From Tistrella mobilis KA081020-065 (lineage in GTDB: Bacteria > Pseudomonadota > Alphaproteobacteria > Tistrellales > Tistrellaceae), in contig NC_017957.2 in the NCBI RefSeq assembly GCF_000264455.2, positions 1-64,000 of the forward strand: 64,000 nt of DNA. Reading direction: 5' to 3'. Every line of letters begins with the position of its first letter. The stretch's first letter is position 1. Positions 1-64,000 of the stretch are shown here, piece after piece. The translations under genes and the position numbers were made by a program. The notes under the pieces were generated by a model. That model worked only from the letters and a program-made list of their open reading frames with translations, was not told the origin of the DNA and ran no database searches.

Positions 1-3000
1 ATGAAGATCGGCGATCTGCTGCTCGACGACATCGCCCAGAAGCCCCGCCTGGCCGAGGCGGCAGCCCCTGCCGTCGATGGCACGGTGCTGGATGCCATCC
101 TGCGCCGGGCCGCTGCCCATCCCGACCGGATGGCGGTGCAGGATGAAGATGGCGCGGTCAGCTATGCCGGGCTGGTGGCCGAGGCCCGCGCCATTGCCGG
201 CGTGATCGCCGCGGCGGGCCTTGGCGACGAGGCCCGGGTGGGGGTGATGACCGGCCGCAGCCGGCAGTATATCGCCGCCGTGCTGGGGGTGATGATGGCG
301 CGGGCAGCGTTCGTGCCGCTCGATCCCGCTATGCCCCTGCCCCGCCGGCAGATGATCGCGCGGGCCGCCGGGCTTGCCATGATCATCGCCGATCGCGACC
401 GCATGGGCGATGCCCGCCGCCTGGCCTGGAGCTGCCCCGATATCGCCCATCTCGTCTGCCCGGATCTCGACGATCCGGACAGCCCGACCGAGGCCCATGG
501 CGCGCGGATGAGCGCCGAGCTCTGGGATCATCTGGCCGGCAGTGCCGCCGACGACGTCGCCGCCGCCGGCTGGCGCAGCCCCTTCACCGGCCAGCCGATC
601 GCGGAGGCGGTGATGGCGGAGTTCGGCCAGGCTGCGGCGGGCAAGCTGTCCGGTCTGGTCACGCCCGCCAGCCGGGTGCTGGAAATCGGCTGCGCCTCGG
701 GCTTCACGCTCCGTGCCCTGGCGCCGCTCGCCGGCCCCTATCTCGCCACCGACATCTCGCGCCGGGCGGTGGAGCGGGCGGGCGGGGTGGCGCGCCGGCT
801 GGGCCTCGACCGGGTCGACCTGAAGCCGATGGCCGCCCATGACCTGGACCTGCTGGCGGGGCGCAGCTTCGACCTGATCGTGCTCAACAGCGTGATCGAA
901 AGCTTCCCGGGCTTCGGTTATCTGGCCGATGTGCTGACCCGGGCGGCCGGGCTGCTGGCGCCGGGTGGCGCCATCTTTCTGGGCAATATCCGCGATCTGG
1001 ACCGCCGCGACGCTTTCCTGGACGATCTGGTCGGCTTTGCCCGCAGCCATGCGGGCGACCCCGAGATCGGCACGCGGCTCGATGCCGCCGACGACCTCTT
1101 CGTGCCGCGCCGCTTCTTCGAAGACTGGGCCGCCCGCCATGGCGGCTTCCGGGCCGAGGCGAGCGCGCTCGACGTGCCGGGCTTCGACCTTGCCCCTTAT
1201 GTCTATGATCTGGTGCTCCGGCGCGACGAGGCTGCGCCCGCCCACCCGCCCCGCCACAGCCATCACGGGCGCGCGGCGCTGGCCAAAGCGGCATCCGGCC
1301 CCCTGCCGGCGGCCCCCACGCCCGACATGCTCGCTTATGTCGTCTTCACCAGCGGCACCACCGGCACGCCCAAGGGCGCGATGATCGAACACGCATCGCT
1401 CGCCAATCTGGCCATGGCGACCGCCCAGGTGTTCTATGCGCCGCTCCACCCCTCCGACACGCGGCCGCTCGATCTCTGCTGCATCGCGCCTTTCGCCTTT
1501 GACGCCTCGATCATCCAGACCCTGCCGGTGCTGGCGAACGGCCACCGGCTGCATCTGCCCGACGACGACACCCGCCGCGATCCGGCCCTGCTTGATGCCT
1601 TCCTGCGGGCGCGCAACATCGCCATGATCGACCTCACCCCCAGCCAGTTCACCCTGCTGCTGGACCACTGGAAGACGAGCGGTACCCACGCGCCCGTCCT
1701 TCAGGTTGTTCTGGGTGGCGAGCCGGTGACCACGGCGCTGGTAGAGCGGATCTACGCCGACCCTGCCCATGCCGGGTTGAGGCTGATCAACGCCTATGGC
1801 CCCACCGAATGCTGTGTCGGCGCCGCCGCCCATGCGATGACCGCCCATGGCTGGCGCGAGATCCTGCCGCCGCCGATCGGCCGACCCTTCCCCGGGGTGG
1901 TGATCGAGATCCGCGATGCCGCCGGCCGACCGGTGCCGCCGGGTGTGGCGGGCGAAATCGTGATCGGCGGCCGCGGTGTCGGTCGCGGCTATCTGGGGGC
2001 GGCAGGCGCCGCCACCCGTTTCGAAACCGATGCCGCGGGCCGGCGCTGGTACCGCACCGGCGATATGGGCCGCAGCCTTGCAGGCGGGGCCATCGCCTTC
2101 ATCGGCCGCGAGGACGGCCAGGTGAAGATCCGCGGCAACCGCATCGAGCTTGGCGAGGTGGAAAGCGCGCTGCTCGCCCATCCCTTCATCCGCGCCGCGG
2201 TCGCGACGCTCGCCGATGGCGCGCTCCTCGCCCATATCGTGCCGCGACCGGGCTTCGACGAGGCCCGCTGCCGCGCCGATCTGGAGGCGCGGCTGCCGGC
2301 GGTGATGATCCCGTCGCGGATCCTGGTCATCGACGAGATCCCGCTCACCGTCAACGGCAAGGTCGATACCGCCCGGCTGCCCCGGCCGGCCCCGGCCGGC
2401 ACCAACCGCCCCACCGCCGCCGCCCCCCTTCGCCCGCTCGCCGACGAGACCGAGCGCCGCGTCGCCCGGATCATGGGCGAGGTGCTGGAGGTGGCCGTCG
2501 ACGATGCCGCGGCCGATTTCTTCCGCCTGGGCGGGCACAGCGTGCTGGCGGTGCAACTGGTCGACCGGCTGCGCCGGGCGTTCGGCGTGAAGCTGCCGCT
2601 CTCGGACCTCTTCGCCCATGCGACCGTGGAAGGCCTGGCCCGGCGCCTCGCCCGCCAGGCCCGGACCCGGCGCGACCGGCTGGTGGTGGTGAATGCCGCG
2701 GGCCATCTGCCACCGATCGTCTGTTTCCATCCCGTCGGCGGCAATGTGCTCTGCTATCAGGCGCTGGCCGCCGGGCTCGGCCCCGACCAGCCGGTGGCGA
2801 TGGTCGAAGCGGCGGGGCTGGAGGCCGACGACACGCCCGAGCCTTCAGTCGAGGACATGGTGGCCGCCACCCTCGACGACATCACCCGCTTCGCCGCCGG
2901 CCGGCCGCTGCACCTCGCCGGCTGGAGCTTCGGCGGCCTGCTGGCGACAGAGGCTGCCCGCCGGCTGGATCAGGCGGGTAGCCCCACGGGCCGGGTGCTG

Positions 3001-3501
3001 CTGTTCGACGCCGTCGCCTCGCCCGATCCGATCCGCGACATGCTGGCCAAAGACGATGCCGACTACCTGGCGACACTTTTCGCCGGCATGGGCATCGCCG
3101 ACGCCGCCACCTTCCGCGCGCTCGACCCCGAAGGCCGGCTCGACCTGCTGATCGACCGCGGCAAGACGGCCCTCGGCCTGCCGGACGGCGTCGACCGCGA
3201 CGCCATGCGCCGCCTGCTGGCGGTGTTCCAGAACAACGCCGTCGCCGCCATCCGCTACCGCGTCCCCCGCCTCGACCGCCTCAGCGCCCTTCTGGTCCGC
3301 CCGAAAACCGCCTCCGCCCAGGCCCCGGGCCTCCCCGGCGACCCCTGGAACGGCTGGCGCGACCGCTTCGGTGCCGGGGTGACGCTGGCCTGGATGGACG
3401 GCGACCACGCCTCGATGATGATGCCGCCGCATGTGGAGGTGCTGGCGGGGGTGGTGCGGACGTATCTGGGTGGGGCGCCGGAGGCTGGCAGTGCCGCATG
3501 A
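1..3501 (+). CDS. NRPS protein: adenylation domain interrupted by a methyltransferase, then PCP and thioesterase
   Basis: Domains in order: N-terminal part of an adenylation domain (residues about 25-140), a class I SAM methyltransferase (about 190-410; SAM loop VLEIGCASGF near 227), the rest of the adenylation domain (about 440-800; A3 core FTSGTTGTPKG, A5 NAYGPTE, A7 YRTGD, A8 KIRGNRIELGEVE, A10 NGKVD), a carrier domain (LGGHSVLAVQL, phosphopantetheine Ser near 846) and an alpha/beta-hydrolase thioesterase (GWSFGG near 974; late DGDH as catalytic His). The methyltransferase lies between cores A2 and A3, not at the commoner A8-A9 site. Expected role: activate, methylate and release an amino acid or short peptide. 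There is no condensation domain, so a partner must supply it or the enzyme loads and releases alone. ATG lies at window base 1, so an upstream extension cannot be excluded. Confidence 0.9.
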   Translation: MKIGDLLLDDIAQKPRLAEAAAPAVDGTVLDAILRRAAAHPDRMAVQDEDGAVSYAGLVAEARAIAGVIAAAGLGDEARVGVMTGRSRQYIAAVLGVMMARAAFVPLDPAMPLPRRQMIARAAGLAMIIADRDRMGDARRLAWSCPDIAHLVCPDLDDPDSPTEAHGARMSAELWDHLAGSAADDVAAAGWRSPFTGQPIAEAVMAEFGQAAAGKLSGLVTPASRVLEIGCASGFTLRALAPLAGPYLATDISRRAVERAGGVARRLGLDRVDLKPMAAHDLDLLAGRSFDLIVLNSVIESFPGFGYLADVLTRAAGLLAPGGAIFLGNIRDLDRRDAFLDDLVGFARSHAGDPEIGTRLDAADDLFVPRRFFEDWAARHGGFRAEASALDVPGFDLAPYVYDLVLRRDEAAPAHPPRHSHHGRAALAKAASGPLPAAPTPDMLAYVVFTSGTTGTPKGAMIEHASLANLAMATAQVFYAPLHPSDTRPLDLCCIAPFAFDASIIQTLPVLANGHRLHLPDDDTRRDPALLDAFLRARNIAMIDLTPSQFTLLLDHWKTSGTHAPVLQVVLGGEPVTTALVERIYADPAHAGLRLINAYGPTECCVGAAAHAMTAHGWREILPPPIGRPFPGVVIEIRDAAGRPVPPGVAGEIVIGGRGVGRGYLGAAGAATRFETDAAGRRWYRTGDMGRSLAGGAIAFIGREDGQVKIRGNRIELGEVESALLAHPFIRAAVATLADGALLAHIVPRPGFDEARCRADLEARLPAVMIPSRILVIDEIPLTVNGKVDTARLPRPAPAGTNRPTAAAPLRPLADETERRVARIMGEVLEVAVDDAAADFFRLGGHSVLAVQLVDRLRRAFGVKLPLSDLFAHATVEGLARRLARQARTRRDRLVVVNAAGHLPPIVCFHPVGGNVLCYQALAAGLGPDQPVAMVEAAGLEADDTPEPSVEDMVAATLDDITRFAAGRPLHLAGWSFGGLLATEAARRLDQAGSPTGRVLLFDAVASPDPIRDMLAKDDADYLATLFAGMGIADAATFRALDPEGRLDLLIDRGKTALGLPDGVDRDAMRRLLAVFQNNAVAAIRYRVPRLDRLSALLVRPKTASAQAPGLPGDPWNGWRDRFGAGVTLAWMDGDHASMMMPPHVEVLAGVVRTYLGGAPEAGSAA

Positions 3502-4135
3502 CGGGACGGATCCGCCGGGGAAATGGGACTGGCCAGAGCCCGGATGGTGCCGGAAGCTGCGCAGCGTGGAGGATCATATCCTCTGGTCATACTCGGTGCT
3601 CAGCATCTCCCGCAAGGTCATGAAACAGCTCAAAACCGGCGAGACCGGCGACTATCCGGGAGGACGGACCAAGGCCGCCAACATCCTGATGTCCGGCTAT
3701 CAGCGCCGGCAGAAGAACATCACGAGCCTGGACCGCGACGACGCCCTGGCCCAGGACGGCGCCCATGTCTGCATGCATTGCGGATGCATCTCACCGCGAT
3801 ATCATTGGGACCATCTGATCCCGCGCAGCCGGCTGCGGGGAGAGACCATCCCGCTCAATCAGGTCAGGTCCTGTCCCGGCTGTAATCTGAGCCGCGGCGA
3901 CAGGGATCTGATGACATGGCATCGCCAGCGACAAACCTTCCCGACCCTGGGCGTCCTCCGTCGCTACATCAAGCTCTGCTACTTCTACGCCAAAGAACGC
4001 GGCCTGCTGGATGAGACGGCAGATGACGCCGTCGCCAACGGGCTGCCGTTCGACCCGAGGGAATTGCCGCGGCGATATCCGCCCATCGATCAGTTGGTCT
4101 GGGACCATGCGCATCCGACGGTCGGACGTGGATGA
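3491..4135 (+). CDS. HNH endonuclease-like protein
   Basis: A 214-residue protein with an HNH-like zinc-finger core: CMHCGC, then HWDHLIPRSR, then CPGCNLSRGDRD. The paired CxxC motifs frame the His-rich catalytic strand, as in HNH/McrA-type nucleases. I chose the GTG at 3491, which overlaps the NRPS stop by 11 bp and suggests translational coupling; an upstream ATG at 3431 lies well inside the NRPS gene, and ATG 3620 is a shorter option. Its target is unknown. Neighbouring toxin-antitoxin genes suggest this is accessory DNA rather than a peptide-biosynthesis gene. Confidence 0.7.
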   Translation: MPHDGTDPPGKWDWPEPGWCRKLRSVEDHILWSYSVLSISRKVMKQLKTGETGDYPGGRTKAANILMSGYQRRQKNITSLDRDDALAQDGAHVCMHCGCISPRYHWDHLIPRSRLRGETIPLNQVRSCPGCNLSRGDRDLMTWHRQRQTFPTLGVLRRYIKLCYFYAKERGLLDETADDAVANGLPFDPRELPRRYPPIDQLVWDHAHPTVGRG

Positions 4136-4296
4136 GAACGGCAGGTGCGTCGGGCCGGGTCCAACTATAAAGCTTGGCGCCCACAAGACACCAACGACAC
4201 GCGCCTCAGCTGTCCACAGGCACACGATGAAAATGAGCCGGCGGCCGTAGAGCATGGGCATATACTGGATATAGCCTTTGATAGCGGAGGCCCGCC

Positions 4297-4632
4297 ATGT
4301 CCGCAAAAGTCGTGTTGACGATAGAGCTGGAACCGCAACTGCGTGACATGTTCATGGCCGAAGCGGCGGCAGACGGCCGCCCGCCCGCGCAGCTTCTGCA
4401 CGATCTGATGCCCGACTATGTCGACCGCCGCCGGCAGGCACGGGACTATGACGACTTCCTCCGCCGCAAGGTCGAGATTGCCCGCCGGCAATGGGATGCC
4501 GGCCGTCACGTCTCCAATGAGGAGGCGGAGGCCGATGCGGCGGCGGGGCGTGAAAGGCTGCTTCAGCGTACCGCCGCGGCCATTGTTGATGAACTCGCCC
4601 CGACCACTGGTACACCGTCAGACCTGTGCTAA
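4297..4632 (+). CDS. Ribbon-helix-helix-like antitoxin, apparently without its toxin
   Basis: A 111-residue protein. The N-terminus (VVLTIELEPQLRDMFMAEAA) looks like a ribbon-helix-helix DNA-binding segment. The rest is a charged helical tail containing DFLRRKVEIARRQWDAG and SNEEAEADAAAGRERLL, as in antitoxins of RelE/ParE-type modules. No toxin ORF follows directly: the next genes are a self-sufficient parD/parE pair starting 42 bp downstream. It may be an orphan antitoxin. Family assignment rests on pattern only. Confidence 0.55.
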   Translation: MSAKVVLTIELEPQLRDMFMAEAAADGRPPAQLLHDLMPDYVDRRRQARDYDDFLRRKVEIARRQWDAGRHVSNEEAEADAAAGRERLLQRTAAAIVDELAPTTGTPSDLC

Positions 4633-4674
4633 TATGTCGTACAATATAGCACACTCCTGAGCGGACACCCGATC

Positions 4675-4920
4675 ATGGCGCGAACCACCTCAATCACCCT
4701 CGGCGATCACTTTGCCGATTTCGTCCAAACGCAGGTGGCGACCGGCCGCTATGGCTCGACCAGTGACGTCGTCCGCGCCGGACTGCGTCTTCTTGAAGAG
4801 CACGAGGCGCGCGTCCGCGCGCTTCATGATGCCCTGCAGGCGGGTGAAGACTCGGGTGAACCGCGCCTCTGGGATGACGAAGCCTTCCTGGCGCGGATGA
4901 TGGCCCGACATGGCGGCTGA
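4675..4920 (+). CDS. parD: ParD-family antitoxin
   Basis: An 81-residue ribbon-helix-helix antitoxin. It has the characteristic TSITLGDHFADFV N-terminus, followed by GRYGSTSDVVRAGLRLLEE, the classic ParD/CC2985 signature, and a C-terminal toxin-binding tail. It overlaps the toxin gene downstream by 11 bp, the usual antitoxin-first arrangement. By family knowledge it binds and neutralises ParE and represses its own promoter; the promoter should lie in the 42 bp after the preceding antitoxin gene or further upstream. Confidence 0.88.
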   Translation: MARTTSITLGDHFADFVQTQVATGRYGSTSDVVRAGLRLLEEHEARVRALHDALQAGEDSGEPRLWDDEAFLARMMARHGG

Positions 4921-5203
4921 ACGGCCGGTCCGGGTCAGCCCCCGGGCCGAAGCCGATCTGGAGAACATTTTTGCCCACACCACCGCCCGCTGGGGCATCC
5001 AACAAGCGCAGACATACCACGCCGGTTTCATCGCAGCGTTCCGGAACCTGGCAGCCGGGCGCGCCGGCGTGATGCCGGCCGTGCGCACCGGCTATCTGAA
5101 GCTGCGGGTGGGCATGCACGTGATCTATCTGAAAGAGGGGCCGGCAACGATCGATGTCATCCGCATTCTGCATGCTGCAATGGATGTCGATCGGCATTTG
5201 TGA
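4910..5203 (+). CDS. parE: ParE-family toxin
   Basis: A 97-residue RelE/ParE-superfamily toxin. The typical N-terminus VRVSPRAEADLENIFAHT is followed by a central helix (QAQTYHAGFIAAFRNLAA) and the C-terminal core strands YLKLRVGMHVIYLKE and IDVIRILHAAMD. Length is normal for the family and nothing looks broken, so it is probably functional. ParE toxins inhibit DNA gyrase. It is encoded immediately after and overlapping parD. Confidence 0.88.
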   Translation: MAAERPVRVSPRAEADLENIFAHTTARWGIQQAQTYHAGFIAAFRNLAAGRAGVMPAVRTGYLKLRVGMHVIYLKEGPATIDVIRILHAAMDVDRHL

Positions 5204-5308
5204 TGGCCCCGCTGGTGACGCTCGGATCAAATGGCATGCTATGTCTCGGCATTGATTTAGTCGAAGCAGTCATCTAAACTTATTTCCTCGAAATAAGGGG
5301 AAATACCG

Positions 5309-5593
5309 ATGCGTATCTCAAAAAACTTGGAAGAAATTCTTGATAAAACTCCCAAAATTTTGACTTATATGCTGTTTTTCGGATTGGTCTGCGCTTCTTG
5401 GTCCTTAGAAAACACCTTGGATGCAGCATTTTCTAGGTACATTGAAGCGCTCATGAACGTGCGTGAGTGGAATGATTTTGGTCCGTCAGGAGTCTTTACC
5501 TCAATATTGATGATTTTGATGTTTTCACACCTGAGGATGCTGAGAAAAACATACAAAGAAATCAGCCTGTATTTGATCAAGCGTACAATATAA
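5309..5593 (+). CDS. Small membrane protein of unknown function
   Basis: A 94-residue ORF in DNA clearly more AT-rich than its surroundings. It has two hydrophobic segments (ILTYMLFFGLVCASW near residues 16-31 and VFTSILMILMF near 62-72) separated by a hydrophilic loop, and a basic C-terminus. ATG 5309 follows an AAGGGG-like ribosome site. I do not recognise a family. Base composition and its position after the parDE module suggest acquired DNA. Confidence 0.45.
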   Translation: MRISKNLEEILDKTPKILTYMLFFGLVCASWSLENTLDAAFSRYIEALMNVREWNDFGPSGVFTSILMILMFSHLRMLRKTYKEISLYLIKRTI

Positions 5594-5711
5594 CTTCTGA
5601 TACCAGCAGGATACGAAGTGGATGGCACCGCCGATCCCCGATCAGGACTTTCCTTCCCCTGCCCGCCCGGCCATCATCGCCCGGTCTCAACAGCCTGAGC
5701 CCGGGGGCCCC

Positions 5712-7493
5712 ATGACCGATCCGATTGCCCTGTCACCGGCCGAGTTGGCCCGGCGCGGCGAGGCGTTCAGCCGGGCCTGGCGGATGAAGGAGGCCTATGC
5801 CGATCTGACGGCGGCGCTGCGGCTGGCGCCCGATGATCCCGAGGCGCGGTATCAGATGGGCCGGCACCATATGCGCAACGGCCATGTCGAGATGGCGTTG
5901 ATCGCCTTTCACGAGCTGCGGCGGCGCACGCCCGGCTACAGGGATGTGGCGGCGCGGTTCGAAATCTGCCTTGGCCGGCTGCGCTTCCCGCCACCCTTCG
6001 ACATCACCGCCGATCTGATCGCGGCGCTGGATACAGGGCAGATCGATGATCTGCAGGCGGCCCGGATCATCGCCCGGGTGCTGACCCGCCGCCACGGGAT
6101 CGCCGCCGACATGGCGCTGGATGACACGCGGATCGCGACCATTACGAGTAATCGGCTATTCCGCCTGTATCTGCGAATGTGCCGCAACATCGACCCGGCG
6201 ATCGAGGCGGTGCTGTGCCGCCTGCGCCGCCGGGCCGCCGGGCTTGAACCGGGCCCCGCCCTGCCGGCGGGATTGCTGGCCGATCTTGCCATCGGCTTCG
6301 CCAATGGCGATTACGTTGTCGACTGGCCGGCCGACGAGGCGGCGGTGGCAGACCGGCTGCGGACCGCTCTGACGGGGGCGGAGGCCGTGGTGCCGGGGGC
6401 TGCCCCCAGCCTGGTGATGACCCTCGCGCTTTACGAGGCACCGCCCGTCGCAGCGGTCGTGCAGATCCGATCCGCGGCTGCGGATGACGACGGTATCGCC
6501 GCCTTCATCACCCGGTTCCACGACGAGCCTCTGGCGCTGGCAGCCGAGCCGGTGGCGACGCTCGGGCGCGCCGAGCCGGCGACCACGGATGCCGTGTCGA
6601 CGCGCGTCCGCCGCCAGTATGAAATGGCGCCCTATCCGCGATGGCGCGGGCTGTCGCCACGGGCGGGCCTGGATTTTCGGGAAACGCTGGCGCGCTCCCT
6701 GCCCCTGGCCGAGCTACCGGCGAGCGTGACCGGGCACCTGCCCGCCCGGCCCGATATCCTCATCGCCGGCTGCGGCACCGGCCGCCATCCGGCCCGCCGG
6801 GCCAGGGCGACCACCTGCGGGTCGCTGCTCGCCATCGATCTCAGCCACGCCAGCCTGGCCTATGCCTCCCTGAAAGCGCGTGAGCTGGGCCTTGCCGACG
6901 AGATCCGCTTTGCCCGCGCCGACATCCTCGACCTGCCGGCACTGTTGCCGTCCGCGAGCTTCGATCTGGTCGAGGCGGCGGGCGTGCTGCACCACATGGA
7001 CGACCCGTTCCGCGGCTGGCAGGTGCTGCGCGATCTGCTCCGCCCCGGCGGCTGGATGCGGATCGGGCTCTACAGCCGCACCGCCCGCCGCCACATCACC
7101 CGGGCGCGGGCCTGGCTGGCCGACCGGAACTGGGGCAAAACCCCTGAAGATATCCGGCGCTTCCGGCGGGAGCTGATCGCCGGCCGGCTGGATCCGGCGC
7201 TGGAGCCACTCGCGGCCTTCGCCGACCTCCACAATCTGCACCACCTGCGCGACCTGCTGTTTCACGAACAGGAACTCACCTTCACGCCAGAGATGATCCG
7301 CGACCACCTGGACCGCCTCGGCCTGACATTTGCAGGCTTCAGCCCCAGCCAGCCCGAAATCCTGTACGCTTATCGCCAGCGTTTCCCCGAAGATCCCACC
7401 GCCACCGATCTCGACCGCTGGGCTGCCTTCGAAGCCGATCATCCGGATGCGTTTCTCGGGATGTATCAGTTCTGGTGTTATGACCCGCATTAA
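5712..7493 (+). CDS. TPR-containing class I SAM-dependent methyltransferase
   Basis: A protein of about 593 residues. The N-terminus has tetratricopeptide-like helices (LTAALRLAPDDPEARYQMG, then MALIAFHELRRRTPGYRDV). The C-terminal half has a Rossmann methyltransferase: motif I ILIAGCGTGRHP near residue 350, acidic loop LLAIDLSHASLAYA, motif DLVEAAGVLHHMDDP and the post-motif LLRPGGWMRIGLYS. I chose ATG 5712; an in-frame ATG at 5622 would add 30 low-complexity residues. The substrate is unknown. It lies about 220 bp upstream of a RiPP-like precursor gene in the same orientation, so peptide tailoring is possible but unproven. TPR-methyltransferases also act on proteins or glycans. Confidence 0.7.
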   Translation: MTDPIALSPAELARRGEAFSRAWRMKEAYADLTAALRLAPDDPEARYQMGRHHMRNGHVEMALIAFHELRRRTPGYRDVAARFEICLGRLRFPPPFDITADLIAALDTGQIDDLQAARIIARVLTRRHGIAADMALDDTRIATITSNRLFRLYLRMCRNIDPAIEAVLCRLRRRAAGLEPGPALPAGLLADLAIGFANGDYVVDWPADEAAVADRLRTALTGAEAVVPGAAPSLVMTLALYEAPPVAAVVQIRSAAADDDGIAAFITRFHDEPLALAAEPVATLGRAEPATTDAVSTRVRRQYEMAPYPRWRGLSPRAGLDFRETLARSLPLAELPASVTGHLPARPDILIAGCGTGRHPARRARATTCGSLLAIDLSHASLAYASLKARELGLADEIRFARADILDLPALLPSASFDLVEAAGVLHHMDDPFRGWQVLRDLLRPGGWMRIGLYSRTARRHITRARAWLADRNWGKTPEDIRRFRRELIAGRLDPALEPLAAFADLHNLHHLRDLLFHEQELTFTPEMIRDHLDRLGLTFAGFSPSQPEILYAYRQRFPEDPTATDLDRWAAFEADHPDAFLGMYQFWCYDPH

Positions 7494-7613
7494 GGCGACG
7501 TGATCCCTGGCGGGAATGCCATCCGGCGTCAAAGCAGCGGCCGCAGATCGGCACATCTTCCGGAGTGATGAGCGAACTTTCAGAGTTCCATTTGGTTTAG
7601 AAATGCTATCTAT

Positions 7614-7655
7614 GATATCTAATATCTATAATATGTTTCTTATTGGTTAGATATC
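7614..7655. promoter_or_regulatory. Perfect 9-bp inverted repeat in AT-rich promoter region
   Basis: GATATCTAA at 7614-7622 and TTAGATATC at 7647-7655 are exact inverted copies separated by 24 bp. They sit in a markedly AT-rich stretch (about 7590-7660) just upstream of the first precursor gene. This looks like a promoter with an operator. The LysR-type regulator encoded at 8487 is a plausible but untested binder. Confidence 0.4.
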
Positions 7656-7711
7656 CTCCTGCCGGCTCGTCATACTATGGGATTGGCTCATTCAAACCGA
7701 TGGAGATGCCG

Positions 7712-7870
7712 ATGTCCCTGTACCGCCACGAGAGCACCCCCACCCCCGTCAAGGCCGATGCGCTTCGCCCTGCACGCAAGACCTGGCAGCAGCCGGTGCT
7801 GAGTATCGAAGCCCTGAGTGACACCGCCGCCGCCCCGTACACCGTGAGCGACGGCACCATCGCCTCCTGA
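7712..7870 (+). CDS. Putative lasso-type RiPP precursor peptide 1
   Basis: A 52-residue peptide. The leader contains W25-x-x-P28-V-L30, equivalent to the YxxPxL recognition motif of lasso leaders, and Thr38. Taking Thr38 as position -2, the core is AAPYTVSDGTIAS, with Ala1 and Asp8 as possible ring partners and a five-residue tail. I chose ATG 7712, preceded by GGAG with 6-bp spacing; ATG 7700 and 7706 are in frame. It has the same length as precursor 2 (8243-8401) and shares its motif spacing to within one residue, and it resembles precursor 3 in the minus-strand operon at 44-48 kb. No maturation enzymes are adjacent. Short and unmatched to a named family, so the assignment is inference. Confidence 0.6.
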   Translation: MSLYRHESTPTPVKADALRPARKTWQQPVLSIEALSDTAAAPYTVSDGTIAS

Positions 7871-7941
7871 GACCTGCCCGCAGTCTTTCCGATCCGCCCG
7901 GGATTGCGGGTGCAACGGCCGGGTCCGCGCCCCGCTCGCGG

Positions 7942-8096
7942 GCTTGCCGCTGCCGGCGATTGTCTGCGCCCTTGCCGATCACGGCAGCTTTACCGCGGCG
8001 GTGAATGCCGTGCAGTCAACCCTGACCATGCGGGTGACGGAGCTGGAGGCCGAGCCGGGGTAACCCCTCATCCGCCGCAGCAACGGCGTCATGAGG
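7942..8096 (+). pseudogene. LysR-family regulator remnant (N-terminal fragment)
   Basis: This stretch is a degraded copy of the first 160 bp or so of the lysR gene at 8487. Read in frame it gives ADHGSFTAAVNAV, TMRVTELEAEPG, a TAA stop at 8061-8063, then PLIRRSNGVM. This matches VDHGSFTAAAEAV, TMRVKELEAELGQ and PLFIRRRSGVM of the intact gene, with a 9-bp deletion, a lost Phe codon and the internal stop. The effector-binding domain is absent. Together with the two precursor genes it shows that a precursor-lysR unit was duplicated. Confidence 0.85.
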
Positions 8097-8129
8097 CGCC
8101 GACATCCCAGCCGGAACCGTCGTCCGGAT

Positions 8130-8224
8130 TTCTGCCTATAGTAGATTTCATTATCGATATAATCGTCATAAGTTATTTTCTTCACGCCCAACCCGTGATA
8201 CCACATGCCTGATGAATTCAACGA
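8130..8224 (+). promoter_or_regulatory. AT-rich promoter region of precursor 2
   Basis: The segment between the lysR remnant and precursor gene 2 falls sharply in GC, with an ATTATCGATATAAT-like imperfect palindrome near 8150-8163. It parallels the AT-rich segment before precursor 1, so each precursor gene appears to have its own promoter. No exact -35/-10 pair is claimed. Confidence 0.35.
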
Positions 8225-8242
8225 ATGGAGATGGAGATGGAG

Positions 8243-8401
8243 ATGTCCCCCGACTGCCACGACAACAGCACCCCTACCAGGACCGGTCCCCTCCTCGCGG
8301 CACGCACGCCCTGGCAGCGGCCGGTACTGAACGTCGAAAACGTGGAAAGTACTGCAGGCACTTTTAGCGGTTCGATCTTCGACGGCAGCTTCACCTCCTG
8401 A
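8243..8401 (+). CDS. Putative lasso-type RiPP precursor peptide 2
   Basis: A 52-residue peptide parallel to precursor 1: W24-x-x-P27-V-L29, Thr37 and a C-terminal Asp47-Gly48. With Thr37 at -2 the core is GTFSGSIFDGSFTS, with Gly1 and Asp9 as a textbook lasso ring pair. The start lies in a triple ATGGAG repeat (8225-8242), so ATG 8225, 8231, 8237 and 8243 are all in frame. I chose 8243, which keeps the GGAG-6-bp spacing seen for precursor 1. The intact lysR gene starts 86 bp downstream. No cyclase or protease is nearby; the enzymes at 44-48 kb are the only candidates in the window. Confidence 0.62.
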   Translation: MSPDCHDNSTPTRTGPLLAARTPWQRPVLNVENVESTAGTFSGSIFDGSFTS

Positions 8402-8486
8402 TCTTTGCCCGACTATACGCCCCCGTCCCGATGCTATAGACTGATGCATCGCCCTCCGATGCATCACTTATGGTGATTCATTCCCC

Positions 8487-9398
8487 ATGGACCTGCGCCA
8501 GCTGAAGATCTTCTGTGCCGTCGTCGATCACGGCAGTTTCACCGCGGCGGCAGAGGCCGTGCACACCGTGCAGTCCAACGTGACCATGCGGGTGAAGGAG
8601 CTGGAGGCCGAGTTGGGGCAGCCTTTGTTCATCCGCCGCAGGAGCGGGGTGATGCCGACGGCGGCGGGGGAGATTTTTCTCGGCTATGCGCGGCGCATCC
8701 TGCAGTTGACCGAAGAGAGCCGGGCCGCCCTGCAGGATGACGGCAGACCGATCGGCCCCTTGCGGCTGGGGGCGATGGAGACCACCGCCGCGATCCGCCT
8801 GCCCCGGCTGCTCGGCTCATATCGCGCGCGCCATCCCGAGGTGCGGATGTCGCTCACCACCGGCACCACGGCCGAGCTGATCCGGGCGGTGGAAAGCTGC
8901 CAGCTGGACGGCGCCTTCATCGGCGGCCGGCATCAGCACCCGGCCCTGGTTCAGGAGGCGCTGTTCGACGAAGAGCTGGCGCTGATCAGCACCAGCGATA
9001 TCACATCGCGCGACGCCCTGCTCGACACCCTCCCCGATCAGACGGTGTTCGTCTTCCGGGCCGGCTGCTTCTACCGCTCGACGCTGGAAAGCTGGTTCCA
9101 TCAGGCCGGGCTGGTGCCGGGGCAGATTATGGAAATGGGCACGCTGGACGGCATTCTGTCCTGCGTCGCCGCGGGCATGGGCATCACCCTGCTGCCGGCA
9201 TCGGTTGCCCGCCAATCCAGTCTGGCCGATGCGCTGCACTGCCATGCCCTGCCGGCAGGCGTGGCCACCGTCACCACCGTTTTCATCCGTCGGCGCGACA
9301 CCCTGCCGGGCGCGGCGCTGACGGCGTTCATGGCACTCGCCCGGGCGACGTTCCAGCCATCGCCGCTTCGGCCGCCGCAGCCGGCAGACCCTGAATGA
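8487..9398 (+). CDS. LysR-family transcriptional regulator
   Basis: A 303-residue LysR-type regulator. The N-terminal winged helix-turn-helix (MDLRQLKIFCAVVDHGSFTA, then VQSNVTMRVKELEAELGQPL) is followed by a periplasmic-binding-protein-like effector domain (IGPLRLGAMETTAAIRLPRL through GMGITLLPASVA). Length is normal. It lies directly after precursor gene 2, and a broken copy follows precursor gene 1, so it is the best local candidate regulator of the precursors. Its 3' end overlaps the convergent oxidoreductase gene by about 70 bp. Confidence 0.9.
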   Translation: MDLRQLKIFCAVVDHGSFTAAAEAVHTVQSNVTMRVKELEAELGQPLFIRRRSGVMPTAAGEIFLGYARRILQLTEESRAALQDDGRPIGPLRLGAMETTAAIRLPRLLGSYRARHPEVRMSLTTGTTAELIRAVESCQLDGAFIGGRHQHPALVQEALFDEELALISTSDITSRDALLDTLPDQTVFVFRAGCFYRSTLESWFHQAGLVPGQIMEMGTLDGILSCVAAGMGITLLPASVARQSSLADALHCHALPAGVATVTTVFIRRRDTLPGAALTAFMALARATFQPSPLRPPQPADPE

Positions 9399-10299
9399 GT
9401 TCCGCCATGCGGTCTGCGGCGGGAACGATATCGTGGATACGGCCCACCCCCTGCCCGGCATAGAGCGACAGCTTGCGCGCCAGGGCCGGCCGGTCGATCG
9501 CACGTGCGCCACCACCCACAAGGCGCAGCAGGTTCCAGCGGTCGCGATTGGGGATCACGCGATGCGGCGTGCCGTAGCGCCATCCGAAGGAATAGCCGGT
9601 GCGATATTCGGTATCGTCGGTGGTGGCCTCGACGATCTTGCGCTTATAGAGCGGGTGCGCCTCGGATTCCGCGCTCGCCACGAAGGCCGTGCCGACCAGC
9701 ACCCCCGCGGCACCCAGCCCCATGGCGGCCCTCACATCCTCGCGCGTGGTGATCCCGCCCGCCGCCAGCACCGGCCGCCCCTCGGCAGCGGCGATGATCG
9801 CCGGCAGCAGCGCCATCAACCCGATGGTGCCGCGATTGAGATGCCCGCCCGCCTCCGCCCCCTGGGCGGCGATGATGTCGGCGCCCGCCGCGATCGCCCG
9901 GCGGGCCAGCGCCACCGTGCCCACCTGCACCATGACCACCAGCCCCGCCGCCTTGGCCCGCGGAATCATCTCGGCGCCGTAATCCTCGGCATAGAACAGC
10001 GACAGCAGCCGCGGCCGTTCCTGAAGCACCACCTGAAACTGCGCCTCGAAGACCTCGGGCCCGCCGAATTGCGGCACCAGATTGACGCCGAAGGGCCGGT
10101 CGGTCAGCGACCGGGTCTCGCGGATCCATCCTCTGAGCGTCCGCGGCGGCAGACGCAGCCCGCCGAGCACGCCCATGCCCCCGGCATTCGCCACCGCGGC
10201 CACCAGCCGCGGCCCCGAAATCGCCGCCATGCCCGCCAGAAACACCGGATGGCGCACACCGCAGAGCCCTGCGACGGCCTGGTTCTTCGCCTCGACCAT
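9328..10299 (-). CDS. NAD(P)H-dependent flavin oxidoreductase, nitronate monooxygenase family
   Basis: A 323-residue TIM-barrel FMN protein. It shows the family segments HPVFLAGMAAISGPRLVAAV, GGMGVLGGLRL, IIAAQGAEAGGHLNRG (the AQGxEAGGH phosphate/flavin loop) and VLAAGGITTREDVRAA with GVLVGTAF. By family it uses FMN to oxidise alkyl nitronates or to reduce other electrophiles; the substrate cannot be read from sequence. The gene ends inside the convergent lysR gene and starts 3 bp after the stop of the cytochrome b561 gene, so the two minus-strand genes form an operon. Confidence 0.85.
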   Translation of the reverse strand: MVEAKNQAVAGLCGVRHPVFLAGMAAISGPRLVAAVANAGGMGVLGGLRLPPRTLRGWIRETRSLTDRPFGVNLVPQFGGPEVFEAQFQVVLQERPRLLSLFYAEDYGAEMIPRAKAAGLVVMVQVGTVALARRAIAAGADIIAAQGAEAGGHLNRGTIGLMALLPAIIAAAEGRPVLAAGGITTREDVRAAMGLGAAGVLVGTAFVASAESEAHPLYKRKIVEATTDDTEYRTGYSFGWRYGTPHRVIPNRDRWNLLRLVGGGARAIDRPALARKLSLYAGQGVGRIHDIVPAADRMAELIQGLPAAAAEAAMAGTSPGRVP

Positions 10300-10302
10300 C
10301 TC

Positions 10303-10869
10303 TCACAGCTCCACATGCTTGCCGAGCATCCGCTGCACGGCCGGGGTCTTGAGCACGACGTGGCTTTTCCAGGCGCCGAACAGATGCAGCGCCAGCCCGG
10401 CCAGAAATGCCGTGCCGCCGATCGCGAACAGCGTGTCGACCAGGGCTTTCAGCCCGGGGGCGGGATCGATCAGCCGCGGCAGGGCGTGGCCGCCCGGCAG
10501 AACGACCGCCGCGCCGCCCGCCGCCCTCGACAGCCACACCGCCGCCGGCAGCAGAACCATGGCCAGGGCCAGCGCCGCCGCGACCGAGCGGCTGACGATC
10601 ACCTCCACCGGATTGGGCGTGCCCACCGGCAGCGGATGAACCGAGGTGATCCGTGCATAAAACCGGTAGATCGAGACCAGAAACAGCACCAGGCCCAGCA
10701 GGTTCTGCACCTCCGCCAGCCCAGTGTCCGCCGCCATGTCCGCCGCCCTCTCCGGCCCCGCGGCCATCGCGATCTCCAGCCCCAGGATCGCCACCAGCAA
10801 CGCCGCCACCATCCAGTGCAGCACGATGGTGACCGGCGAAAAGCCGAGTCCGTTATCCCGCCATTGCAT
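10303..10869 (-). CDS. Cytochrome b561 family membrane protein
   Basis: A 188-residue integral membrane protein with four hydrophobic segments. Probable haem-ligand histidines are seen in TIVLHWMVAAL (first helix), in the GGHALP loop and in ALHLFGAWKSHVV (last helix), the prokaryotic cytochrome b561 pattern. It would sit in the inner membrane and move electrons from quinol or to a periplasmic acceptor. It is the first gene of a two-gene minus-strand unit with the flavin oxidoreductase, which suggests a shared redox role. Confidence 0.85.
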   Translation of the reverse strand: MQWRDNGLGFSPVTIVLHWMVAALLVAILGLEIAMAAGPERAADMAADTGLAEVQNLLGLVLFLVSIYRFYARITSVHPLPVGTPNPVEVIVSRSVAAALALAMVLLPAAVWLSRAAGGAAVVLPGGHALPRLIDPAPGLKALVDTLFAIGGTAFLAGLALHLFGAWKSHVVLKTPAVQRMLGKHVEL

Positions 10870-10976
10870 GATGTCCTCCCGCCGTCACGGCCCTGTTGCC
10901 CTGTGCCCGATCGGCCCCCGTGCCCCACCCTAGCGGCGGCAATACATCATGCATAATGCTGAATATTGATCTTTTC

Positions 10977-10993
10977 CATCATTTAAAATGATG
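10977..10993. promoter_or_regulatory. 17-bp palindrome CATCATTTAAAATGATG
   Basis: Eight-base arms CATCATTT and AAATGATG surround one central A. The palindrome lies in the AT-rich divergent region between cytochrome b561 (minus) and the TPR-2OG oxygenase gene (plus). This is a plausible operator; no binding protein can be assigned. Confidence 0.35.
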
Positions 10994-11115
10994 TCTAAGT
11001 GCGTCATCACGTCTGTTGAAGGCGGTGTCGCCGGGCATATGATGGGTTGGTGAACGCATTTGCGCGACGGGGGCCCGGCCGGCATCCCCCTTCGCGCGGC
11101 AGGGAGATGACGCTG

Positions 11116-12300
11116 ATGGACACCGTCGCGGCCACAGCCATTGCGCGACGCCTCTGCTGGACCACGCGCCCGACGGCAGCGGCACTCTCGCCCAAGGCCA
11201 AAGCTGCGGCCTGCCGCGCCGCTTTCGCGCGGGGCCGGGCCACACCGGCCACTGGCCTGTTCCTGCTGGACGCCCTGTTCAAGGCCGGCGCGTTCGACGA
11301 GGCTCTCGCCTTTGCCGGCGACAATCCACGTCCGGAGGGGACGGATCCGGCCTGGGATATCAGCCTCATCCATATCCTGCTGGCGACGGGGCAAAAGGCG
11401 CGCGCGCTGGCACAGGCAGAAGCCGCGCTCAGGGTCGTGCCCGATCACATCGGGCTGCTGCGCGAACGCGCCGAGATGCTGATCCGGCTGAACCGGGGTG
11501 CCGAGGCCGTGGCGGATGTCGTGCAGCTGCTGGAACGGGGCGATCAGGCGCTGAGCCCGCTGATGACCAGGCTTCTGATGGAACACAAGGATCCGGCCTG
11601 GTTGCTGGCGATGCTGGACCGCCGGCCCGCGCTTTTCCTGCCCGGCGAGGCACCGCTCACCCGGGTGCAGTGCCTGCTGGCCCTGGGGCGGACGGCAGAG
11701 GCCCTGGACTGGATGGATGTCGACAGGCTGCTGTTGCAGGCGCCGCTGCCCCTGCCCGTTATCGGCGATGCCGATCTGTTTCGCCGGGCGGTCGTCGACG
11801 AGATCACCGGGGCTGCCGCCACGGGCCCCAAACCCTCCGATGTCTCGACTTTGGGCGGGGTGCAGACCAGCGTGCCGCTGGACGGCATGACCCATATGCC
11901 GGTTCTGCTGGCGGCGATCAGGGCCCGGATCGACCGCTATGCGGACGACCTGCCGGCCGATCACCCGTTCACGGCCATGATGCCGCGGGCGGCAACACTT
12001 CAGGCCTGGTCGGTCTGCCTTGGCCCGGGCGGGCGGCAGGCACCGCACACCCACCCGTCAGGCTGGCTCAGCGGCGTCTTCTATCTTGCCGCACCCGAGG
12101 TGGATGAAACTGCCGGAGCACTGGTCATTCCCACAACGGCCGATCTGCCCCGGACCCTGGTGCCGGAAGCCGGAAAGCTGGTGCTGTTCCCGTCCTATTT
12201 CATGCACACCACCCTGCCCCACCGCAGCGGACAGCCGCGGATCTGTGTCGCCTTCGACGTGGTGCCCGACCATGCCACCGCCGGCGCCGGGGTGCCGTGA
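11116..12300 (+). CDS. TPR-like protein with C-terminal 2OG-Fe(II) oxygenase domain
   Basis: A 394-residue protein. The N-terminal half is helical and TPR-like (ALFKAGAFDEALAFA, ALAQAEAALRVVPDHIGLL, LLALGRTAEALDWM). The C-terminal part is a 2-oxoglutarate/Fe(II) oxygenase jelly roll: iron ligands H311 and H313 in HTHPSGWLSGVFYL, distal H364 in FPSYFMHTTLP, and the 2OG-binding Arg in PRICVAFDVV. The HxH rather than HxD facial triad is typical of this subgroup. I chose ATG 11116, which has AGGGAG 9 bp upstream; ATG 11107 abuts that site. Its closest relative in the window is the 2OG gene of the RiPP operon (44143-45084), sharing the H-x-H-x-x-[SG]-W-x-x-G-V-[FY]-Y and RICVAF segments, hence possibly a peptide hydroxylase. 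Confidence 0.72.
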   Translation: MDTVAATAIARRLCWTTRPTAAALSPKAKAAACRAAFARGRATPATGLFLLDALFKAGAFDEALAFAGDNPRPEGTDPAWDISLIHILLATGQKARALAQAEAALRVVPDHIGLLRERAEMLIRLNRGAEAVADVVQLLERGDQALSPLMTRLLMEHKDPAWLLAMLDRRPALFLPGEAPLTRVQCLLALGRTAEALDWMDVDRLLLQAPLPLPVIGDADLFRRAVVDEITGAAATGPKPSDVSTLGGVQTSVPLDGMTHMPVLLAAIRARIDRYADDLPADHPFTAMMPRAATLQAWSVCLGPGGRQAPHTHPSGWLSGVFYLAAPEVDETAGALVIPTTADLPRTLVPEAGKLVLFPSYFMHTTLPHRSGQPRICVAFDVVPDHATAGAGVP

Positions 12301-12310
12301 TCCGGCCAGG

Positions 12311-13363
12311 TCACCCCGCGCGCATCACCATCCCATACAGATCCCGCGGATCGTCCGGATCGGCCAGCAGGTCCAGATCCTGGGCGAAGGGCGTCTCCGC
12401 CACCCGGTCGCGGATATAGCGCAGCGCCGAAAAGTCTTCGATCGCGAAGCCGACGCTGTCGAAGAGGGTGACGGCATCGGCGGCACGGCGGCCCGGGGCG
12501 TCGCCGGTCAGGACCTGCCAGAATTCGGTGACCGGATGGTCGGGGGCCAGCTGCTGGATTTCGCCCTCGATGCGGGTCTGGGGGGCGTATTCGACGAAGA
12601 TGTCGGCGCGGGTCAGGATGCCGGCCGCAAGCTCGGTCTTGCCCGGGCAGTCGCCGCCGACCGCATTCAGATGCACGCCCGCACCCACCATGTTGTCGGA
12701 CAGAATGGTGGCGCGGCGCTTGTCGGCGGTGACGGTGGTGATGATCTCCGCCCCCTCCACCGCGGCCTCGGCCGAGCGGCAGGTGGTGATGGTGAAGCCG
12801 GCCCCGTCCAGATTGCGGCGGAATTTGGCGGTCGCCGCCGGGTCGGTGTCCCAGAGCCGCAGCCGGTCGATGCCGAGCAGGGCGCGGAAGGCCAGCGCCT
12901 GGAATTCCGACTGCGCGCCATTGCCGATGATCGCCATGGTCGCGGCACCTTCAGGCGCCAGATGCCGGGCGGCCAGCGCCGACATGGCGGCGGTGCGCAG
13001 CGCCGTCAGAATGGTCATTTCGGTCAGCAGCACGGGATAGCCGGTCGCCACATCCGCCAGCATGCCGAAGGCGGTGACGGTCTGGCGGCCGCTGGCGGTG
13101 TTCTTCGGGTGGCCGTTGACGTATTTGAAGCCATAGGCGCGCCGGTCGGCCGCGGGCATCAGCTCGATCACCCCATCGGGGCTGTGGGCGGCGATGCGCG
13201 GGGTCTTGTCGAATTCCGGCCAGCGGCGGAAGTCGTCGGCGATATAGCCGGCCAGATCGGCCAGCACCCGTTCCACCCCCAGATGCAGCACCAGCTTCAT
13301 CATGTGGTCGACCGAGACGAAGGGCACCAGATTGAGCGTGGCGGGGGTGTGCAAAGCGGTCAT
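12311..13363 (-). CDS. ocd: Ornithine cyclodeaminase
   Basis: A 350-residue ornithine cyclodeaminase/mu-crystallin family enzyme with the Rossmann NAD site AIIGNGAQSEFQALA, a substrate-side segment GFKYVNGHPKN near the N-terminus, and HLNAVGGDCPGKTEL carrying the catalytic Asp. It converts L-ornithine to L-proline and ammonia using bound NAD. Its start overlaps the stop of the upstream arginase gene by 4 bp (ATGA at 13360-13363). The pair therefore runs arginine to ornithine to proline. Confidence is high because length, motifs and context agree. Confidence 0.93.
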   Translation of the reverse strand: MTALHTPATLNLVPFVSVDHMMKLVLHLGVERVLADLAGYIADDFRRWPEFDKTPRIAAHSPDGVIELMPAADRRAYGFKYVNGHPKNTASGRQTVTAFGMLADVATGYPVLLTEMTILTALRTAAMSALAARHLAPEGAATMAIIGNGAQSEFQALAFRALLGIDRLRLWDTDPAATAKFRRNLDGAGFTITTCRSAEAAVEGAEIITTVTADKRRATILSDNMVGAGVHLNAVGGDCPGKTELAAGILTRADIFVEYAPQTRIEGEIQQLAPDHPVTEFWQVLTGDAPGRRAADAVTLFDSVGFAIEDFSALRYIRDRVAETPFAQDLDLLADPDDPRDLYGMVMRAG

Positions 13364-14343
13364 GACCGGTCACTCCGTGTCGGATAGTCCATGACCCGGC
13401 GGCCCAGCAGGCTGGCCAGCAGGTCGACCATCAGCAGCGCGGTGCGGCCGCGCTCGTCCAGGAAGGGGTTCAGTTCCACCAGATCGACGCTGTCGACCAG
13501 CCCCGCCTCGTGCAGCATCTCCATCACCAGATGCGCCTCGCGGAAACTGGCGCCGCCGGGCACGGTGGTGCCCACACCGGGCGCGATGGCAGGGTCCAGG
13601 AAGTCCACATCCAGGCTGAGATGCAGCCGCCCGCCGGCCGCCTGAACCCGGTCCAGAAACGGGCGGAGCAGGGCGACCATGCCGTGTTCGTCGATGCGGC
13701 GCATGTCGTGCACGGTGATGCCCGAAGCCGCCAGCGGCCCGCGTTCGGCCGCATCCACGCTGCGGATGCCGATCATGCAGATATGGGCGGGGTCGACCAG
13801 CGCCGCGGGTTCCGGGAAATGCCCGGCAAAGCCCGACCGGCCGGTGGCATAGGCCATCGGCACGCCGTGCAGATTGCCGCTGACGGTGGTCTCCAGCGTG
13901 TGGAAATCGGGATGGGCATCCAGCCAGAGCACGAAAAACGGCCGCCCTTCGGCCGCGGCCCGGCGGGCCAGCCCGGTCAGCGTGCCCGCCGCCAGCGCAT
14001 GGTCGCCGCCCAGAAACACCGGCAGATCGTCGGGCCCGGCGCTGGCGGCAAAGGCCGCATCGGCGATCGCCGCAGTCCAGCCGGCGATGCGGGCCAGGTG
14101 TTTCAGCGCCGGATTGTCATGGGGTCCGGACAGACGATCCGTGCGGGCTGTCGGGTCGGCGCGGGGCGCCAGATCGCCCTCGTCGGTGACGCGATGGCCC
14201 AGCGCCGCCAGCGCCTCGACGATGCCGGCGGTGCGAAAGGCGGCCGGCCCCATGGCGCAGCCACGCCGCCCGGCCCCCTCTTCCAGCGGCACGCCGATCA
14301 GCCGGCAATGGCGCGGCCGCTCCCCCTGGTCGTTCTCCGTCAT
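13360..14343 (-). CDS. rocF: Arginase
   Basis: A 327-residue ureohydrolase. The binuclear Mn site is visible: GGDHALAAGT, LDAHPDFHT, LSLDVDFLDP and VELNPFLDE. The early SGNLHGVPM loop is also conserved. It hydrolyses L-arginine to ornithine and urea, and the next gene turns ornithine into proline. I chose ATG 14343 (MTENDQ) over an upstream in-frame start at 14373. An Lrp-type regulator (15452) lies upstream beyond a PDZ gene and may control this unit, as Lrp-family proteins often do for arginase operons. Confidence 0.92.
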   Translation of the reverse strand: MTENDQGERPRHCRLIGVPLEEGAGRRGCAMGPAAFRTAGIVEALAALGHRVTDEGDLAPRADPTARTDRLSGPHDNPALKHLARIAGWTAAIADAAFAASAGPDDLPVFLGGDHALAAGTLTGLARRAAAEGRPFFVLWLDAHPDFHTLETTVSGNLHGVPMAYATGRSGFAGHFPEPAALVDPAHICMIGIRSVDAAERGPLAASGITVHDMRRIDEHGMVALLRPFLDRVQAAGGRLHLSLDVDFLDPAIAPGVGTTVPGGASFREAHLVMEMLHEAGLVDSVDLVELNPFLDERGRTALLMVDLLASLLGRRVMDYPTRSDRS

Positions 14344-14490
14344 CGGGCAGTTCCCTTCCTGTCCGGTGATCACCCGACAGGAATCGAAACATGGCCGCGC
14401 GGCGGAGTGGAGACGGCAGATCGGCGAAAAGCGCTGCCGGATTTACCGGATCGGCAGCCCCTTCCGCCGAAATGGCAGACCTCTTGTAAA

Positions 14491-15282
14491 TTACGCCGCG
14501 CCGAAGGCCCAGGACATGTAGCCAACCACCCGCCGCCGGTCGGGTTCGGGGAAGGCGGCCAGCGCCGACATCACCGCCGCACCGACCACGCCGCCCAGGA
14601 TGCACAGCCCGGCGCGGCTTTCGCAGAAGCCGCGGGATGCCGCCGCCTCGGTCTGCGGCGGCTCGATCGCCCGCACGCGGATCACCGGCTGGCTGCGATG
14701 GGTCACGGCCGGCGTGGTGGTGTGGGCAGTGGCGGCGGGGGCGACAGGTGCCGGTGTCGGGGCCGGCGTCACCACGGCCGCCAGCGCCGTGCCGGCCGCC
14801 CGGCCATTGGCCAGAGCATCGATCGAGGCGGTGCGCACCGGCACCGATTTGGGGCTCAGCGCATCGTCGCGGTCGAGGAAATAGACCGTGACGTTCTCCC
14901 CCGGCCGATGCGCCGCAATTGCGGTGAACACATCGTGGGTGCGCTGCAATTCGGTATCGTCGATCCGGAAGAGGTAATCTCCCGGCGCCACCGTGCCCGC
15001 CAGCGGCGAGCCGGCATCGACCTCGGCGACGCGAACGAAGATCCGGCCGTCCTTGCGATAGGGCACCGCTTCCAGCGTGATGCCCAGCCGGGCGCCCTGA
15101 TCCGCCGCCAGCCGGCCGGCGGACCAGTCATGCGCGAAGGGTGCCCTCCCCTCGCCAAAACCGCCCGCGCCGAAACCGCCTCTACCGGAACCGCCGATAT
15201 CTTGGGAAGCTTCCGCGGCGAGCGCGGGTCCGGACATCCACGACAGGCTAAAGATCAACGACGCGACAAGCGCCTTCTTCAT
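14491..15282 (-). CDS. Secreted or periplasmic PDZ-domain protein with C-terminal membrane segment
   Basis: A 263-residue protein. It has a clean signal peptide (MKKALVASLIFSL..., cleavage after ALA near residue 22), a Gly-rich linker, a PDZ-like domain (about residues 60-135; LAGTVAPGDYLFRIDDTEL), an Ala/Pro/Thr-rich linker and a late hydrophobic helix (LGGVVGAAVMSALAAF). There is no protease domain. It probably acts as an envelope adaptor. The start is preceded by a GGAGGAC site. The role is unknown. Confidence 0.65.
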   Translation of the reverse strand: MKKALVASLIFSLSWMSGPALAAEASQDIGGSGRGGFGAGGFGEGRAPFAHDWSAGRLAADQGARLGITLEAVPYRKDGRIFVRVAEVDAGSPLAGTVAPGDYLFRIDDTELQRTHDVFTAIAAHRPGENVTVYFLDRDDALSPKSVPVRTASIDALANGRAAGTALAAVVTPAPTPAPVAPAATAHTTTPAVTHRSQPVIRVRAIEPPQTEAAASRGFCESRAGLCILGGVVGAAVMSALAAFPEPDRRRVVGYMSWAFGAA

Positions 15283-15451
15283 CTGTCCTCCCCGGCCGAT
15301 GTTTCGGCCTGTCTCTTATATTTATGAGAAGGATGGTAAAGGAGGGTAGTCCCAAGTCAACGCACAAAAACACCGACTCGGAAATGCTGCAGAGCAATAT
15401 TTGTCTCGGATTGGTTGAAAATCCGATCCGGATCGACCCCAGGAGCCCCCG

Positions 15452-15904
15452 ATGTCCCCGCCAGAGCTCGACCCGCTGGACCAGCGCCTGATCACCCTGC
15501 TGCGCCATGACGGCCGGCGCAGCATTTCCGACCTCGCCATCGATCTGGAGGTCTCGCGCGCCACGGTGCGGACGCGGATGGCGCGGCTGGAAAAGGCCGG
15601 GGTGATCCTGGGCTATACCGTCATCCTGCGCGCCGATGCGGTGGAAGATCCCGTCCGCGGCATTATGCTGATCGAGGTGGAGGGCCACGCCGCCGACCGG
15701 GTGATCAAGGCGTTGAGCGGCATGCCCGCCGTCCAGGAAATCCACACCACCAACGGCCGCTGGGACCTGATCACCACCCTCTCGGCCACCAGCCTGCCCG
15801 ATCTGGACCAGGTGCTGCGCCGCATCCGCCTGATCCCCGGCATCACCGCCAGCGAAACCAACCTGCTGCTGGCGACGCCGCGGACGACGCGGGCCAGATT
15901 GTGA
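15452..15904 (+). CDS. Lrp/AsnC-family transcriptional regulator
   Basis: A 150-residue regulator. The N-terminal helix-turn-helix (LDPLDQRLITLLRHDGRRS, then DLEVSRATVRTRMARLEKAG) is followed by a RAM/ligand-binding domain (VRGIMLIEVEGHAADRVIKA, with NGRWDLITTL). AGGAG lies 8 bp upstream of ATG 15452. It is transcribed away from the PDZ, arginase and ocd genes, so it may sense an amino acid and control arginine catabolism. Confidence 0.88.
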   Translation: MSPPELDPLDQRLITLLRHDGRRSISDLAIDLEVSRATVRTRMARLEKAGVILGYTVILRADAVEDPVRGIMLIEVEGHAADRVIKALSGMPAVQEIHTTNGRWDLITTLSATSLPDLDQVLRRIRLIPGITASETNLLLATPRTTRARL

Positions 15905-15982
15905 GACGCTGTGGACAGCCCCGCTCTGGACAGACCGGGGTACGCTCTGTCATGGTGGACTCACTGGCATTGTAAAGGGCAT

Positions 15983-16000
15983 TGCCTCTTATAAGGGACA
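15983..16000. promoter_or_regulatory. Candidate operator shared with the ABC transporter promoter
   Basis: TGCCTCTTATAAGGGACA is an imperfect palindrome centred on CTTATAAG. It matches 14 of 18 bases of TGTCTTTTATAATGGACT at 31323-31340, upstream of the solute-binding protein gene. The nearby IclR regulator (18495) is a natural candidate binder. Part of the motif doubles as the ribosome-binding site of the deacylase gene, which weakens the case. Confidence 0.35.
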
Positions 16001-16006
16001 CGAGAT

Positions 16007-17512
16007 ATGGCCGACGCCGCAGTGTTCGATCTGGTCATTCGTGGGGGGCGGGTCGTCGACCCGGAAACCGGGCATGACGCCGTGGCCGATGTCGGGATCA
16101 CGGGCGACCGGATCGCGGCCATCGGGCCGGCGCTCGCGGCCGGGCGGCGCGAGATCGATGCGGCGGGGCTGGTGGTGGCGCCGGGGTTCATCGATCTGCA
16201 TGCCCATGGCCAGTCGATCCCGGCCGACCGGATGCAGGCCTTCGACGGTGTGACCACGGCGCTGGAGCTGGAGGTGGGCGCCCTGCCCGTGGGCGCCTGG
16301 TACGATCATCAGCAGGCGGCCGGCCGGGTGCTGAATTACGGCGCGGCCGCCGCCTGGCTGTTCGCGCGCAAGGCGGCGATGATCGGGCTGGACCTGAACA
16401 GCGGCCTGCCGCCGATCGCGATGATGGGCGCGGGCGCCGGTGACATGCGCTGGTCGGTCGATGCCGCCACGCCCGCCCAGACCGAGACCATCGTCGACCT
16501 CACCCGCCGGGGGCTGGACGAGGGCGCGCTCGGCATCGGCATTCCCCATGGCTATGCCTCGGGCGCCGGGCTGAAGGAGATGAGCCGGATCTGCGCGCTC
16601 GCCGCCGCCTATGATCGCCCGACCTATACCCATATCGCCTATATGTCGAACATCGACCCCAGAAGCTCGGTCCAGGCCTATGTCCAGCTGATCGGCCTGG
16701 CGGGTGCCACCGGCGCGCATATGCATATCTGCCATCTGAACAGCACCAGCCTGCGCGACATCGAAGAGGCCGCCGGGCTGATCCGTACCGCCCAGGCCCA
16801 GGGCCTGCCGGTCACGACCGAAGCCTATCCCTATGGCACCGGCTCCACCGTGCTCAGTGCCGGCTTTTTCATGGAAAGCGATTTCGCCGAGCGCACCGGC
16901 ACCGGCTATGGCGCGATCGAGGTGGTGAGCACCGGCCGGCGTTTCGGCAACCGCGACGAACTGGCCGCGGCCCGCGCCGAGGCGCCGGAAGCCCTGGTGC
17001 TCTGGCATTTCCTCGACACCGACGACCCGCACGACACGAAGCTGCTCGACATCTCGGTCACCTTCCCCGGCGGCGCCATCGCCTCCGACGCCGTGCCGTG
17101 GAGCAACCCCGACGGCTCGCTCTATGACGGCGACGCGTGGCCGCTGCCGGCGGACAAATCCTCGCATCCGCGCTCATCGGGCACCTTCACCCGTTTCCTG
17201 GCCCAATGGGTGCGGGAGCGCGAGGTGGTGCCGCTGGTCGAAGCCATGGCCAAATGCTCGCTGATCCCGGCGCAGATCGTGGAAAGCTGCAGCAGCGCCT
17301 TCCGCCGCAAGGGCCGGCTTCAGCCGGGCTGCGATGCCGATATCGTGGTCTTCGATCTGGCCCGGGTGCAGGACCGCGCGACCTTCGAGGCCATGCATCT
17401 GCCGGCCGAGGGCATGGTCCATGTGCTGGTCAATGGCGAGGCAGTCATCGCCGACGGCGCCCTCGTCACCGAGGCCCGCCCCGGCCGGCCGATCCGGAGC
17501 GATCCCAGATGA
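16007..17512 (+). CDS. N-acyl-D-amino-acid deacylase family amidohydrolase
   Basis: A 501-residue amidohydrolase-superfamily enzyme. It has the first metal-binding strand GFIDLHAHGQS, central His residues in YTHIAYMS and HMHICHLNS, an Asp-bearing segment GGAIASDAVPW, and a C-terminal composite beta domain (LQPGCDADIVVFDL). This is the D-aminoacylase / N-acyl-D-glutamate deacylase type, cleaving N-acyl groups from D-amino acids. AAGGGA precedes the ATG. It is translationally coupled (ATGA) to a CobW-type GTPase gene and followed by an IclR regulator. A D-amino-acid dehydrogenase and peptide transporter lie beyond the inserted defence island, consistent with one catabolic pathway. Confidence 0.82.
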   Translation: MADAAVFDLVIRGGRVVDPETGHDAVADVGITGDRIAAIGPALAAGRREIDAAGLVVAPGFIDLHAHGQSIPADRMQAFDGVTTALELEVGALPVGAWYDHQQAAGRVLNYGAAAAWLFARKAAMIGLDLNSGLPPIAMMGAGAGDMRWSVDAATPAQTETIVDLTRRGLDEGALGIGIPHGYASGAGLKEMSRICALAAAYDRPTYTHIAYMSNIDPRSSVQAYVQLIGLAGATGAHMHICHLNSTSLRDIEEAAGLIRTAQAQGLPVTTEAYPYGTGSTVLSAGFFMESDFAERTGTGYGAIEVVSTGRRFGNRDELAAARAEAPEALVLWHFLDTDDPHDTKLLDISVTFPGGAIASDAVPWSNPDGSLYDGDAWPLPADKSSHPRSSGTFTRFLAQWVREREVVPLVEAMAKCSLIPAQIVESCSSAFRRKGRLQPGCDADIVVFDLARVQDRATFEAMHLPAEGMVHVLVNGEAVIADGALVTEARPGRPIRSDPR

Positions 17513-18474
17513 CCACCGCGCCTGCAACCGCGCCTGTCCCCGTCCTCGTCGTCACCGGGTATCTGGGGGCGGGCAAGACCACGCTGATCAACCGCCTTCT
17601 GGCCGATGCCGGCGGCCGGCGCATCGCCGCGATCGTGAATGATTTCGGCGCGATCAACATCGACGAAGAGCTGATCCGCGCCCGCACCGATACCGTCGTC
17701 GGCCTGGCGAATGGCTGCGTCTGCTGCACCTTGCAGGGCGATCTGTTGCGCACGCTGAAACTGCTGCTCGCCGACGGTCCGTCTCCGGATCACATCATCG
17801 TCGAGGCGAGCGGCGTGGCCGACCCGGCGGGCATCATCCAGGCGCTGTCAGACCCGGTGCTGTGGAAGAGCACGCGGCTGGATGCCGTGCTCTGCGTGGT
17901 CGATGCCGAGGATCTGGTGGCAAGCCCCGCCCGGCGCGCCGACCCGCTCTGGCAGGCGCAGCTGGCGGCGGCGAGCTTCGTGGTTCTCACCAAGGCCGGC
18001 GGGCTCGACGCCGCGGCGGCGGCGGATCTGGCCCGCAGCCTCTCGCCCCGGGGCAAGCCGCCGGTGATCGACACCGCGCGCGAACCCCTGCCTGTGGCGC
18101 TGCTGCTGGATGGCGGCCCCGACCTCCCCGCCCTGCCCGGCCGACGCTTCACCGCCACCGCCGCAACCGGCGAGAGTCATGCCGGCAGCCGCTTCGCCAC
18201 CACCACCTGGCAGAGCGCCGGCCCGGTCAGCCTGGTGGCGCTTCAGGCGCTGATCGGCGCGCTGGCGCCGGTGCTGGTCCGCGCCAAGGGGATTTTCCGG
18301 TTTGCCGAAAGGCCCGGCCAGACCTGGCTGCTGCAGATGGTCGGACAGCGGGTGACGCTGGAACCGCTTTCAGGAGACTATCCGGAAGGCTGCCGTCTGG
18401 TCATGATTGCCGAGGCCGGGCGGCTGGATGGCGATGCCATCGCGGCACATCTCGGACCACAGACCCATCGATAA
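17509..18474 (+). CDS. CobW/COG0523-family GTPase (putative metallochaperone)
   Basis: A 321-residue G3E GTPase. It shows Walker A GYLGAGKTTLINRLL (residues about 14-28), the metal-binding CxCC motif in NGCVCCTLQGDLL, switch/Walker B HIIVEASGVADPAGI and a C-terminal CobW_C region. This family delivers metals, often zinc, to client enzymes. It overlaps the deacylase stop by 4 bp. Because D-aminoacylase-type amidohydrolases need zinc, it may metallate that enzyme; this is inference from context. Confidence 0.85.
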   Translation: MTTAPATAPVPVLVVTGYLGAGKTTLINRLLADAGGRRIAAIVNDFGAINIDEELIRARTDTVVGLANGCVCCTLQGDLLRTLKLLLADGPSPDHIIVEASGVADPAGIIQALSDPVLWKSTRLDAVLCVVDAEDLVASPARRADPLWQAQLAAASFVVLTKAGGLDAAAAADLARSLSPRGKPPVIDTAREPLPVALLLDGGPDLPALPGRRFTATAATGESHAGSRFATTTWQSAGPVSLVALQALIGALAPVLVRAKGIFRFAERPGQTWLLQMVGQRVTLEPLSGDYPEGCRLVMIAEAGRLDGDAIAAHLGPQTHR

Positions 18475-18494
18475 CCGGAAGAAGAACCGCATTC

Positions 18495-19313
18495 ATGCAG
18501 CGTGCGAAGGGCACCGACCGCATTCTCGACATTCTGGAACATCTGGAAACGGAGACCAGACCGGTCAGCCGCAATGCGCTGGCCAAGGCGCTGAACTGCC
18601 CGCGGTCGACGATCTATTCCCTGGTCGACCAGCTGGTCGCCCGCGACTGGCTGACCCAGGACGACAGCGGCACCATCAGCCTTGGCCATCGGGTGGGGCT
18701 GCTGGGCCTCGCCTATTCACGCAATGCACGGTTCGAGCCGGTGGCGCGCGAGGTGGTGCAGCGGGTGGCGAGCGAGGCCGGCGTGGTCACCGAAATCAAC
18801 ATCGCCGACAGCTGGCAACAGCTGGTGCTGATTTCGGCCACCGGCCGCAGCCGCAACTATCTGCGCACGGTGGAAGGCTCGCGCTACCCCCTGCCGATCA
18901 CCGGCTCGGCGCGGCTGCAGCTGGCCGACATCCCGCGCGACGTGATCCGCCGCAACATCCCCGACGAAGACTTCCGCCTGGGCTCGGGTGAGATTCTGCC
19001 TTTCGAGACCTTCTGCGCCGAAATCGACCAGGCCCGCCGCGACGGCCATTTCATCGCCCGCGGGCTGATCGACCGCTATGTCGGCACGGCCGGGGTGCCG
19101 ATCCTGAACCGCCACGGCCACTGCGTCGCCACCCTCAGCATCATCCTGCCCCAGGCCGATCTGGACGCGCGCCAGAACGACCTCCTCGACCTCCTGCGCC
19201 GCGGCGCCGACGAATTGTCGGGCTACCTCCGCGCCGCCGTCTGGCCGATGGGGGATCGGGCTTATGGGCATCTGTTTCATGATCGGGTGGGGGGTGCGGT
19301 GGGCGTGCCCTGA
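18495..19313 (+). CDS. IclR-family transcriptional regulator
   Basis: A 272-residue IclR regulator. The winged helix (ILDILEHLETETRPVSRNAL, then CPRSTIYSLVDQLVARDWL) is followed by the effector domain (ARFEPVAREVVQRVASEAGV, GTAGVPILNRHGHCVATLSI). It starts 20 bp after the CobW gene. It probably controls the D-amino-acid catabolic genes on both sides of the mobile insertion. Its 3' end lies 130 bp before the IS5-type element, so the insertion did not damage it. Confidence 0.88.
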   Translation: MQRAKGTDRILDILEHLETETRPVSRNALAKALNCPRSTIYSLVDQLVARDWLTQDDSGTISLGHRVGLLGLAYSRNARFEPVAREVVQRVASEAGVVTEINIADSWQQLVLISATGRSRNYLRTVEGSRYPLPITGSARLQLADIPRDVIRRNIPDEDFRLGSGEILPFETFCAEIDQARRDGHFIARGLIDRYVGTAGVPILNRHGHCVATLSIILPQADLDARQNDLLDLLRRGADELSGYLRAAVWPMGDRAYGHLFHDRVGGAVGVP

Positions 19314-19443
19314 GAGGGGGGCTTGAGGCTGGGACGGAGGCAGAGGGGGCGCAGATCGCCGGGTTCCGTGGTTTTGACGCTTTCGCTGTCGATGAACGCA
19401 CCCGAGGGCCGGCTTCACATCCGACCCGTTCGTCCGGGTGTAA

Positions 19444-20381
19444 GAGCCCGTCCGGAATGTTATTGAATCCGGTGAATCTGTTGTGATTCGATGCCGCCCC
19501 AAAGGAAATGGGAGCGGACAGAATGGGGACCGGAAACCCGCCGTGTTTATGAGCGGCCGGGGCTGAGATACCCGAGCGACCTGACGGATGAAGAATAGGC
19601 GCTGGTCGAACCGCTGATCCCGCCCGCGAAGCGCGGCGGTCGACAGCGCACGGTCGATGTCCGCGACGTTCTGAATGGCGTGGTCTATGTGCTGATGACC
19701 AGCTGCCAATGGCGGGCCCTGCCCAAGGATCTGCCGCCGCGGAGCACGGTGCATGAATATCTGGGTCTGTGGGAACGGGATGGCACGCTGGCGCGGATCC
19801 ACCATGCCCTGTTCGTGGATGTCCGCGAACTGGCCAGGAAAGAGACCGGCCCGACTGCGGCAATCATCGACAGCCAGAGCGTCAAAAGCGCGGAAAAAGG
19901 GGGGCGCGGATCGATCCGTCGGGCTACGACGCGGGCAAAAAGGTCAAAGGCAAGAAGCGGCACATCGTCGTCGACACGCTCGGCATGATGCTGGAAGCGC
20001 AGATCCAGCCTGCCGACATCCAGGATCGGGACGGCGCGTTGCCGGTGCTGAAAGAGGTCCGCCGCCTGTTTCCGTTCATCGAGCGCATCTTCGCCGATGG
20101 TGGCTATCAGGACGCCGCACGGCTGCCGCCGTGCGTGAACTCGGCGTCTGGCACCTGGAAATCGTCAAGCGTTCGGATACCGCCAAGGGCTTCCAGGTCC
20201 TGCCCAAACGCTGGATCGTCGAACGGACCTTCGGATGGCTCGGCCGCTGCCGCAGGCTGGCCAAAGACTTCGAGAACCTCTCACGGATGGCTTTGGCATT
20301 CCTCCGCCTCGCCATGATCCGGATCATGATGCGGAGAATCGCAAGGAGCTGGAAATCATAGATAACTTCTCGGACGGACTC
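19444..20381 (+). mobile_element. IS5-family insertion sequence, degenerate
   Basis: The terminal inverted repeats are GAGCCCGTCCGGAATGTTAT (19444-19463) and, at 20362-20381, the reverse complement of GAGTCCGTCCGAGAAGTTAT, matching at 16 of 20 positions. They enclose one transposase reading unit of IS5/IS427 type. The element is about 938 bp. I see no convincing target-site duplication. It forms the left border of the Gabija-like island. Confidence 0.82.
19539..20361 (+). pseudogene. IS5-family transposase, disrupted
   Basis: The reading frame starts as RVYERPGLRYPSDLTDEE and hits TAG at 19596-19598 where the family has Trp. It continues ALVEPLIPPAKRGGRQRT, CQWRALPKDLPP and IDSQSVKSAEKGG. 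A frameshift at the G-run near 19898-19905 moves it to IDPSGYDAGKKVKGKKRHI, with DTLGMML. A second shift near 20110-20125 moves it to AAVRELGVWHLEIVKRSD and WIVERTFGWLGRCRRLAKD. The DDE core is therefore spread over three frames. One nonsense and two frameshift changes make it non-functional. Confidence 0.88.
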
Positions 20382-20616
20382 TTGGAGGCGGCGCATAGAG
20401 TTCCGTTCACGCCTCAACCCTCCTGCTCCTCGTCAGGAAGATCGCCCGGGTAGCAGGCGTTTTTAGTCGGGCTCTGAGTGGATCACGGTAGAACCAGGTG
20501 CCGGGATCCATCGTGTAGAGCGGAGGACTCTCCTTTTAGATGCTACTCCTCTCTATACTGCGATTCCCAAGCTCTGCTACCAATAGTGGGGGCGGACCTT
20601 CAAGAGGGAGGAACGG

Positions 20617-22251
20617 ATGAAGATCGCCAAACTAAAGATCACCAACTTCAAGCGCTACGAAGAGACTTTCACATTCGCCATGAACGATGGCCTGAACGTA
20701 ATCGTTGGCGGAAACGAGTCCGGAAAGACAACAATACTGGAAGCCATACATTTAGCCCTGACAGGGATGTTACACGGTCGCACACTCAATAATGACATCA
20801 CGAGCTATCTTTTTAATTTAAATACACAAAGCAAATACCTAAACAGCCTCAAGACCTCATCGCCTCTCCCGCCGCCAACAATCACCATCGAACTGTTTTT
20901 TTCCGGAACATCGAGCGAACTGGCCGAACTGGAGGGCGATGGGAACTCCGAAAAAATCAAAGCCAGCGGCGTCGTCTATCGGATCGAATTTGATGAAGAA
21001 AACTACAGGGGTCCGTATGAGGCGCTATTGAAGGCCGGAGAACTAAATTCTATTCCCGTTGAATATTATACCGTGACCATGCGGTCGTTCGCACGTAGGG
21101 GCATCACTGCGCGGAATATCCCGATCAAGTCCGCTTTGATCGACTCGTCGAGTACGCGCCTGCAGAACGGTTCTGATGTGTATGTTTCCCGGATTATTCG
21201 AGATATACTTGACGAATCCGATCGTGCATCTATTTCACAAGCACATAGGAAATTGAGAGACGCCTTTGTCAAAGATAGCAACCTCCAGCTGATTAACGAG
21301 AGAATCACGAGAACTGCAAAGATCAGTCAGAAGTCAGTCAGCGTCTCAGTTGATCTATCATCCCAGACTGCTTGGGAAAGTAGCCTGATGACATACATCG
21401 ATCTCATCCCGTTCCAGTATATTGGTAAGGGAGAACAATGTATCATCAAGACCAAGCTCGCTCTTAGCGCCAGAAAGACGACAGAAGCGACCGTCATCCT
21501 CTTGGAGGAGCCGGAAAACCATCTGTCGCATGCGCGGCTGAACGAACTTATGGCAGACCTCACCGATGAACACGGGCAGAAGCAGATCATCATTTCTACA
21601 CACAGCAGCTTTGTTGCCAACAAACTGGGACTTGATCATCTTATCGTGCTGCGCGATGGGGAGGTCGCGCGGATATCCGAATTGACGGCGAGCGACTTCT
21701 TCAAGAAATTGGCGGGCTACGATACTCTGCGCTTGGTGCTTGCTCGCAAAGTTATCTTGGTGGAGGGCGATTCCGACGAACTCATCATCCAGCGAGCCTA
21801 TATGGATAGAAATGACGGCAAACTGCCAATCCAGGACGGTATAGATGTTATTTCAGTCGGTACGGCGTTTCTCAGGTTCTTAGAACTCGCTGACAAGCTC
21901 AAGATTCCGGTCGCCGTAGTGACTGACAATGATGGCGACGCAGGTGCCGTCGAGAAAAAATACTCCGAATACAAAGAATCACAAAATATAAAAATTTGCT
22001 TTGACAAAGTCGTAGATGCCGGTGAATTAAGAATAAAAGATAAACCATATAATTATAATACTCTGGAACCAAAAATCCTTAAATCAAATAATTTGTCTAT
22101 ATTAAATGGCATATTTAATAAAAAATTAAAAACAGAAGACGATCTTCGAAAGTACATGAAGAATAACAAGACAGAAGTTGCACTGGCGATCTTCAGTTCG
22201 GAGACCGCCATTGACTATCCAGACTACATTATCAAGGCCATCACGCTATGA
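20617..22251 (+). CDS. gajA: Gabija-like GajA: OLD-family ATPase/TOPRIM nuclease
   Basis: A 544-residue OLD-family protein. The ABC-type ATPase half has Walker A GGNESGKTT (about 31-40), ATPase core VILLEEPENHL (about 293) and H-loop IISTHSS. The C-terminal TOPRIM half has VILVEGDSDE (about 380) and VTDNDGD (about 436). This is the GajA arrangement, a nicking endonuclease that with GajB defends against phage. The start has an excellent GGGAGGAACGG site. It overlaps the UvrD-like gene by 4 bp (ATGA 22248-22251). Codon use and GC are clearly lower than the neighbours (notably 21950-22150), and IS elements flank it, so it is acquired. Confidence 0.82.
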   Translation: MKIAKLKITNFKRYEETFTFAMNDGLNVIVGGNESGKTTILEAIHLALTGMLHGRTLNNDITSYLFNLNTQSKYLNSLKTSSPLPPPTITIELFFSGTSSELAELEGDGNSEKIKASGVVYRIEFDEENYRGPYEALLKAGELNSIPVEYYTVTMRSFARRGITARNIPIKSALIDSSSTRLQNGSDVYVSRIIRDILDESDRASISQAHRKLRDAFVKDSNLQLINERITRTAKISQKSVSVSVDLSSQTAWESSLMTYIDLIPFQYIGKGEQCIIKTKLALSARKTTEATVILLEEPENHLSHARLNELMADLTDEHGQKQIIISTHSSFVANKLGLDHLIVLRDGEVARISELTASDFFKKLAGYDTLRLVLARKVILVEGDSDELIIQRAYMDRNDGKLPIQDGIDVISVGTAFLRFLELADKLKIPVAVVTDNDGDAGAVEKKYSEYKESQNIKICFDKVVDAGELRIKDKPYNYNTLEPKILKSNNLSILNGIFNKKLKTEDDLRKYMKNNKTEVALAIFSSETAIDYPDYIIKAITL

Positions 22252-23402
22252 TCGACAACAACAAGATTATTGTCGCCGCCGCCGGTTCAGGCAAGACCAC
22301 CTATCTCGTCCATGAGGCGATGAAGATCAAGGGGGAACGGGTGCTGATCACGACCTACACAGAGTCGAACGAGGCAGAGATCCGCCAAAAATTCTTCGAG
22401 ATCATTGGACATGTCCCGGCCCATGTCGTGATCATGACGTGGTTCAGTTTCTTGATCACTCATGGCGTCAAACCATTCCAAGGTGGTTTATTTGATTTCC
22501 AGGTTGTTGGCATGCAGCTAGTCTCGAAGCAGTCGGGGCTGAAGGTCAATAGATCAGGAAGCCATCCGATTTACTGGGGCGAAAGAGATTTCGAGAAGCA
22601 CTATTTTGATTCAACCCGGCGCATATATTCTGATAAACTTTCTAAATTAGTGATTCGCTGCAATAAAAATAGTAATGAATCTGTGATAGACCGAATTTCT
22701 CGCGTATTCCCACACATATTCGTCGACGAGGTCCAAGACTTAGCCGGATACGATTTAGACATACTCAAAGCCCTAGCGGGAAGCCCTGCACGCTTACTTA
22801 TGGTCGGCGACCCGCGGCAGGTTACATATTTAACACATAATGAAAAGCGTTACGCGAAATATACTGATGGCGGTATCGTGGATTTCCTACGCCATAAATT
22901 TCCCAGAAAAGTCGCTGTTGAGATCGATGAAACTACTCTAAATCGCTCGCATCGCAACAGCGTTGATATCTGTGCGATTTCGTCCCGTCTATTTCCGAGG
23001 TTATCCGCCAGCGAAGCCTGCGAATGCACGTGTTGCCGGTCAGGCACTCCACACCATGCAGGCCTCTTCATTCTTAGAACCGCTGACTATACTCATTATC
23101 TCGAAATGTTCCGGCCAATGCAGTTACGCGATAAAGTCAGCAGTACTGGGGTTGACAACCGATTTTCGGCGATGAACTTTGGAGAAGCAAAGGGTAGAGG
23201 GTTTGATCACGTCGTCATCGTCCCAACTAGCCCCATGAAGCAATGGCTCATCAATCATGAGTTCGATTTAAAACCCCAGAGCAGAGCTAAATTTTACGTA
23301 GCCCTTACCCGTGGCCGATATAGCGTGGCGATCGTCATGGACTGGGGTTCAGAACCTCTGCCGGCAGGCTTTTCACTCTACGAGGCCGCACAGTCCGCTT
23401 AA
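22248..23402 (+). CDS. gajB: Gabija-like GajB: UvrD/Rep-type helicase
   Basis: A 384-residue superfamily 1 helicase. It has Walker A AAAGSGKTTYLVHEA (about 10-24), TTYTESNEAEIR (motif Ia), DEExx-like HIFVDEVQDLAG (about 158), MVGDPRQVTY (motif III), LNRSHRNS (motif IV) and KFYVALTRGRYSVAIV (motif VI). The order is that of UvrD, but the protein is shorter than typical GajB proteins of nearly 500 residues, with reduced accessory domains. Coupled translation with the OLD nuclease supports a two-gene Gabija-type system. IS481 begins 40 bp after the stop. Confidence 0.8.
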   Translation: MIDNNKIIVAAAGSGKTTYLVHEAMKIKGERVLITTYTESNEAEIRQKFFEIIGHVPAHVVIMTWFSFLITHGVKPFQGGLFDFQVVGMQLVSKQSGLKVNRSGSHPIYWGERDFEKHYFDSTRRIYSDKLSKLVIRCNKNSNESVIDRISRVFPHIFVDEVQDLAGYDLDILKALAGSPARLLMVGDPRQVTYLTHNEKRYAKYTDGGIVDFLRHKFPRKVAVEIDETTLNRSHRNSVDICAISSRLFPRLSASEACECTCCRSGTPHHAGLFILRTADYTHYLEMFRPMQLRDKVSSTGVDNRFSAMNFGEAKGRGFDHVVIVPTSPMKQWLINHEFDLKPQSRAKFYVALTRGRYSVAIVMDWGSEPLPAGFSLYEAAQSA

Positions 23403-23441
23403 GAACCATCACCAGCAAAACACACCTGAGATATGTGAGCA

Positions 23442-24755
23442 ACCGGAAAGACGGGTAACACTTCAGACCGGAGACATAGGTAACAGCTCACCCCGGTTCC
23501 GGCCTTGGTTTGGTGCGGGATCGCGATCCCGCACCAAACTTTTCAAAGCCCGCTTTCCCCCTGATCGAGCCCAGCGCAACAGGCCCGTATTTCACCAGCC
23601 AGGTCTCGGGGCCGATCAAGAACAGCCCGACCGGCTCGCCTGAGAGCACCTCGGTCAGAAACAGGCTTCGGTTTCGCCATTTGATCTCTCCCGTCCTGCG
23701 CACTCTCCGGATCTCGGCGTCATGCGGATAGTCTGGCGATCGCAGCCGGCCGTCAAAACGCCGTGGCGAGGGCTGGTAGCGCGCGGCGGGTACCTCATAA
23801 TCCAGCGCTTCATGCGGGCGCTCGTGGTTGAAGCTCTGGCGGAAGTCCCGGAACCGCTGCATCTGCTCCTTCAGGCTCCGCGCCGGCGGCGAGGCCGTTT
23901 CTTCCTGAAGCGTCAGGTGCATCCGCTCATGTCGCCCGTTCTGTTGCGGCTTGCCGGGCTCGATCCGCTCCGGCCGGATGCCAGCCTTGATCAGTCGTAC
24001 CGCCAGACGGGACAGGCCTCCCGCACCCCGCCCGGCAAACGGCGCTCCATTGTCCGAGCGCATCGCCGTCGGCAGACCAAACTCGTAAAACGCGCTTTCC
24101 AGAACCGGCCACACATGTGCCAGATCCGGACGGCCGACCGCCTCACACCGGATCAGGTATCGGCTCTCCGCATCCGTCACCGTCAGAGAATCCACCTGGA
24201 TCCCGTCGCCGGTCAGAAACCAGCCTTTGAAGTCCATGCACCAGACGTCGTTCGGCGCCCGGCAGCTCTGGAACGGGTGGGATTGCGGCCCGATGCGCCG
24301 ACATCTCTTGCGCGCCCGGCTCAACCCGGCCTCGACAAGCATGTCCCCGATCGTGCTCGCCGCCGGCCAGCACAGATCCGGAGACCGTGCCTCAAGCCAG
24401 GCATTTACCTTGCGAGGCCCCCAGCGAGGAGGTGCACGACGCACATCCAGAACCGCCTCGCGGATCTCCGCGCCAACCGCTCGCGGATTGCCATGCGGCG
24501 CACGCGACCGATCCTCCAGCCCGCGAACCTCGTCACGGCGATAGCGACCCAGCCATTTATGCCCCGTCTTACGGCTGATGCCGAACACACGGCACAACTC
24601 CGAGATGCTGTCGCCGCCCTCAAGGCACGCCGACACAAAACACAACCGCTCATCCATCACACAGGTCTCTTGTCACGCCATGGTCGCACCTCCGCGACCA
24701 TCTTGCACACCTGTTACCCATGTCGGCGGGCTGAACTGTTACCTATCTACGCGGT
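23442..24755 (-). mobile_element. IS481-family insertion sequence
   Basis: Long imperfect inverted ends occur at 23442-23486 and 24711-24755. Read inward, each carries CTGTTACC[C/T]ATGTC, then CTGAA[G/C]TGTTACC, so each end has two TGTTACC boxes. One intact transposase gene lies between them. It forms the right border of the defence island and sits 12 bp from the 3' end of the D-amino-acid dehydrogenase gene. Confidence 0.82.
23488..24660 (-). CDS. IS481-family transposase
   Basis: A 390-residue protein. The N-terminal helix-turn-helix (SISELCRVFGISRKTGHKWL) is followed by an rve integrase core with DDE residues in PNDVWCMDFKGWF, LPTAMRSDNGAPFAG and KPQQNGRHERMHL. The C-terminal part contains SFNHERPHEALDYEVPAARY, typical of IS481. 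No frameshift or internal stop is visible, so the element may still be active, unlike the IS5 copy at the other border. Confidence 0.92.
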   Translation of the reverse strand: MMDERLCFVSACLEGGDSISELCRVFGISRKTGHKWLGRYRRDEVRGLEDRSRAPHGNPRAVGAEIREAVLDVRRAPPRWGPRKVNAWLEARSPDLCWPAASTIGDMLVEAGLSRARKRCRRIGPQSHPFQSCRAPNDVWCMDFKGWFLTGDGIQVDSLTVTDAESRYLIRCEAVGRPDLAHVWPVLESAFYEFGLPTAMRSDNGAPFAGRGAGGLSRLAVRLIKAGIRPERIEPGKPQQNGRHERMHLTLQEETASPPARSLKEQMQRFRDFRQSFNHERPHEALDYEVPAARYQPSPRRFDGRLRSPDYPHDAEIRRVRRTGEIKWRNRSLFLTEVLSGEPVGLFLIGPETWLVKYGPVALGSIRGKAGFEKFGAGSRSRTKPRPEPG

Positions 24756-24767
24756 CTGGACCACCCC

Positions 24768-25991
24768 TCACCCCCCCAACCCCAACTCCCCCGGCAGCTT
24801 CTCATTCCCCGCCAACTCCCCCGCCAGCATCCGGCCGGTGGTCGGGCCCAGGGTGAAGCCCTGGTGGCCGTGGCCGAAATTCAGCCACAGTCCCTTGTGG
24901 CGGGGGGCCCGGCCCACGATCGGCAGCATGCCGGGCAGGCAGGGGCGGTTGCCGAACCAGGCTTCCGATTCGACCGGGGTGCCCAGGTCGAACAGTTCGC
25001 CGGCGGCCATGCGGGCGCGGTCGATCTGGTGGCGGGTGGCGCCGGCGGTCAGGTCGGTGAGTTCCGCGCCGGTCAGCACCCGCAGCCCCTTGCGCATCGG
25101 TGCCACCACGATGCCGCGATCGGCGTCGATCAGCGGCAGGTCGGGGCCGCGGCCGCCGGTGAAATGCTGGTGATAGCCGCGCTTGAAGAACATCGGGATG
25201 CGATAGCCCAGTGGCCGGAGCAGGTCAGCACTCCACGGCCCCAGCGCCACCACCACATGTTCGGCCTCGATCGGCCCGTCGGGGCCGTCGATCCGCCAGC
25301 CGCCGGCGGTCTGGCGGAGCGTGGTGGCATCGGCCGTGACGGTGGCACCGCCGCGCGCGCTGAACAGCCGGGCATAGGCGGCGGTCAGGGCGCCCGGATC
25401 GGCGCAGCTCCAGGCATCCGTCCAGTGGACCGCGCCGGCAAGCCCGATGCGGAGCGTGGGCTCCGCGCGGGCGATGTCCTGGCCGGTTTCGATCCGCGCC
25501 GCCACGCCGAACTCCCGCCGCAGCCTTTCGGCCTCGTGCACCGCCTGATCGAAGCTCCTGGGCCTGCGATAGACGTCGCGAAACCCGTCGCGGCGGATCA
25601 GATCCCCGGCGCCGGCCGCCTCGATCAGCGGCGCGTGATCCTCTCCGGCCTGGCGGATCATCGCGCTGTAGACCGCGGCGATGCGGCGATGGCTGGCGGG
25701 GGCGGAGGCGAGGAAATAGCGCAGCACCGGCCCCGCCCAGCGATGCAGCGATCCCGCCCGCCAGCGGACCTTGTCGTTGAAGCCCAGCGCCGCCGACAGG
25801 ATCTCGCCCGCCTGGCGCGGGAAGGGATAGGGCTCCACCGCCTCCATCTGGATGATGCCGGCATTGCCGTAGCTGGTTTCCTCCCCCGCCGGACGACGGT
25901 CGGCCAGCGTCACCGCCACGCCCAGCCGCTGGAGTGCCAGGGCCGTGCCGACGCCGACCATGCCGGCGCCAAGAACGATGCAATCCTTCAT
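24768..25991 (-). CDS. FAD-dependent D-amino-acid dehydrogenase (DadA-like)
   Basis: A 407-residue DAO-family flavoenzyme. The N-terminal dinucleotide fold CIVLGAGMVGVGTALALQRL (about 4-23) is followed by a DadA-like ETSYGNAGIIQ segment and the C-terminal FAD motif LWLNFGHGHQGFTLGPTTG. It oxidatively deaminates D-amino acids and passes electrons to the respiratory chain. I chose ATG 25991 (MKDCIV) over 26021. It lies upstream of nothing but the IS481 element and downstream of the peptide ABC transporter genes, on the same strand. Together with the D-aminoacylase-type gene at 16007 it suggests use of N-acyl-D-amino acids or D-peptides. Confidence 0.82.
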   Translation of the reverse strand: MKDCIVLGAGMVGVGTALALQRLGVAVTLADRRPAGEETSYGNAGIIQMEAVEPYPFPRQAGEILSAALGFNDKVRWRAGSLHRWAGPVLRYFLASAPASHRRIAAVYSAMIRQAGEDHAPLIEAAGAGDLIRRDGFRDVYRRPRSFDQAVHEAERLRREFGVAARIETGQDIARAEPTLRIGLAGAVHWTDAWSCADPGALTAAYARLFSARGGATVTADATTLRQTAGGWRIDGPDGPIEAEHVVVALGPWSADLLRPLGYRIPMFFKRGYHQHFTGGRGPDLPLIDADRGIVVAPMRKGLRVLTGAELTDLTAGATRHQIDRARMAAGELFDLGTPVESEAWFGNRPCLPGMLPIVGRAPRHKGLWLNFGHGHQGFTLGPTTGRMLAGELAGNEKLPGELGLGG

Positions 25992-26031
25992 AAAAATCAG
26001 ATCCCCGATGACAGAAGACAATGAGAGGAAA

Positions 26032-26063
26032 GGTTATGCGCCCGTCTGAAGGTTATGCACCCG
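26032..26063. repeat. Direct repeat GGTTATGC[G/A]CCCG
   Basis: Two 13-bp copies at 26032-26044 and 26051-26063 differ at one position. The second copy contains the stop codon of the ABC ATPase gene. The pair lies between that gene and the D-amino-acid dehydrogenase start, so it could be a regulatory repeat or a small duplication. Confidence 0.4.
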
Positions 26064-27732
26064 GCCGGAGGGGCGCAATCTCGCGGCAGGCGGCGAAATC
26101 CCAGCCGCGGCCGGGGGCGGCGTCGATCAGCGCATGGGTATAGGCATGGCGCGGCGCCACCAGCACCCGGCCGGCGGGGCCCTGTTCCACCACCCGGCCC
26201 TGCTGCATGACGATCACCTCGTCGCAGATCTGGGCCGCCACCCGCAGATCATGGGTGATGAACAGGATGGCGATGCCCAGCTCGTCCTGCAGCCGTTCCA
26301 GCAGTTTCAGCACCTGGTCCTGCACCGAGACGTCGAGGGCGGAGACGGCCTCGTCGGCGACGATCACCTCGGGTTCCATGGCGACCGCCCGGGCAATGGC
26401 GATGCGCTGGCGCTGCCCGCCCGAGAACTGATGGGGATAGCGGTCCAGGGCATCGGCGGTCAACCCCACGGTTTCCAGCAGGTCACGGGCGCGGGCCAGC
26501 GCCTGATCGCGCGTCCGGCCGAAATTCATCGGCCCCTCGATCAGGCTGTCGGCGATCCGCCGCCTGGGGTTGAGCGAGCGATACGGGTCCTGAAACACGA
26601 TCTGGATCTTCGCGCGGTGCCGGCGCATGGCCCCGGGTTTCAGATGGGTGATGTCGGTGCCCGCCAGGCTGATCCGGCCCTGGCCGGGATCGATCAGCCG
26701 CATCACGCAGCGCGCCACCGTCGACTTGCCGGAGCCGCTTTCGCCCACGATGCCGATGGTCCGGCCGGGCCTGAGGGCGAAGCTCACATCCTCGGCCGCC
26801 CGCTTCGCCAGGGTCGGTTTCAGGAAGCCGCCGCTCCGATAGGTCTTGCCCAGCCCCGCCACGTCCAGCACCGGCGGGCGGGATTGCGGCTCCCGGGGCG
26901 CGCGCGGCCGCAGGCTCGGCACCGCCGCCAGCAGGGCGCGGGTGTAGTCGTGTTCGGGGGCCCGGAACAGCCGTTCGGCAGGCGCCGTCTCGACCAGCCG
27001 GCCCTGGCGCATCACATGCACCGTATCGGCGATTTCCGATACCACGCCCATATCATGGGTGATGAACAGCACCGCCGTGCCGTGCACCCGCTGCATCTCG
27101 GCGATCAGCGACAGGATCTGCTTCTGGGTGGTGACATCCAGCGCCGTGGTCGGCTCGTCGGCGATCAGCAGGGCCGGTTCCAGGATCAGCGCCATGGCGA
27201 TCATCACCCGCTGGCGCTGGCCGCCCGACAGCTGATGCGGATAGGCCCGAAAGATCCGCGCGATATCGGGCAGATGCACCTGTTCCATCGCTTCCAGCAC
27301 CCGGGCGCGGCGGTCGGGTCCCTTCAGTCTGGCATGGGTGTCCAGCACCTCGGCGATCTGGTCGCCGACCCGCATCACCGGGTTGAGCGCGGTCATCGGC
27401 TCCTGAAAGATCATCGCCATCCGGTCGCCGCGGAGGTTTCGCAGCTGGCGGGGCGTGCGGCTCAGAAGATCCGTGCCCTCAAGCATGATCCCGCCGGACC
27501 GCACCTTCAGAACGCCGGGCGGCAGCAGCCCCATGATCGCGAGCGAGGTGAGCGACTTGCCCGACCCGCTCTCGCCCACCAGGCAGGCGGTCTCGCCCTG
27601 TCTGATCTTCAGGCTGACGTCGTCGAGCACCGGCCGGGGGCCGGCGGCGGTCTCAAGATCGATGCACAGCCGGTCGATGGCGAGCACGTCTTCGGCCGTC
27701 TCGAAACCGGTGGTCTTGAACCTGGTCGTCAT
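26053..27732 (-). CDS. Dipeptide/oligopeptide ABC transporter, fused double ATP-binding protein
   Basis: A 559-residue protein with two complete ABC cassettes, equivalent to fused DppD and DppF. Cassette 1 has [13 protein letters not shown], signature [12 protein letters not shown] and [12 protein letters not shown]. Cassette 2 has [25 protein letters not shown] and [12 protein letters not shown]. Each has an H-loop FITHD. It energises uptake through the two permeases encoded upstream. I chose ATG 27732 (MTTRFKTT), leaving 4 bp to the permease stop. The full cluster on the minus strand is binding protein, permease, permease, ATPase, dehydrogenase. Confidence 0.93.
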
Positions 27733-27736
27733 CGGC

Positions 27737-28582
27737 TCAGCCCTCCCGCCGGCGCATGCGCGGGTCCAGCAGGTCGCGCGCGGCATCGCCCAGAATGTTG
27801 ATCGCGAGCACGCAGAGCGACAGCAGCAGCCCCGGCCAGAAGATCAGCGACGGCTTCAGCAGGAAATAGCTGCGACCCTCGGCCATGATATTGCCCCAGC
27901 TGGGCGTTTCGGTGCCGATGCCCAGCCCCAGGAAGGACAGGATCGATTCGATCAGGATCGCCGAGGCGCAGATATAGGTGCCCTGCACGATCAGCGGCGC
28001 CAGCGTGTTCGGCATCAGATGCCGCCACAGGATCACCGGCATGCGCGTGCCCAGCGTCATCGCCGCCTCGACATAGGGTTCCTCGCGCGCCGACAGCACC
28101 ACCGAGCGCACCAGCCGCACCACCCGCGGGATCTCGGAAAAGGTGATCGCCAGGACCACCGACAGGATGCTGGCGCCGTGGATCGCGACCAGCGCCACCG
28201 CCAGCAGCACCGGCGGGATCGCCATGAAGGCGTCCATCACCCGCATGATCACCGCATCGGCGGTGCGGAAGAAGCCCGCGACCAGTCCGATGACCAGACC
28301 GGCCATGATGCTGACCGCCGCGGTGCCGATGCCGATCAGCAGCGACACCCGCCCGCCATGAAGCACGCGCGACAGAAGATCGCGGCCCAGCGCATCGGTG
28401 CCGAGCGGGAAATCACCCCCCGGCGGTTTCAGCCGGTTCAGCGGCGACAGCGCCAGCGGATCATGCGGCGCCAGCAGCGGCGCCAGAAGCGTGGCGAGCA
28501 CGATCGCCGCCAGCACCAGCACGGCCAGGCCGGGGACGATCAGCGCCGGCATCTGACGGATCGAACGGAACATCTCTGCCAT
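27737..28582 (-). CDS. Peptide ABC transporter permease (DppC type)
   Basis: A 281-residue permease with an N-terminal OppC-like helix, the GTDALGRDLLSRVLHGGRVS segment typical of DppC/OppC, multiple membrane helices and the EAA loop EAAMTLGTRMPVILWRHLMPN. The start overlaps the stop of the upstream permease by one base. Motifs are intact. It pairs with the DppB-type permease, which carries a frameshift (see 28582-29522). Confidence 0.92.
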   Translation of the reverse strand: MAEMFRSIRQMPALIVPGLAVLVLAAIVLATLLAPLLAPHDPLALSPLNRLKPPGGDFPLGTDALGRDLLSRVLHGGRVSLLIGIGTAAVSIMAGLVIGLVAGFFRTADAVIMRVMDAFMAIPPVLLAVALVAIHGASILSVVLAITFSEIPRVVRLVRSVVLSAREEPYVEAAMTLGTRMPVILWRHLMPNTLAPLIVQGTYICASAILIESILSFLGLGIGTETPSWGNIMAEGRSYFLLKPSLIFWPGLLLSLCVLAINILGDAARDLLDPRMRRREG

Positions 28583-29522
28583 CAGTAGCGGATCCGCGGG
28601 TCGAAGAGGGTATAGGCAAGGTCGATCAAAAGGTTGACCAGTACGTAGAGGCCGCTGGTCAGCAGGATCATGCCCTGGATGACCGGGTAGTCGCGGGCCA
28701 TCACCGCATCGATGGTCAGCCGGCCGATGCCGGGGATGTTGAACACGCTTTCGACCACCACCACGCCCGACAGCAGCATGGCGAAGCCGGTGCCGACCAC
28801 CGTCAGCACCGGCACCGCGGCATTGCGCAGGCCGTGGCGCAGCAGAACCCGGGTCTCGCCCACGCCCTTGGCCCGGGCGGTGCGGATGAAATCCTCCCCA
28901 GCACGTTCAGCAGGCTGGCGCGGGTCATGCGCGCGGTCAGCGCGACATAGGCCGCGGTCAGCGTCAGGGCGGGCAGGATCGCATGGCGCAGGAACTCCCC
29001 GAACCCGGCCGAGGGCGCACGATAGCCCTGGACCGGCAGCCAGCGCAGATCGGCGGCGAAGATCTTGATCAGCACATAGCCGACCACGAAGGCCGGCACC
29101 GAGAAGCCGGCGACCGAGACGATCATCACCACCCGGTCGCCGATGCGGCCATGGCGCCAGGCGGCGAAGGTACCGAGCGGCACGGCGATCGCCACCGACA
29201 GGATGATGGTCAGCACCGCGATGTTGAGCGTGGGCCAGATCCGGTCGGCGATCAGCGCATTGACCGACGTGCCCGACAGAAGCGAGGTGCCGAGATTGCC
29301 CTGCAGCAGCTGCCCCACCCAGTGGATGAACTGCATAAGGATCGGCTCGTTCAGGCCCATGCTCTGCCGCAGCCGTTCGATCTGGTCGGGGGTTGCGGCA
29401 TCGCCGGCGATGATCGCGGCCGGGTCGCCGGGCGTCAGGCGCAGGATCAGGAAGACGATCAGCGCCACGATCGCCATCACCGGGATGACCGCGAGGACGC
29501 GTTTGACGATATAGCCTGGCAT
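28582..29522 (-). pseudogene. Peptide ABC transporter permease (DppB type), frameshifted
   Basis: The first about 210 residues read normally (MPGYIVKRVLAVIPVM, PGDPAAIIAGDAAT, RMTRASLLNVLG) and the last 90 or so read normally in another frame (GETRVLLRHGLRNAAVPVL to LFDPRIRY). The break is at a run of four C on the plus strand (28896-28899). One extra base would restore LLNVLGEDFIRTARAKGVGE, the conserved EAA loop. This is a single-base loss or a sequencing error in a homopolymer. All other cluster genes are intact. As written, the transporter would lack its DppB subunit. Confidence 0.85.
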
Positions 29523-29594
29523 GGGCTTGGGCTCCGGGCGGGCAGCTGCCCGGCCGGCCCGCCGCAGAGCGGCAGGGCCGGGCCGGCGGATGGA

Positions 29595-31211
29595 TCAGTC
29601 GGCGAGCGTCAGGTTCCAGAACACCGGAACCGCCGTCGGCAGCATGTCGGTCAGCCGGTTGCTGCGCGCCTGCACGAAGGGATAATTGCCGAGCGGCACG
29701 AAGATCACCTGGTCCAGCACATGTTCCTGGATGCGGTGGGCCACCGCCTTCTGCGCCTCCAGCCCGTCGGCCTTGAGATAGGCGGCGCGCAGGGCTTCGA
29801 GTTCGGGATCATTCGCCCAGCCGAACCAGCCGGTATCGCCGGTGGACGGCAGGATCGGGTTGATCAGCGGCGTGTTGGACTCGATCCCGCTGATGAAGCT
29901 GGTGAAGATGTTCCAGCCGCCCTCTGCCGGCGGCTTCTGGCTGGCGCGGCGCGACACCAGGGTCTGCCAATCCATGGCCTGAAGATCGACCTTGAACCCG
30001 GCCTCGCGCAGGGCGGCGGCGATCACCACAGGCGCGGTGCCGACGGTGCCGAGATCGGTCGCCTGCATGATCACCACCGGCGTGCCGTCATAGCCGGCCT
30101 CGGTCAGCATCTGCCGCGCCCGGGCCGGGTCGCCGCCGGCCTTCAGGCTTTCAGACCCCGCCTCGCTGCCGAGCGGCGTCCCACAACCAAAGATCGCACC
30201 ACACAGCTTATAGTAGTCGGGGTTGCCGATCAGCGTGGCCATGACCTGTTCCTGGCCAAGCGCCGCCAGCGCCGCCCGCCGCAGGCGGACATCGTTGAAG
30301 GGCGGATGCTTGAAATTCATCCGCGCGAAAACCTGATAGCCCAGCGGATCGCGGGTCTCCACCGTCACGTCGGGGCTCGATTTCAGGATGTCGAGCAGAT
30401 CGATCTGGACGTTCTCGATCAGGTCGACCTCGCCGCCCATCAGCGCGCTGATCGCGGTCTGGTTGTCGGGCATGGTCACCCATTCGACGCGGTCGACATT
30501 GACGACCTTGCCGCCCGCCAGGCCAGAGGCCGGCTCGCTCCGCGGCTTGTAACCGTCGAAGCGGTTGTAGACGACCTTCACCCCCGGCTGGAAATCCGCG
30601 CTCGAAAACACGAAGGGGCCGGAGCCGACATAATCGGTGATCGTCTGATCGGCGGGGGTCGCCGCCACCCGCGCCGGCATGATGAAGGCCGGCACCGAAG
30701 ACGGCTTGGCCAGAACCTCCAGCAGCAGCGGGAAGGGTGTCGTCAGGGTCCAGACGACCTTGTCGTCACCCTCGGCCGCGATGCCGGCCGTGGCGGCCAT
30801 CAGAAAGGCGGCGGCGCCGTCGCGCGCACCCCAGCGCTTCAGCGAGGCCACGACATCGGCGGCCGTCACCGGCGCACCGTCGTGGAAGCGCAGCCCGTCG
30901 CGGAGCGTGAAGGTATAGACCAGCTTGTCGTCCGAGATGCTCCAGTCCGCCATCTGCGGCCGGACCACACCCTCGCCATCGCCCGCGACCAGCACGTCAT
31001 AGACCATATAGCCGTGATCGCGGGTGATATGCGCGGTGCTGACGATGGGGTCGAGCATGCGCAGCCCCGAATGCATCACCGCCGTCAGGGTTTCGGCCTG
31101 CACCGGCCCCGCCATGGCCGCCAGCACGACGGCGGCGGCGGCAAGTTTGCGCCCTGCCCCCGTCCCGGTCGCCCCTCTGTCGACCCTGCGGAAACGCCTG
31201 TTGAACCGCAT
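29595..31211 (-). CDS. Peptide ABC transporter substrate-binding protein (family 5)
   Basis: A 538-residue extracellular solute-binding protein of the DppA/OppA family. A basic N-terminus and signal peptide (AAAAVVLAAMAGPVQA) precede the mature domain with DWSISDDKLVYTFTLRDGLRFHDGAPVTAADV, here split as DWSISDDKLVYTF and GLRFHDGAPVTAADVV. I chose ATG 31211 because GAGGAGGC lies just upstream. It would bind peptides, possibly D-amino-acid or acylated ones, in the periplasm and deliver them to the permeases. It is the first gene of the minus-strand transporter operon. Confidence 0.93.
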   Translation of the reverse strand: MRFNRRFRRVDRGATGTGAGRKLAAAAVVLAAMAGPVQAETLTAVMHSGLRMLDPIVSTAHITRDHGYMVYDVLVAGDGEGVVRPQMADWSISDDKLVYTFTLRDGLRFHDGAPVTAADVVASLKRWGARDGAAAFLMAATAGIAAEGDDKVVWTLTTPFPLLLEVLAKPSSVPAFIMPARVAATPADQTITDYVGSGPFVFSSADFQPGVKVVYNRFDGYKPRSEPASGLAGGKVVNVDRVEWVTMPDNQTAISALMGGEVDLIENVQIDLLDILKSSPDVTVETRDPLGYQVFARMNFKHPPFNDVRLRRAALAALGQEQVMATLIGNPDYYKLCGAIFGCGTPLGSEAGSESLKAGGDPARARQMLTEAGYDGTPVVIMQATDLGTVGTAPVVIAAALREAGFKVDLQAMDWQTLVSRRASQKPPAEGGWNIFTSFISGIESNTPLINPILPSTGDTGWFGWANDPELEALRAAYLKADGLEAQKAVAHRIQEHVLDQVIFVPLGNYPFVQARSNRLTDMLPTAVPVFWNLTLAD

Positions 31212-31322
31212 GTCCAATGCCTCCTCTGTGCACCGCCGCATCGGGCGGCCATGCAGCACCCACGACCGGACCGCCGACGAGCCTGCTCCCCAGCCTCGCC
31301 ATCCCGCCTCTTCAGGCCCGCA

Positions 31323-31340
31323 TGTCTTTTATAATGGACT
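31323..31340. promoter_or_regulatory. Candidate operator matching the deacylase promoter
   Basis: TGTCTTTTATAATGGACT lies about 110 bp upstream of the binding-protein gene and shares 14 of 18 positions with 15983-16000. It is in the only AT-rich part of this intergenic region, which otherwise holds a short GC-rich repeat (ACCGGTGCCGGTACCGGTA near 31450) and no gene. Confidence 0.35.
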
Positions 31341-31478
31341 TATGTTCCCCGTAATGATCAGCTTATTTTATTGAGGACTGATGTCAACGCCAATTCGGCA
31401 CGCGCGCCGATGCGGCAGGCATGTGGGGCAGAGGCTGCACGGAAGAGAAGTACCGGTGCCGGTACCGGTAGCGGGGCG

Positions 31479-32657
31479 CTATGCCGGGCGGAGATGGATC
31501 GCGACCACGGCCCCGCCCTCAGGGCGGTTGGCGAGCGTCAGATGTCCGCCATGGGCAACCGCGATGGCCTGGACGACCGAAAGCCCCAGCCCCGTGCCGC
31601 CCGTGGCGCGCGACCGCGAGGCATCGCCCCGCCAGAACGGGTTGATCGCGACCGCATCCATGTCCTCGGGGAAACCGGGGCCGCGGTCGAGCAGGCGGAC
31701 GACCGCGCCGCCATCGGGCAGCCGGGCGGTTTCGACGCGCAGCCAGCCGCCGCCGGCTGCATAGCGGCGGGCATTGTCGACCAGCGCCAGCACGGCCTGG
31801 CGAAGCCTCGACGGATCGGCGGAGACGGAGGCCGGCTGAAGATGGGTTTCGACCGTCAGGCCCTCCGCCTCCAGCATCGGCTGCGCGGCCGACAGAACCG
31901 CCGCCACCACCCCGGCCGCATCCAGCCTCTGGCGCTGCATCACCAGCTGCTGGCCGATCGCCAGCGACAGGGTGCGCAGATCCTCGACGATCCGGCCCAG
32001 ACCTTCGACCTGAAGCAGAAGATCCGCCAGCATCCTGCGGTCCATCGGGAAAACGCCGTCGAGTATGCCCTGCAACCCGCCCTGCAGAACCGTCAGCGGC
32101 GTGCGCAGTTCATGGGCGACCGCCATGTTGTTGAAGCGCAGCCGCGTCTCCATCCGCTCAAGATTGGCGGCCAGCGTGTTGAAGGTGCGGACCAGGCTTT
32201 CCACCTCGCGCGTGCTGCCCGCCGAGGCGGCGACGCGGGCGGAAAAATCACCGGATCCGAGGACATCGGCCGCCGCGGTCAGGTCTTCCAGCGGCCGGGC
32301 GATCCGCCGCGCCAGATAGACCCCGATGATGGCCGAGGCCACTGCCGACAGCAGGCTGTAGGCCAGGGTGGCGATCTGCACCTTCAGATCCGCCGCGGCC
32401 GATGCCGTCTCCAGATGATCGATGAGCGTCTTAAGCCCGGCCTCGTCGGGCAGCAGCCCCTCGTAGACGCGGGTATAGGCAAGCGCCGCCTCGGGCGGCA
32501 GGCTGCGATTGATGCTCTCTTCCAGATAGGCCGAATACCAGGTGACGCCGATATAGGCGAGACCCACGCTCAGCATCAGCATGGTCGCGATGGCGATCGC
32601 GGTCAGGGTGGCGAGCGGCAGGGCGCGGGCTCTGCGCCAGCGCGTCGGCCGGCTCAT
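31479..32657 (-). CDS. Sensor histidine kinase (BaeS-like)
   Basis: A 392-residue membrane kinase. It has a first helix near residues 14-36, a short periplasmic loop, a second helix (ATLAYSLLSAVASAIIGVYL), HAMP (RRIARPLEDLTAAADVLGSG), the H-box MAVAHELRTPLTVLQGG, N-box LVDNARRYA, and G-boxes DRGPGFPED and GGTGLGLSVVQAIA. It phosphorylates the regulator encoded just upstream, overlapping it by 4 bp. The signal is unknown; the short sensor and the HAMP layout resemble envelope-stress kinases such as BaeS. Confidence 0.9.
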   Translation of the reverse strand: MSRPTRWRRARALPLATLTAIAIATMLMLSVGLAYIGVTWYSAYLEESINRSLPPEAALAYTRVYEGLLPDEAGLKTLIDHLETASAAADLKVQIATLAYSLLSAVASAIIGVYLARRIARPLEDLTAAADVLGSGDFSARVAASAGSTREVESLVRTFNTLAANLERMETRLRFNNMAVAHELRTPLTVLQGGLQGILDGVFPMDRRMLADLLLQVEGLGRIVEDLRTLSLAIGQQLVMQRQRLDAAGVVAAVLSAAQPMLEAEGLTVETHLQPASVSADPSRLRQAVLALVDNARRYAAGGGWLRVETARLPDGGAVVRLLDRGPGFPEDMDAVAINPFWRGDASRSRATGGTGLGLSVVQAIAVAHGGHLTLANRPEGGAVVAIHLRPA

Positions 32658-33346
32658 TGCGGGTCCGCCAGACGATAGCCGACGCCGCGCACGGCGGGAA
32701 AGAAGCCGGTCTCGCCCATGTCTTCCAGCTTGCGGCGCAGATTGGAGACATGGGTGTCGACGGTGCGGACCAGCGCATCGCTTTCCGGCAGGCAGGCATC
32801 CAGAATGTCGGCGCGCGCAAAGACCTGGGTCGGGTGGCGGATCATATGCGCCAGGATCCGGAATTCGCTCAGCGTCAGCGACAGCAGCCGGCGCTCGCCG
32901 TCGCGGTTCACGAAGGCCGCATGGCTGCCGAAATCCACCTCGATCGCCCCGAAGCGGCGCAGCACGGTATCGGGCCGCTCCAGGGTCCGGCGCAGGACGG
33001 CCCTGACCCGCGCCACCACTTCCTGCGGGTTGAACGGCTTCACGACATAGTCGTCGGCCCCCAGATGCAGGCCGCTCAACCGGTCGATATCGTCGGCAAG
33101 CGCGGTCACCATGATCACCGGGGTCGAACTGGTCTGCCGCATCCGGGCCAGCACCGCGAAGCCGTCGATCTTCGGGATCCGCACATCCAGCAGCACGATG
33201 TCGGGCTTCAGAAGCGCGTGATGCTGAAGGGCGGTTTCGCCATCGGCGGCTTGAACGGTCCGAAAGCCCTCGCGCAGCAGATAGCCGTCCAGAATTCGCG
33301 CAATCGCCGGCTCGTCCTCGACCAGAAGGACAAGATTATTGTTCAT
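32654..33346 (-). CDS. OmpR/PhoB-type response regulator (BaeR-like)
   Basis: A 230-residue regulator. The receiver domain has acidic pocket VEDEP, phospho-Asp in DIVLLDVRIPK, VTAL and KPFNPQE. The C-terminal winged helix has LTLSEFRILAHMIRHP and VDTHVSNLRRKLED. I chose ATG 33346 (MNNNLVLL); longer in-frame starts have no receiver homology. It forms an operon with the kinase gene by an ATGA overlap. A PAP2 phosphatase gene is divergently transcribed 195 bp away and could be a target. Confidence 0.92.
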   Translation of the reverse strand: MNNNLVLLVEDEPAIARILDGYLLREGFRTVQAADGETALQHHALLKPDIVLLDVRIPKIDGFAVLARMRQTSSTPVIMVTALADDIDRLSGLHLGADDYVVKPFNPQEVVARVRAVLRRTLERPDTVLRRFGAIEVDFGSHAAFVNRDGERRLLSLTLSEFRILAHMIRHPTQVFARADILDACLPESDALVRTVDTHVSNLRRKLEDMGETGFFPAVRGVGYRLADPQ

Positions 33347-33540
33347 ATTGAATGCCTTGCCGCCGTTGACCGGGTCGTCGTCGCCAGCGGCGACGCCGGA
33401 CCATACGGCTTCCACCGACGCCGGACAATCCCGGGGCGCGGCGCCTTGGCCGGATCCCGACAGGATCTTGATCCGGTCTTCGCCGTTTCTTGACAATCGC
33501 ATTCCAGCCTGCGGCCGTTCCACCCCAAGGAGAGGCCGGC

Positions 33541-34317
33541 ATGCGACGCGCCGTAACGGGCTACGCGCCCCCGATTTCCACCCCCCTGACGGTGCCCACC
33601 CCGCTGACGGTACCCGGCCGCCGGACCGGCATCGACCGGGCGCCGGCGGTGATCGCGAGATCAATCATCGTCGTCAGCTTCGCCTTCATGATCTTTCCGG
33701 CGATCGATCTGGCGGTCGCGCACCGGGTCGCCGACGGATCGGTCTTCGTTCTGGCGCAGGATCCGTTTCTGAAAGGGCTGCGGGCCTTCGGCCTCGGCAG
33801 CCCGGCCTGGATTCTGGGGCTGATGCTGCTGCTGATCCTGGCGCACCGGTTTCTGCCCCGGCGCCATGCGATCTGCCGGCCGCACAAGCCGCTCTTCGTG
33901 CTGATGAGCTTTGCGGCAGGCCCGCTGCTGATCGTGGAGGCCCTGAAACCCCTGATCGGCCGCGCCCGGCCGCGCCAGCTGCTCGATTTCGGCGGAACGG
34001 CGGATTTCACCCCGGTCTGGCAGTTCTCCGAAGCCTGCGCGCGCAACTGTTCCTTCCCTTCGGGAGAGGCCGCCGGGGCGGCGGCGGCGCTGTCGCTTCT
34101 GATTTTCGTGCCCGAACGGCTGCGATGGGTCGCGGCCCTGATCCTCGCCCCCGTGCTGATGATGATCGCGGGCAACCGCGTGCTGTTCGGCGCCCATTTC
34201 CTGTCGGATGTGGTGCTGGCCTGGTTGTTCACCATGCTGGCCATGGCCTGGATCTGGCGATGGATGCAGCCGCGCGCGGTGCGCATCGACCGCGCCCTCT
34301 CAAGCGCCCGGCCATAG
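33541..34317 (+). CDS. PAP2-family membrane phosphatase
   Basis: A 258-residue membrane protein with five or six helices and the three PAP2 motifs: KPLIGRARPRQ, SFPSGEAAGAA and GNRVLFGAHFLSDV. The second motif has Glu where the family usually has His (PSGH), a known minor variant whose effect on catalysis is unclear. It would dephosphorylate a lipid such as phosphatidic acid, undecaprenyl pyrophosphate or lipid A at the periplasmic face. I chose ATG 33541 with AAGGAG upstream. Confidence 0.82.
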   Translation: MRRAVTGYAPPISTPLTVPTPLTVPGRRTGIDRAPAVIARSIIVVSFAFMIFPAIDLAVAHRVADGSVFVLAQDPFLKGLRAFGLGSPAWILGLMLLLILAHRFLPRRHAICRPHKPLFVLMSFAAGPLLIVEALKPLIGRARPRQLLDFGGTADFTPVWQFSEACARNCSFPSGEAAGAAAALSLLIFVPERLRWVAALILAPVLMMIAGNRVLFGAHFLSDVVLAWLFTMLAMAWIWRWMQPRAVRIDRALSSARP

Positions 34318-34399
34318 GCTGCACCTCCGTCAATCCGCTGGACGGCCGCCATGGCCGGTGTGACCATCGTCGTCACGCGCCCAGCCAGAGATCCCGCCC

Positions 34400-35098
34400 A
34401 TGCCCGATCCCCAGCCAGACCCGCTCACCCCCGTTCTCGACGACATCGCCGATCTGGGGGCGCTGACCCGCAGCCTGTCGGGGCGATACGAGGCGATCTT
34501 CCGGGGCTTCCGCGCCGCACTCGCCCGGCGGCTCGATCAGGCGGAGACGATGGCCGACGCGGCGCTTCAGGCGATGGAGATGGCCGAGGCGACCGCGGCG
34601 GCCTTCCGGTCGGCCTTTCCCAACCAGCCGGCGCTCGCCTGCACGGGCGGCTGTGCCGCCTGCTGTCACCTGTTCGTGGCGGTGCCGCCGGGGGTGGCCC
34701 GGGCGATGGCCGCCCATATCGCCGCCACGCATCCGCCCGCGGCGCGGGACCGGCTGATCGCCGATCTGCGCGCGGCGGCCGCCGCCGCGGCCTCCATGGC
34801 CGATCCGGCGCGGCTCAGGCGGCGCTGCCCGCTTCTGGGCGCGGATGATCGCTGCACCGTCTATGACGTGCGGCCACCGGCCTGCCGGGCCTTCACCTCG
34901 ACATCGGCGGCGCGCTGCCGCCAGCTGCTCGATGATCCCTCGCGCGACGTGCCGCAGAATGCCGGGCAGTATCGCCTGTTCATCGAGGCGACCGCCGCCC
35001 TCCAGGATGCCGCGCGGCACCGCGCCCTGCCCGCAGAGCAGCAGGGCCTGGCGGCTGCCCTGCTTGCCGCGCTCGACAACGCGGATCCGGACGGCTGA
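34400..35098 (+). CDS. YkgJ-family cysteine-cluster protein
   Basis: A 232-residue protein. The cysteines CTGGCAACCH near residue 77, CPLLGADDRCTVYDVRPPACR near 140-160 and a late Cys form the CxxxCxxCC zinc/iron-cluster pattern of YkgJ/UPF0153. The function of the family is poorly defined. The last gene of this plus-strand stretch is followed by a strong hairpin. Confidence 0.78.
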   Translation: MPDPQPDPLTPVLDDIADLGALTRSLSGRYEAIFRGFRAALARRLDQAETMADAALQAMEMAEATAAAFRSAFPNQPALACTGGCAACCHLFVAVPPGVARAMAAHIAATHPPAARDRLIADLRAAAAAAASMADPARLRRRCPLLGADDRCTVYDVRPPACRAFTSTSAARCRQLLDDPSRDVPQNAGQYRLFIEATAALQDAARHRALPAEQQGLAAALLAALDNADPDG

Positions 35099-35108
35099 CC
35101 AGACGAAG

Positions 35109-35137
35109 ACACCCCGGCAAGAGACCTGCCGGGGTGT
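35109..35137. terminator. Bidirectional hairpin terminator
   Basis: An 11-bp perfect stem, ACACCCCGGCA / TGCCGGGGTGT, with a 7-base loop sits between the convergent YkgJ and SYLF-domain genes. There is little T-rich tail, but the position and stability fit a shared terminator. Confidence 0.65.
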
Positions 35138-35185
35138 CCGTCGTTATCCGTGCCGGGGGACGGCACGGACGTCCTGGGCCTGGGG

Positions 35186-36007
35186 TCAGCCGCGCGTACC
35201 GAGGGCGGCGCGCAGCTCGCCGCCATGCTCGTTGTTGGCGGGGCCGTCCAGCACCTGATCGGGGCGGCTGGCGGCGCCGTAATAGGCGGCCGTGCGGTCC
35301 TCGTCATACGAGATGTCGCCCACCGACACCGCCGCACCGGCGAAGGCGCCCTCGGTGCCCGACCACACCACCACATCCTTGGCGGTGTTGTCGGTGGTGG
35401 CGGCGGCACCGTCCTTGGCCTCGCCGAAGGTGTAGCCGGCCTCGGCACTCAGCGTGAAATCATCGTCGTTGCGGAAGCCCTGAACGGCCTTGTCGGTCAT
35501 CAGCATGAAGGCCATCGGGCCCGACTCGCCGCCGGCCTGGGCGCCGAAGCTCAACCCGCCCATCTCGTAAAAGGCCGGATTGCCCCAGCCCTCGTCGGTG
35601 CGGGCCAGGAACACGCCGGCACCGCCGCCGGCGCCGATGATCAGGGCGCCCTGGGCGAAATCGGGCACGATGAACACGCCACGGGCCTTGTCGAGCGCGG
35701 CACGCGCCTGGCCGTCCGAAGCCATCTGGTTGGCGACCTTGGTGGCCGCGGCGATGATCTCCTGCGCTTCCTGCCGGTCCTCGGCGATGTCTTCCGCATC
35801 CTCGCGGTCGTCGCTACGCGCGGCCGGAACCTGGCCGGCGTTTGTGCCGGCTGCGGCCGCCGGGGCCTGATTCGCAGGGGCCTGATTCGCCGGGGCCTGT
35901 GCCACGTTGCGCGTCTCGTCGGTCGTGGTGGCCGCCGCAGAGAAGGCGGGGGCGGCAAGGCCGCCGGTCACGAGCATGGTGGCCGTCAGCAGGGCGAACT
36001 TACGCAT
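35186..36007 (-). CDS. Secreted SYLF/YSC84-domain lipid-binding protein
   Basis: A 273-residue protein. It has a signal peptide (MRKFALLTATMLVTGGLAAPAFSA), a Gln/Ala/Pro-rich linker with three repeats of the QAPAN type, and a SYLF domain (ARGVFIVPDFAQGALIIGAGG, AVQGFRND, FTLSAEAGYTFGEA). The start has an AAGGAG site. Such proteins bind phosphoinositides or membranes in eukaryotes; the bacterial role is undefined, probably envelope-associated. Confidence 0.8.
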   Translation of the reverse strand: MRKFALLTATMLVTGGLAAPAFSAAATTTDETRNVAQAPANQAPANQAPAAAAGTNAGQVPAARSDDREDAEDIAEDRQEAQEIIAAATKVANQMASDGQARAALDKARGVFIVPDFAQGALIIGAGGGAGVFLARTDEGWGNPAFYEMGGLSFGAQAGGESGPMAFMLMTDKAVQGFRNDDDFTLSAEAGYTFGEAKDGAAATTDNTAKDVVVWSGTEGAFAGAAVSVGDISYDEDRTAAYYGAASRPDQVLDGPANNEHGGELRAALGTRG

Positions 36008-36080
36008 GGAGCGGTCTCCTTGGGGGTAAGAGAACTGAAGAGTGTTTGACAGGCGGCCGGCCGGAGGGCAGGTCGCCGGC

Positions 36081-36386
36081 TCAATACCAGTGCCGCCGGC
36101 CGTCGCCCGGGTCGGAGCCGTCCTCGCTATGGCGGCAGGCCAGGCAATAGGCGGCAAGCCCGATCACCCCGGCCACGATCAGCCCGGTGGTCATCGGATG
36201 CTCCCGCGTGGCCCGCCGGGCATCGGCGCCGAGCGCCGCGGCGCGGTGGCGGGCGGCACGCAGCGTTTCGGGCGCCGAGGTCTCGTGGGCGGCATGGCTC
36301 AGGCGGTCGGCCAGCTGGTGGACCTGGCGCTTCAGCGCGGCCAGATCCTCCTGAAGACGGCTGGTGGCCGTGCGGTCGTCGGTCAT
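36081..36386 (-). CDS. DUF883-like (ElaB/YqjD-type) membrane-anchored protein
   Basis: A 101-residue protein with an N-terminal amphipathic helix (LQEDLAALKRQVHQLADRL), basic helices and one C-terminal membrane segment (TTGLIVAGVIGLAAYCLA), followed by a charged tail. This is the layout of ElaB/YqjD proteins, which tether ribosomes to the inner membrane in stationary phase. I chose ATG 36386 (MTDDRTA). It lies between the SYLF gene and egtB in a stress-flavoured block. Confidence 0.6.
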   Translation of the reverse strand: MTDDRTATSRLQEDLAALKRQVHQLADRLSHAAHETSAPETLRAARHRAAALGADARRATREHPMTTGLIVAGVIGLAAYCLACRHSEDGSDPGDGRRHWY

Positions 36387-36552
36387 GAAGGCCTCCGGTC
36401 GATAGGGTCCTGATCGCACCCCGCAAGGTGCGGTTCGCCCTCTCAACGGCGGCCAGGCGATTTGGGTTCCATGCACCGGACGCTTCTTCCGGAACCGCAG
36501 CCGGCCGCGCGCGGTTGACGTCCCGGACCATCAGACCGGGAGACCGCCCTCC

Positions 36553-37887
36553 ATGTATGCCCCGATGTATGACGGCACCGTTCCGCCGACCGACGACGAT
36601 CTCGCCGCCACCCCCGGCCGGCTTGCCGCCCGCTTCGCCGCCGTCCGGCACCAGACCGAAGCCCTGGCGGCGCCGCTCGATCCCGAGGATCAGGTCGTGC
36701 AGTCGATGCCCGATTGCAGCCCGACCAAATGGCATCTGGGCCACACCACCTGGTTCTTCGAACGCCTGGTGCTGCTGCCCTGGCTGCCGGGCTGGGCCCC
36801 GGTCGACCCGATCTACGACCATCTGTTCAATTCCTATTATGTCGGCCTGGGCAGCCGCCATCCCCGCGCCGCCCGCGGTCTGCTGACCCGCCCGCCGCTG
36901 GCGCGGGTGCTGGACTGGCGGGCCAGCGTTACGCAGGGCGTGCTCGACCTCATGGCCTCCGCCGGGCCGGATGCCCTCGCCCGGGTGATGCCGCTGGTCG
37001 AACTCGGCATCCATCACGAGCAGCAGCACCAGGAATTGCTCCTTATGGATGTGCTGCACCTGTTCGCGCAGAACCCGTTGCAGCCCGCCTATCTGCCCGG
37101 CGACAGCGGCACGGCACCGGTTGCGGCCATCACCGACACCCCCCGCCCCGTCACCTGGACCGATCATCCGGGCGGCATTCATCAGATCGGCCACGACCCG
37201 GCCGCGGGTTTCGGTTTCGACAATGAAGGCCCGCGTCACCAGGTGCTGTTGCAGCCCTATCGCCTGGCCGACCGGCCGGTGACCAATGCCGACTGGCTGG
37301 AGTTCATGGCCGAAGACGGCTATGCGCGCGCGGAATTCTGGCTGTCCGACGGCATCGCACGGGCCGAGGCCGAAGCCTGGCAGGCGCCGCTGCACTGGTT
37401 CCGGCCCGAGCCCGACGGCCCCTGGTGGCAGATGACCCTGCGCGGCCCGATGCCGATCGATCCGGCGGCGCCTGTGGTCCATGTCAGCCATTACGAAGCC
37501 GATGCCTTCGCCCGGTTCTCGGGCGCGCGCCTGCCCACCGAAGCCGAATGGGAGGTGGCGGCCGCCGGGCACAAGGTCGAGGGCAATCTGCTGCCCCGCG
37601 GCGTGCTGCACCCGCAGCCGGCCGACCCCCGACAGAGCGGCGGGCCGGTTCAGCTCTATGGCGACGTCTGGGAATGGACCGCCAGCGCCTATGGCCCCTA
37701 TCCGGGCTTCCGCCCCGCGGCCGGGGCGATCGGCGAATACAACGGCAAGTTCATGGCCAATCAGATGGTGCTGCGCGGCGGAAGCTGCGTCACCCCCGGC
37801 GGCCATGTCCGGCCCGGCTATCGGAACTTCTTCTACCCGCATCAGCGCTGGGCCTTTGCCGGCCTGCGGCTTGCCGCCGACGCCTGA
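36553..37887 (+). CDS. egtB: Ergothioneine biosynthesis sulfoxide synthase EgtB
   Basis: A 444-residue protein. The N-terminal DinB-like domain has the iron-binding histidines HLGHTTWFFE (H61/H64) and HHEQQHQE (154-161, giving H155 and H159). The C-terminal formylglycine-generating-enzyme domain has FSGARLPTEAEWE and ends YPHQRWAFAGLRLA. It forms the C-S bond to trimethylhistidine (hercynine). The gene for the methyltransferase that makes hercynine follows 27 bp downstream. No egtC or egtE is visible, so the two-gene form probably uses cysteine or glutathione variants and an external lyase. Confidence 0.93.
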   Translation: MYAPMYDGTVPPTDDDLAATPGRLAARFAAVRHQTEALAAPLDPEDQVVQSMPDCSPTKWHLGHTTWFFERLVLLPWLPGWAPVDPIYDHLFNSYYVGLGSRHPRAARGLLTRPPLARVLDWRASVTQGVLDLMASAGPDALARVMPLVELGIHHEQQHQELLLMDVLHLFAQNPLQPAYLPGDSGTAPVAAITDTPRPVTWTDHPGGIHQIGHDPAAGFGFDNEGPRHQVLLQPYRLADRPVTNADWLEFMAEDGYARAEFWLSDGIARAEAEAWQAPLHWFRPEPDGPWWQMTLRGPMPIDPAAPVVHVSHYEADAFARFSGARLPTEAEWEVAAAGHKVEGNLLPRGVLHPQPADPRQSGGPVQLYGDVWEWTASAYGPYPGFRPAAGAIGEYNGKFMANQMVLRGGSCVTPGGHVRPGYRNFFYPHQRWAFAGLRLAADA

Positions 37888-37914
37888 TCTTCCCCTTAAA
37901 GGAGGCTTCTTCCC

Positions 37915-38916
37915 ATGTCAGCCAGCCCCACCGGCGGCATCACCGCCGCCGGCCCGCGCGCCCGGGCCGCGGCCGCCGCCACCGACCCGTCGGATATCGA
38001 AACCCAGGCGCTGCGCGGCCTGACCCGGACTCCCAAATGCCTGCCGCCGGCGCTGTTCTACGACGATCGCGGCTCGGTGCTCTTCGACCGCATCACCCGG
38101 CTCGACGCCTATTACCCCACCCGGGCCGAAACCGCGATCCTGCGCCGCCGGGCGCCCGAGATCGCGACCCATGCGGGATCGGGGGCGGTGCTGGTCGATT
38201 ACGGCGCCGGATCCTCGGTCAAGACCCGCCTGGTGCTGGATGCGCTGGACCGCCCGGCGGCCTGGGTGCCGATCGATGTCTCGGCCGGCCATCTGGAACG
38301 GGCGGCGGCCGCGATCGCCCGCGACCATCCGGGCCTTCTGGTCGCCCCGGTGGTCGCCGATTTCACCGCCGCCCTGGATCTGCCCGATGCCGTCACCGCC
38401 CTGCCCGGCCCTCGGCTCGGCTTCTTCCCCGGCTCGACCATCGGCAATCTGGCGCCCGAAGAGGCGGTGGCCTTCCTGCGCCGCGCCGCCTGCCTGCTGG
38501 GGCGCGACGGCCGGCTGATCGTCGGCGTGGACCTCGTCAAGGACGAAGACCGCCTGATCGCCGCCTATGACGACCCCGAGGGCGTGACCGCCGCCTTCAA
38601 CCTGAACCTGTTGGCCCGCCTGAACCGCGAGGCCCGCGCCGATTTCGACCCCACCGCCTTCGCCCACCGGGTCCGCTGGAATGCCGGCCTCTGCCGGATC
38701 GAGATGCATCTCGAAAGCCTGACCGACCAGGTGGTCAGCGTCGCCGGCCGCCCGATCCGCTTCCGGGCGGGCGAGACCATCCACACCGAAAACAGCCACA
38801 AATACACGCCCGAAACCTTCGCCCGCCTCGCCCGCCGCGCCGGCTGGCGCAGCCAGGCCTGCTGGACCGATGCAGCGCGGGATTTCAGCGTGCATGAGCT
38901 GGTGCAGAGTCATTAG
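37915..38916 (+). CDS. egtD: L-histidine N(alpha)-methyltransferase EgtD
   Basis: A 333-residue methyltransferase. It shows the EgtD signature LPPALFYDDRGSVLFDRIT, SAM motif VLVDYGAGSSVKTRL, PIDVSAGHLE, GFFPGSTIGNL and the C-terminal IHTENSHKYTPETF. It makes trimethylhistidine from histidine. AAAGGAGG precedes the start, and the operon with egtB is clear. The product, ergothioneine, is an antioxidant; the stress genes that follow at 39.7-44.1 kb fit that theme. Confidence 0.95.
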   Translation: MSASPTGGITAAGPRARAAAAATDPSDIETQALRGLTRTPKCLPPALFYDDRGSVLFDRITRLDAYYPTRAETAILRRRAPEIATHAGSGAVLVDYGAGSSVKTRLVLDALDRPAAWVPIDVSAGHLERAAAAIARDHPGLLVAPVVADFTAALDLPDAVTALPGPRLGFFPGSTIGNLAPEEAVAFLRRAACLLGRDGRLIVGVDLVKDEDRLIAAYDDPEGVTAAFNLNLLARLNREARADFDPTAFAHRVRWNAGLCRIEMHLESLTDQVVSVAGRPIRFRAGETIHTENSHKYTPETFARLARRAGWRSQACWTDAARDFSVHELVQSH

Positions 38917-39017
38917 GCCGGCAGGATCGAAGACCCGACGCGCTACGACATCGGACACTTGACATCAAGCACTTGATGGTCGGCCGCATCGCTATGACAT
39001 TTGAGAGCTGTGGAGCG

Positions 39018-39296
39018 ATGGAGGTCGTGATGGCATCACTAGGGGTCACAGCTGAAGGTCAGGTCACGCTGAAGCAGGATCTGTTGCAGCATCTGGGGGT
39101 CAAACCGGGGGAACGGGTTGACGTCGAAAAGCTCCCCAATGGCGAGGTCCGGCTGCGGGCGGCGCGCCCGGCCGGCAACATTGAGGGCTTCTTTCATGCC
39201 CTGGACGGCAAGGTGTCGCTGCAGAAGCCGCTGACCATTGATGAGATGAACGACATCGCGGCGGCCGGCTGGGCCGGCACGTCTGGCGGCGCATGA
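39018..39296 (+). CDS. vapB: AbrB/VapB-type antitoxin
   Basis: A protein of about 92 residues with an AbrB/SpoVT swapped-hairpin domain (LGVTAEGQVTLKQDLLQHLG, PGERVDVEKLPNGEVRLRA) and a C-terminal toxin-binding tail. ATG 39018 or 39030 are both possible; I used the longer. ATGA overlap with the PIN toxin gene couples the pair. It should neutralise VapC and repress the module. Confidence 0.82.
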   Translation: MEVVMASLGVTAEGQVTLKQDLLQHLGVKPGERVDVEKLPNGEVRLRAARPAGNIEGFFHALDGKVSLQKPLTIDEMNDIAAAGWAGTSGGA

Positions 39297-39718
39297 AGGT
39301 CATCGCTGATACCAATGTGCTGGCGCGTGCGATCCTGCAGGACGACGAAGCACAATGCCGCATGGCACGTGACCTGCTGAAGCAGGCGACGTTGATCGCC
39401 GTCCCACTGCCGTGCCTGTGCGAACTGGTGTGGATCCTGCGGCAGGGCGCCAAACTGCCGAAAGAAGATGTGGCCGTCGCCATTCGGGCGCTGCTGAATA
39501 CCGACACTGTCGTTGTGAACAGGCCGGCGGTAGAGGCGGGACTTGCGCTGCTGGACGCGGGCGGCGATTTCGCAGACGGCATCATCGCCCATGAAGGCAA
39601 ATGGCTGGGCGGCGAGACCTTTGTCTCTTTCGATCGAAAAGCAGCGGCCCTGCTGTCGAAGCAGGGGGAATCCGTACGGTTGCTCAGCCAGCGCGACCCC
39701 CCTCACGGATCCGCATAG
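39293..39718 (+). CDS. vapC: VapC-type PIN-domain ribonuclease toxin
   Basis: A 141-residue PIN domain. The acidic residues are present: Asp in VIADTNVLARA, Glu in LCELVWILR, and DFADGIIAHEGKWLGGETFVSFD, which carries the later acidic residues (given here as DFADGIIAHE and ETFVSFD). It would cleave specific RNA, often initiator tRNA. It is intact. The last 16 bp overlap the convergent TIGR02588 gene. Confidence 0.85.
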   Translation: MKVIADTNVLARAILQDDEAQCRMARDLLKQATLIAVPLPCLCELVWILRQGAKLPKEDVAVAIRALLNTDTVVVNRPAVEAGLALLDAGGDFADGIIAHEGKWLGGETFVSFDRKAAALLSKQGESVRLLSQRDPPHGSA

Positions 39719-40098
39719 CCAACCGCCCGCATCCGCAGTGCCGCCCCCGTCGGATCGCGGTCGAACAGGATGCCGCCCTTGCGGGTGGAGCGGGCGGGCA
39801 GATAATCGATGCGGGTGCGACCGCGGGCCAGGACGTGGCCATCGGCCAGGATCTCGGCCTCGATCTCGACCTCGGATGCCGTGCGCGGGCCGGTGTTGCT
39901 GGCCTCGAAGGTGACGACCCAGCCCGCCCCGGCCTGCTGCACCGCCGTGGGGCGGACGGCCAGGGCCGGCGTGCCTGCGGGTTCGGTCAGGGCCAGATAG
40001 CCCAGCCATGCGGCCAGCGCGACCAGGGCCGCCGCTGCGACCGAGGCGATGATCCATTCCAGCGGGTCGGTCCTGTCGCCGCCACCCGCGTCGTCCAT
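39703..40098 (-). CDS. TIGR02588-like membrane-anchored protein
   Basis: A 131-residue protein with one N-terminal membrane helix (WIIASVAAAALVALAAWLGYLAL) and a periplasmic beta-rich domain (GWVVTFEASNTGPRTASEVE, then GILFDRDP). It lies downstream of a TIGR02587-like integral membrane protein. The two families occur as neighbours and have no known function. I chose ATG 40098 (MDDAGGG). Confidence 0.7.
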   Translation of the reverse strand: MDDAGGGDRTDPLEWIIASVAAAALVALAAWLGYLALTEPAGTPALAVRPTAVQQAGAGWVVTFEASNTGPRTASEVEIEAEILADGHVLARGRTRIDYLPARSTRKGGILFDRDPTGAALRMRAVGYADP

Positions 40099-40126
40099 CC
40101 GCGTCCCCATCACACGAATATCCTCA

Positions 40127-40969
40127 TCACACGATGATTCTGGCAGCTGCGGCGCCCACGGCGCCCGGGAAAGACAGCACGATCACGACGCCCGCGACGT
40201 CCACCGGGCCGGTGCCGTCCAGCCGGCCGATGGTCCAGAGCACGTAAAGACTGACCAGGGCGACCAGCACATAACCGGTGACCGTGAAGCGCAGGAACAG
40301 GCTCCAGAAGCCGTCTTCCGTGCGGGGGCCATGGCCGCCGATGAATTCCAGCTGGTAGACCAGGGCATGCATCACGATCAGGCTGGCCGCCAGAAGCCCC
40401 AGCTGCTGCCAGAGCGACATGCGCCAGGCGATCAACACCACCTCTTCGGTCGGCGCGATGTTGAGCGACAGGAAGAGCGCGCCCGCGACCATCACGAACA
40501 GCTCTCCGGCATAGCTTTCCTCCACCTCTTCCCGCCCGGCATCCTCCTGGTTCGAGGCCCCGAGCTGGGCGCGGCCGAAAAGCGCGCCCACCGCCCCGGG
40601 GGTGATCTGGATCGCGAGCTTGCCCAGCACTTCCGAGGCCGGCATCGCGTCCGAGATCACGCCGAAGATGCCGAGCACCCCGGCCGCGACCACGCCGGCG
40701 ATGCCGATCGCGATCGCGGCATCGGCCGTGTCCTGGGCCAGGCTGGAGGTCCGGCGGAAGCCACCGATCCGCGACAGCCCGACCAGCAGCGGCAGGGTGA
40801 GCGCCAGCAGCAGAAGCAGCCGGGATGCCGGCACCGTGACGCCCAGTTGCCAGGTTTCCATGGTCATCAGGATCGGCAGGGTGAACAGCAGGGCCCCGGC
40901 CGCGGCGCGGCCCAGCCCGATGATCAGATCCCGCCGCGGCGATCGTCGCCGCTCATGCTGCCCGGACAT
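40127..40969 (-). CDS. TIGR02587-like integral membrane protein
   Basis: A 280-residue protein with about seven hydrophobic segments, starting with LIIGLGRAAAGALLFTLPIL and ending FPGAVGAAAARIIV. The NIAPTEEVVLIAW segment in the middle is characteristic. It is followed 28 bp downstream by the TIGR02588-like gene. The function is unknown; context (ergothioneine, DUF4142, ferritin-like and hemerythrin genes) suggests envelope or oxidative stress. Confidence 0.72.
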   Translation of the reverse strand: MSGQHERRRSPRRDLIIGLGRAAAGALLFTLPILMTMETWQLGVTVPASRLLLLLALTLPLLVGLSRIGGFRRTSSLAQDTADAAIAIGIAGVVAAGVLGIFGVISDAMPASEVLGKLAIQITPGAVGALFGRAQLGASNQEDAGREEVEESYAGELFVMVAGALFLSLNIAPTEEVVLIAWRMSLWQQLGLLAASLIVMHALVYQLEFIGGHGPRTEDGFWSLFLRFTVTGYVLVALVSLYVLWTIGRLDGTGPVDVAGVVIVLSFPGAVGAAAARIIV

Positions 40970-41112
40970 GACGTCTCCGGATGATGCTGCCCCGGTGGAA
41001 ATCGATCGGCGCCGGTTCCGGTTCCGCGGACGTCTGCGGATCTGCCTGCGGAACATAGCGCCCGGGCCGGGATTGCAGCTCCATACCGTGCAGCCCGAGA
41101 GGAGACGCCCCG

Positions 41113-41679
41113 ATGATCCCCCGGCCGATCCGGACCACGACCATCAATGCCGTGCTCGCCGCCCGGCTGTTCGCCATGGCAGCCGGCGCCGTGCTGATCG
41201 GCAGCGGCATCGCCGCCGGCGCCAACATGACGGCCCCGGCCAGCTCCACCGCCGCCTATACCGAAGAGGCGGCGCTGTCCGACATCTTCGAGATCGAAGC
41301 GGCGAAGCTTGCCCGCAACAAGACGCAGAACGACGACATCCGCGCCTTTGCCGGCCGCATGGTGCTGGACCACACCGCCGCGACCGAAAAGATGAAGGAA
41401 ACGCTGGCCGATATGGGCCTGTCGGTGCAGCTGCCGGCGCGGCTCGACGACCGGCGGATGAAGATCCTGGAAGATCTGAACGAACAGCAGGTCCCGGGCT
41501 TCGACCGGATGTATGTCGCAACCCAGATCGAGGCGCATGAAGCGGCGCTACAGCTGCATCGGGGCTATGCCGAAGCGGGCGAGAACGAGGAACTCCGCGA
41601 GACCGCGGCGGAGATCGCCGACACCGTGGAACGGCATCTGGAGCATATCCGCGACATTGCCGACGAGATGGGCTCCTGA
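41113..41679 (+). CDS. DUF4142 four-helix protein
   Basis: A 188-residue exported protein. An N-terminal signal-like segment (FAMAAGAVLIGSGIAAGA) is followed by the DUF4142 bundle: FIEIEAAKLA-like SDIFEIEAAKLARNK, RAFAGRMVLDHTAATEKM and the C-terminal RHLEHIRDIADEM. GAGGAG precedes the start. The family is ferritin-like in fold but lacks known metal sites. It starts a plus-strand run with the ferritin-like and hemerythrin genes. Confidence 0.8.
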   Translation: MIPRPIRTTTINAVLAARLFAMAAGAVLIGSGIAAGANMTAPASSTAAYTEEAALSDIFEIEAAKLARNKTQNDDIRAFAGRMVLDHTAATEKMKETLADMGLSVQLPARLDDRRMKILEDLNEQQVPGFDRMYVATQIEAHEAALQLHRGYAEAGENEELRETAAEIADTVERHLEHIRDIADEMGS

Positions 41680-41708
41680 CCGCATGCCCGCCATCCGACA
41701 CGCGAAGG

Positions 41709-42971
41709 ATGAAGCCGATGACCTTCAATCCCCTGCAGGAAAAAGGCATTCCGCTCGAAAAGCAGTGCCGCACCTGGTCGGAGCTGAACATCCGGCCCTA
41801 TGACAAGGCGAGCGTGCACCCCTATAGTCGCTGCCGCGGCATCGTGATGAACGGCATCGAGGTCGAGGCGGTGATGTTCTCGCACCAGATGGCCCGCAAC
41901 ACGCTCGACCCCGAAATCCGCAAGCAGCTGTCGCTGATGCGCCGGATCGAGGCCCAGCAGCAGAAGGTGATGAACTGGCTGATCCCCGGCGACGAGACCA
42001 CGCTGGAGGTGACGCTGGGCTATGAACAGGTGGCGGTGGATCTGACGGCCTGGATCGCCCAGCACGAGCCCGACCCCTATCTGCGCCAGGTTTACGAATT
42101 CGGCCTGCTGGAGGATTTCGACCACCTCTACCGCTATGCCAACCTCTACCAGATGCTGGAGGGCCACAAGGCGGACGAGATCACGGATCGGCTGACCGAA
42201 ATCATGCCCGGCCGTCCGACGCTGTTCGAACATCGCGATCCGCGCGACGAGATCCGCCGCCCGATGACCGCGCTCGCCGCCGATCCGCAATCGGTGATGA
42301 ATGCGCTGACCGTGATGTCGGCCGAGCAGCAGACGATGAATTTCTACATGAACATCGGCAACCGGCCGCAGGAACCGCTGGCGCGCGCCACCTATCTGGA
42401 AATCGCCCAGATCGAGGAACAGCATGTCAGCCATTACGAAAGCATCCTGGACCCGACGGTCGGCTGGTTCGAAAACCTGGTGCTGCACCAGTATCACGAA
42501 TGCTGGATGTACCATTCCTTCATGCAGGACGAAGTCGACCCCCGGGTGAAGGCGGTCTACGAGCTGCACCTGGCGATGGAGATCGAACACCTGCACGTCG
42601 CCTGCGAGATGATGCGCAAGGTGGAGAAGCGCGACCCCGAAGCCTTCCTGCCGCGCGAGATGGGCGAGAGCATCGTCTTCCGTGAGAACAAGGCCTTCAT
42701 CCGCGACGTGCTGGCCCGGCAGGTGGACCTCACCTCCAAAGACAGCGATTTCGTGCCGGTGGACGAACTGCCGGCGGATGACCGCTATTTCGCCTGGAAC
42801 CGCGCCGTCAATGACGGCTGGAACCCGACCGAAGAGATCATCGCCCGGGCGCGCGCCGATGGCGGCGACTACCGGCTGGAGACCGAAGGCCCCCATCCGG
42901 TGCCCGGGCTCAGGCGCGAAGACGCGCGCGACGACGCCACCACCGCCTATGCCCGCCGCCGGGCCAGCTGA
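41709..42971 (+). CDS. Large ferritin-like (di-iron type) protein of unknown function
   Basis: A 420-residue, mostly helical protein. Possible metal-ligand pairs occur in FGLLEDFDHLYRYANLYQM, EIAQIEEQHVSHYES and HLAMEIEHLHVACEMM, the ExxH pattern of ferritin-like di-iron proteins. There is no signal peptide. It may store or oxidise iron. I do not recognise a named family. It lies between DUF4142 and hemerythrin genes with short gaps (29 and 17 bp), so they are probably co-transcribed. Confidence 0.62.
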   Translation: MKPMTFNPLQEKGIPLEKQCRTWSELNIRPYDKASVHPYSRCRGIVMNGIEVEAVMFSHQMARNTLDPEIRKQLSLMRRIEAQQQKVMNWLIPGDETTLEVTLGYEQVAVDLTAWIAQHEPDPYLRQVYEFGLLEDFDHLYRYANLYQMLEGHKADEITDRLTEIMPGRPTLFEHRDPRDEIRRPMTALAADPQSVMNALTVMSAEQQTMNFYMNIGNRPQEPLARATYLEIAQIEEQHVSHYESILDPTVGWFENLVLHQYHECWMYHSFMQDEVDPRVKAVYELHLAMEIEHLHVACEMMRKVEKRDPEAFLPREMGESIVFRENKAFIRDVLARQVDLTSKDSDFVPVDELPADDRYFAWNRAVNDGWNPTEEIIARARADGGDYRLETEGPHPVPGLRREDARDDATTAYARRRAS

Positions 42972-42988
42972 AGAGGGCACGCCCCCCC

Positions 42989-44128
42989 ATGTCCATCACC
43001 GTCAGCCACGTCCCCCCGGCGAAAGACTGTGCGCGTTCACCCCGCACCGGCGACCCCGTCCCGGGGGATCTGCATCTGGGCGACCCGGTCTCGCTGGGTG
43101 CCGCCCTGATCACCGGCCGCAAGGTGGCGCCCGACGCGACCCTGCTGCTGATCCAGGACCATCGCGAAGCGATGGCCATGTTCGACGCCCATGACGAACA
43201 GACCGATCCGGTGGAGCGCGCCGCCATCATCCGCCGACTGCTCCGGGCGCTGCGGCGGCATATGGAGATCGAGGAGCAGATCTTCTATCCCGAGGCCGCC
43301 CGCGCCACCGGCCGCGACGACCTGACCGGCCATGGCCGCCATGAACACGACGAGGCGCGCGGCATCATGGCCCGGATCGACACCGTGCTCGCCCGCGGCG
43401 AGGCGGCGGATCAGGCGATGGGAGAGCTGCGCCGGGCCATCGACCACCATGTGAAGGACGAGGAGGAGGAGCTGTTCCCCATCGTCCGCAACAGCGGGCT
43501 GGACCTCTACGCGCTGGGCCGCAGGCTTGCGGCCCGCAAGGTGGCCCTGCTCTACCGCACGACCGATGGCCGGGTGCCGGGCATCGCTTACGAAGACCTG
43601 GAGAGGCGCATGACCGACCGGATGAACGAGGCCCGCAGGCTGCTGGTGATCGGTCTGCGCGACATGCATGCCGCCACCCGGCTGGGCGACGAGATGCTGA
43701 AGGTGCAGCTGCCGCGGCTGAACACCCTGCCGCAGATGACGGCCCGGCTGGAGGCCCACCGCAAGGACAAGGCCGCCCAGCAGAGCCGCATCGAACACAT
43801 CCTGGATGCGCTGGGCGAAGACCGGCCGGCGCTGAAGGACATGATGATGGCCGCAACCGGCGACCTCGCCACCCGGCTGAACGCAGCGAGGGGCGACGAG
43901 GTGGTGCGCAACGGCGTCACCATGTTCGGCATGGCCCATTACGAGGTGGCCTGGTACGAAAGCCTGGTCGTGCTGGCAGCCGAAGCCGGCGAGACCGAGG
44001 CCGCCCGCCTGCTGGCCGAATGCCTGGCCGAGGAACGCGCCATGGCCGCCTGGGTGGGGGAAAACCTCCGCGGCCTGCTGCTCTCGCATCTGGATGCGCT
44101 TGTATCGGGCGTGAAGGATGCGGGCTGA
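42989..44128 (+). CDS. Hemerythrin-domain protein fused to a DUF892/YciF-like helical domain
   Basis: A 379-residue protein. The N-terminal hemerythrin HHE domain (about 50-160) has HREAMAMFDA, RRHMEIEEQIFYPEA, HGRHEHDEARGIM and HHVKDEEEELFPIV, the typical His/Glu di-iron set. The C-terminal half (about 215-370) is a ferritin-like bundle (LLVIGLRDMHAATRLGDEML, RIEHILDAL, VAWYESLVVLAAEAGETEAA) resembling DUF892/YciF stress proteins. A single chain joining both di-iron-type folds is uncommon. A role in oxygen, NO or peroxide response is inferred. Confidence 0.75.
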   Translation: MSITVSHVPPAKDCARSPRTGDPVPGDLHLGDPVSLGAALITGRKVAPDATLLLIQDHREAMAMFDAHDEQTDPVERAAIIRRLLRALRRHMEIEEQIFYPEAARATGRDDLTGHGRHEHDEARGIMARIDTVLARGEAADQAMGELRRAIDHHVKDEEEELFPIVRNSGLDLYALGRRLAARKVALLYRTTDGRVPGIAYEDLERRMTDRMNEARRLLVIGLRDMHAATRLGDEMLKVQLPRLNTLPQMTARLEAHRKDKAAQQSRIEHILDALGEDRPALKDMMMAATGDLATRLNAARGDEVVRNGVTMFGMAHYEVAWYESLVVLAAEAGETEAARLLAECLAEERAMAAWVGENLRGLLLSHLDALVSGVKDAG

Positions 44129-44142
44129 GAGATCGGCCGCCC

Positions 44143-45084
44143 TCAGTGCGAATGCCCGGCCTGGCCGGGCGGGGCCGGATGCAGTTCAAAGGCCACACAG
44201 ATCCGCCGCTGATCACAGCCGAGCGGTACGGTCTCATGCGTGAAATGGCTGGGCATCAGCACCACGAGGCCGGGTTCAGGACGGATCCAGCGCTCCTCCC
44301 AACCTCCAGCCCCGCAACCGGCGGCCGGAAAGCCGCGCCCGGCAGCCGGGCCGACGCGCAGCCAGCCGGGCCGGCCCGCTACATCCGCCACCACCGGCGG
44401 CACCTCGGCGTAATAGACCCCGTTCACCCAGCTGGTGGCATGCAGATGGGGAAGATGGCGGGTTTCCGCCCCCGACACCACGCTCCAGGCCTTGAGGACA
44501 AGCCCGGCCGGCCGGGCGCGCAGGAACGGATTGGCCGGGTCCGCCGGCAGGCGGTCGACATAGTCGCAAGCCACCCGCCACAGCCGGTCGAGCAGACGGC
44601 GCAGCACCGGGCTGTCCGACCGTTCCAGATGGTTGCGGCGCGATCCCATGCGGATGGAGCGGTCGCCGGGCCGGTCATAATGCTCCAGCCCGCTCGCCAA
44701 CTCGGCCACCAGCGGCGCCAGATCGGGATCATCCGGCCCGTGCAGACGGGTGATCGACAGGAACCGCTCGGGGCTGGTCAGCTCCCGGGCGGCCGGGATA
44801 TCGCCCGCCCAGATCGCCGTGGCGGCCAGCAGGTCGAAGCTGCGCGGATTGGCGAAGCCGGCATCGACCAGCGCCCGGACCAGGGGGTAAAGCCGCTCTC
44901 GCGGGCGGGCCCAGATCAACAGGTCGACAAAGGCGCCGAAGGTTTCGAGATTGGGGTCGATCGCCTGGATGTGGCCGCAGAGCGCCGCAGCCGCATCGGC
45001 CCGGCCCTGCACAAGCAGGAAGGCCGCCTGACGGGCCATGGAGGCCAGATCCGGCGCGGCGGTGACGTCCGGGGCGTCGTTCAC
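44143..45084 (-). CDS. TPR-like/2OG-Fe(II) oxygenase of the RiPP operon
   Basis: A 313-residue protein. The N-terminal half is TPR-like (VQGRADAAAALCGHIQA, LLIWARPRERLYPLV). The C-terminal jelly roll has H213-x-H215 in LPHLHATSWVNGVYY, distal H273 in LMPSHFTHETVP and Arg in RRICVAFEL. It is the last gene of the operon, overlapping the PqqD-like gene by 4 bp. It would hydroxylate or otherwise oxidise the peptide made by the operon. The 11116-12300 protein shares the same architecture and motifs, linking this operon to the precursor locus at 7-12 kb. Confidence 0.75.
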   Translation of the reverse strand: MNDAPDVTAAPDLASMARQAAFLLVQGRADAAAALCGHIQAIDPNLETFGAFVDLLIWARPRERLYPLVRALVDAGFANPRSFDLLAATAIWAGDIPAARELTSPERFLSITRLHGPDDPDLAPLVAELASGLEHYDRPGDRSIRMGSRRNHLERSDSPVLRRLLDRLWRVACDYVDRLPADPANPFLRARPAGLVLKAWSVVSGAETRHLPHLHATSWVNGVYYAEVPPVVADVAGRPGWLRVGPAAGRGFPAAGCGAGGWEERWIRPEPGLVVLMPSHFTHETVPLGCDQRRICVAFELHPAPPGQAGHSH

Positions 45085-45365
45085 GTTGCCTCCTTTCGCA
45101 CCAGCCCGTGGGTCAGCATGTCTGCGAGCAGCGCCGCGACATCGCGCCGGATGATGTCGAGCGGCGCGTCATAACGGGCATGCAGCTCGCCACACAGATC
45201 CTCGAACCGCGTCGGGGTCTCCAGCCGCGCCCAGATGGCGGCGCCGATGCTGTCCAGGTTGAAATAGGCGCTGCTCGCCAGATCCATCATCACCACATCG
45301 CCATCGATCTCGGTGGTGAGCGGGTCGGGAGAACGGGTGAAGACGGTCTCAGGGGGGAAGATCAT
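45081..45365 (-). CDS. PqqD-like RiPP recognition element (lasso B1-type)
   Basis: A 94-residue PqqD-family protein. It has DVVMMDLASSAYFNLDSIGAAIW (given here as DVVMMDLASSAYFNL and GAAIWARLE), a segment PTRFEDLCGELHARYD and the C-terminal helix VAALLADMLTHGLV. These are the strands and helices of RiPP recognition elements that bind leader peptides. No pqqA, pqqC or pqqE is nearby, so PQQ synthesis is unlikely. The gene sits between the sulfotransferase-like and 2OG genes with ATGA overlaps on both sides. It would present the precursor to the cyclase. Confidence 0.85.
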   Translation of the reverse strand: MIFPPETVFTRSPDPLTTEIDGDVVMMDLASSAYFNLDSIGAAIWARLETPTRFEDLCGELHARYDAPLDIIRRDVAALLADMLTHGLVRKEAT

Positions 45366-46396
45366 GACGCGGACTGCCTTGCTGCCTGATCGAGGTTGAG
45401 CATTCCGGAACCGCCATGGGCGACGGCCGCCAGCCGCTGCCAGGGCGCGCGCAGGAAACGGTCGCAGAGGTCGTGCATCTCCGGGGTGGCGGCCGCCTGC
45501 TTCTGCGCCCGGTCGTCGCTGAAGGGCCGGCGGCCCCGGCGGCTCCAGGCCTGAAGCCGGGTCGCATCGGCCATCGCCGCCGCCTCGACCGGTGTCGGCG
45601 TGATGCCCAGGCGCGGCAGCAGGCGGGTGATCACCGCATCCGGCAGTTCCGCATAATCCAGGATCAGCCAGCCCGCCGGATCCGCCTCCACCGTCGCCGC
45701 CATGGCGGTGAAGGCGCGGCCCAGGCAGCGGACGATGAATTCGGCATCGCTCAACTCCCGCTGCCGGGCGAGCGCCACCCCCGACAGCAGCGGCGACCAC
45801 ACCGCATCACGCAGCTTCAGCCAGCCCGGTGGCCCGGTCAGGTTCGACACCAGGATTTCCAGCGGATCGCGAATGATCAGCACCCGGTGCATATCCGGAT
45901 GGAGCTGCGCGAACAGATCCTGATCCCGCCAGCTGCGCAGCGACTGCTTCACGACCAGATGCCGTGCCCCGGGCCTGACCCGCTGGCCCAGCGACCGCAG
46001 CGCCGCATCCAGCGCCGCCAGCCGGTCGGCGATGGGCACCAGCGCCCAGAAGGCGCCGCAGATATCGACCACGGCCCCCGGCTCGTCCATCACCTGCAGG
46101 GCATCGATGCAGGACAGCATGCGGGCGGTGAGCGTGGAGCCGCAGCGGGTCAGATGCCAGATCGCAAGCAGCGGCGGCAACACCGGCGCCGTCGGCGCAT
46201 GGTCACGGATCAGCGCAGAGTGCAGCCCCGCCGCGGCCGGATGATCGGCGGGCGGGCGGCCATGCAGACCGAACAACACCTCCTCGACCGGGGCATCGGC
46301 CGCCATCGGCCGCAGCAGGAAGCTGCCACCGCCGGCCGAGGGCACGGCGCGGACGGGCATGCAGATCGGGCCGGTTCCGGCGAGACCTTCAGCCAT
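45362..46396 (-). CDS. Sulfotransferase-like protein of the RiPP operon
   Basis: A 344-residue protein with a sulfotransferase P-loop-like 5'-phosphosulfate motif, HLTRCGSTLTARML (about residue 126), and a 3'-phosphate-binding segment, LIIRDPLEILVSNL. A later WLILDYAELPD fits the family fold. It overlaps the cyclase gene by 8 bp and the PqqD-like gene by 4 bp, so all are translationally coupled. Expected role: sulfate transfer to the peptide (Ser/Thr/Tyr) or another P-loop reaction. It lacks the Cys-His-Asp set of a lasso leader peptidase, so it does not replace the missing protease. Confidence 0.72.
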   Translation of the reverse strand: MAEGLAGTGPICMPVRAVPSAGGGSFLLRPMAADAPVEEVLFGLHGRPPADHPAAAGLHSALIRDHAPTAPVLPPLLAIWHLTRCGSTLTARMLSCIDALQVMDEPGAVVDICGAFWALVPIADRLAALDAALRSLGQRVRPGARHLVVKQSLRSWRDQDLFAQLHPDMHRVLIIRDPLEILVSNLTGPPGWLKLRDAVWSPLLSGVALARQRELSDAEFIVRCLGRAFTAMAATVEADPAGWLILDYAELPDAVITRLLPRLGITPTPVEAAAMADATRLQAWSRRGRRPFSDDRAQKQAAATPEMHDLCDRFLRAPWQRLAAVAHGGSGMLNLDQAARQSAS

Positions 46397-48329
46397 TGCG
46401 GCCTTCCTGCATCAGGATGAACTGCCCCACCCGCAGCGCCTCGCCCAGCCCCTTGCGCAGACGGTGAGAGGTGGGGAAGCGCCCGGCCTCTTCGGCGGTG
46501 GCCGGCCAGGCATCCAGGATCGCGCGCATATGCTGCGTATCCAGAATGGAGCAGGCCAGGGGTGATTGTTCGATCCGGTCGATCTCTGCCGCCATCCAGT
46601 CGCGCCGCCGCCCCATCCAGCCGAACCAGTCGGCATGCTGCAGGCCGATCCGACGCTCATCCAGAATCGGCTGCGGCACGCGGTCTGCCAGGGTGCGGCG
46701 GGCCAGCAGGCGCGGCACCCCGTTGCGGCGAAACTGGTCGCGCGGCAGCGACAGGCAGAACTCCACCAGGCCCAGATCGCAATACGGATCGCGCCAGGAC
46801 CAGGCCATGCCCTGAAAGAGGTGGGCGTATTGGGCGTTGTTCTGGCGGAAATGTTCCAGCAGCCGGATATGGTTGTCGAGATCGGGCGAGCCCGTGCGCA
46901 CGGTCGGCTGATCGTGTTCCGCCAGCCGCAACCGTTCCGCGACTTCTGGCCGGATGCTGCTCCATTCCTGCCACCAATAGTCCCGGCCGCCGCGCAACCG
47001 CCGCGTCAGGCGGCGAATGCCGGGGCCGGCCAGGGGCGCCACCGCCTGACCCCAAAGCGCCCGGGGGCCCCAGAACAGCCGTGGCCGGCCCCGCAATTCC
47101 GGGCGATAGGGAACGAGGTTGCGCCAGGCCGCCAGCGCCCGCCCGCGCCGCAACTGATCGGCCGCCACCCGGCCGCCGGTATAGCTGAGCGTGACATTGC
47201 CCGCATCGCCGCTCAGGACCACGCCGATGTCCTGTTCCCGCACAGTGCGCTCCAAGGGCAACAGCATCCAGGATATCTGATAGGGTCTCTTCACCGGCCA
47301 GTCGCGGCTCTGCAGCGGCCCGCCGGCATATTCCATCGAAAGGTCGGGTTGCCAGGCATCGACCAGATGCGGCGTCAACCCGGGATAGCGGGCCAGGAAA
47401 GGCTGCAGACGCTCCCACTCGTCGGCGAAATGACCGGCATCCGGGGGCAGCTGGGGAACATCGGGATCGGCGCGGATGGTGAGGGTATGGACGGGCGCGT
47501 CATGGCTGCGGGAGGCCGTCGCGGCGACGCCGGGGGAATCCAGCCCTGCCGACAGCAGGCACAGGATGGGTTTGCCGGCAGGGCAGCGCGCGGCGACCGC
47601 CCGGTCCAGATGTTCGCGCGCGGCCTCCACATACTCGGCATCCCGGCGCAGACGCAGTGTGCGCCGCGGCACCGGTGACCAGAAGGGGGCCGTCTGCGTG
47701 GATCCGTCCTGCCATTCCAGATACCAGCCCGGTTGCAGGCGCCGGATGTGGCGCCAGGGGGTGCGGTCGCCGATCCGGCTTTCCATCTTGACCAGCCGGT
47801 AGGCAAGCACCTCGGGGTCCGGTTCCGGATCAACCTCCGGGACGGCCAGCAACCAGCTGGGTCGGCTGGCCGCAACGATGCCGTCGGGCGTGGCGGCATG
47901 GCACAGGCTGTCCCGCCCCATCGGGCAGGCGGCGAGCAGCAGCGAGCGATCGGCGGGCGACCAGCGCACCAGGGTGTAGTCGCCATCCAGCCGGGCGAGC
48001 CCGTCGACGCCCCACCGGTCGAGAAGGGCATCGACCAGCCGCACCGGCGTCAGCGGCGTCGTCCGGTCCAGCCCCAGCTCTCGGGCCAGACCGGCGAGAT
48101 TGTAGATCTCGCCGTTGACCAGCGTCACCGCGCCTGACGGACCCGCCCCGATTGATCGGGGCGCGGGGCGCCGTAGCCGGCCGGTCGGGTTGTCGCGGCC
48201 CAGCCCGACGACGACACCGCCGTCACCCTGGTGAATCCGGTCGATGCGGAAGTCCGACGGGCAGCGGCGGGCCAGATCACGCACCGCGCCACCGGTGCCG
48301 GCCAGAAACCCGGCGCTGCTCTGAACCAT
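46389..48329 (-). CDS. Asparagine-synthetase-like lasso peptide cyclase
   Basis: A 646-residue two-domain protein. The N-terminal glutaminase-like fold (VTLVNGEIYNLAGLARELG, LARLDGDYTLVRW) begins with MVQSS and lacks the catalytic Cys2 of true amidotransferases. The C-terminal domain has the ATP-PPi loop LSAGLDSPGVAA, LSGDAGNVTLSY and RDPYCDLGLVEFCLSLP. This is the McjC-type lasso cyclase layout rather than AsnB. It would activate an Asp side chain and close the macrolactam. It starts 12 bp after a precursor gene and heads a coupled operon. Ala in place of Gly in the SGGLDS loop is a mild deviation. Confidence 0.82.
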   Translation of the reverse strand: MVQSSAGFLAGTGGAVRDLARRCPSDFRIDRIHQGDGGVVVGLGRDNPTGRLRRPAPRSIGAGPSGAVTLVNGEIYNLAGLARELGLDRTTPLTPVRLVDALLDRWGVDGLARLDGDYTLVRWSPADRSLLLAACPMGRDSLCHAATPDGIVAASRPSWLLAVPEVDPEPDPEVLAYRLVKMESRIGDRTPWRHIRRLQPGWYLEWQDGSTQTAPFWSPVPRRTLRLRRDAEYVEAAREHLDRAVAARCPAGKPILCLLSAGLDSPGVAATASRSHDAPVHTLTIRADPDVPQLPPDAGHFADEWERLQPFLARYPGLTPHLVDAWQPDLSMEYAGGPLQSRDWPVKRPYQISWMLLPLERTVREQDIGVVLSGDAGNVTLSYTGGRVAADQLRRGRALAAWRNLVPYRPELRGRPRLFWGPRALWGQAVAPLAGPGIRRLTRRLRGGRDYWWQEWSSIRPEVAERLRLAEHDQPTVRTGSPDLDNHIRLLEHFRQNNAQYAHLFQGMAWSWRDPYCDLGLVEFCLSLPRDQFRRNGVPRLLARRTLADRVPQPILDERRIGLQHADWFGWMGRRRDWMAAEIDRIEQSPLACSILDTQHMRAILDAWPATAEEAGRFPTSHRLRKGLGEALRVGQFILMQEGRNG

Positions 48330-48341
48330 CCTGGCGGCGGG

Positions 48342-48506
48342 TCAGGAATGGGTGGAAATAAAGCCGTCGTCCGAAACATTGCTGATCCCCTGGGTCAGGG
48401 GCGTGGCATTGTAAACGCCCAGAACCGGCGCAGCCCAGGGCAGCAGGTCCGTATTCCGGGGCAGGGCAGGATGCGCCGGAGAGGCGGTCATTTCAGGCTT
48501 GTTCAT
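48342..48506 (-). CDS. Lasso-type RiPP precursor peptide 3
   Basis: A 54-residue peptide. The leader contains W24-x-x-P27-V-L29, the YxxPxL-equivalent recognition motif, and Thr38. With Thr38 at -2 the core is GISNVSDDGFISTHS, with Gly1 and Asp7 or Asp8 as ring partners. An alternative Thr35 would place Asp at position 10 and is less likely. It lies 12 bp upstream of the cyclase gene in the same direction, the standard lasso arrangement. The W/PVL/DG positions are nearly the same as in the peptides at 7712 and 8243. Start ATG 48506. Confidence 0.72.
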   Translation of the reverse strand: MNKPEMTASPAHPALPRNTDLLPWAAPVLGVYNATPLTQGISNVSDDGFISTHS

Positions 48507-48741
48507 ATCCACACCAGCACATAACGGGTTCAAGTGGCGTACGGGGTTCCGGTACACGGGTGACCTCGCGGTCAGGGCACTTTGCAGGAAAACGTCGTCA
48601 TTTTCAAACAGACTTTCTGACCGAACTCTTCGGACGCAGCTCCAGGCGTCGCTTTGGGAAAGTCATTCCAACGCTGTTTATTTCCACGCGAAAGATATTT
48701 GCGTCGCCGGCGTGAAACCGGCGCCGACGGCCCGAAGGCGG

Positions 48742-49221
48742 TCACCCCGCCCGCGGCAGCGGCAGGGTGCCCGGGGTCTTGATCTCGCGCAGCACCAGGC
48801 TGGAATGCATCTCGCGGATGCCGGGGAGGCGGCGGACCACGGTCATGGCGAAGCTGCCGAAGGCATCCAGATCGGCGGCGACGACCTGGAGCAGGAAATC
48901 GGCCTCGCCGGTGATCGCCCAGCAGGCCGTCACTTCGTCCAGGCGCATCACCTCGGCCTCGAACAGCCGGGCCTCGGCTTCGGAATGCACGCCGATGCGG
49001 GCGCGGACGAAGGCCTGCACGCCGAGGCCCAGCCTGCGGCGGTCGAGCTGCACGCCATAGCCGCGGATCACGCCCAACTCCTCCAGCCGCCGCACCCGGC
49101 GCCAGCAGGGCGAGGGCGAGAGGCCGACCGCCTGGGCCAGATCCTGATTGCTCATCCGGCCATCGCCCTGAAGCGTGCGCATGATCCGGATGTCGGCGGC
49201 ATCGAAGCTGATCTCCGGCAT
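48742..49221 (-). CDS. Lrp/AsnC-family transcriptional regulator
   Basis: A 159-residue regulator. The helix-turn-helix ADIRIMRTLQGDGRMSNQDL with SPSPCWRRVRRLEELG is followed by a RAM domain (CWAITGEADFLLQVVAADLD). I chose ATG 49221 (MPEISF). It is transcribed divergently from an acetoacetate-decarboxylase-family gene and may regulate it. It also lies upstream of the RiPP operon on the same strand but is separated by 235 bp. Confidence 0.86.
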   Translation of the reverse strand: MPEISFDAADIRIMRTLQGDGRMSNQDLAQAVGLSPSPCWRRVRRLEELGVIRGYGVQLDRRRLGLGVQAFVRARIGVHSEAEARLFEAEVMRLDEVTACWAITGEADFLLQVVAADLDAFGSFAMTVVRRLPGIREMHSSLVLREIKTPGTLPLPRAG

Positions 49222-49372
49222 GATCCATCCCCGGATTAAGAGAAAGCCGGCAGGATCTTGCGGGATCTGTGACGTTGTCGGCAAGCTTTGCACGCGCTTT
49301 TCGGGCGAAACGCGCTACACTGCGCGTGTCCGGTGCACAGGGCCGGGCCTTATCACCCGAAGGTTATCATCC

Positions 49373-50158
49373 ATGCTGCACGGTTTCACACCCCCCTATA
49401 CCCCGGAGGGCCGTTCCTCTCTGGTGCCGCCGCCGCCCTGGCATTATGCCGGCACGGTGCTGTCCATGGCCTGCCCGACCGATCCGGCGGCCGCCGCGCG
49501 CTTCCTGCCCCAGGGGTTCGGCCGCGCGACCGGGCGGATCATCGCCCATGTCTGCGAATGGCAGGCGACCACCGACGGCTGGGAACTGCTCGACCCGGTC
49601 AATGCCCAGTACCGGGAATTCATCCTGCTGGTCGAGGCCGAGCGCGAGGGTGCGCTGGTCAATTTCTGCCCGATGATCTGGGTCGATCAGGACATCTCGC
49701 TGATCCGCGGCTGGCTGCAGGGCTGGCCCAAGAAACTCGGCCAGGTGTGGATGACCCGCTCCTACGGGCTGGACCATCCGGCGGCCGCTCCGCTCCGCGC
49801 CGGCACCCGGCTGGGGGCGAGCCTGGCGGTCAAGGACCGGCGGCTGGCCGAAGCGGCGGTGACGCTGGATGGCGGTGAAGGCCAGGCGCTGGGCTTCCTG
49901 GCCGGGCCGACCTATGGGCTGGTGGGGGCGCCGTCGATCATCGGCGAACCGACGCCCGGCGCGCTCCGCCTGGTGCTGCCGGGCATCACCGGGCGGATGG
50001 CCGGGCCGATGGTCGGCGGCACGGCGGAGCTGCGCTTCTTCGACGCGCCGCGCGACGAATTGGCCGCCCTCCGCCCCACCGGGCCTGCGGTGGCGGCGAT
50101 CGGCAATGTCGCGATCACCGTGACGGGTGCGACCGATATGGGCGTGGTGGCGGGGTAA
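49373..50158 (+). CDS. Acetoacetate decarboxylase-family protein
   Basis: A 261-residue protein with the family's catalytic Lys segment QGWPKKLGQVWMTR, where the first Lys is the Schiff-base former. The surrounding fold includes REFILLVEAEREGALVNF and GGTAELRFFDAPRDELAAL. True acetoacetate decarboxylases and related cyclases or dehydratases share this core, so the substrate is open. I chose ATG 49373; 66 upstream in-frame codons lack homology. It is divergent from the Lrp-type regulator. Confidence 0.8.
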   Translation: MLHGFTPPYTPEGRSSLVPPPPWHYAGTVLSMACPTDPAAAARFLPQGFGRATGRIIAHVCEWQATTDGWELLDPVNAQYREFILLVEAEREGALVNFCPMIWVDQDISLIRGWLQGWPKKLGQVWMTRSYGLDHPAAAPLRAGTRLGASLAVKDRRLAEAAVTLDGGEGQALGFLAGPTYGLVGAPSIIGEPTPGALRLVLPGITGRMAGPMVGGTAELRFFDAPRDELAALRPTGPAVAAIGNVAITVTGATDMGVVAG

Positions 50159-50178
50159 GCCCCACCACCGGCCGGCCC

Positions 50179-51309
50179 TCAGGCAGCCGCGCCGGATGCC
50201 TTCAGCGCGGCGATCTCGTCGGCGGAGAAGCCCCAATCGGCCAGGCCCTGATCGGTATGGGTGCCGGGGGCCGGCGGCGGGGTCGGCCGGTCGGGTGCCG
50301 TGCGGCTGAAGCGCGGCGCCGGGCCCGGCTGAACCACGCCGTCCACCTCGATGAAGGTGCCGCGTTCGCGATTATGCGGGTGCTCCGGCGCCTCGAACAT
50401 CGACAGCACCGGGGCGAAGCAGACATCGCTGCCTTCCATCAGGCTGCACCACTCGTCGCGGGTCTTGGTCTTGAACACCTCGACCAGCCGGGCCTTCATC
50501 CGCGGCCATTCCGCCTTGTCGTTCTGGGCCGCGAATTCGGCCGGGTCGAGCCCGGCCAGGCGGATCAGCTCGGCATAGAATTGCGGCTCGATCGAGCCGA
50601 TCGAGACGTGTTTGCCGTCGGCCGTCTCGTAAGTGTCGTAGAAATGGGCGCCGCCATCGACCAGATTGGAGTAGCGGCGATCATCCCAGCTGCCGGCGGC
50701 GGCCATGCCGTACATCATGGTCATCAGGCTGGCGGCACCGTCGATCATGGTGGCGTCGACCACCTGGCCCTTGCCGCTGCGCCCGGCCTCGATCAGCGCC
50801 GCCATCAGCCCGAAGGCCAGATAGAGCGCGCCGCCGCCGAAATCGCCGACCAGGTTGAGCGGCGGCACCGGCTTGTCCGCCCCGCCGATCGCATGCAGCG
50901 CCCCCGACATGGCGATGTAGTTGATGTCGTGGCCGGCCACCTTCGCCAGCGGCCCGGTCTGGCCGAAACCGGTCATGCGGCCATAGACGAGCTTCGGGTT
51001 GCGCGCCAGGCAGATATCGGGGCCGAGGCCGAGCCGTTCCATCACGCCGGGGCGGAAGCCCTCGGTCAGAATATCGGCGCTCTCCACCAGTTTCAGCACG
51101 GCGGCGACACCTTCCGGCTTCTTCAGGTCCAGCACCACCGAGCGCTTGCCGCGGTTGGAGAGATCGAATTTCGGATCGAACAGCCCGCTGCCGGTCGCCC
51201 GCTCGATCCGCAGCACATCGGCGCCCAGATCGGCCAGCAGCATGGCGCAGAACGGCCCCGGGCCGAGGCCCGCGATCTCGATGACCCTGATCCCCTGAAG
51301 CGGACCCAT
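50179..51309 (-). CDS. CoA-transferase family III, alpha-methylacyl-CoA racemase type
   Basis: A 376-residue CaiB/BaiF-fold enzyme. It shows [30 protein letters not shown], and the racemase-type catalytic region [13 protein letters not shown] (His) and [14 protein letters not shown] (Asp). These favour alpha-methylacyl-CoA racemase over formyl-CoA transferase. It interconverts (R)- and (S)-2-methylacyl-CoA for beta-oxidation. I chose ATG 51309 (MGPLQG); the in-frame start 237 bp upstream adds a non-homologous stretch. Confidence 0.85.
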
Positions 51310-51529
51310 TCCCAGCCTCCCTGTCGGTTGCGGCGCGTCGCGGCGGTATGCCCGGTCTTGCGGCCGTATGATTGAAGTGAACGGCCCGGCTCCGCAACCG
51401 TTTTCATCGACCCATGGGTTTCTTCCCGTCCCGCGGGTCAATTCTGCCGGCGGCGACAGTGCGGGACATTCCGGCCGGAACGGATCGGGCAGGCGGGGAT
51501 TGAGGGGCGAAACCGAAGGAGGGTCAGCG

Positions 51530-52174
51530 GTGACGGCCGAAACCACAGGTCAGAAGACACAAGCTTCGGGGTCGCAAGCCTCGGGCTCGGGCGAGCCCGG
51601 CAATCTCGACGACCTGCTCGACCGGCTGGGAGAGGCCGGCCGGAACGACCAGGACGGCAAGGTGTCGGTCGACGACATCTGGCACACCATCGGCCAGCGA
51701 TCTTTCGGGCCGCTGCTGCTGGTGGCGGGGCTGGTGGTGATGACGCCGCTGGGCGGCATTCCGTCGGTGCCCACCATCTTCGGGGTGATCGTGATCCTGA
51801 TCGCAGGCCAGCTGCTGCTGGGACGCGAAAGCTTCTGGCTGCCGGGCTTTCTGCGCCGGCTGCGCACCGATCAGGGCAAGCTGGACAAATCCATCCGGGT
51901 GTCGCGGCCGGTCGCGCGCTTCGTCGACCGGCTGATCAAGCCGCGGCTGACCTGGCTGACCCGCAGCCCCTGGAACCGGGTGATCGCGGGTGTCTCGGTC
52001 GCGCTGGCCGCGATCATGCCGCCGCTGGAACTGGTGCCGATGGGGGCCGCCGTGCCGGCGGCAGCGATCACCGCTTTCGGCCTGGCCCTGGTCGCCCATG
52101 ACGGGGTGCTGGCGCTGATCGCCTTCGCAATCAGCCTTGGCGGCTTCGTCCTGGTGGGGACCCAGCTTCTGTGA
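51530..52174 (+). CDS. ExoD-family membrane protein (exopolysaccharide synthesis)
   Basis: A 214-residue protein with a hydrophilic Ser/Gly-rich N-terminus, then ExoD-like segments: [49 protein letters not shown], then [21 protein letters not shown] and later helices. GTG 51530 has a GGAGG site. Its 3' end overlaps the convergent GGDEF/EAL gene by 44 bp. ExoD is needed for exopolysaccharide and nodule invasion in rhizobia; the mechanism is unknown. Confidence 0.82.
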
Positions 52175-54377
52175 CGCCGCCAGTGACGAAGCTTTCAGCA
52201 AAGACGGGGGCCGGCACCGGCCGGCCAAACAGATAGCCCTGGACCTCGTGGCAGTCGTGGCGGCACAGCATCTCAAGCTGCGCCTCGGTCTCCACCCCTT
52301 CGGCGATCACCTCCATGCCGAAACTGCGGCCCAGATAGAGCACCGCGCGCACCACGGCGGCATCCTCGGCATCGGTGGTGATGTCGCGGATGAAGCTGCG
52401 ATCGATCTTCAGCCGGGTGACCGGGAAGCGCTTCAGCAGGCTGAGCGAGGCGAAGCCGGTGCCGTAATCGTCGAAAGCCAGCCCCACCCCCAGCGCCCGC
52501 AGATCATCGAGCAGCTGCAGGGTCAGCGGGTCGTTGCGCAGCACGATGGTCTCGACGATCTCCAGCTCCAGCGCCTGGGGCGGCAGGCCGGTTTCGGCCA
52601 GCACCTCGCGCACCAGCTCCAGCAGATGGCCACTGCGGAACTGGGCCTCGAACAGGTTGACGGCGATCCGGAAGTCGGGCCGGCTTGCGCGCCAGACCGC
52701 GGCCTGCCGGCAGGCGGTGCGCAGGACCCAGTCCCCCACCGCGGCGGCTGCCGGTTTCTGCGCCAGCACGTCGATGAAGGCCGCGGGCGTCAGCAGGCCG
52801 CGCTCGGGGTGGTTCCAGCGGAGCAGCGCCTCGGCACCGACCACGCGGCGGCCCTCGCAGGCGATCAGCGGCTGATAATACAGCTCGAACTGGCCGGTCT
52901 CGAAGGCCAGCCGCAATTCCCGCTCCAGCGCGCGGCGGGCGGTGGCCGCCGCGCGCAAGGCCGGCTCGAACAGCACATGGCGGTTCCGGCCGGCCCGTTT
53001 CGCCTGCTGCAGGGCCAGCATCGCCGCCCCCAGCAGCTCGTCCGGGTCGCCGCCATGGCCGGGCCCCAGCGCAATGCCCATGCGCACACCCACCGTGCAG
53101 GGGCGGCCGGCGATGTCGTGCGGGGCCGAAACGGCGGCCATCAGCCGGTCGGCCAGCGCGCTCGCCCGCGCCATGTCGTCGCCCGCCAGCAGAATGACGA
53201 ATTCATCCCCCGCCAGCCGGGCGACCATCATCGCCGTCCCCGCACAGATGTCGCGCAGCCGTGCTGCGGCGCTTTTCAGCACGACATCCCCGGCCGGATT
53301 GCCGAAGGCATCGTTCACTTCCTTGAAGCCGGCCAGATCCAGCAGCATCAGCGTGACCGGACGGGAGGCGGCCATCACCTCGGCCATGCGGCGATACCAG
53401 GCGCCGCGATTGGGCAGCCCGGTCAGGCTGTCGACATAGGCCAGGCGGAACAGCCGCTCTTCGCTGCTGCGGCGCTCGGTCACGTCGCGGATGATCACGC
53501 CGATGCTGACGGCCCCGCCTTCGGTCCAGGTGGAGACCGACAGATCGGCGGGAATGGCCTTGCCGTTCCGGTCGATCACCGGCAGTTCGATCGACGGCCC
53601 GGCCGCCGGCATCAGCCCCCGGCGCAGCCGGTCCAGCTGTCGCGCATAAAGCCGCCGCCAGCTGTCCGGCACCAGGATCGCGGCGTCGCGGTCGACCATC
53701 TCGGCGGCGCTGTAGCCGAACAGCCGTTCCGCGGCGGCATTCCAGAAGCTGACCCGGCCATCGCCGGTCAGGCAGAGAATGGCGTCGGGAGAGGTGGCGG
53801 CGATGTTTTCGAACCGCGCCTGATCGGCGATGCGGGCATGGATCAGGCGGCGGATTTCCATCCGCTCCATCACCAGCCCGGCGATATCGGTCAGCGTGTG
53901 GCGGTCGGCCGCGCTGAAATCGTCGCGCGGCCGGCTGTCGATCAGGCAGACGGTGCCGATCCGCCGGCCCGACGGGGTGATCAGCGGCTTGCCGGCATAG
54001 AAGCGGATGAAGGGCGGCCCCAGCACCAGATCATTCGCCTGGAAACGCGGATCCTGCCGGGCATCGGGGACGACGAAGACCTCGTCCGCGAGGATCGCAT
54101 GGGCGCAGAACGACACGTCGCGCCCGGTCTCGCAGACATCCAGCCCCAGCCGCGCCTTGAAAAACTGCCGGTCGCCGGCCACCAGCGACACCAGCACGAT
54201 CGGCACGTCGAACAGCCGCGAGGCCAGGCCCACCAGACGATCGAATTCCTCTTCGGGTGGCGTGTCGACCAGATGATAGGCCGCAAGCGCCGCAAGACGA
54301 TCGTCTTCGTCCGCGGACATCGGCCAGGAGGTCGGGGTCGGCTCGACGGAAGAAGTCGGCTCGGTGGGTCGGGTCAT
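52131..54377 (-). CDS. GAF-PAS-GGDEF-EAL cyclic-di-GMP enzyme
   Basis: A 748-residue signalling protein. GAF (about 25-185) is followed by PAS (about 190-310), GGDEF (about 320-470; site RLAGDEFVILLAG) and EAL (about 490-735; GAEALLRWNHPERG, EIVETIV, FDDYGTGFASLSLL, LKIDRSFI, IAEGVETEAQ). The EAL residues look complete, so it is probably a phosphodiesterase. The GGDEF motif reads AGDEF, which may be weak or regulatory. The GAF domain could sense a small ligand. It may tune exopolysaccharide with the convergent exoD-like gene. Confidence 0.9.
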   Translation of the reverse strand: MTRPTEPTSSVEPTPTSWPMSADEDDRLAALAAYHLVDTPPEEEFDRLVGLASRLFDVPIVLVSLVAGDRQFFKARLGLDVCETGRDVSFCAHAILADEVFVVPDARQDPRFQANDLVLGPPFIRFYAGKPLITPSGRRIGTVCLIDSRPRDDFSAADRHTLTDIAGLVMERMEIRRLIHARIADQARFENIAATSPDAILCLTGDGRVSFWNAAAERLFGYSAAEMVDRDAAILVPDSWRRLYARQLDRLRRGLMPAAGPSIELPVIDRNGKAIPADLSVSTWTEGGAVSIGVIIRDVTERRSSEERLFRLAYVDSLTGLPNRGAWYRRMAEVMAASRPVTLMLLDLAGFKEVNDAFGNPAGDVVLKSAAARLRDICAGTAMMVARLAGDEFVILLAGDDMARASALADRLMAAVSAPHDIAGRPCTVGVRMGIALGPGHGGDPDELLGAAMLALQQAKRAGRNRHVLFEPALRAAATARRALERELRLAFETGQFELYYQPLIACEGRRVVGAEALLRWNHPERGLLTPAAFIDVLAQKPAAAAVGDWVLRTACRQAAVWRASRPDFRIAVNLFEAQFRSGHLLELVREVLAETGLPPQALELEIVETIVLRNDPLTLQLLDDLRALGVGLAFDDYGTGFASLSLLKRFPVTRLKIDRSFIRDITTDAEDAAVVRAVLYLGRSFGMEVIAEGVETEAQLEMLCRHDCHEVQGYLFGRPVPAPVFAESFVTGGVTEAGSPPGRSRQG

Positions 54378-54540
54378 CTCGTCCTGCTCGCACGCGGCCC
54401 TTTGCGGGGCAGAGGTTGAAGTTTAGCAGAACCGGGTTAACAAACTCTCCCTCCGCGCGGATCGATCGGGCCCTGCCGGCGTTGCACCGGCAGGTCGATC
54501 ATGAAACCTGGCCGAAGACGGAACCTGCAGGAGACCGCCC

Positions 54541-56367
54541 ATGCACGCCCGCGCGCTTCTCCCCATCCTTGCAGCGCCCCCCAATGTCGCCCCCCTCACC
54601 CTGGTCGCCACCCTGACCCTGGTCGCCACCCTCACCCTGGCCGCCACCCCCGTCCGCGCCCAGGACCCGCCGATGGCGGTGCAGGCGACCGTCGCCGTGG
54701 TGAAGCCGGCGAAGCTGGATCTACCCGAACGCGACCAGGATCTGATCCGCCACCTGACGGTGTCCGACGGCTACAAGGTCGAGGTCTATGCCCGCGATCT
54801 GGGGGCGCCGCGCATGCTGGCGGTTTCCCCCGCCGGCACGCTTTATGCCACACGCCGCGACACCGGCGATGTGGTGATGCTGCCGGCGGCCGATGGCGGC
54901 GGCGCGCGCACGCCGCGCACCGTGGCGAGCCGCGCCGGGCTCCACGGCATCGCCTTCGACGGCGACCGGGTCTTTCTTGCCACCACCACCGATGTCTATG
55001 TGGCCGAGGTGCTGGCCGATGGCGGCTTCACGCGGCTGGAACGGATCATCGACGACCTGCCCGATGGCGGCCAGCACCCGAACCGGACGCTGGCCATCGG
55101 CCCCGACGGGCAGCTCTACATCTCGGTCGGCTCCAGCTGCAATGCCTGCGCCGAACCCAATCCCGAACATGCGACCATCCTGCGCGCCAGCCCCGACGGA
55201 CAAAGCCGCCGGATCTTCGCCAGCGGCCTGCGCAACACCATCGGCTTCGACTGGCAGCCGGAAACCGGCGCGCTTTACGGCTTCGATCACGGCATCGACT
55301 GGCTGGGCGACGACGGCCAGCTGGAAGAGCTGAACCGGATCGAACAGGGCGGCCGCTATGGCTGGCCGCATCTGGTGGATTTCTCCCGCCCCCATGTCCG
55401 CAGCGCCCCGCCCGACGGCGTGTCGCTGGCCGACTGGAAGGCGATGTCGACCGAACCCGCGCTTGGCTACACCGCCCATGCCGCCCCGATGCAGATGGCG
55501 TTCCACGACGGCACCGGCATGCCGGCGGATGTGGCGGGCGATGCCTTCGTCGCCATGCGCGGATCCTGGAACCGGGCCACGCCCAGCGGTTACGAGGTGG
55601 TGCGGGTACGCTTCGAAGACGGCCGCCCGGTCGAGGTCCGCCCCTTCCTGACCGGCTTTCTGGCGGCGCCCCGGGGGGATGACCGGGTGCCCGGCATGAT
55701 CGGCCGGCCGGTCGGCCTCGCGATCATGCCCGATGGCGCGATCATGGTGGGGGACGACACCAATGGCGTGATCTACCGCATCACCCACCCCGCGACGGAG
55801 GCGACCGGCGCGCGCATCGCGCCCGCAGAGCCGCCGGCGCAGAAGCCTGCGGGCCGGCCGCTGGCGCTGGAGCAACTGGCGCCGGACCAGGCGGCGGAAA
55901 TGACGGTCACCGCCGGTTTCGAAGACGGCGGCAGCCTGCCGACGGCGATGCTGGCCCGCGGCCACGACGCCTCGCCCGCACTCACCTGGTCGGGCGCGCC
56001 CGAAGGCACCCGCTCCTTCGCGGTGATCATGGAGGATCCGGATGCGGGGGATCCGAAACCCTTCGTCCACTGGATGATCCACGACATCCCGGTCGGCCAT
56101 CAGGCTCTGCGCACCGGCCTGCCGACGGCGCCGGTGCTGCGCGATCCGGAAGGCGCCCGCCAGGCGACCAACAGCCAGGGCGGCATCGGCTATACCGGCC
56201 CCAAGCCGCCGCCGGGCGACAGGCGCCACGCCTGGCACCTGGTCGTGCTGGCGCTGGATGTCCCGCGGCTGGAGGTCGGCCCCGCCGCCGATCCCGACGC
56301 GGTGCTGAAGGCCATGGACGGCCATGTGATCGGCGCCGGCCGGCTGGTTGGCCATGCTGGTGGCTGA
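54541..56367 (+). CDS. Secreted sorbosone-dehydrogenase-like beta-propeller fused to a PEBP (YbhB) domain
   Basis: A 608-residue protein. The signal peptide contains three copies of LTL[V/A]AT. Residues about 60-415 form a glucose/sorbosone dehydrogenase-type propeller (GGQHPNRTLAIGPDGQLYIS, VGSSCNACAEPNP, GLRNTIGFDWQPETGALYG, GRYGWPHLVDF, GRPVGLAIMPDGAIMVGDD). Residues about 455-605 are a YbhB/PEBP domain (ASPALTWSGAPEGTRSFAV, MEDPDAGD, FVHWMIHDIP). A PQQ-type sugar or aldehyde dehydrogenase role is likely for the propeller; the fused domain is unusual. AGGAG precedes the start. Confidence 0.82.
   Translation: MHARALLPILAAPPNVAPLTLVATLTLVATLTLAATPVRAQDPPMAVQATVAVVKPAKLDLPERDQDLIRHLTVSDGYKVEVYARDLGAPRMLAVSPAGTLYATRRDTGDVVMLPAADGGGARTPRTVASRAGLHGIAFDGDRVFLATTTDVYVAEVLADGGFTRLERIIDDLPDGGQHPNRTLAIGPDGQLYISVGSSCNACAEPNPEHATILRASPDGQSRRIFASGLRNTIGFDWQPETGALYGFDHGIDWLGDDGQLEELNRIEQGGRYGWPHLVDFSRPHVRSAPPDGVSLADWKAMSTEPALGYTAHAAPMQMAFHDGTGMPADVAGDAFVAMRGSWNRATPSGYEVVRVRFEDGRPVEVRPFLTGFLAAPRGDDRVPGMIGRPVGLAIMPDGAIMVGDDTNGVIYRITHPATEATGARIAPAEPPAQKPAGRPLALEQLAPDQAAEMTVTAGFEDGGSLPTAMLARGHDASPALTWSGAPEGTRSFAVIMEDPDAGDPKPFVHWMIHDIPVGHQALRTGLPTAPVLRDPEGARQATNSQGGIGYTGPKPPPGDRRHAWHLVVLALDVPRLEVGPAADPDAVLKAMDGHVIGAGRLVGHAGG
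54597..54650 (+). repeat. Tandem 18-bp repeat in the signal-peptide coding region
   Basis: Three near-identical 18-bp units ([C]ACCCTG[G]TCGCCACC type) encode LTLVAT, LTLVAT, LTLAAT. The hydrophobic core of the signal peptide has been lengthened by slippage-type duplication. The repeat is in frame, so the signal may vary in length between strains. Confidence 0.75.
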
Positions 56368-56923
56368 TGCATCCTTCCCGCTGCCGGTCGTCCACAACCC
56401 CGGCGCCGGCGGCGGCCTGTGGCCGGAGGCGCGGCTGCGCGCGCGGCTTGACGCACAGGGACTGGCGGCAGCGCCCCTCATCCACGCAAAGGATCCCGAT
56501 CTCGGCCTGCGCCTTGCCGCCGCCGCAGCGCTGCCGGCTGACGCTGGGCGACCGGGTCGTAGCCCTGCGCAGCCTGCTGGTGGAGGTTCCCTGCCTGCCA
56601 TGGAGCGGGCCGCGGCTGCTGATCGCACCCGGCCTGTCGCCCGGCGGCCGCCAGATCTGCGCCGTCACCCTGTCCGCCCGCCATCTGGCGGCGGCCCGGG
56701 ACTGGCTCGCCGATCCCGAAATGCCGGTCCATGTCTTGTCGCCGCTGACCGCGCCCCATATCGTTCTGGACGGCCCATAGCGTTCTGGACAACCAGCGGC
56801 CCGGTCAGGATCGACGATGCGCAGCTGACCGAAGATGCCGCCGGCCGCCCCTTCGCCTTCGACCCCCACCCCTTTCGGATCCGGCCCGATCCCTTCCGCA
56901 TCCTCACCGATCCCGATATCTGA
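56348..56923 (+). pseudogene. Diacylglycerol-kinase-like protein, frameshifted remnant
   Basis: One frame gives PLPVVHNPGAGGGLWPEARL, like the N-terminal NPxxGGG segment of lipid kinases, and runs to about 56520. A second frame gives GDRVVALRSLLVEVPCLP with APGLSPGGRQICAVTLSA and ends at 56780. The first frame resumes WTTSGPVRIDDAQLTEDAAG, then FAFDPHPFRIRPDPFRI, like the C-terminal GEP/FxVxPxALRV region. At least two shifts and an internal deletion (residues between the pieces) are needed. The start overlaps the preceding gene by 20 bp. Family assignment is pattern-based. Confidence 0.6.
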
Positions 56924-56948
56924 TCGACCCGCCAGACGGAGACCCGCC

Positions 56949-57809
56949 GTGACCGCCCTCAGCCCGAACGAGCTTCATGACATCGAGATGCTGGCGGTGG
57001 AACTGGCCGAGCGCGCCGGCGCCGAAATCGTCTCGCGGCTGGGCTCTCTGCTGTCGGTGCGCTACAAGACCGGCGCCGAAGACGACCGCACGCTACGCAA
57101 CCCGGTCTCGGATGTCGACGAGGCGGTCGAGCGCGCGATCCGCGAGCGCCTGGCCGGGCGCTTCCCGGAACACGACGTGATCGGCGAAGAATTCGACCAC
57201 CGCCCCGGCCGCGATCACAGCGTGGTCTGGGCGATCGATCCGATCGACGGCACCTCCAATTTCGTCAACGGCTTCCCGCTTTTCGCCTGCTCGATCGGCG
57301 TGCTGGAACGGGGCCGGCCGGTGGCCGCGGCGGTCTGGTGCGCGACCAGCCATGCGCTGCGCCCGGGCGTCTATCACGCACGCAAGGGCAGCGGGCTGCA
57401 ATTCGACCGCCAGCCGCTCACGCCTGCCCGCAACCCGATGGTGCACCGCCGTTTGGCCGGCGTGCCGCAATTCCGCCGCGGCCGCCACCCCTGGGATCTG
57501 CGCAAGACCGGATCGGCTGCCATCGAATGCGCCTTCGTGGCGGCCGGCCTGCTGGAGGCGGCGGCCTTCAATTCGCCCAATCTCTGGGATGTGGCGGGCG
57601 GCGTGCTGCTGGTGCAGGAAGCGGGCGGCACGGTGCTGGAGGGGCGACCGGGTGCCTGGCAGGAATTCACGCAGTTCGCCCCCCGCCGCGGCCGCGGCGA
57701 CACCCCCGACGCCCCCGCCGATCTGGCACGCTGGAACGCCGGTCTGATCCTGGGCACCAGTGCCGAAGCCGCCCGGATCATGGCGGAACAGGCGATCGCG
57801 GAGGGGTGA
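56949..57809 (+). CDS. Inositol monophosphatase family protein
   Basis: A 286-residue protein with the metal-binding motifs GEEFDHRPG (E), WAIDPIDGTSNFVNG (DPxDGT) and the C-terminal WDVAGGVLLVQEAGG (WDxAG). These are the three IMPase/FBPase-like signature sites. It hydrolyses inositol-1-phosphate or a related sugar phosphate using Mg2+. GTG 56949 is the most likely start; further in-frame codons upstream lie in the pseudogene. Nothing in context specifies the substrate. Confidence 0.9.
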   Translation: MTALSPNELHDIEMLAVELAERAGAEIVSRLGSLLSVRYKTGAEDDRTLRNPVSDVDEAVERAIRERLAGRFPEHDVIGEEFDHRPGRDHSVVWAIDPIDGTSNFVNGFPLFACSIGVLERGRPVAAAVWCATSHALRPGVYHARKGSGLQFDRQPLTPARNPMVHRRLAGVPQFRRGRHPWDLRKTGSAAIECAFVAAGLLEAAAFNSPNLWDVAGGVLLVQEAGGTVLEGRPGAWQEFTQFAPRRGRGDTPDAPADLARWNAGLILGTSAEAARIMAEQAIAEG

Positions 57810-57814
57810 GGCGA

Positions 57815-58072
57815 TCAGCCCGGTTCGGCCGATGCCGGGCTGCCGCGCCGGCGGCCGGCCAGCACCTCGTCGAAGGCATCGGCGATGCGCGCCACTGCGG
57901 TCAGCAGCGGCACGTCCTTCAGGTCATGACCTTCGGCCAGGGCGGCGGCGTTCAGACCCGATCTGCGGGCGCGGGCGACCAGCCGTTCGGCCAGGGCGTA
58001 ATCGGCGGCGATCCTGCGGGCGAGCGCTTCCAGAACCGGGAAGGCAGTCTCAGACTGTGCAACGTTCGACAT
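57815..58072 (-). CDS. Small hypothetical protein
   Basis: An 85-residue, mostly helical ORF (FPVLEALARRIAADYALAER, LLTAVARIADAFDEVLAG). It has no recognised domain. It fills the gap between the convergent IMPase gene and the divergent AraC-type regulator. It may be real, because the spacing and codon use are gene-like. Confidence 0.45.
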   Translation of the reverse strand: MSNVAQSETAFPVLEALARRIAADYALAERLVARARRSGLNAAALAEGHDLKDVPLLTAVARIADAFDEVLAGRRRGSPASAEPG

Positions 58073-58255
58073 GACGGCGATCCTTGGAACGGCACGTCCG
58101 GGACATCTGTTGGGGGGAGACGACGTGTTGGGCGAGACGACGGGCGTGCCAGGGCGTTATCATAACCTGGGCGCCGCCGGCGAACCCGGCCCGGCGTCTC
58201 AGATAGCCGGCCCCGCGTCTCGATCCGCGATGGCCGTTATGAAAGACCACCGCCC

Positions 58256-59380
58256 GTGCCCAACCCTTCCGTTCCCGACCCGGAATTGTCCACAGCCGCG
58301 CCCACGCAAGCGGCCGGGGTCGTCCGGCTGTTCGGCGCCAATGCCGGGGGCCATGATGCAGCCTTCGAAGGCTGGCGTCTGGCGCTGGACGGGGTGTTCG
58401 ACGTCTCGCGCCCGCGCGATGGCGGCGATCCGTTCCGGGGCGGCATCGTCGCCCATGATTTCGGCCAGGCGGTCATCACCGACGCCCATGCCGGCGGCCA
58501 GCGCTTCCGGCGCGACGGCCGCACCATCGCCCGCGGCGGTCTGGATCATTTCATCGTCCAGCTCTACCGCCAGGGCGGCTTCGACGGCGAGGCCGAGGGC
58601 CGCGAGATGGCGGTCCGCCCGGGCGATGTCTGCCTGTTCGACCTGTCGCGGACCATGCAGACCGATGCCGGGCAGTTCCGGAACGTCACTCTGCTGCTGC
58701 CCCGCGCCCTGCTGGCGCCGCTGGTCGACACGCCCGACGATCTGCACGGGCTGGTGCTGGACGGCAGTTCCGGCCCCGGCCGGATCCTCGCCGCCCATCT
58801 GCAAAGCCTGGTGGCCCAGGGCGCGCTGATCGACCCGGCCGATGCCGGGCCGGTGATGGAAGGCACGGCCGGGCTGATCGCCGGCTGTTTCCGCAGGGCC
58901 ATGGCGCTGGCCGGCCCCACCGACGGCGAGGCCGCCCAGGTGGTGCGCCACGGGGTGCGCGATGCCGTGCTCGGCGCCATGCACCGTTTCATCGACGCCA
59001 ACCTGACCTCCCCGGAGCTGACGCCCGATGCGCTGATGCAGCGTTTCCACATCTCGCGCCCCACCCTCTACCGGCTGTTCGAAAGCTCGGGCGGGGTGGT
59101 CGCCCATATCCGCGCCCGGCGGCTCCGGCGCTGTTTCGCGGCGATCACCGATCCGGCCCAGGCCCATCGCCGGCTGTCGGACATCGCCTATGATTGGGGC
59201 TTCACCGACGACACCGCCTTCGCCCGCGCCTTCCGCCGCAGTTTCGGCCTGTCGCCCCGCGATGCCCGCCGCGCGGCGCTGGAAGCCCGTGCCGCCGGCC
59301 ACCACGACGGCACCATCCGGGCGCTGCCCGGCGGCGATCCCGGCCTGCAGCGGCTGATCCGGCAGCTGCGGACCGTCTGA
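58256..59380 (+). CDS. AraC-family transcriptional regulator
   Basis: A 374-residue regulator. The N-terminal cupin-like region (GLDHFIVQLYRQGGFDGEAE, MAVRPGDVCLFDLSRTMQT) is followed by a C-terminal double helix-turn-helix (LTPDALMQRFHISRPTLYRLF, then RRLSDIAYDWGFTDDTAFAR, FRRSFGLSPRDARR). GTG 58256 was chosen because no ATG lies nearer. The target and inducer are unknown; the N-terminal type resembles AraC proteins that control catabolic genes. Confidence 0.87.
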   Translation: MPNPSVPDPELSTAAPTQAAGVVRLFGANAGGHDAAFEGWRLALDGVFDVSRPRDGGDPFRGGIVAHDFGQAVITDAHAGGQRFRRDGRTIARGGLDHFIVQLYRQGGFDGEAEGREMAVRPGDVCLFDLSRTMQTDAGQFRNVTLLLPRALLAPLVDTPDDLHGLVLDGSSGPGRILAAHLQSLVAQGALIDPADAGPVMEGTAGLIAGCFRRAMALAGPTDGEAAQVVRHGVRDAVLGAMHRFIDANLTSPELTPDALMQRFHISRPTLYRLFESSGGVVAHIRARRLRRCFAAITDPAQAHRRLSDIAYDWGFTDDTAFARAFRRSFGLSPRDARRAALEARAAGHHDGTIRALPGGDPGLQRLIRQLRTV

Positions 59381-59581
59381 GGCCCCCTGCTGCCCCCTCC
59401 CCCCTGCCACCGGTGCAGCCCGGCCCTGCACATTCCGCCATCTGCAATCGCTCGCCTGATCGCGCGGGATAGGGCACACTCTCTGCCTTGAGAGGATGCC
59501 GGTTCGGGAGGACCGGCCGCGACGCGCGGCCAACGCGCGCGCAGAAACGGCAGAACCTGGGCAGTCGCAAGGCGGGGTCGA

Positions 59582-59920
59582 ATGACGAGATTTAAGAGCG
59601 GCGGCGCTGCCGATGCGGCGCTGATGGGGTCACTGGTGCGCCTGTGGCTGGAAGCGGGCACGGTGATGATGATGCGCACCGGCATGAGCCTGTTTCAGAC
59701 CGGCCCGGCGGGCGAGGAAGTCCGGATGGTGACCGAAAAGCCGGCCGCGTTCATCCAGGCTCAATTTGCCGCCACCGCCGCCGCCGGCGCCGCCATCACC
59801 CGCGACCCGATGGACCCGATGGGCGCCATGGTCGCCGCCGGCCGCGCCTGGACCGGCGTGATCTCCCGCAAGACCAGCGCAAATCGTCGGCGGCTGAACC
59901 GGCATATCTCGGCGAAGTGA
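59582..59920 (+). CDS. Small hypothetical protein, phasin/antifreeze-like helical
   Basis: A 112-residue, single-helix-rich protein: VRLWLEAGTVMMMRTGMSLF, then EVRMVTEKPAAFIQAQFAAT. This resembles short alphaproteobacterial proteins often annotated as phasin- or antifreeze-like, with unknown function. It stands alone between the AraC gene and the degraded region. Confidence 0.5.
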   Translation: MTRFKSGGAADAALMGSLVRLWLEAGTVMMMRTGMSLFQTGPAGEEVRMVTEKPAAFIQAQFAATAAAGAAITRDPMDPMGAMVAAGRAWTGVISRKTSANRRRLNRHISAK

Positions 59921-59957
59921 GGGGTGGGGGTGGCCGCTGAGGCTTTGCCGGCAGCCC

Positions 59958-60190
59958 TCAGATCGGCGGAAGCCCGGCTGCGATACGGACCCGGTTGAAT
60001 TCGACATAAGGGATGATCAGCGAAAGTGGCCGGTCGTCCAGTGGCACGGCGCCGTATCTCGCATACCATCGGGCTGCATCGGCATCCCTGGCATCGATGA
60101 ACAGGGCGGTACCGCCAACGCTGGCGGCCGCACGCATGCAGCGCTCGACGGCACCCACCGGCAGATGCCCGCCAGGACTGCGGTCATGTC
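59958..60190 (-). pseudogene. GNAT acetyltransferase, C-terminal fragment
   Basis: The fragment contains AVERCMRAAASVGGTALFID, then ARDADAARWYARYGAVPL and RPLSLIIPY, the C-terminal half of a GNAT fold such as TacT-type toxins. The acetyl-CoA-binding N-terminal part is missing and the sequence merges with an unrelated ATPase fragment near 60190-60240. About 80 of some 165 residues remain. It is not functional. Confidence 0.72.
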
Positions 60191-60239
60191 CGCGTGCAAT
60201 CGGCTCTTCCCGCCAGGTCGGCAGGCCGGTCACGAGGTC

Positions 60240-60535
60240 TTCCGGACATTCTGTTCTTCGACGAACCGGAGCCTGGTCTGCACCCGCATGCCATTACGCT
60301 GGTGTCTGAAATGCTCAAGCGGGTGGCCAGGACACGGCAGGTGTTTATTGCGACCCGGTCGCCCTACATGGTGGACTGCTTCGACCTCGACAATATCGTG
60401 GTCGCCGAAGCCAGCGACGGGGCGACGACGCTGCGCAACCTTCCCCGGGCGCAGTACCAGCAATGGCTGGATGACGACTATCTCCTGTCGGATATCTGGC
60501 TCCTGTCGGATATCTGGCTCCTGTCGGATATCTGA
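60240..60535 (+). pseudogene. AAA ATPase (AAA15/DUF4276-partner type), C-terminal fragment
   Basis: The fragment starts near a Walker B, ILFFDEPEPGLHPHAITLVS, followed by TRQVFIATRSPYMVDCFDLD, the usual D-loop/H-loop region of RecF-like AAA ATPases. The N-terminal Walker A part is absent. The end is an LLSDIW expansion closed by stop codons. A DUF4276-like gene fragment follows, the normal partner of these ATPases in defence-type operons. Confidence 0.72.
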
Positions 60536-60571
60536 CTCCTGTCGGATATCTGACTCCTGTCGGATATCTGG
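60482..60571 (+). repeat. Five tandem copies of an 18-bp unit
   Basis: The unit CTCCTGTCGGATATCTGG is repeated five times (60482-60571), encoding LLSDIW. Units 3 and 4 end in TGA instead of TGG, which stops the ATPase fragment. The reading frame continues after the repeat as LKMPVGVPG, like the normal ATPase tail, so one original unit probably expanded by slippage. Confidence 0.9.
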
Positions 60572-60614
60572 CTGAAAATGCCCGTCGGGGTGCCCGGATG
60601 ATCAGGGTGGCCAG

Positions 60615-60787
60615 ATGAATCGCATCTGCATCGTCTGCGAGGGTGCGACCGAGGTAGAGTTCGTCAAGGGGTGTCTGGCGCTGTCGGTAGAACGGCTGGC
60701 GCGCTTCCTGTCCCATCCGTATCGGACCCGCCGGCAGCAGGCAAAGAGGCTGGATTCCCGTCCCACAGGGGCCTGGGTTATTAATGG
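60615..60787 (+). pseudogene. DUF4276-like protein, N-terminal fragment
   Basis: Only the N-terminus remains: MNRICIVCEGATEVEFVKG, the conserved opening (xVEGxTExxF-like) of DUF4276/TOPRIM-related partners of AAA ATPases. It runs in frame into an unrelated segment and then into the next antitoxin gene. The rest of the family domain is gone. Confidence 0.68.
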
Positions 60788-60809
60788 ATCGTTCCGGAAG
60801 GTGAGTGTC

Positions 60810-61082
60810 ATGTCGACCTCTCTCAAGATTGATGACGACCTCGAACGGCGCCTCCACGAGGTGGCAGGCCGCCGCCGTCGCTCCGTCGATGCCGTCACGG
60901 TTGAAGCGATCCGGCAATATGTCGAACGCGAGGAAGCCCGCGACGACTTCCGACGGGAGGCCGAAGTGTCCTGGGCCGCTTATCAGACGGACGGCCTGCA
61001 CCTGACCGGCCAGGAAGTCAGCGATTGGCTGAACAGCTGGGGCGCCGACGGCGAGACGCCGGCGCCGCGGTGCCACAGGTAA
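60810..61082 (+). CDS. CopG/RHH-family antitoxin
   Basis: A 90-residue protein: MSTSLKIDDDLERRLHEVA is a ribbon-helix-helix start, followed by RRRSVDAVTVEAIRQYVERE and a C-terminal tail. ATG 60810 was chosen because the upstream in-frame part belongs to the DUF4276 fragment. The downstream toxin is internally deleted (61071-61207), so the antitoxin is intact but without a working partner here. Confidence 0.78.
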   Translation: MSTSLKIDDDLERRLHEVAGRRRRSVDAVTVEAIRQYVEREEARDDFRREAEVSWAAYQTDGLHLTGQEVSDWLNSWGADGETPAPRCHR

Positions 61083-61207
61083 TCGTCACCAGGAATGCCG
61101 TTCGCGGCATCCAGCGCTGCCAGGCCTTTCTGGCGGCCAAGGCGCCCGATGCTGCTTATGTGCTGGCTTTCCGACACCAGAAGGAAGCCGGCTATCTGTT
61201 GCCTTGA
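61071..61207 (+). pseudogene. RelE/ParE-family toxin with internal deletion
   Basis: The N-terminus VPQVIVTRNAVRGIQRCQAF with LAAKAPDAA is joined directly to the family's C-terminal VLAFRHQKEAGYLLP. The middle (about 35 residues, including the catalytic core strands) is missing. It starts overlapping the antitoxin gene and reads in frame from about 61071. It is therefore a disarmed toxin. Confidence 0.78.
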
Positions 61208-61216
61208 CCACCCGGC

Positions 61217-61819
61217 CCTCACGGAGCCCCCACCTCCCACCCGATCCCATCGCTCCGCCGCCACCCGCCGGAAGCGGTCATGCAGCCGGTCGAAGCTGGC
61301 GGTGTCGCGGGCGACCAGCAGGAAGCCGTCGCCATCGGTCAGCGGCAGCACCACCGCCTCGATCGGGGCACTGAGCGCGGGCGCCGGTTGTGCGATCTCA
61401 GGCCGGCCGGGCGGGCGCCAGGCCAGAAGTTCGGTTTCGAAAAGCAGATCGGCCGTCGCCGTCAGGGTGTCATGATCCGGCATCGGCGCCTCTGCGGGCA
61501 CCAGGATCAAAACCTGTTGCTGCATGCCCCAGCGCGCATTGTCCAGCGCCCCGTCGATCACCGCCGCCGCCGGGCCGGTGGCAAAGATCAGCCGCCGGGT
61601 CAGCCAATAGCGGATCCGGGCGCGGAGTGTCGCGCAATAGGCCGGGTCGATCCAGAATACCGCCCGCCCCTCCCCGGTCACCGCCTCGGCCAGCCAGGCC
61701 GCCAGTTCCGGCGTCGGCTGGGCATCCACCGGCGGCGGTTCGGTCGAAAACGCCACCCGCATGCTCCGGCCATCGGGCCGGACGGGGTCGGCGATCAGAC
61801 GGTTGCTGGGCGTGGTCAC
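61217..61819 (-). CDS. Unknown protein B1 (paralogue of 62658-63257), frameshifted 3' end
   Basis: The first about 190 residues match its paralogue: LIADPVRPDGRSMRVAFSTE, then PELAAWLAEAVTGE, WGMQQQVLILVP and LPLTDGDGFLLVARDTASFD. The middle (about 49-95) has diverged. Near 61254 one extra base relative to the paralogue shifts the frame, so the ORF misses its stop and reads on through antisense of the RelE/CopG region to 60983. The homologous 3' end is near 61217. ATGA overlap with the upstream gene couples the two. The role is unknown; a partner or immunity role is possible. Confidence 0.62.
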
Positions 61820-62520
61820 GGCTGCGCTCCGCCGGCCGCCGCAGGCAAGCTGGTCTCAGGCAGCGGCGTGAAGAAGGTATCCGCCGCCCAGTCATAAACC
61901 TCGCCGGACACCGCCTCGCCCAGCGCATAACCGCCGATGCCCCCGACGATGCAGCCGCCCAGCGCGCCCACGCCCGTGCCCAGCCCGGGTTCCACGAAGG
62001 TGCCGGCGGCAGCGCCCAACTGGCCGACACCCCGGCAGCCCAGCCAGGCCCCGGTCCAGCCGGAGACGACCTGCACCGTGCGCCGGATCGGCCGGTCGGC
62101 GACGACGATCGACCAGGCATCGATCGCAATGCCTGCGATCAGAAACACCCGCCCGGCATAACGATAAGCCCGCGCCCCCTGATAGAGCGCGGCCCCGCCA
62201 CGCCCGGCCGGCGCATGGTCGCTGATCCGGAAGCTGTCATGGGTGCCGCGCTGGTTCCAGTGATAGTCGATGGTACCGCTGCGCGGATTGGGGCCGTAAT
62301 CGAGCCGCAGCACCCGCTTGCCGGTGACGTCCTGGAAAAACAGGGTGGAGGTCGACTGGCCGCGGAAGCGCGGATCGCGCGTGTCCAGCGCCACCGCCAG
62401 CCCGTTGGTCCCGGGTATCGGAATCCGCACCACCGACCCCGCCCCCACACCCACCGGGATCATCCCCGACATCAGGTCCTCGTCGCTGGTCACCTCTTCG
62501 CTCAGGGTCGGATCTGCCAT
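61816..62520 (-). CDS. Unknown glycine-zipper protein A1 (paralogue of 63254-63988)
   Basis: A 234-residue protein. The N-terminal half is beta-rich (GSVVRIPIPGTNGLAVAL, VLRLDYGPNPRSGTIDYHWN). A hydrophobic helix (YAGRVFLIAGIAIDAWSIVV) is followed by a Gly-rich zipper (GWTGAWLGCRGVGQLGAAAG, GALGGCIVGGIGGYALGE). Such zippers occur in membrane-active toxins. No signal peptide is visible. It precedes gene B1 with a 4-bp overlap. No family name can be given. Confidence 0.62.
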   Translation of the reverse strand: MADPTLSEEVTSDEDLMSGMIPVGVGAGSVVRIPIPGTNGLAVALDTRDPRFRGQSTSTLFFQDVTGKRVLRLDYGPNPRSGTIDYHWNQRGTHDSFRISDHAPAGRGGAALYQGARAYRYAGRVFLIAGIAIDAWSIVVADRPIRRTVQVVSGWTGAWLGCRGVGQLGAAAGTFVEPGLGTGVGALGGCIVGGIGGYALGEAVSGEVYDWAADTFFTPLPETSLPAAAGGAQP

Positions 62521-62605
62521 GATCTGTCGTCCGTGATGGTGGTCAGGGAGCAGAGAAGGTGGATCGTCACCCGCGCAGGGCTGACGGGGGAAGAGAGGGT
62601 GAGAG

Positions 62606-62627
62606 GGCCGGCATGGCCATGCCGGCC
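62606..62627. terminator. 22-bp perfect palindrome, likely hairpin downstream of gene B2
   Basis: GGCCGGCATGG / CCATGCCGGCC is an exact palindrome that folds as a 9-bp stem with a GGCC loop. It lies between B2's stop and A1's start on the minus strand. This position fits a terminator or processing hairpin; there is no T-rich tail. Confidence 0.5.
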
Positions 62628-62657
62628 AAGAACCACCACATCACCGCCACCCGGCCC

Positions 62658-63257
62658 TCACAAGGTCGCCACCTCCCAGCCGATGCCATGCTCCGCCGCC
62701 ACCCGCCGGAAGCGGTCATACAGCCGGTCGAAGCTGGCGGTGTCGCGGGCGACCAGCAGGAAGCCGTCGCCATCGGTCAGCGGCAGCACCACCGCCTCGA
62801 TCGGGGCACTGAGCGCGGGCGCCGGTTGTGCGATCTCGGGCCGGCCGGGCGGGCGCCAGGCCAGAAGTTCGGTTTCGAACAGCAGATCGGCCGTCGCCGT
62901 CAGGGTGTTGTGATCCGGTATCGGCTCGGCCGCCGGCACCAGGATCAATACCTGTTGCTGCATACCCCAGACCCCGCCGAACGCCTCTACGGCCAGCTCT
63001 GCGGCCTCATCCGTCACCCGAAAGGCCACCGCCCGGGTGATCCGGCGTTTCAGGCGCGCAATCAGGCCCGGCGGAGGGTCATGATCGATCCAGACCACCT
63101 GCCAGTATCCGCCGGTCACTGCCTCTGTCAGCCAGGCCGCCAGTTCCGGCGTCGGCTGGGCATCCACCGGCGGCGGTTCGGTGGAGAAGGCGACCCGCAC
63201 GCTCCGGCCATCGGGCCGGACCGGATCGGCGATCAGGCAATTGCGGGCGGTCGTCAC
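62658..63257 (-). CDS. Unknown protein B2 (intact paralogue of B1)
   Basis: A 199-residue protein with the same ends as B1 (LIADPVRPDGRSVRVAFSTE; WGMQQQVLILVP; LLARDTASFD-like FLLVARDTASFDRLYDRF) and its own normal C-terminus (AAEHGIGWEVATL). The middle third (YWQVVWIDHDPPPGLIARLK region) differs strongly from B1. Such conserved ends with a variable core are common in specificity partners such as immunity proteins. It is coupled by ATGA to A2. No recognised domain. Confidence 0.65.
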   Translation of the reverse strand: MTTARNCLIADPVRPDGRSVRVAFSTEPPPVDAQPTPELAAWLTEAVTGGYWQVVWIDHDPPPGLIARLKRRITRAVAFRVTDEAAELAVEAFGGVWGMQQQVLILVPAAEPIPDHNTLTATADLLFETELLAWRPPGRPEIAQPAPALSAPIEAVVLPLTDGDGFLLVARDTASFDRLYDRFRRVAAEHGIGWEVATL

Positions 63258-63988
63258 GGCCGTGCTCCGCCAGCCGCCGCGGAGGGTGCGGTCTCGGGCA
63301 GGGCGGTGTCGGGCAAGGCGGTCTCAGGCAGTGGCGTGAAGAAGGTATCCGCCGCCCAGTCATAAACCTCGCCCGAAACCGCCTCGCCCAGCGCATAGCC
63401 GCCGATGCCGCCGACGATGCAGCCACCCAGCGCGCCCACCCCCGTACCCAGCCCCGGTTCCACGAAGGTTCCGGCCATGGCCCCCAGCTGGCCGACACCC
63501 CGGCAGCCCAGCCAGGCGCCGGTCCAGCCCGAGACGACCTGCACCGTGCGCCGGATCGGCCGGTCGGCGACGACGATTGAATACATATCAATGGCCACCC
63601 CGGCGATCACGAGAACCCGCCCGCCATATTTGTAGGCACGCGCCGATTCGTAAGCCAGTGCACCGATCCGTCCCCCGGGGGTGTGATCAGAAACGCCGAA
63701 GATCTTGTGAACCCGATCCTGATTCCAATGGTAATCGATACATCCGGATCGTGGATTGTACCCATAGTCTAAACGCAGTACTCGCTTACCGGTGATGTCC
63801 TGCAAAAAGAGGGTAGAAGTCGATCGCCCGCGACGGCGTGAGTCATTGGTCTCAAGCCCCACCGCAAATCCAGGGGTCCCGGGTATCGGAATCCGCACCA
63901 CCGACCCCGCCCCCACACCCACCGGGATCATCCCCGACATCAGGTCTTCGTCGCTGGTCACCTCTTCGCTCAGGGTCGGATCTGCCAT
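63254..63988 (-). CDS. Unknown glycine-zipper protein A2 (paralogue of A1)
   Basis: A 244-residue protein nearly identical to A1 at the N-terminus (MADPTLSEEVTSDEDLMSGM) and in the zipper and C-terminal region (GALGGCIVGGIGGYALGE, VYDWAADTFFTPLPE). The middle (about 35-125) differs (TPGFAVGLETNDSRRRG) and is somewhat richer in AT. A short PETALPDTALPETAP-like repeat is added near the C-terminus. The start is 12 bp from the window end, so upstream context is cut off. Confidence 0.65.
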   Translation of the reverse strand: MADPTLSEEVTSDEDLMSGMIPVGVGAGSVVRIPIPGTPGFAVGLETNDSRRRGRSTSTLFLQDITGKRVLRLDYGYNPRSGCIDYHWNQDRVHKIFGVSDHTPGGRIGALAYESARAYKYGGRVLVIAGVAIDMYSIVVADRPIRRTVQVVSGWTGAWLGCRGVGQLGAMAGTFVEPGLGTGVGALGGCIVGGIGGYALGEAVSGEVYDWAADTFFTPLPETALPDTALPETAPSAAAGGARP

Positions 63989-64000
63989 GATCTGTGGTCC

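Follow-up and report, generated by a model that had tools for sequence, protein, structure and literature searches.

A putative lasso peptide operon with a proposed unlinked leader peptidase in Tistrella mobilis KA081020-065

The window (the whole 64,000-nucleotide stretch analysed here) contains a run of five genes on the minus strand, which we refer to as operon A: a precursor, a cyclase, a sulfotransferase-like protein, a PqqD-type protein and a 2-oxoglutarate (2OG) oxygenase (Table 1). In gene order from 5' to 3', they are separated by a 12-bp gap, followed by overlaps of 8, 4 and 4 bp. A preliminary description made from the DNA letters had read the five as one coupled operon, with the same coordinates and spacing, and this was borne out. 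A scan for promoters and terminators gave nothing convincing. Operon A lacks the B2 protease, which lasso pathways require. The preliminary description had found no B2 in the window either, and a model search of the whole contig that carries the window agreed.

Table 1. Lasso-related features in the window.
Feature	Position	Strand	Details
TPR-methyltransferase adjoining two orphan precursors	5712..7493	+	Methyltransf_11 E 1.6e-15 plus TPR
Further lasso-type precursor, 56 aa	7700..7870	+	core AAPYTVSDGTIAS; no lasso enzyme adjoining
Further lasso-type precursor, 58 aa	8225..8401	+	core GTFSGSIFDGSFTS
2OG-Fe(II) oxygenase, GTG start	44143..45084	-	PF13759 (2OG-FeII_Oxy_5) 54.6 bits, cut-off 27
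B1 / PqqD-type leader-recognition protein	45081..45365	-	PF05402 61.2 bits, cut-off 23.4
Sulfotransferase-like tailoring protein	45362..46396	-	PF13469 (Sulfotransfer_3) 23.1 bits, below cut-off 27
Putative lasso cyclase, asparagine-synthetase-like C protein	46389..48329	-	PF00733 (Asn_synthase) 90.6 bits, cut-off 21
Lasso-type precursor, 54 aa	48342..48506	-	leader ...LLPWAAPVLGVYNATPLTQ, predicted core GISNVSDDGFISTHS

In its features, the operon A precursor resembles those of classical lasso pathways: it has a W..P.L leader, Thr at –2, Gly1, Asp8 and a C-terminal Ser. The leader follows the Y/WxxPxL motif, for which the available text of PMC10368454 gives a spacing of –17 to –12; here W replaces Y and the spacing is one residue shorter. 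When the versions from four species were compared, W(–16), P(–13), L(–11), T(–2), the terminal THS, the amine donor G1 and the acceptor D8 (within the 7–9 range) were constant, while ring positions 2–7 varied. Thr(–2) was constant in all 11 precursors that were aligned. The C-terminal Ser was present in 7/7 precursors of operon A and of a second operon (B, see below); a precursor pattern that did not require this residue had 10 matches, 9 of which also ended in Ser.

The cyclase matched the lasso-cyclase model NF033535 with an E-value of 1.3e-26 at 93.4 bits, far under the 525-bit cut-off, and its score against the asparagine synthase model TIGR01536 was higher (107.3 bits, cut-off 267.1). It contains the sequence LSAGLDS, which we take to be the ATP-binding motif. 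Scanning genome contigs with a four-row cyclase alignment produced a single match, at 26% identity, to an irrelevant locus. The PqqD protein matched the lasso PqqD model NF033536 (E 3.3e-15; 56 bits, cut-off 80), and its best match among solved structures was the lasso B1 protein TbiB1 (5v1u; E 2.4e-8), followed by 9x90, named as a lasso PqqD chaperone (2.1e-6), and more weakly by TfuB1 (0.014).

For the sulfotransferase-like protein, 11 of the 14 proteins in its alignment matched Sulfotransfer_3 at E ≤ 0.01 (best 2.1e-7). Residues R84–T88 (RCGST) and R176, E180 and S184 (R...E...S) were invariant in all 14; these presumably correspond to the motifs that bind the 5' and 3' phosphates of PAPS, which they resemble. 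A profile search of solved structures found no relative of this protein, and a single-sequence fold prediction was unusable (pLDDT 47.8). The same type of search yielded no useful relative for the oxygenase, in which H213, H215, H283, R293 and R294 were invariant in the three versions compared.

Operon A was present in at least three further genomes, again with no local B2. The comparison covered a sample of 385 genomes from a larger group, with the best 5 or best 11 candidates scored per genome; a family-level search around G096, covering two genomes, added no further copy. The dN/dS ratios were 0.13–0.33 for the cyclase, sulfotransferase and oxygenase, and 0.35–0.66 for the PqqD protein. Since it is conserved in three other genomes with low dN/dS, we regard operon A as real. 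The preliminary description had called for a comparison across genomes and had named a B2 gene just outside the region in close relatives as evidence against its reading. None was found in the three relatives, and the operon stood without a local B2 in 4/4 genomes that carry it.

A full-genome search with PF13471, as suggested in the preliminary description, gave one match, on another contig, where the gene stands alone. The lasso B2 model NF033537 picked out the same single gene (73.4 bits, cut-off 33), and the agreement of the two models led us to reject the idea that a B2 had been overlooked. One B2 per genome was likewise counted in two further members of the genus; these counts rest on full scoring of the genomes. 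The gene is intact and strongly conserved in the three genomes (dN/dS 0.09–0.12), and Cys104 and His140 were invariant in seven aligned B2 proteins. The third catalytic residue is an Asp in McjB; no position could be assigned to it in the seven-protein alignment. There were no lasso genes in the 13–16 kb read around the lone B2, and a profile search found no B2 relatives among solved structures.

How unusual this separation is was gauged from cyclase-type genes, defined as PF00733 matches of at most about 120 bits and at least 500 bases. By this definition, 0 of 20 such genes in the three genomes of the genus had a B2 within 15 kb, vs. 27 of 39 in 26 other B2-bearing genomes, where the cut was chosen after the list had been seen, drops higher-scoring matches and shorter pieces (for example, a 140-bit lasso cyclase adjoining the B2 in G146) and retains possible non-lasso proteins (such as that at C3:146k). 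In the corresponding Fisher p of 1e-7, related genomes enter as independent data points, and the value is not to be read literally. Among the other genomes compared, 11 of 40 B2 genes had no PF00733 match within 10 kb (one of these had a match at 11 kb). Because lone or distant B2 genes thus occur elsewhere, the distance between B2 and cyclase is not in itself unique to the genus.

The leader might instead be removed by a general or unrelated cell protease, with the lone B2 serving some other purpose. Lanthipeptides matured by unclustered proteases are described in the available text of PMC8960859 and PMC10885120, and pseudomycoidin is reported, in the title of a paper, to be made without leader and leader peptidase. 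However, the Thr(–2) shared by the aligned precursors is linked in PMC10885120, as far as its available text goes, with a model of the leader together with B1 and B2. Purifying selection on the lone B2 is strong, and in its surroundings, as far as they were read, the gene has no other evident partner. We consider this alternative unlikely.

Operon A is one of several lasso-type loci in the genome. Operon B consists of a cyclase, a precursor and a sulfotransferase; the stretches examined, from three genomes, contain no B1 or B2, so sharing of enzymes in trans may be routine. A second cluster of the same genome has a sulfotransferase-like gene (32% identical) together with 2OG and JmjC oxygenases. 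The genome contains at least 17 lasso-type precursors, counted from two whole contigs and sampled loci. The precursor patterns were composed after examples had been seen, and of 14 strict matches on contigs C2 and C3, 7 were known before and 7 were new. Measured between start coordinates and against ten Asn_synthase places, 14 of the 17 are separated by roughly 35 kb or more from the closest listed Asn-synthetase gene, two of them in the window; a weak place, C4:652713, was omitted without altering the result for any precursor. In 13 hand-chosen precursor pairs, the leaders were 88% identical vs. 63% for the cores. The genome thus holds many precursors apart from the enzymes, with a conserved leader and a variable core.

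The TPR-methyltransferase beside the two orphan precursors in the window is a possible tailoring enzyme. Several other candidates were set aside: C2:337666, a weak precursor-profile match in which the core pattern is missing; a leader-only match in a 160-kb sample of C1, with no Ser or Asp-Gly; and the clusters at C1:2680k and C2:648k, where the adjoining small ORFs, among those listed, have WIxPExxxLN and no core with Thr(–2). When two precursors were searched against plasmids with tblastn, one had a single match at chance level (E 7) and the other had none.

In one of the compared genomes (G058), a cassette of B1, cyclase, two oxygenases and a precursor lies between the counterparts of the two orphan precursors in the window. 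The counterpart of the second (8225..8401) is identical to it over the final 22 residues of the leader, and the cores differ. The cassette is missing in this T. mobilis genome, as might be expected if operon A and the orphan precursors were decaying remnants that had lost their local B2 genes and made little product. This we hold to be highly improbable: the operon A genes and the B2 are all open, with dN/dS well below 1; the orphan precursors are still open, with conserved leaders; and the local B2 is missing in all four operon A genomes rather than patchily.

Many orphan cores begin with E, I, F, T or N, which are unusual first residues for lasso peptides. This, with the divergence of the cyclase from the lasso model, could indicate that the same enzyme families make some other isopeptide or macrolactam RiPP. 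The operon A-type precursors nevertheless obey the lasso rules in the available text of PMC10368454 (leader motif, T(–2), G1 and D8), and the B1 protein is nearest to a lasso B1 structure; we judge a non-lasso product to be quite improbable. The preliminary description had offered three options: a B2 encoded elsewhere, its replacement by another protease, or a product that is not a classical lasso. The presence of one B2 on another contig favours the first, and the last is less likely because the classical lasso marks occur in the precursor versions of all four species.

We consider it probable that the product of operon A is a lasso peptide whose leader peptidase is encoded at an unlinked locus. 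In the proposed pathway, the operon A PqqD (B1) would bind the precursor through its W..P.L leader, the single genomic B2 would cut the leader one residue after Thr(–2), and the cyclase would link Gly1, now the N-terminal residue, to Asp8. In paeninodin-type pathways, HPr-kinase-like enzymes phosphorylate the C-terminal Ser (PMC9266682 and PMC8498205, in their available text); by analogy, this residue is probably sulfated by the sulfotransferase-like protein of operon A, and the oxygenase probably hydroxylates a conserved residue of the tail. This double modification, sulfation plus oxidation, is a prediction from the sequence. The remaining lasso-type operons of the genome would be served by this B2 as well, and so, probably, would many of the orphan precursors that share the leader motif.

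Among known systems, the paeninodin and ThcoK–SyanK pathways, as far as the same two papers describe them, resemble operon A in having a separate B1, an Asn-synthetase-like cyclase, an in-cluster tailoring enzyme and a C-terminal Ser. Operon A differs in lacking a B2, in having a sulfotransferase-like protein where those pathways have the kinase, and in its additional 2OG oxygenase, and its genome has further precursors elsewhere without local enzymes, unlike the paeninodin type. Lasso clusters of Firmicutes likewise include a putative sulfotransferase gene (Zhu et al. 2016, cited in PMC8498205); there it flanks the essential machinery including B2, which operon A lacks, and the available text of PMC8498205 reports no function for it. 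A 2OG oxygenase, CanE, acts on the lasso peptide canucin A (PMC9266682, available text), but it hydroxylates a C-terminal Asp, whereas the operon A tail ends in THS. The unclustered lanthipeptide proteases (PMC8960859, available text) are also encoded away from the cluster, but they act on another peptide class and belong to other protease families; here, it is the pathway-specific B2 itself that is unlinked. The cluster on plasmid p1 of Azospirillum sp. TSH100, much more distant than the three relatives, has a PqqD, a sulfotransferase-like protein (36%), a cyclase (32%) and a lasso-type precursor, as operon A does, but also a B2, about 5 kb from the cyclase, and further tailoring genes, all within about 10 kb.

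Prochlorosins combine many precursors with alike leaders and variable cores, apart from their modifying enzyme. The best reading of the T. mobilis genome appears to be a dispersed, prochlorosin-like lasso system, in which a small set of core enzymes, one trans-acting B2 among them, would serve many precursors, alongside local tailoring genes. It differs in having lasso-type enzymes, several cyclases instead of one synthetase, and a single protease. Whether the genus as a whole runs a combinatorial lasso system we regard as evenly balanced. In such a system, short precursors (at least 17 and perhaps dozens in this genome) with a common leader and fast-changing cores would be spread over several contigs, many of them with a probable tailoring gene close by but without a cyclase or protease. 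A single B2 acting in trans would cut them all, and a few cyclases and B1 proteins used in common would close them.

The open-licence literature searched, to the extent of its available text, held no sulfated lasso peptide, shared trans-acting B2 or dispersed lasso precursor family. As far as this literature shows, a lasso peptide that is both sulfated and hydroxylated would be a new tailoring combination. Genome mining for lasso peptides would miss most of the precursors described here, because searches expect precursor, protease and cyclase side by side, and might discard operon A as incomplete. If one B2 and a few cyclases handle many cores in trans, these enzymes would be naturally tolerant, as peptide engineers want, and the specificity of leader recognition among co-resident lasso pathways would be directly testable in one organism. 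A combinatorial system in the genus, if true, would stand as a lasso equivalent of the prochlorosins.

The gene content and coupling given in the preliminary description were borne out: the five minus-strand genes (precursor, cyclase, sulfotransferase-like protein, PqqD-type leader-recognition protein (B1) and 2OG oxygenase) are joined by a gap of 12 bp and overlaps of 8, 4 and 4 bp. Pfam profiles identified the cyclase as an Asn_synthase protein (90.6 bits), the last gene product as a 2OG-FeII_Oxy_5 protein (above the family cut-off) and the PqqD protein (also above cut-off), whose best solved-structure match was the lasso B1 protein TbiB1, with TfuB1 weaker (E 0.014). Alone, the sulfotransferase-like protein scored 23.1 bits for Sulfotransfer_3, just under the cut-off of 27; 11 of 14 aligned proteins matched that family at E ≤ 0.01. 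RCGST and R...E...S, which we take to resemble the PAPS-binding motifs of sulfotransferases, were invariant in 14/14 aligned proteins. A 36% relative (L073:5870-6907, NZ_CP039640.1) had no Pfam match at E ≤ 0.01 and is annotated as an aspartyl/asparaginyl beta-hydroxylase, perhaps a mis-annotation. A search with its sulfotransferase located the operon in 4 of 385 sampled genomes (strong matches among 11), none of which has a leader protease (B2) next to it. In the G096 operon, an HPr-kinase-like gene on the opposite strand (L057:9137-10039; 35% to one in our genome) lies between the sulfotransferase and PqqD genes.

The operon precursor (54 residues) has a leader ending in ...LLPWAAPVLGVYNATPLTQ and a predicted core, GISNVSDDGFISTHS; the counterpart cores in three other genomes are GGGDQSSDGFINTHS, GGGNNSSDGIINTHS and GTGNQSTDGFVNTHS. 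The four species versions share core residues G1 and D8 and the terminal THS, while leader residues W(-16), P(-13), L(-11) and T(-2), counted back from the core, are invariant in 11 precursors (these four and seven further). Published work (PMC10368454) names T(-2) and YxxPxL as elements of recognition. Judged by its sequence, the precursor is lasso-like. A pattern in which W..P.L is followed by eight residues, T, any residue, a small residue and, seven positions further, an acid had 10 matches, all at lasso loci. The 697,984 bases searched comprised the window and other loci (39 sources, picked for lasso hits). All ten had a stop 30-33 residues past the Trp, and nine ended in Ser, though the pattern did not require it. 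Ten random sets of equal length gave 0, 0, 0, 0, 1, 0, 0, 0, 0 and 0 matches.

The preliminary description was right about the five genes and about the absence of a B2 at the operon; the protease is present once elsewhere in the genome. The single PF13471 match in 6.5 Mb (five contigs, C1-C5) is on C3, and was confirmed by the lasso model NF033537 (73.4 bits vs. a cut-off of 33). No lasso genes were found around it in the stretch read. G001, of the same genus, and G058, rated the same species, each have one B2, likewise isolated. The three proteins are 93-96% identical with dN/dS of 0.09-0.12, lower than for every operon gene. In an alignment of seven B2 proteins, Cys104 and His140 are invariant, and no position could be assigned to the third catalytic residue. 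The missing B2 has an ordinary first answer, a B2 elsewhere in the genome.

Among the 385 sampled genomes of the class, PF13471 was matched at E ≤ 0.001 in 35 and above cut-off in 33, where 29 of 40 B2 genes lie ≤10 kb from an Asn_synthase gene. Counted with a score and length cut by which some entries were dropped, 0/20 cyclase-type genes in the genus (three genomes) had a B2 within 15 kb, vs. 27/39 in 26 others. Lone B2 genes are also present in other genomes, and the unusual point is therefore one lone B2 for many cyclases. G096, from another family, has three B2 genes away from its operon, two of them beside a cyclase, and Azospirillum sp. TSH100 has a distant relative of the operon within a larger cluster that includes B2.

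Further lasso-type features of the genome and neighbours of its B2 gene
Feature	Position	Content	Basis
Operon B	C4:199-202 kb	cyclase, precursor, sulfotransferase	
Third operon	C4:1014-1020 kb	sulfotransferase-like gene, two PqqD genes, 2OG oxygenase, JmjC protein	
Fourth operon	C1:3722-3728 kb	cyclase and PqqD profile matches	
Fourth operon, further frames	C1:3722-3728 kb	HPr-kinase-like gene, P450-like frames	frame reading
C3 B2 neighbour, one side		isopropylmalate-synthase-like gene	Pfam on neighbour in G001
C3 B2 neighbour, other side		histidine-kinase-like gene	frame reading
Lasso-type precursor	window 7700-7870		precursor pattern
Lasso-type precursor	window 8225-8401		precursor pattern

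Around operon B, no B1 or B2 was present in the stretches covered in three genomes, and the nearest B1 in our genome is 815 kb away. Since the third operon has both a sulfotransferase-like gene and an oxygenase, this pairing occurs at least twice in the genome. The L027 cluster contains a cyclase, a PqqD protein, P450-like and HPr-kinase-like frames (by frame reading) and a 663-aa protein without a Pfam match at E ≤ 0.01 (5430-7421). Small frames reading WIxPExxxLN adjoin PqqD and cyclase genes (L024:11066-11257, L025:7267-7413); they do not contain the Thr(-2) lasso core, and perhaps represent a different RiPP type.

A profile built from the 11 precursors gave further weak matches, the reading of which revealed a dispersed family. 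A strict pattern, which additionally demands a terminal Ser, yielded 12 precursors on C2 (692 kb, read whole), 2 on C3 (690 kb, likewise read whole) and 0 in eight C1 samples of 20 kb each; seven of the 14 had already been identified when the pattern was drawn up. Ten random 692-kb sets gave one match once and none nine times. Including loci around known clusters, the genome has at least 17 strict precursors, a lower bound, as C1, C4 and C5 were covered in part. Three of the 17 lie ≤5 kb from an Asn_synthase gene and the other 14 at 34.8-876 kb (the distance list has 18 entries, including one relaxed match). To lessen circularity, the leader motif was also scanned for without core or C-terminal demands. 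On C2 and C3 together there were 18 matches; 13 of them have a final Ser and 12 a near-terminal Asp-Gly. The counts in six random sets were 2, 4, 6, 5, 4 and 4; of these matches, 2/25 ended in Ser and one had Asp-Gly. The reversed real sequence gave one match. Five of the 18 resemble chance matches, a number in line with what the random sets predict. The same scan gave one match, without Ser, in 100 kb of the Azospirillum plasmid beside its cluster and none in eight loci of other genomes, too small a sample to say whether dispersal is confined to the genus.

For the two window precursors, the nearest B1 is ~37 kb away and the nearest cyclase ~38 kb. At the same place in G058, a 6.4-kb cassette (L095:342-6770) with a B1 (PqqD), a cyclase, two 2OG oxygenases and another precursor lies between their counterparts. 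It is missing from our genome (window 8070-8080), and both precursors are still open, which fits either retention by service in trans or recent loss. The precursor at 8225 has the same leader end as its G058 counterpart and shares 6/14 core positions. Across 13 chosen, non-independent pairs of orthologs or close paralogs, one of them identical over its full length, the last 22 leader residues were 88% identical (252/286) and the cores 63% (120/189); in these pairs, cores diverge faster than leaders. Elsewhere in the window, similar frames at 60983-61819 and 62658-63257, both starting VTT..N.LIADPVRPDGRS.RVAFSTEPPPVDAQPTPELA, suggest a duplication.

An array at C2:467034-476184 (L121, L087) holds six strict precursors and one relaxed match, some of them next to genes for a GDSL hydrolase and an MBOAT acyltransferase. 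A similar array in G001 has three strict precursors, and the frames beside it match those here in length. In the genus, lasso-type precursors occur near PqqD and GNAT genes and/or phage-tail-collar (PF07484) genes (L030:6381-10072, L098:3507-4040), and an Azospirillum lasso cluster likewise holds collar-type genes and a GNAT gene (L073:11930-13626).

In the proposed pathway, B1 would bind the W..P.L leader motif, B2 would cleave one residue after Thr(-2), and the cyclase would link G1 to D8. In paeninodin-type pathways, a kinase modifies the linear precursor at its C-terminal Ser (PMC9266682, PMC8498205). In the operon, the sulfotransferase-like protein takes the place of that kinase and the Ser is kept, which suggests that this protein sulfates the Ser before threading. 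Bearing on the oxygenase target, T13 and H14 do not vary in the tail encoded by this operon type; for operon B, with a differing tail, the stretch read contains no oxygenase gene. Some Firmicutes lasso clusters have a putative sulfotransferase gene according to PMC8498205, and the presence of one alone is therefore not new.

Orphan precursors, far from cyclase genes, are found near a TPR-methyltransferase, a GDSL hydrolase plus MBOAT acyltransferase, a PhyH oxygenase, phage-tail-collar proteins and, in G001, an HPr-kinase-like (under cut-off) and Sulfotransfer_1 pair. From these neighbourhoods, a shared core of B2 and a few B1 proteins and cyclases, combined with local tailoring, is likely. 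With all functions predicted from sequence, it is the context of the operon that is extraordinary: a putative dispersed lasso system with one B2.
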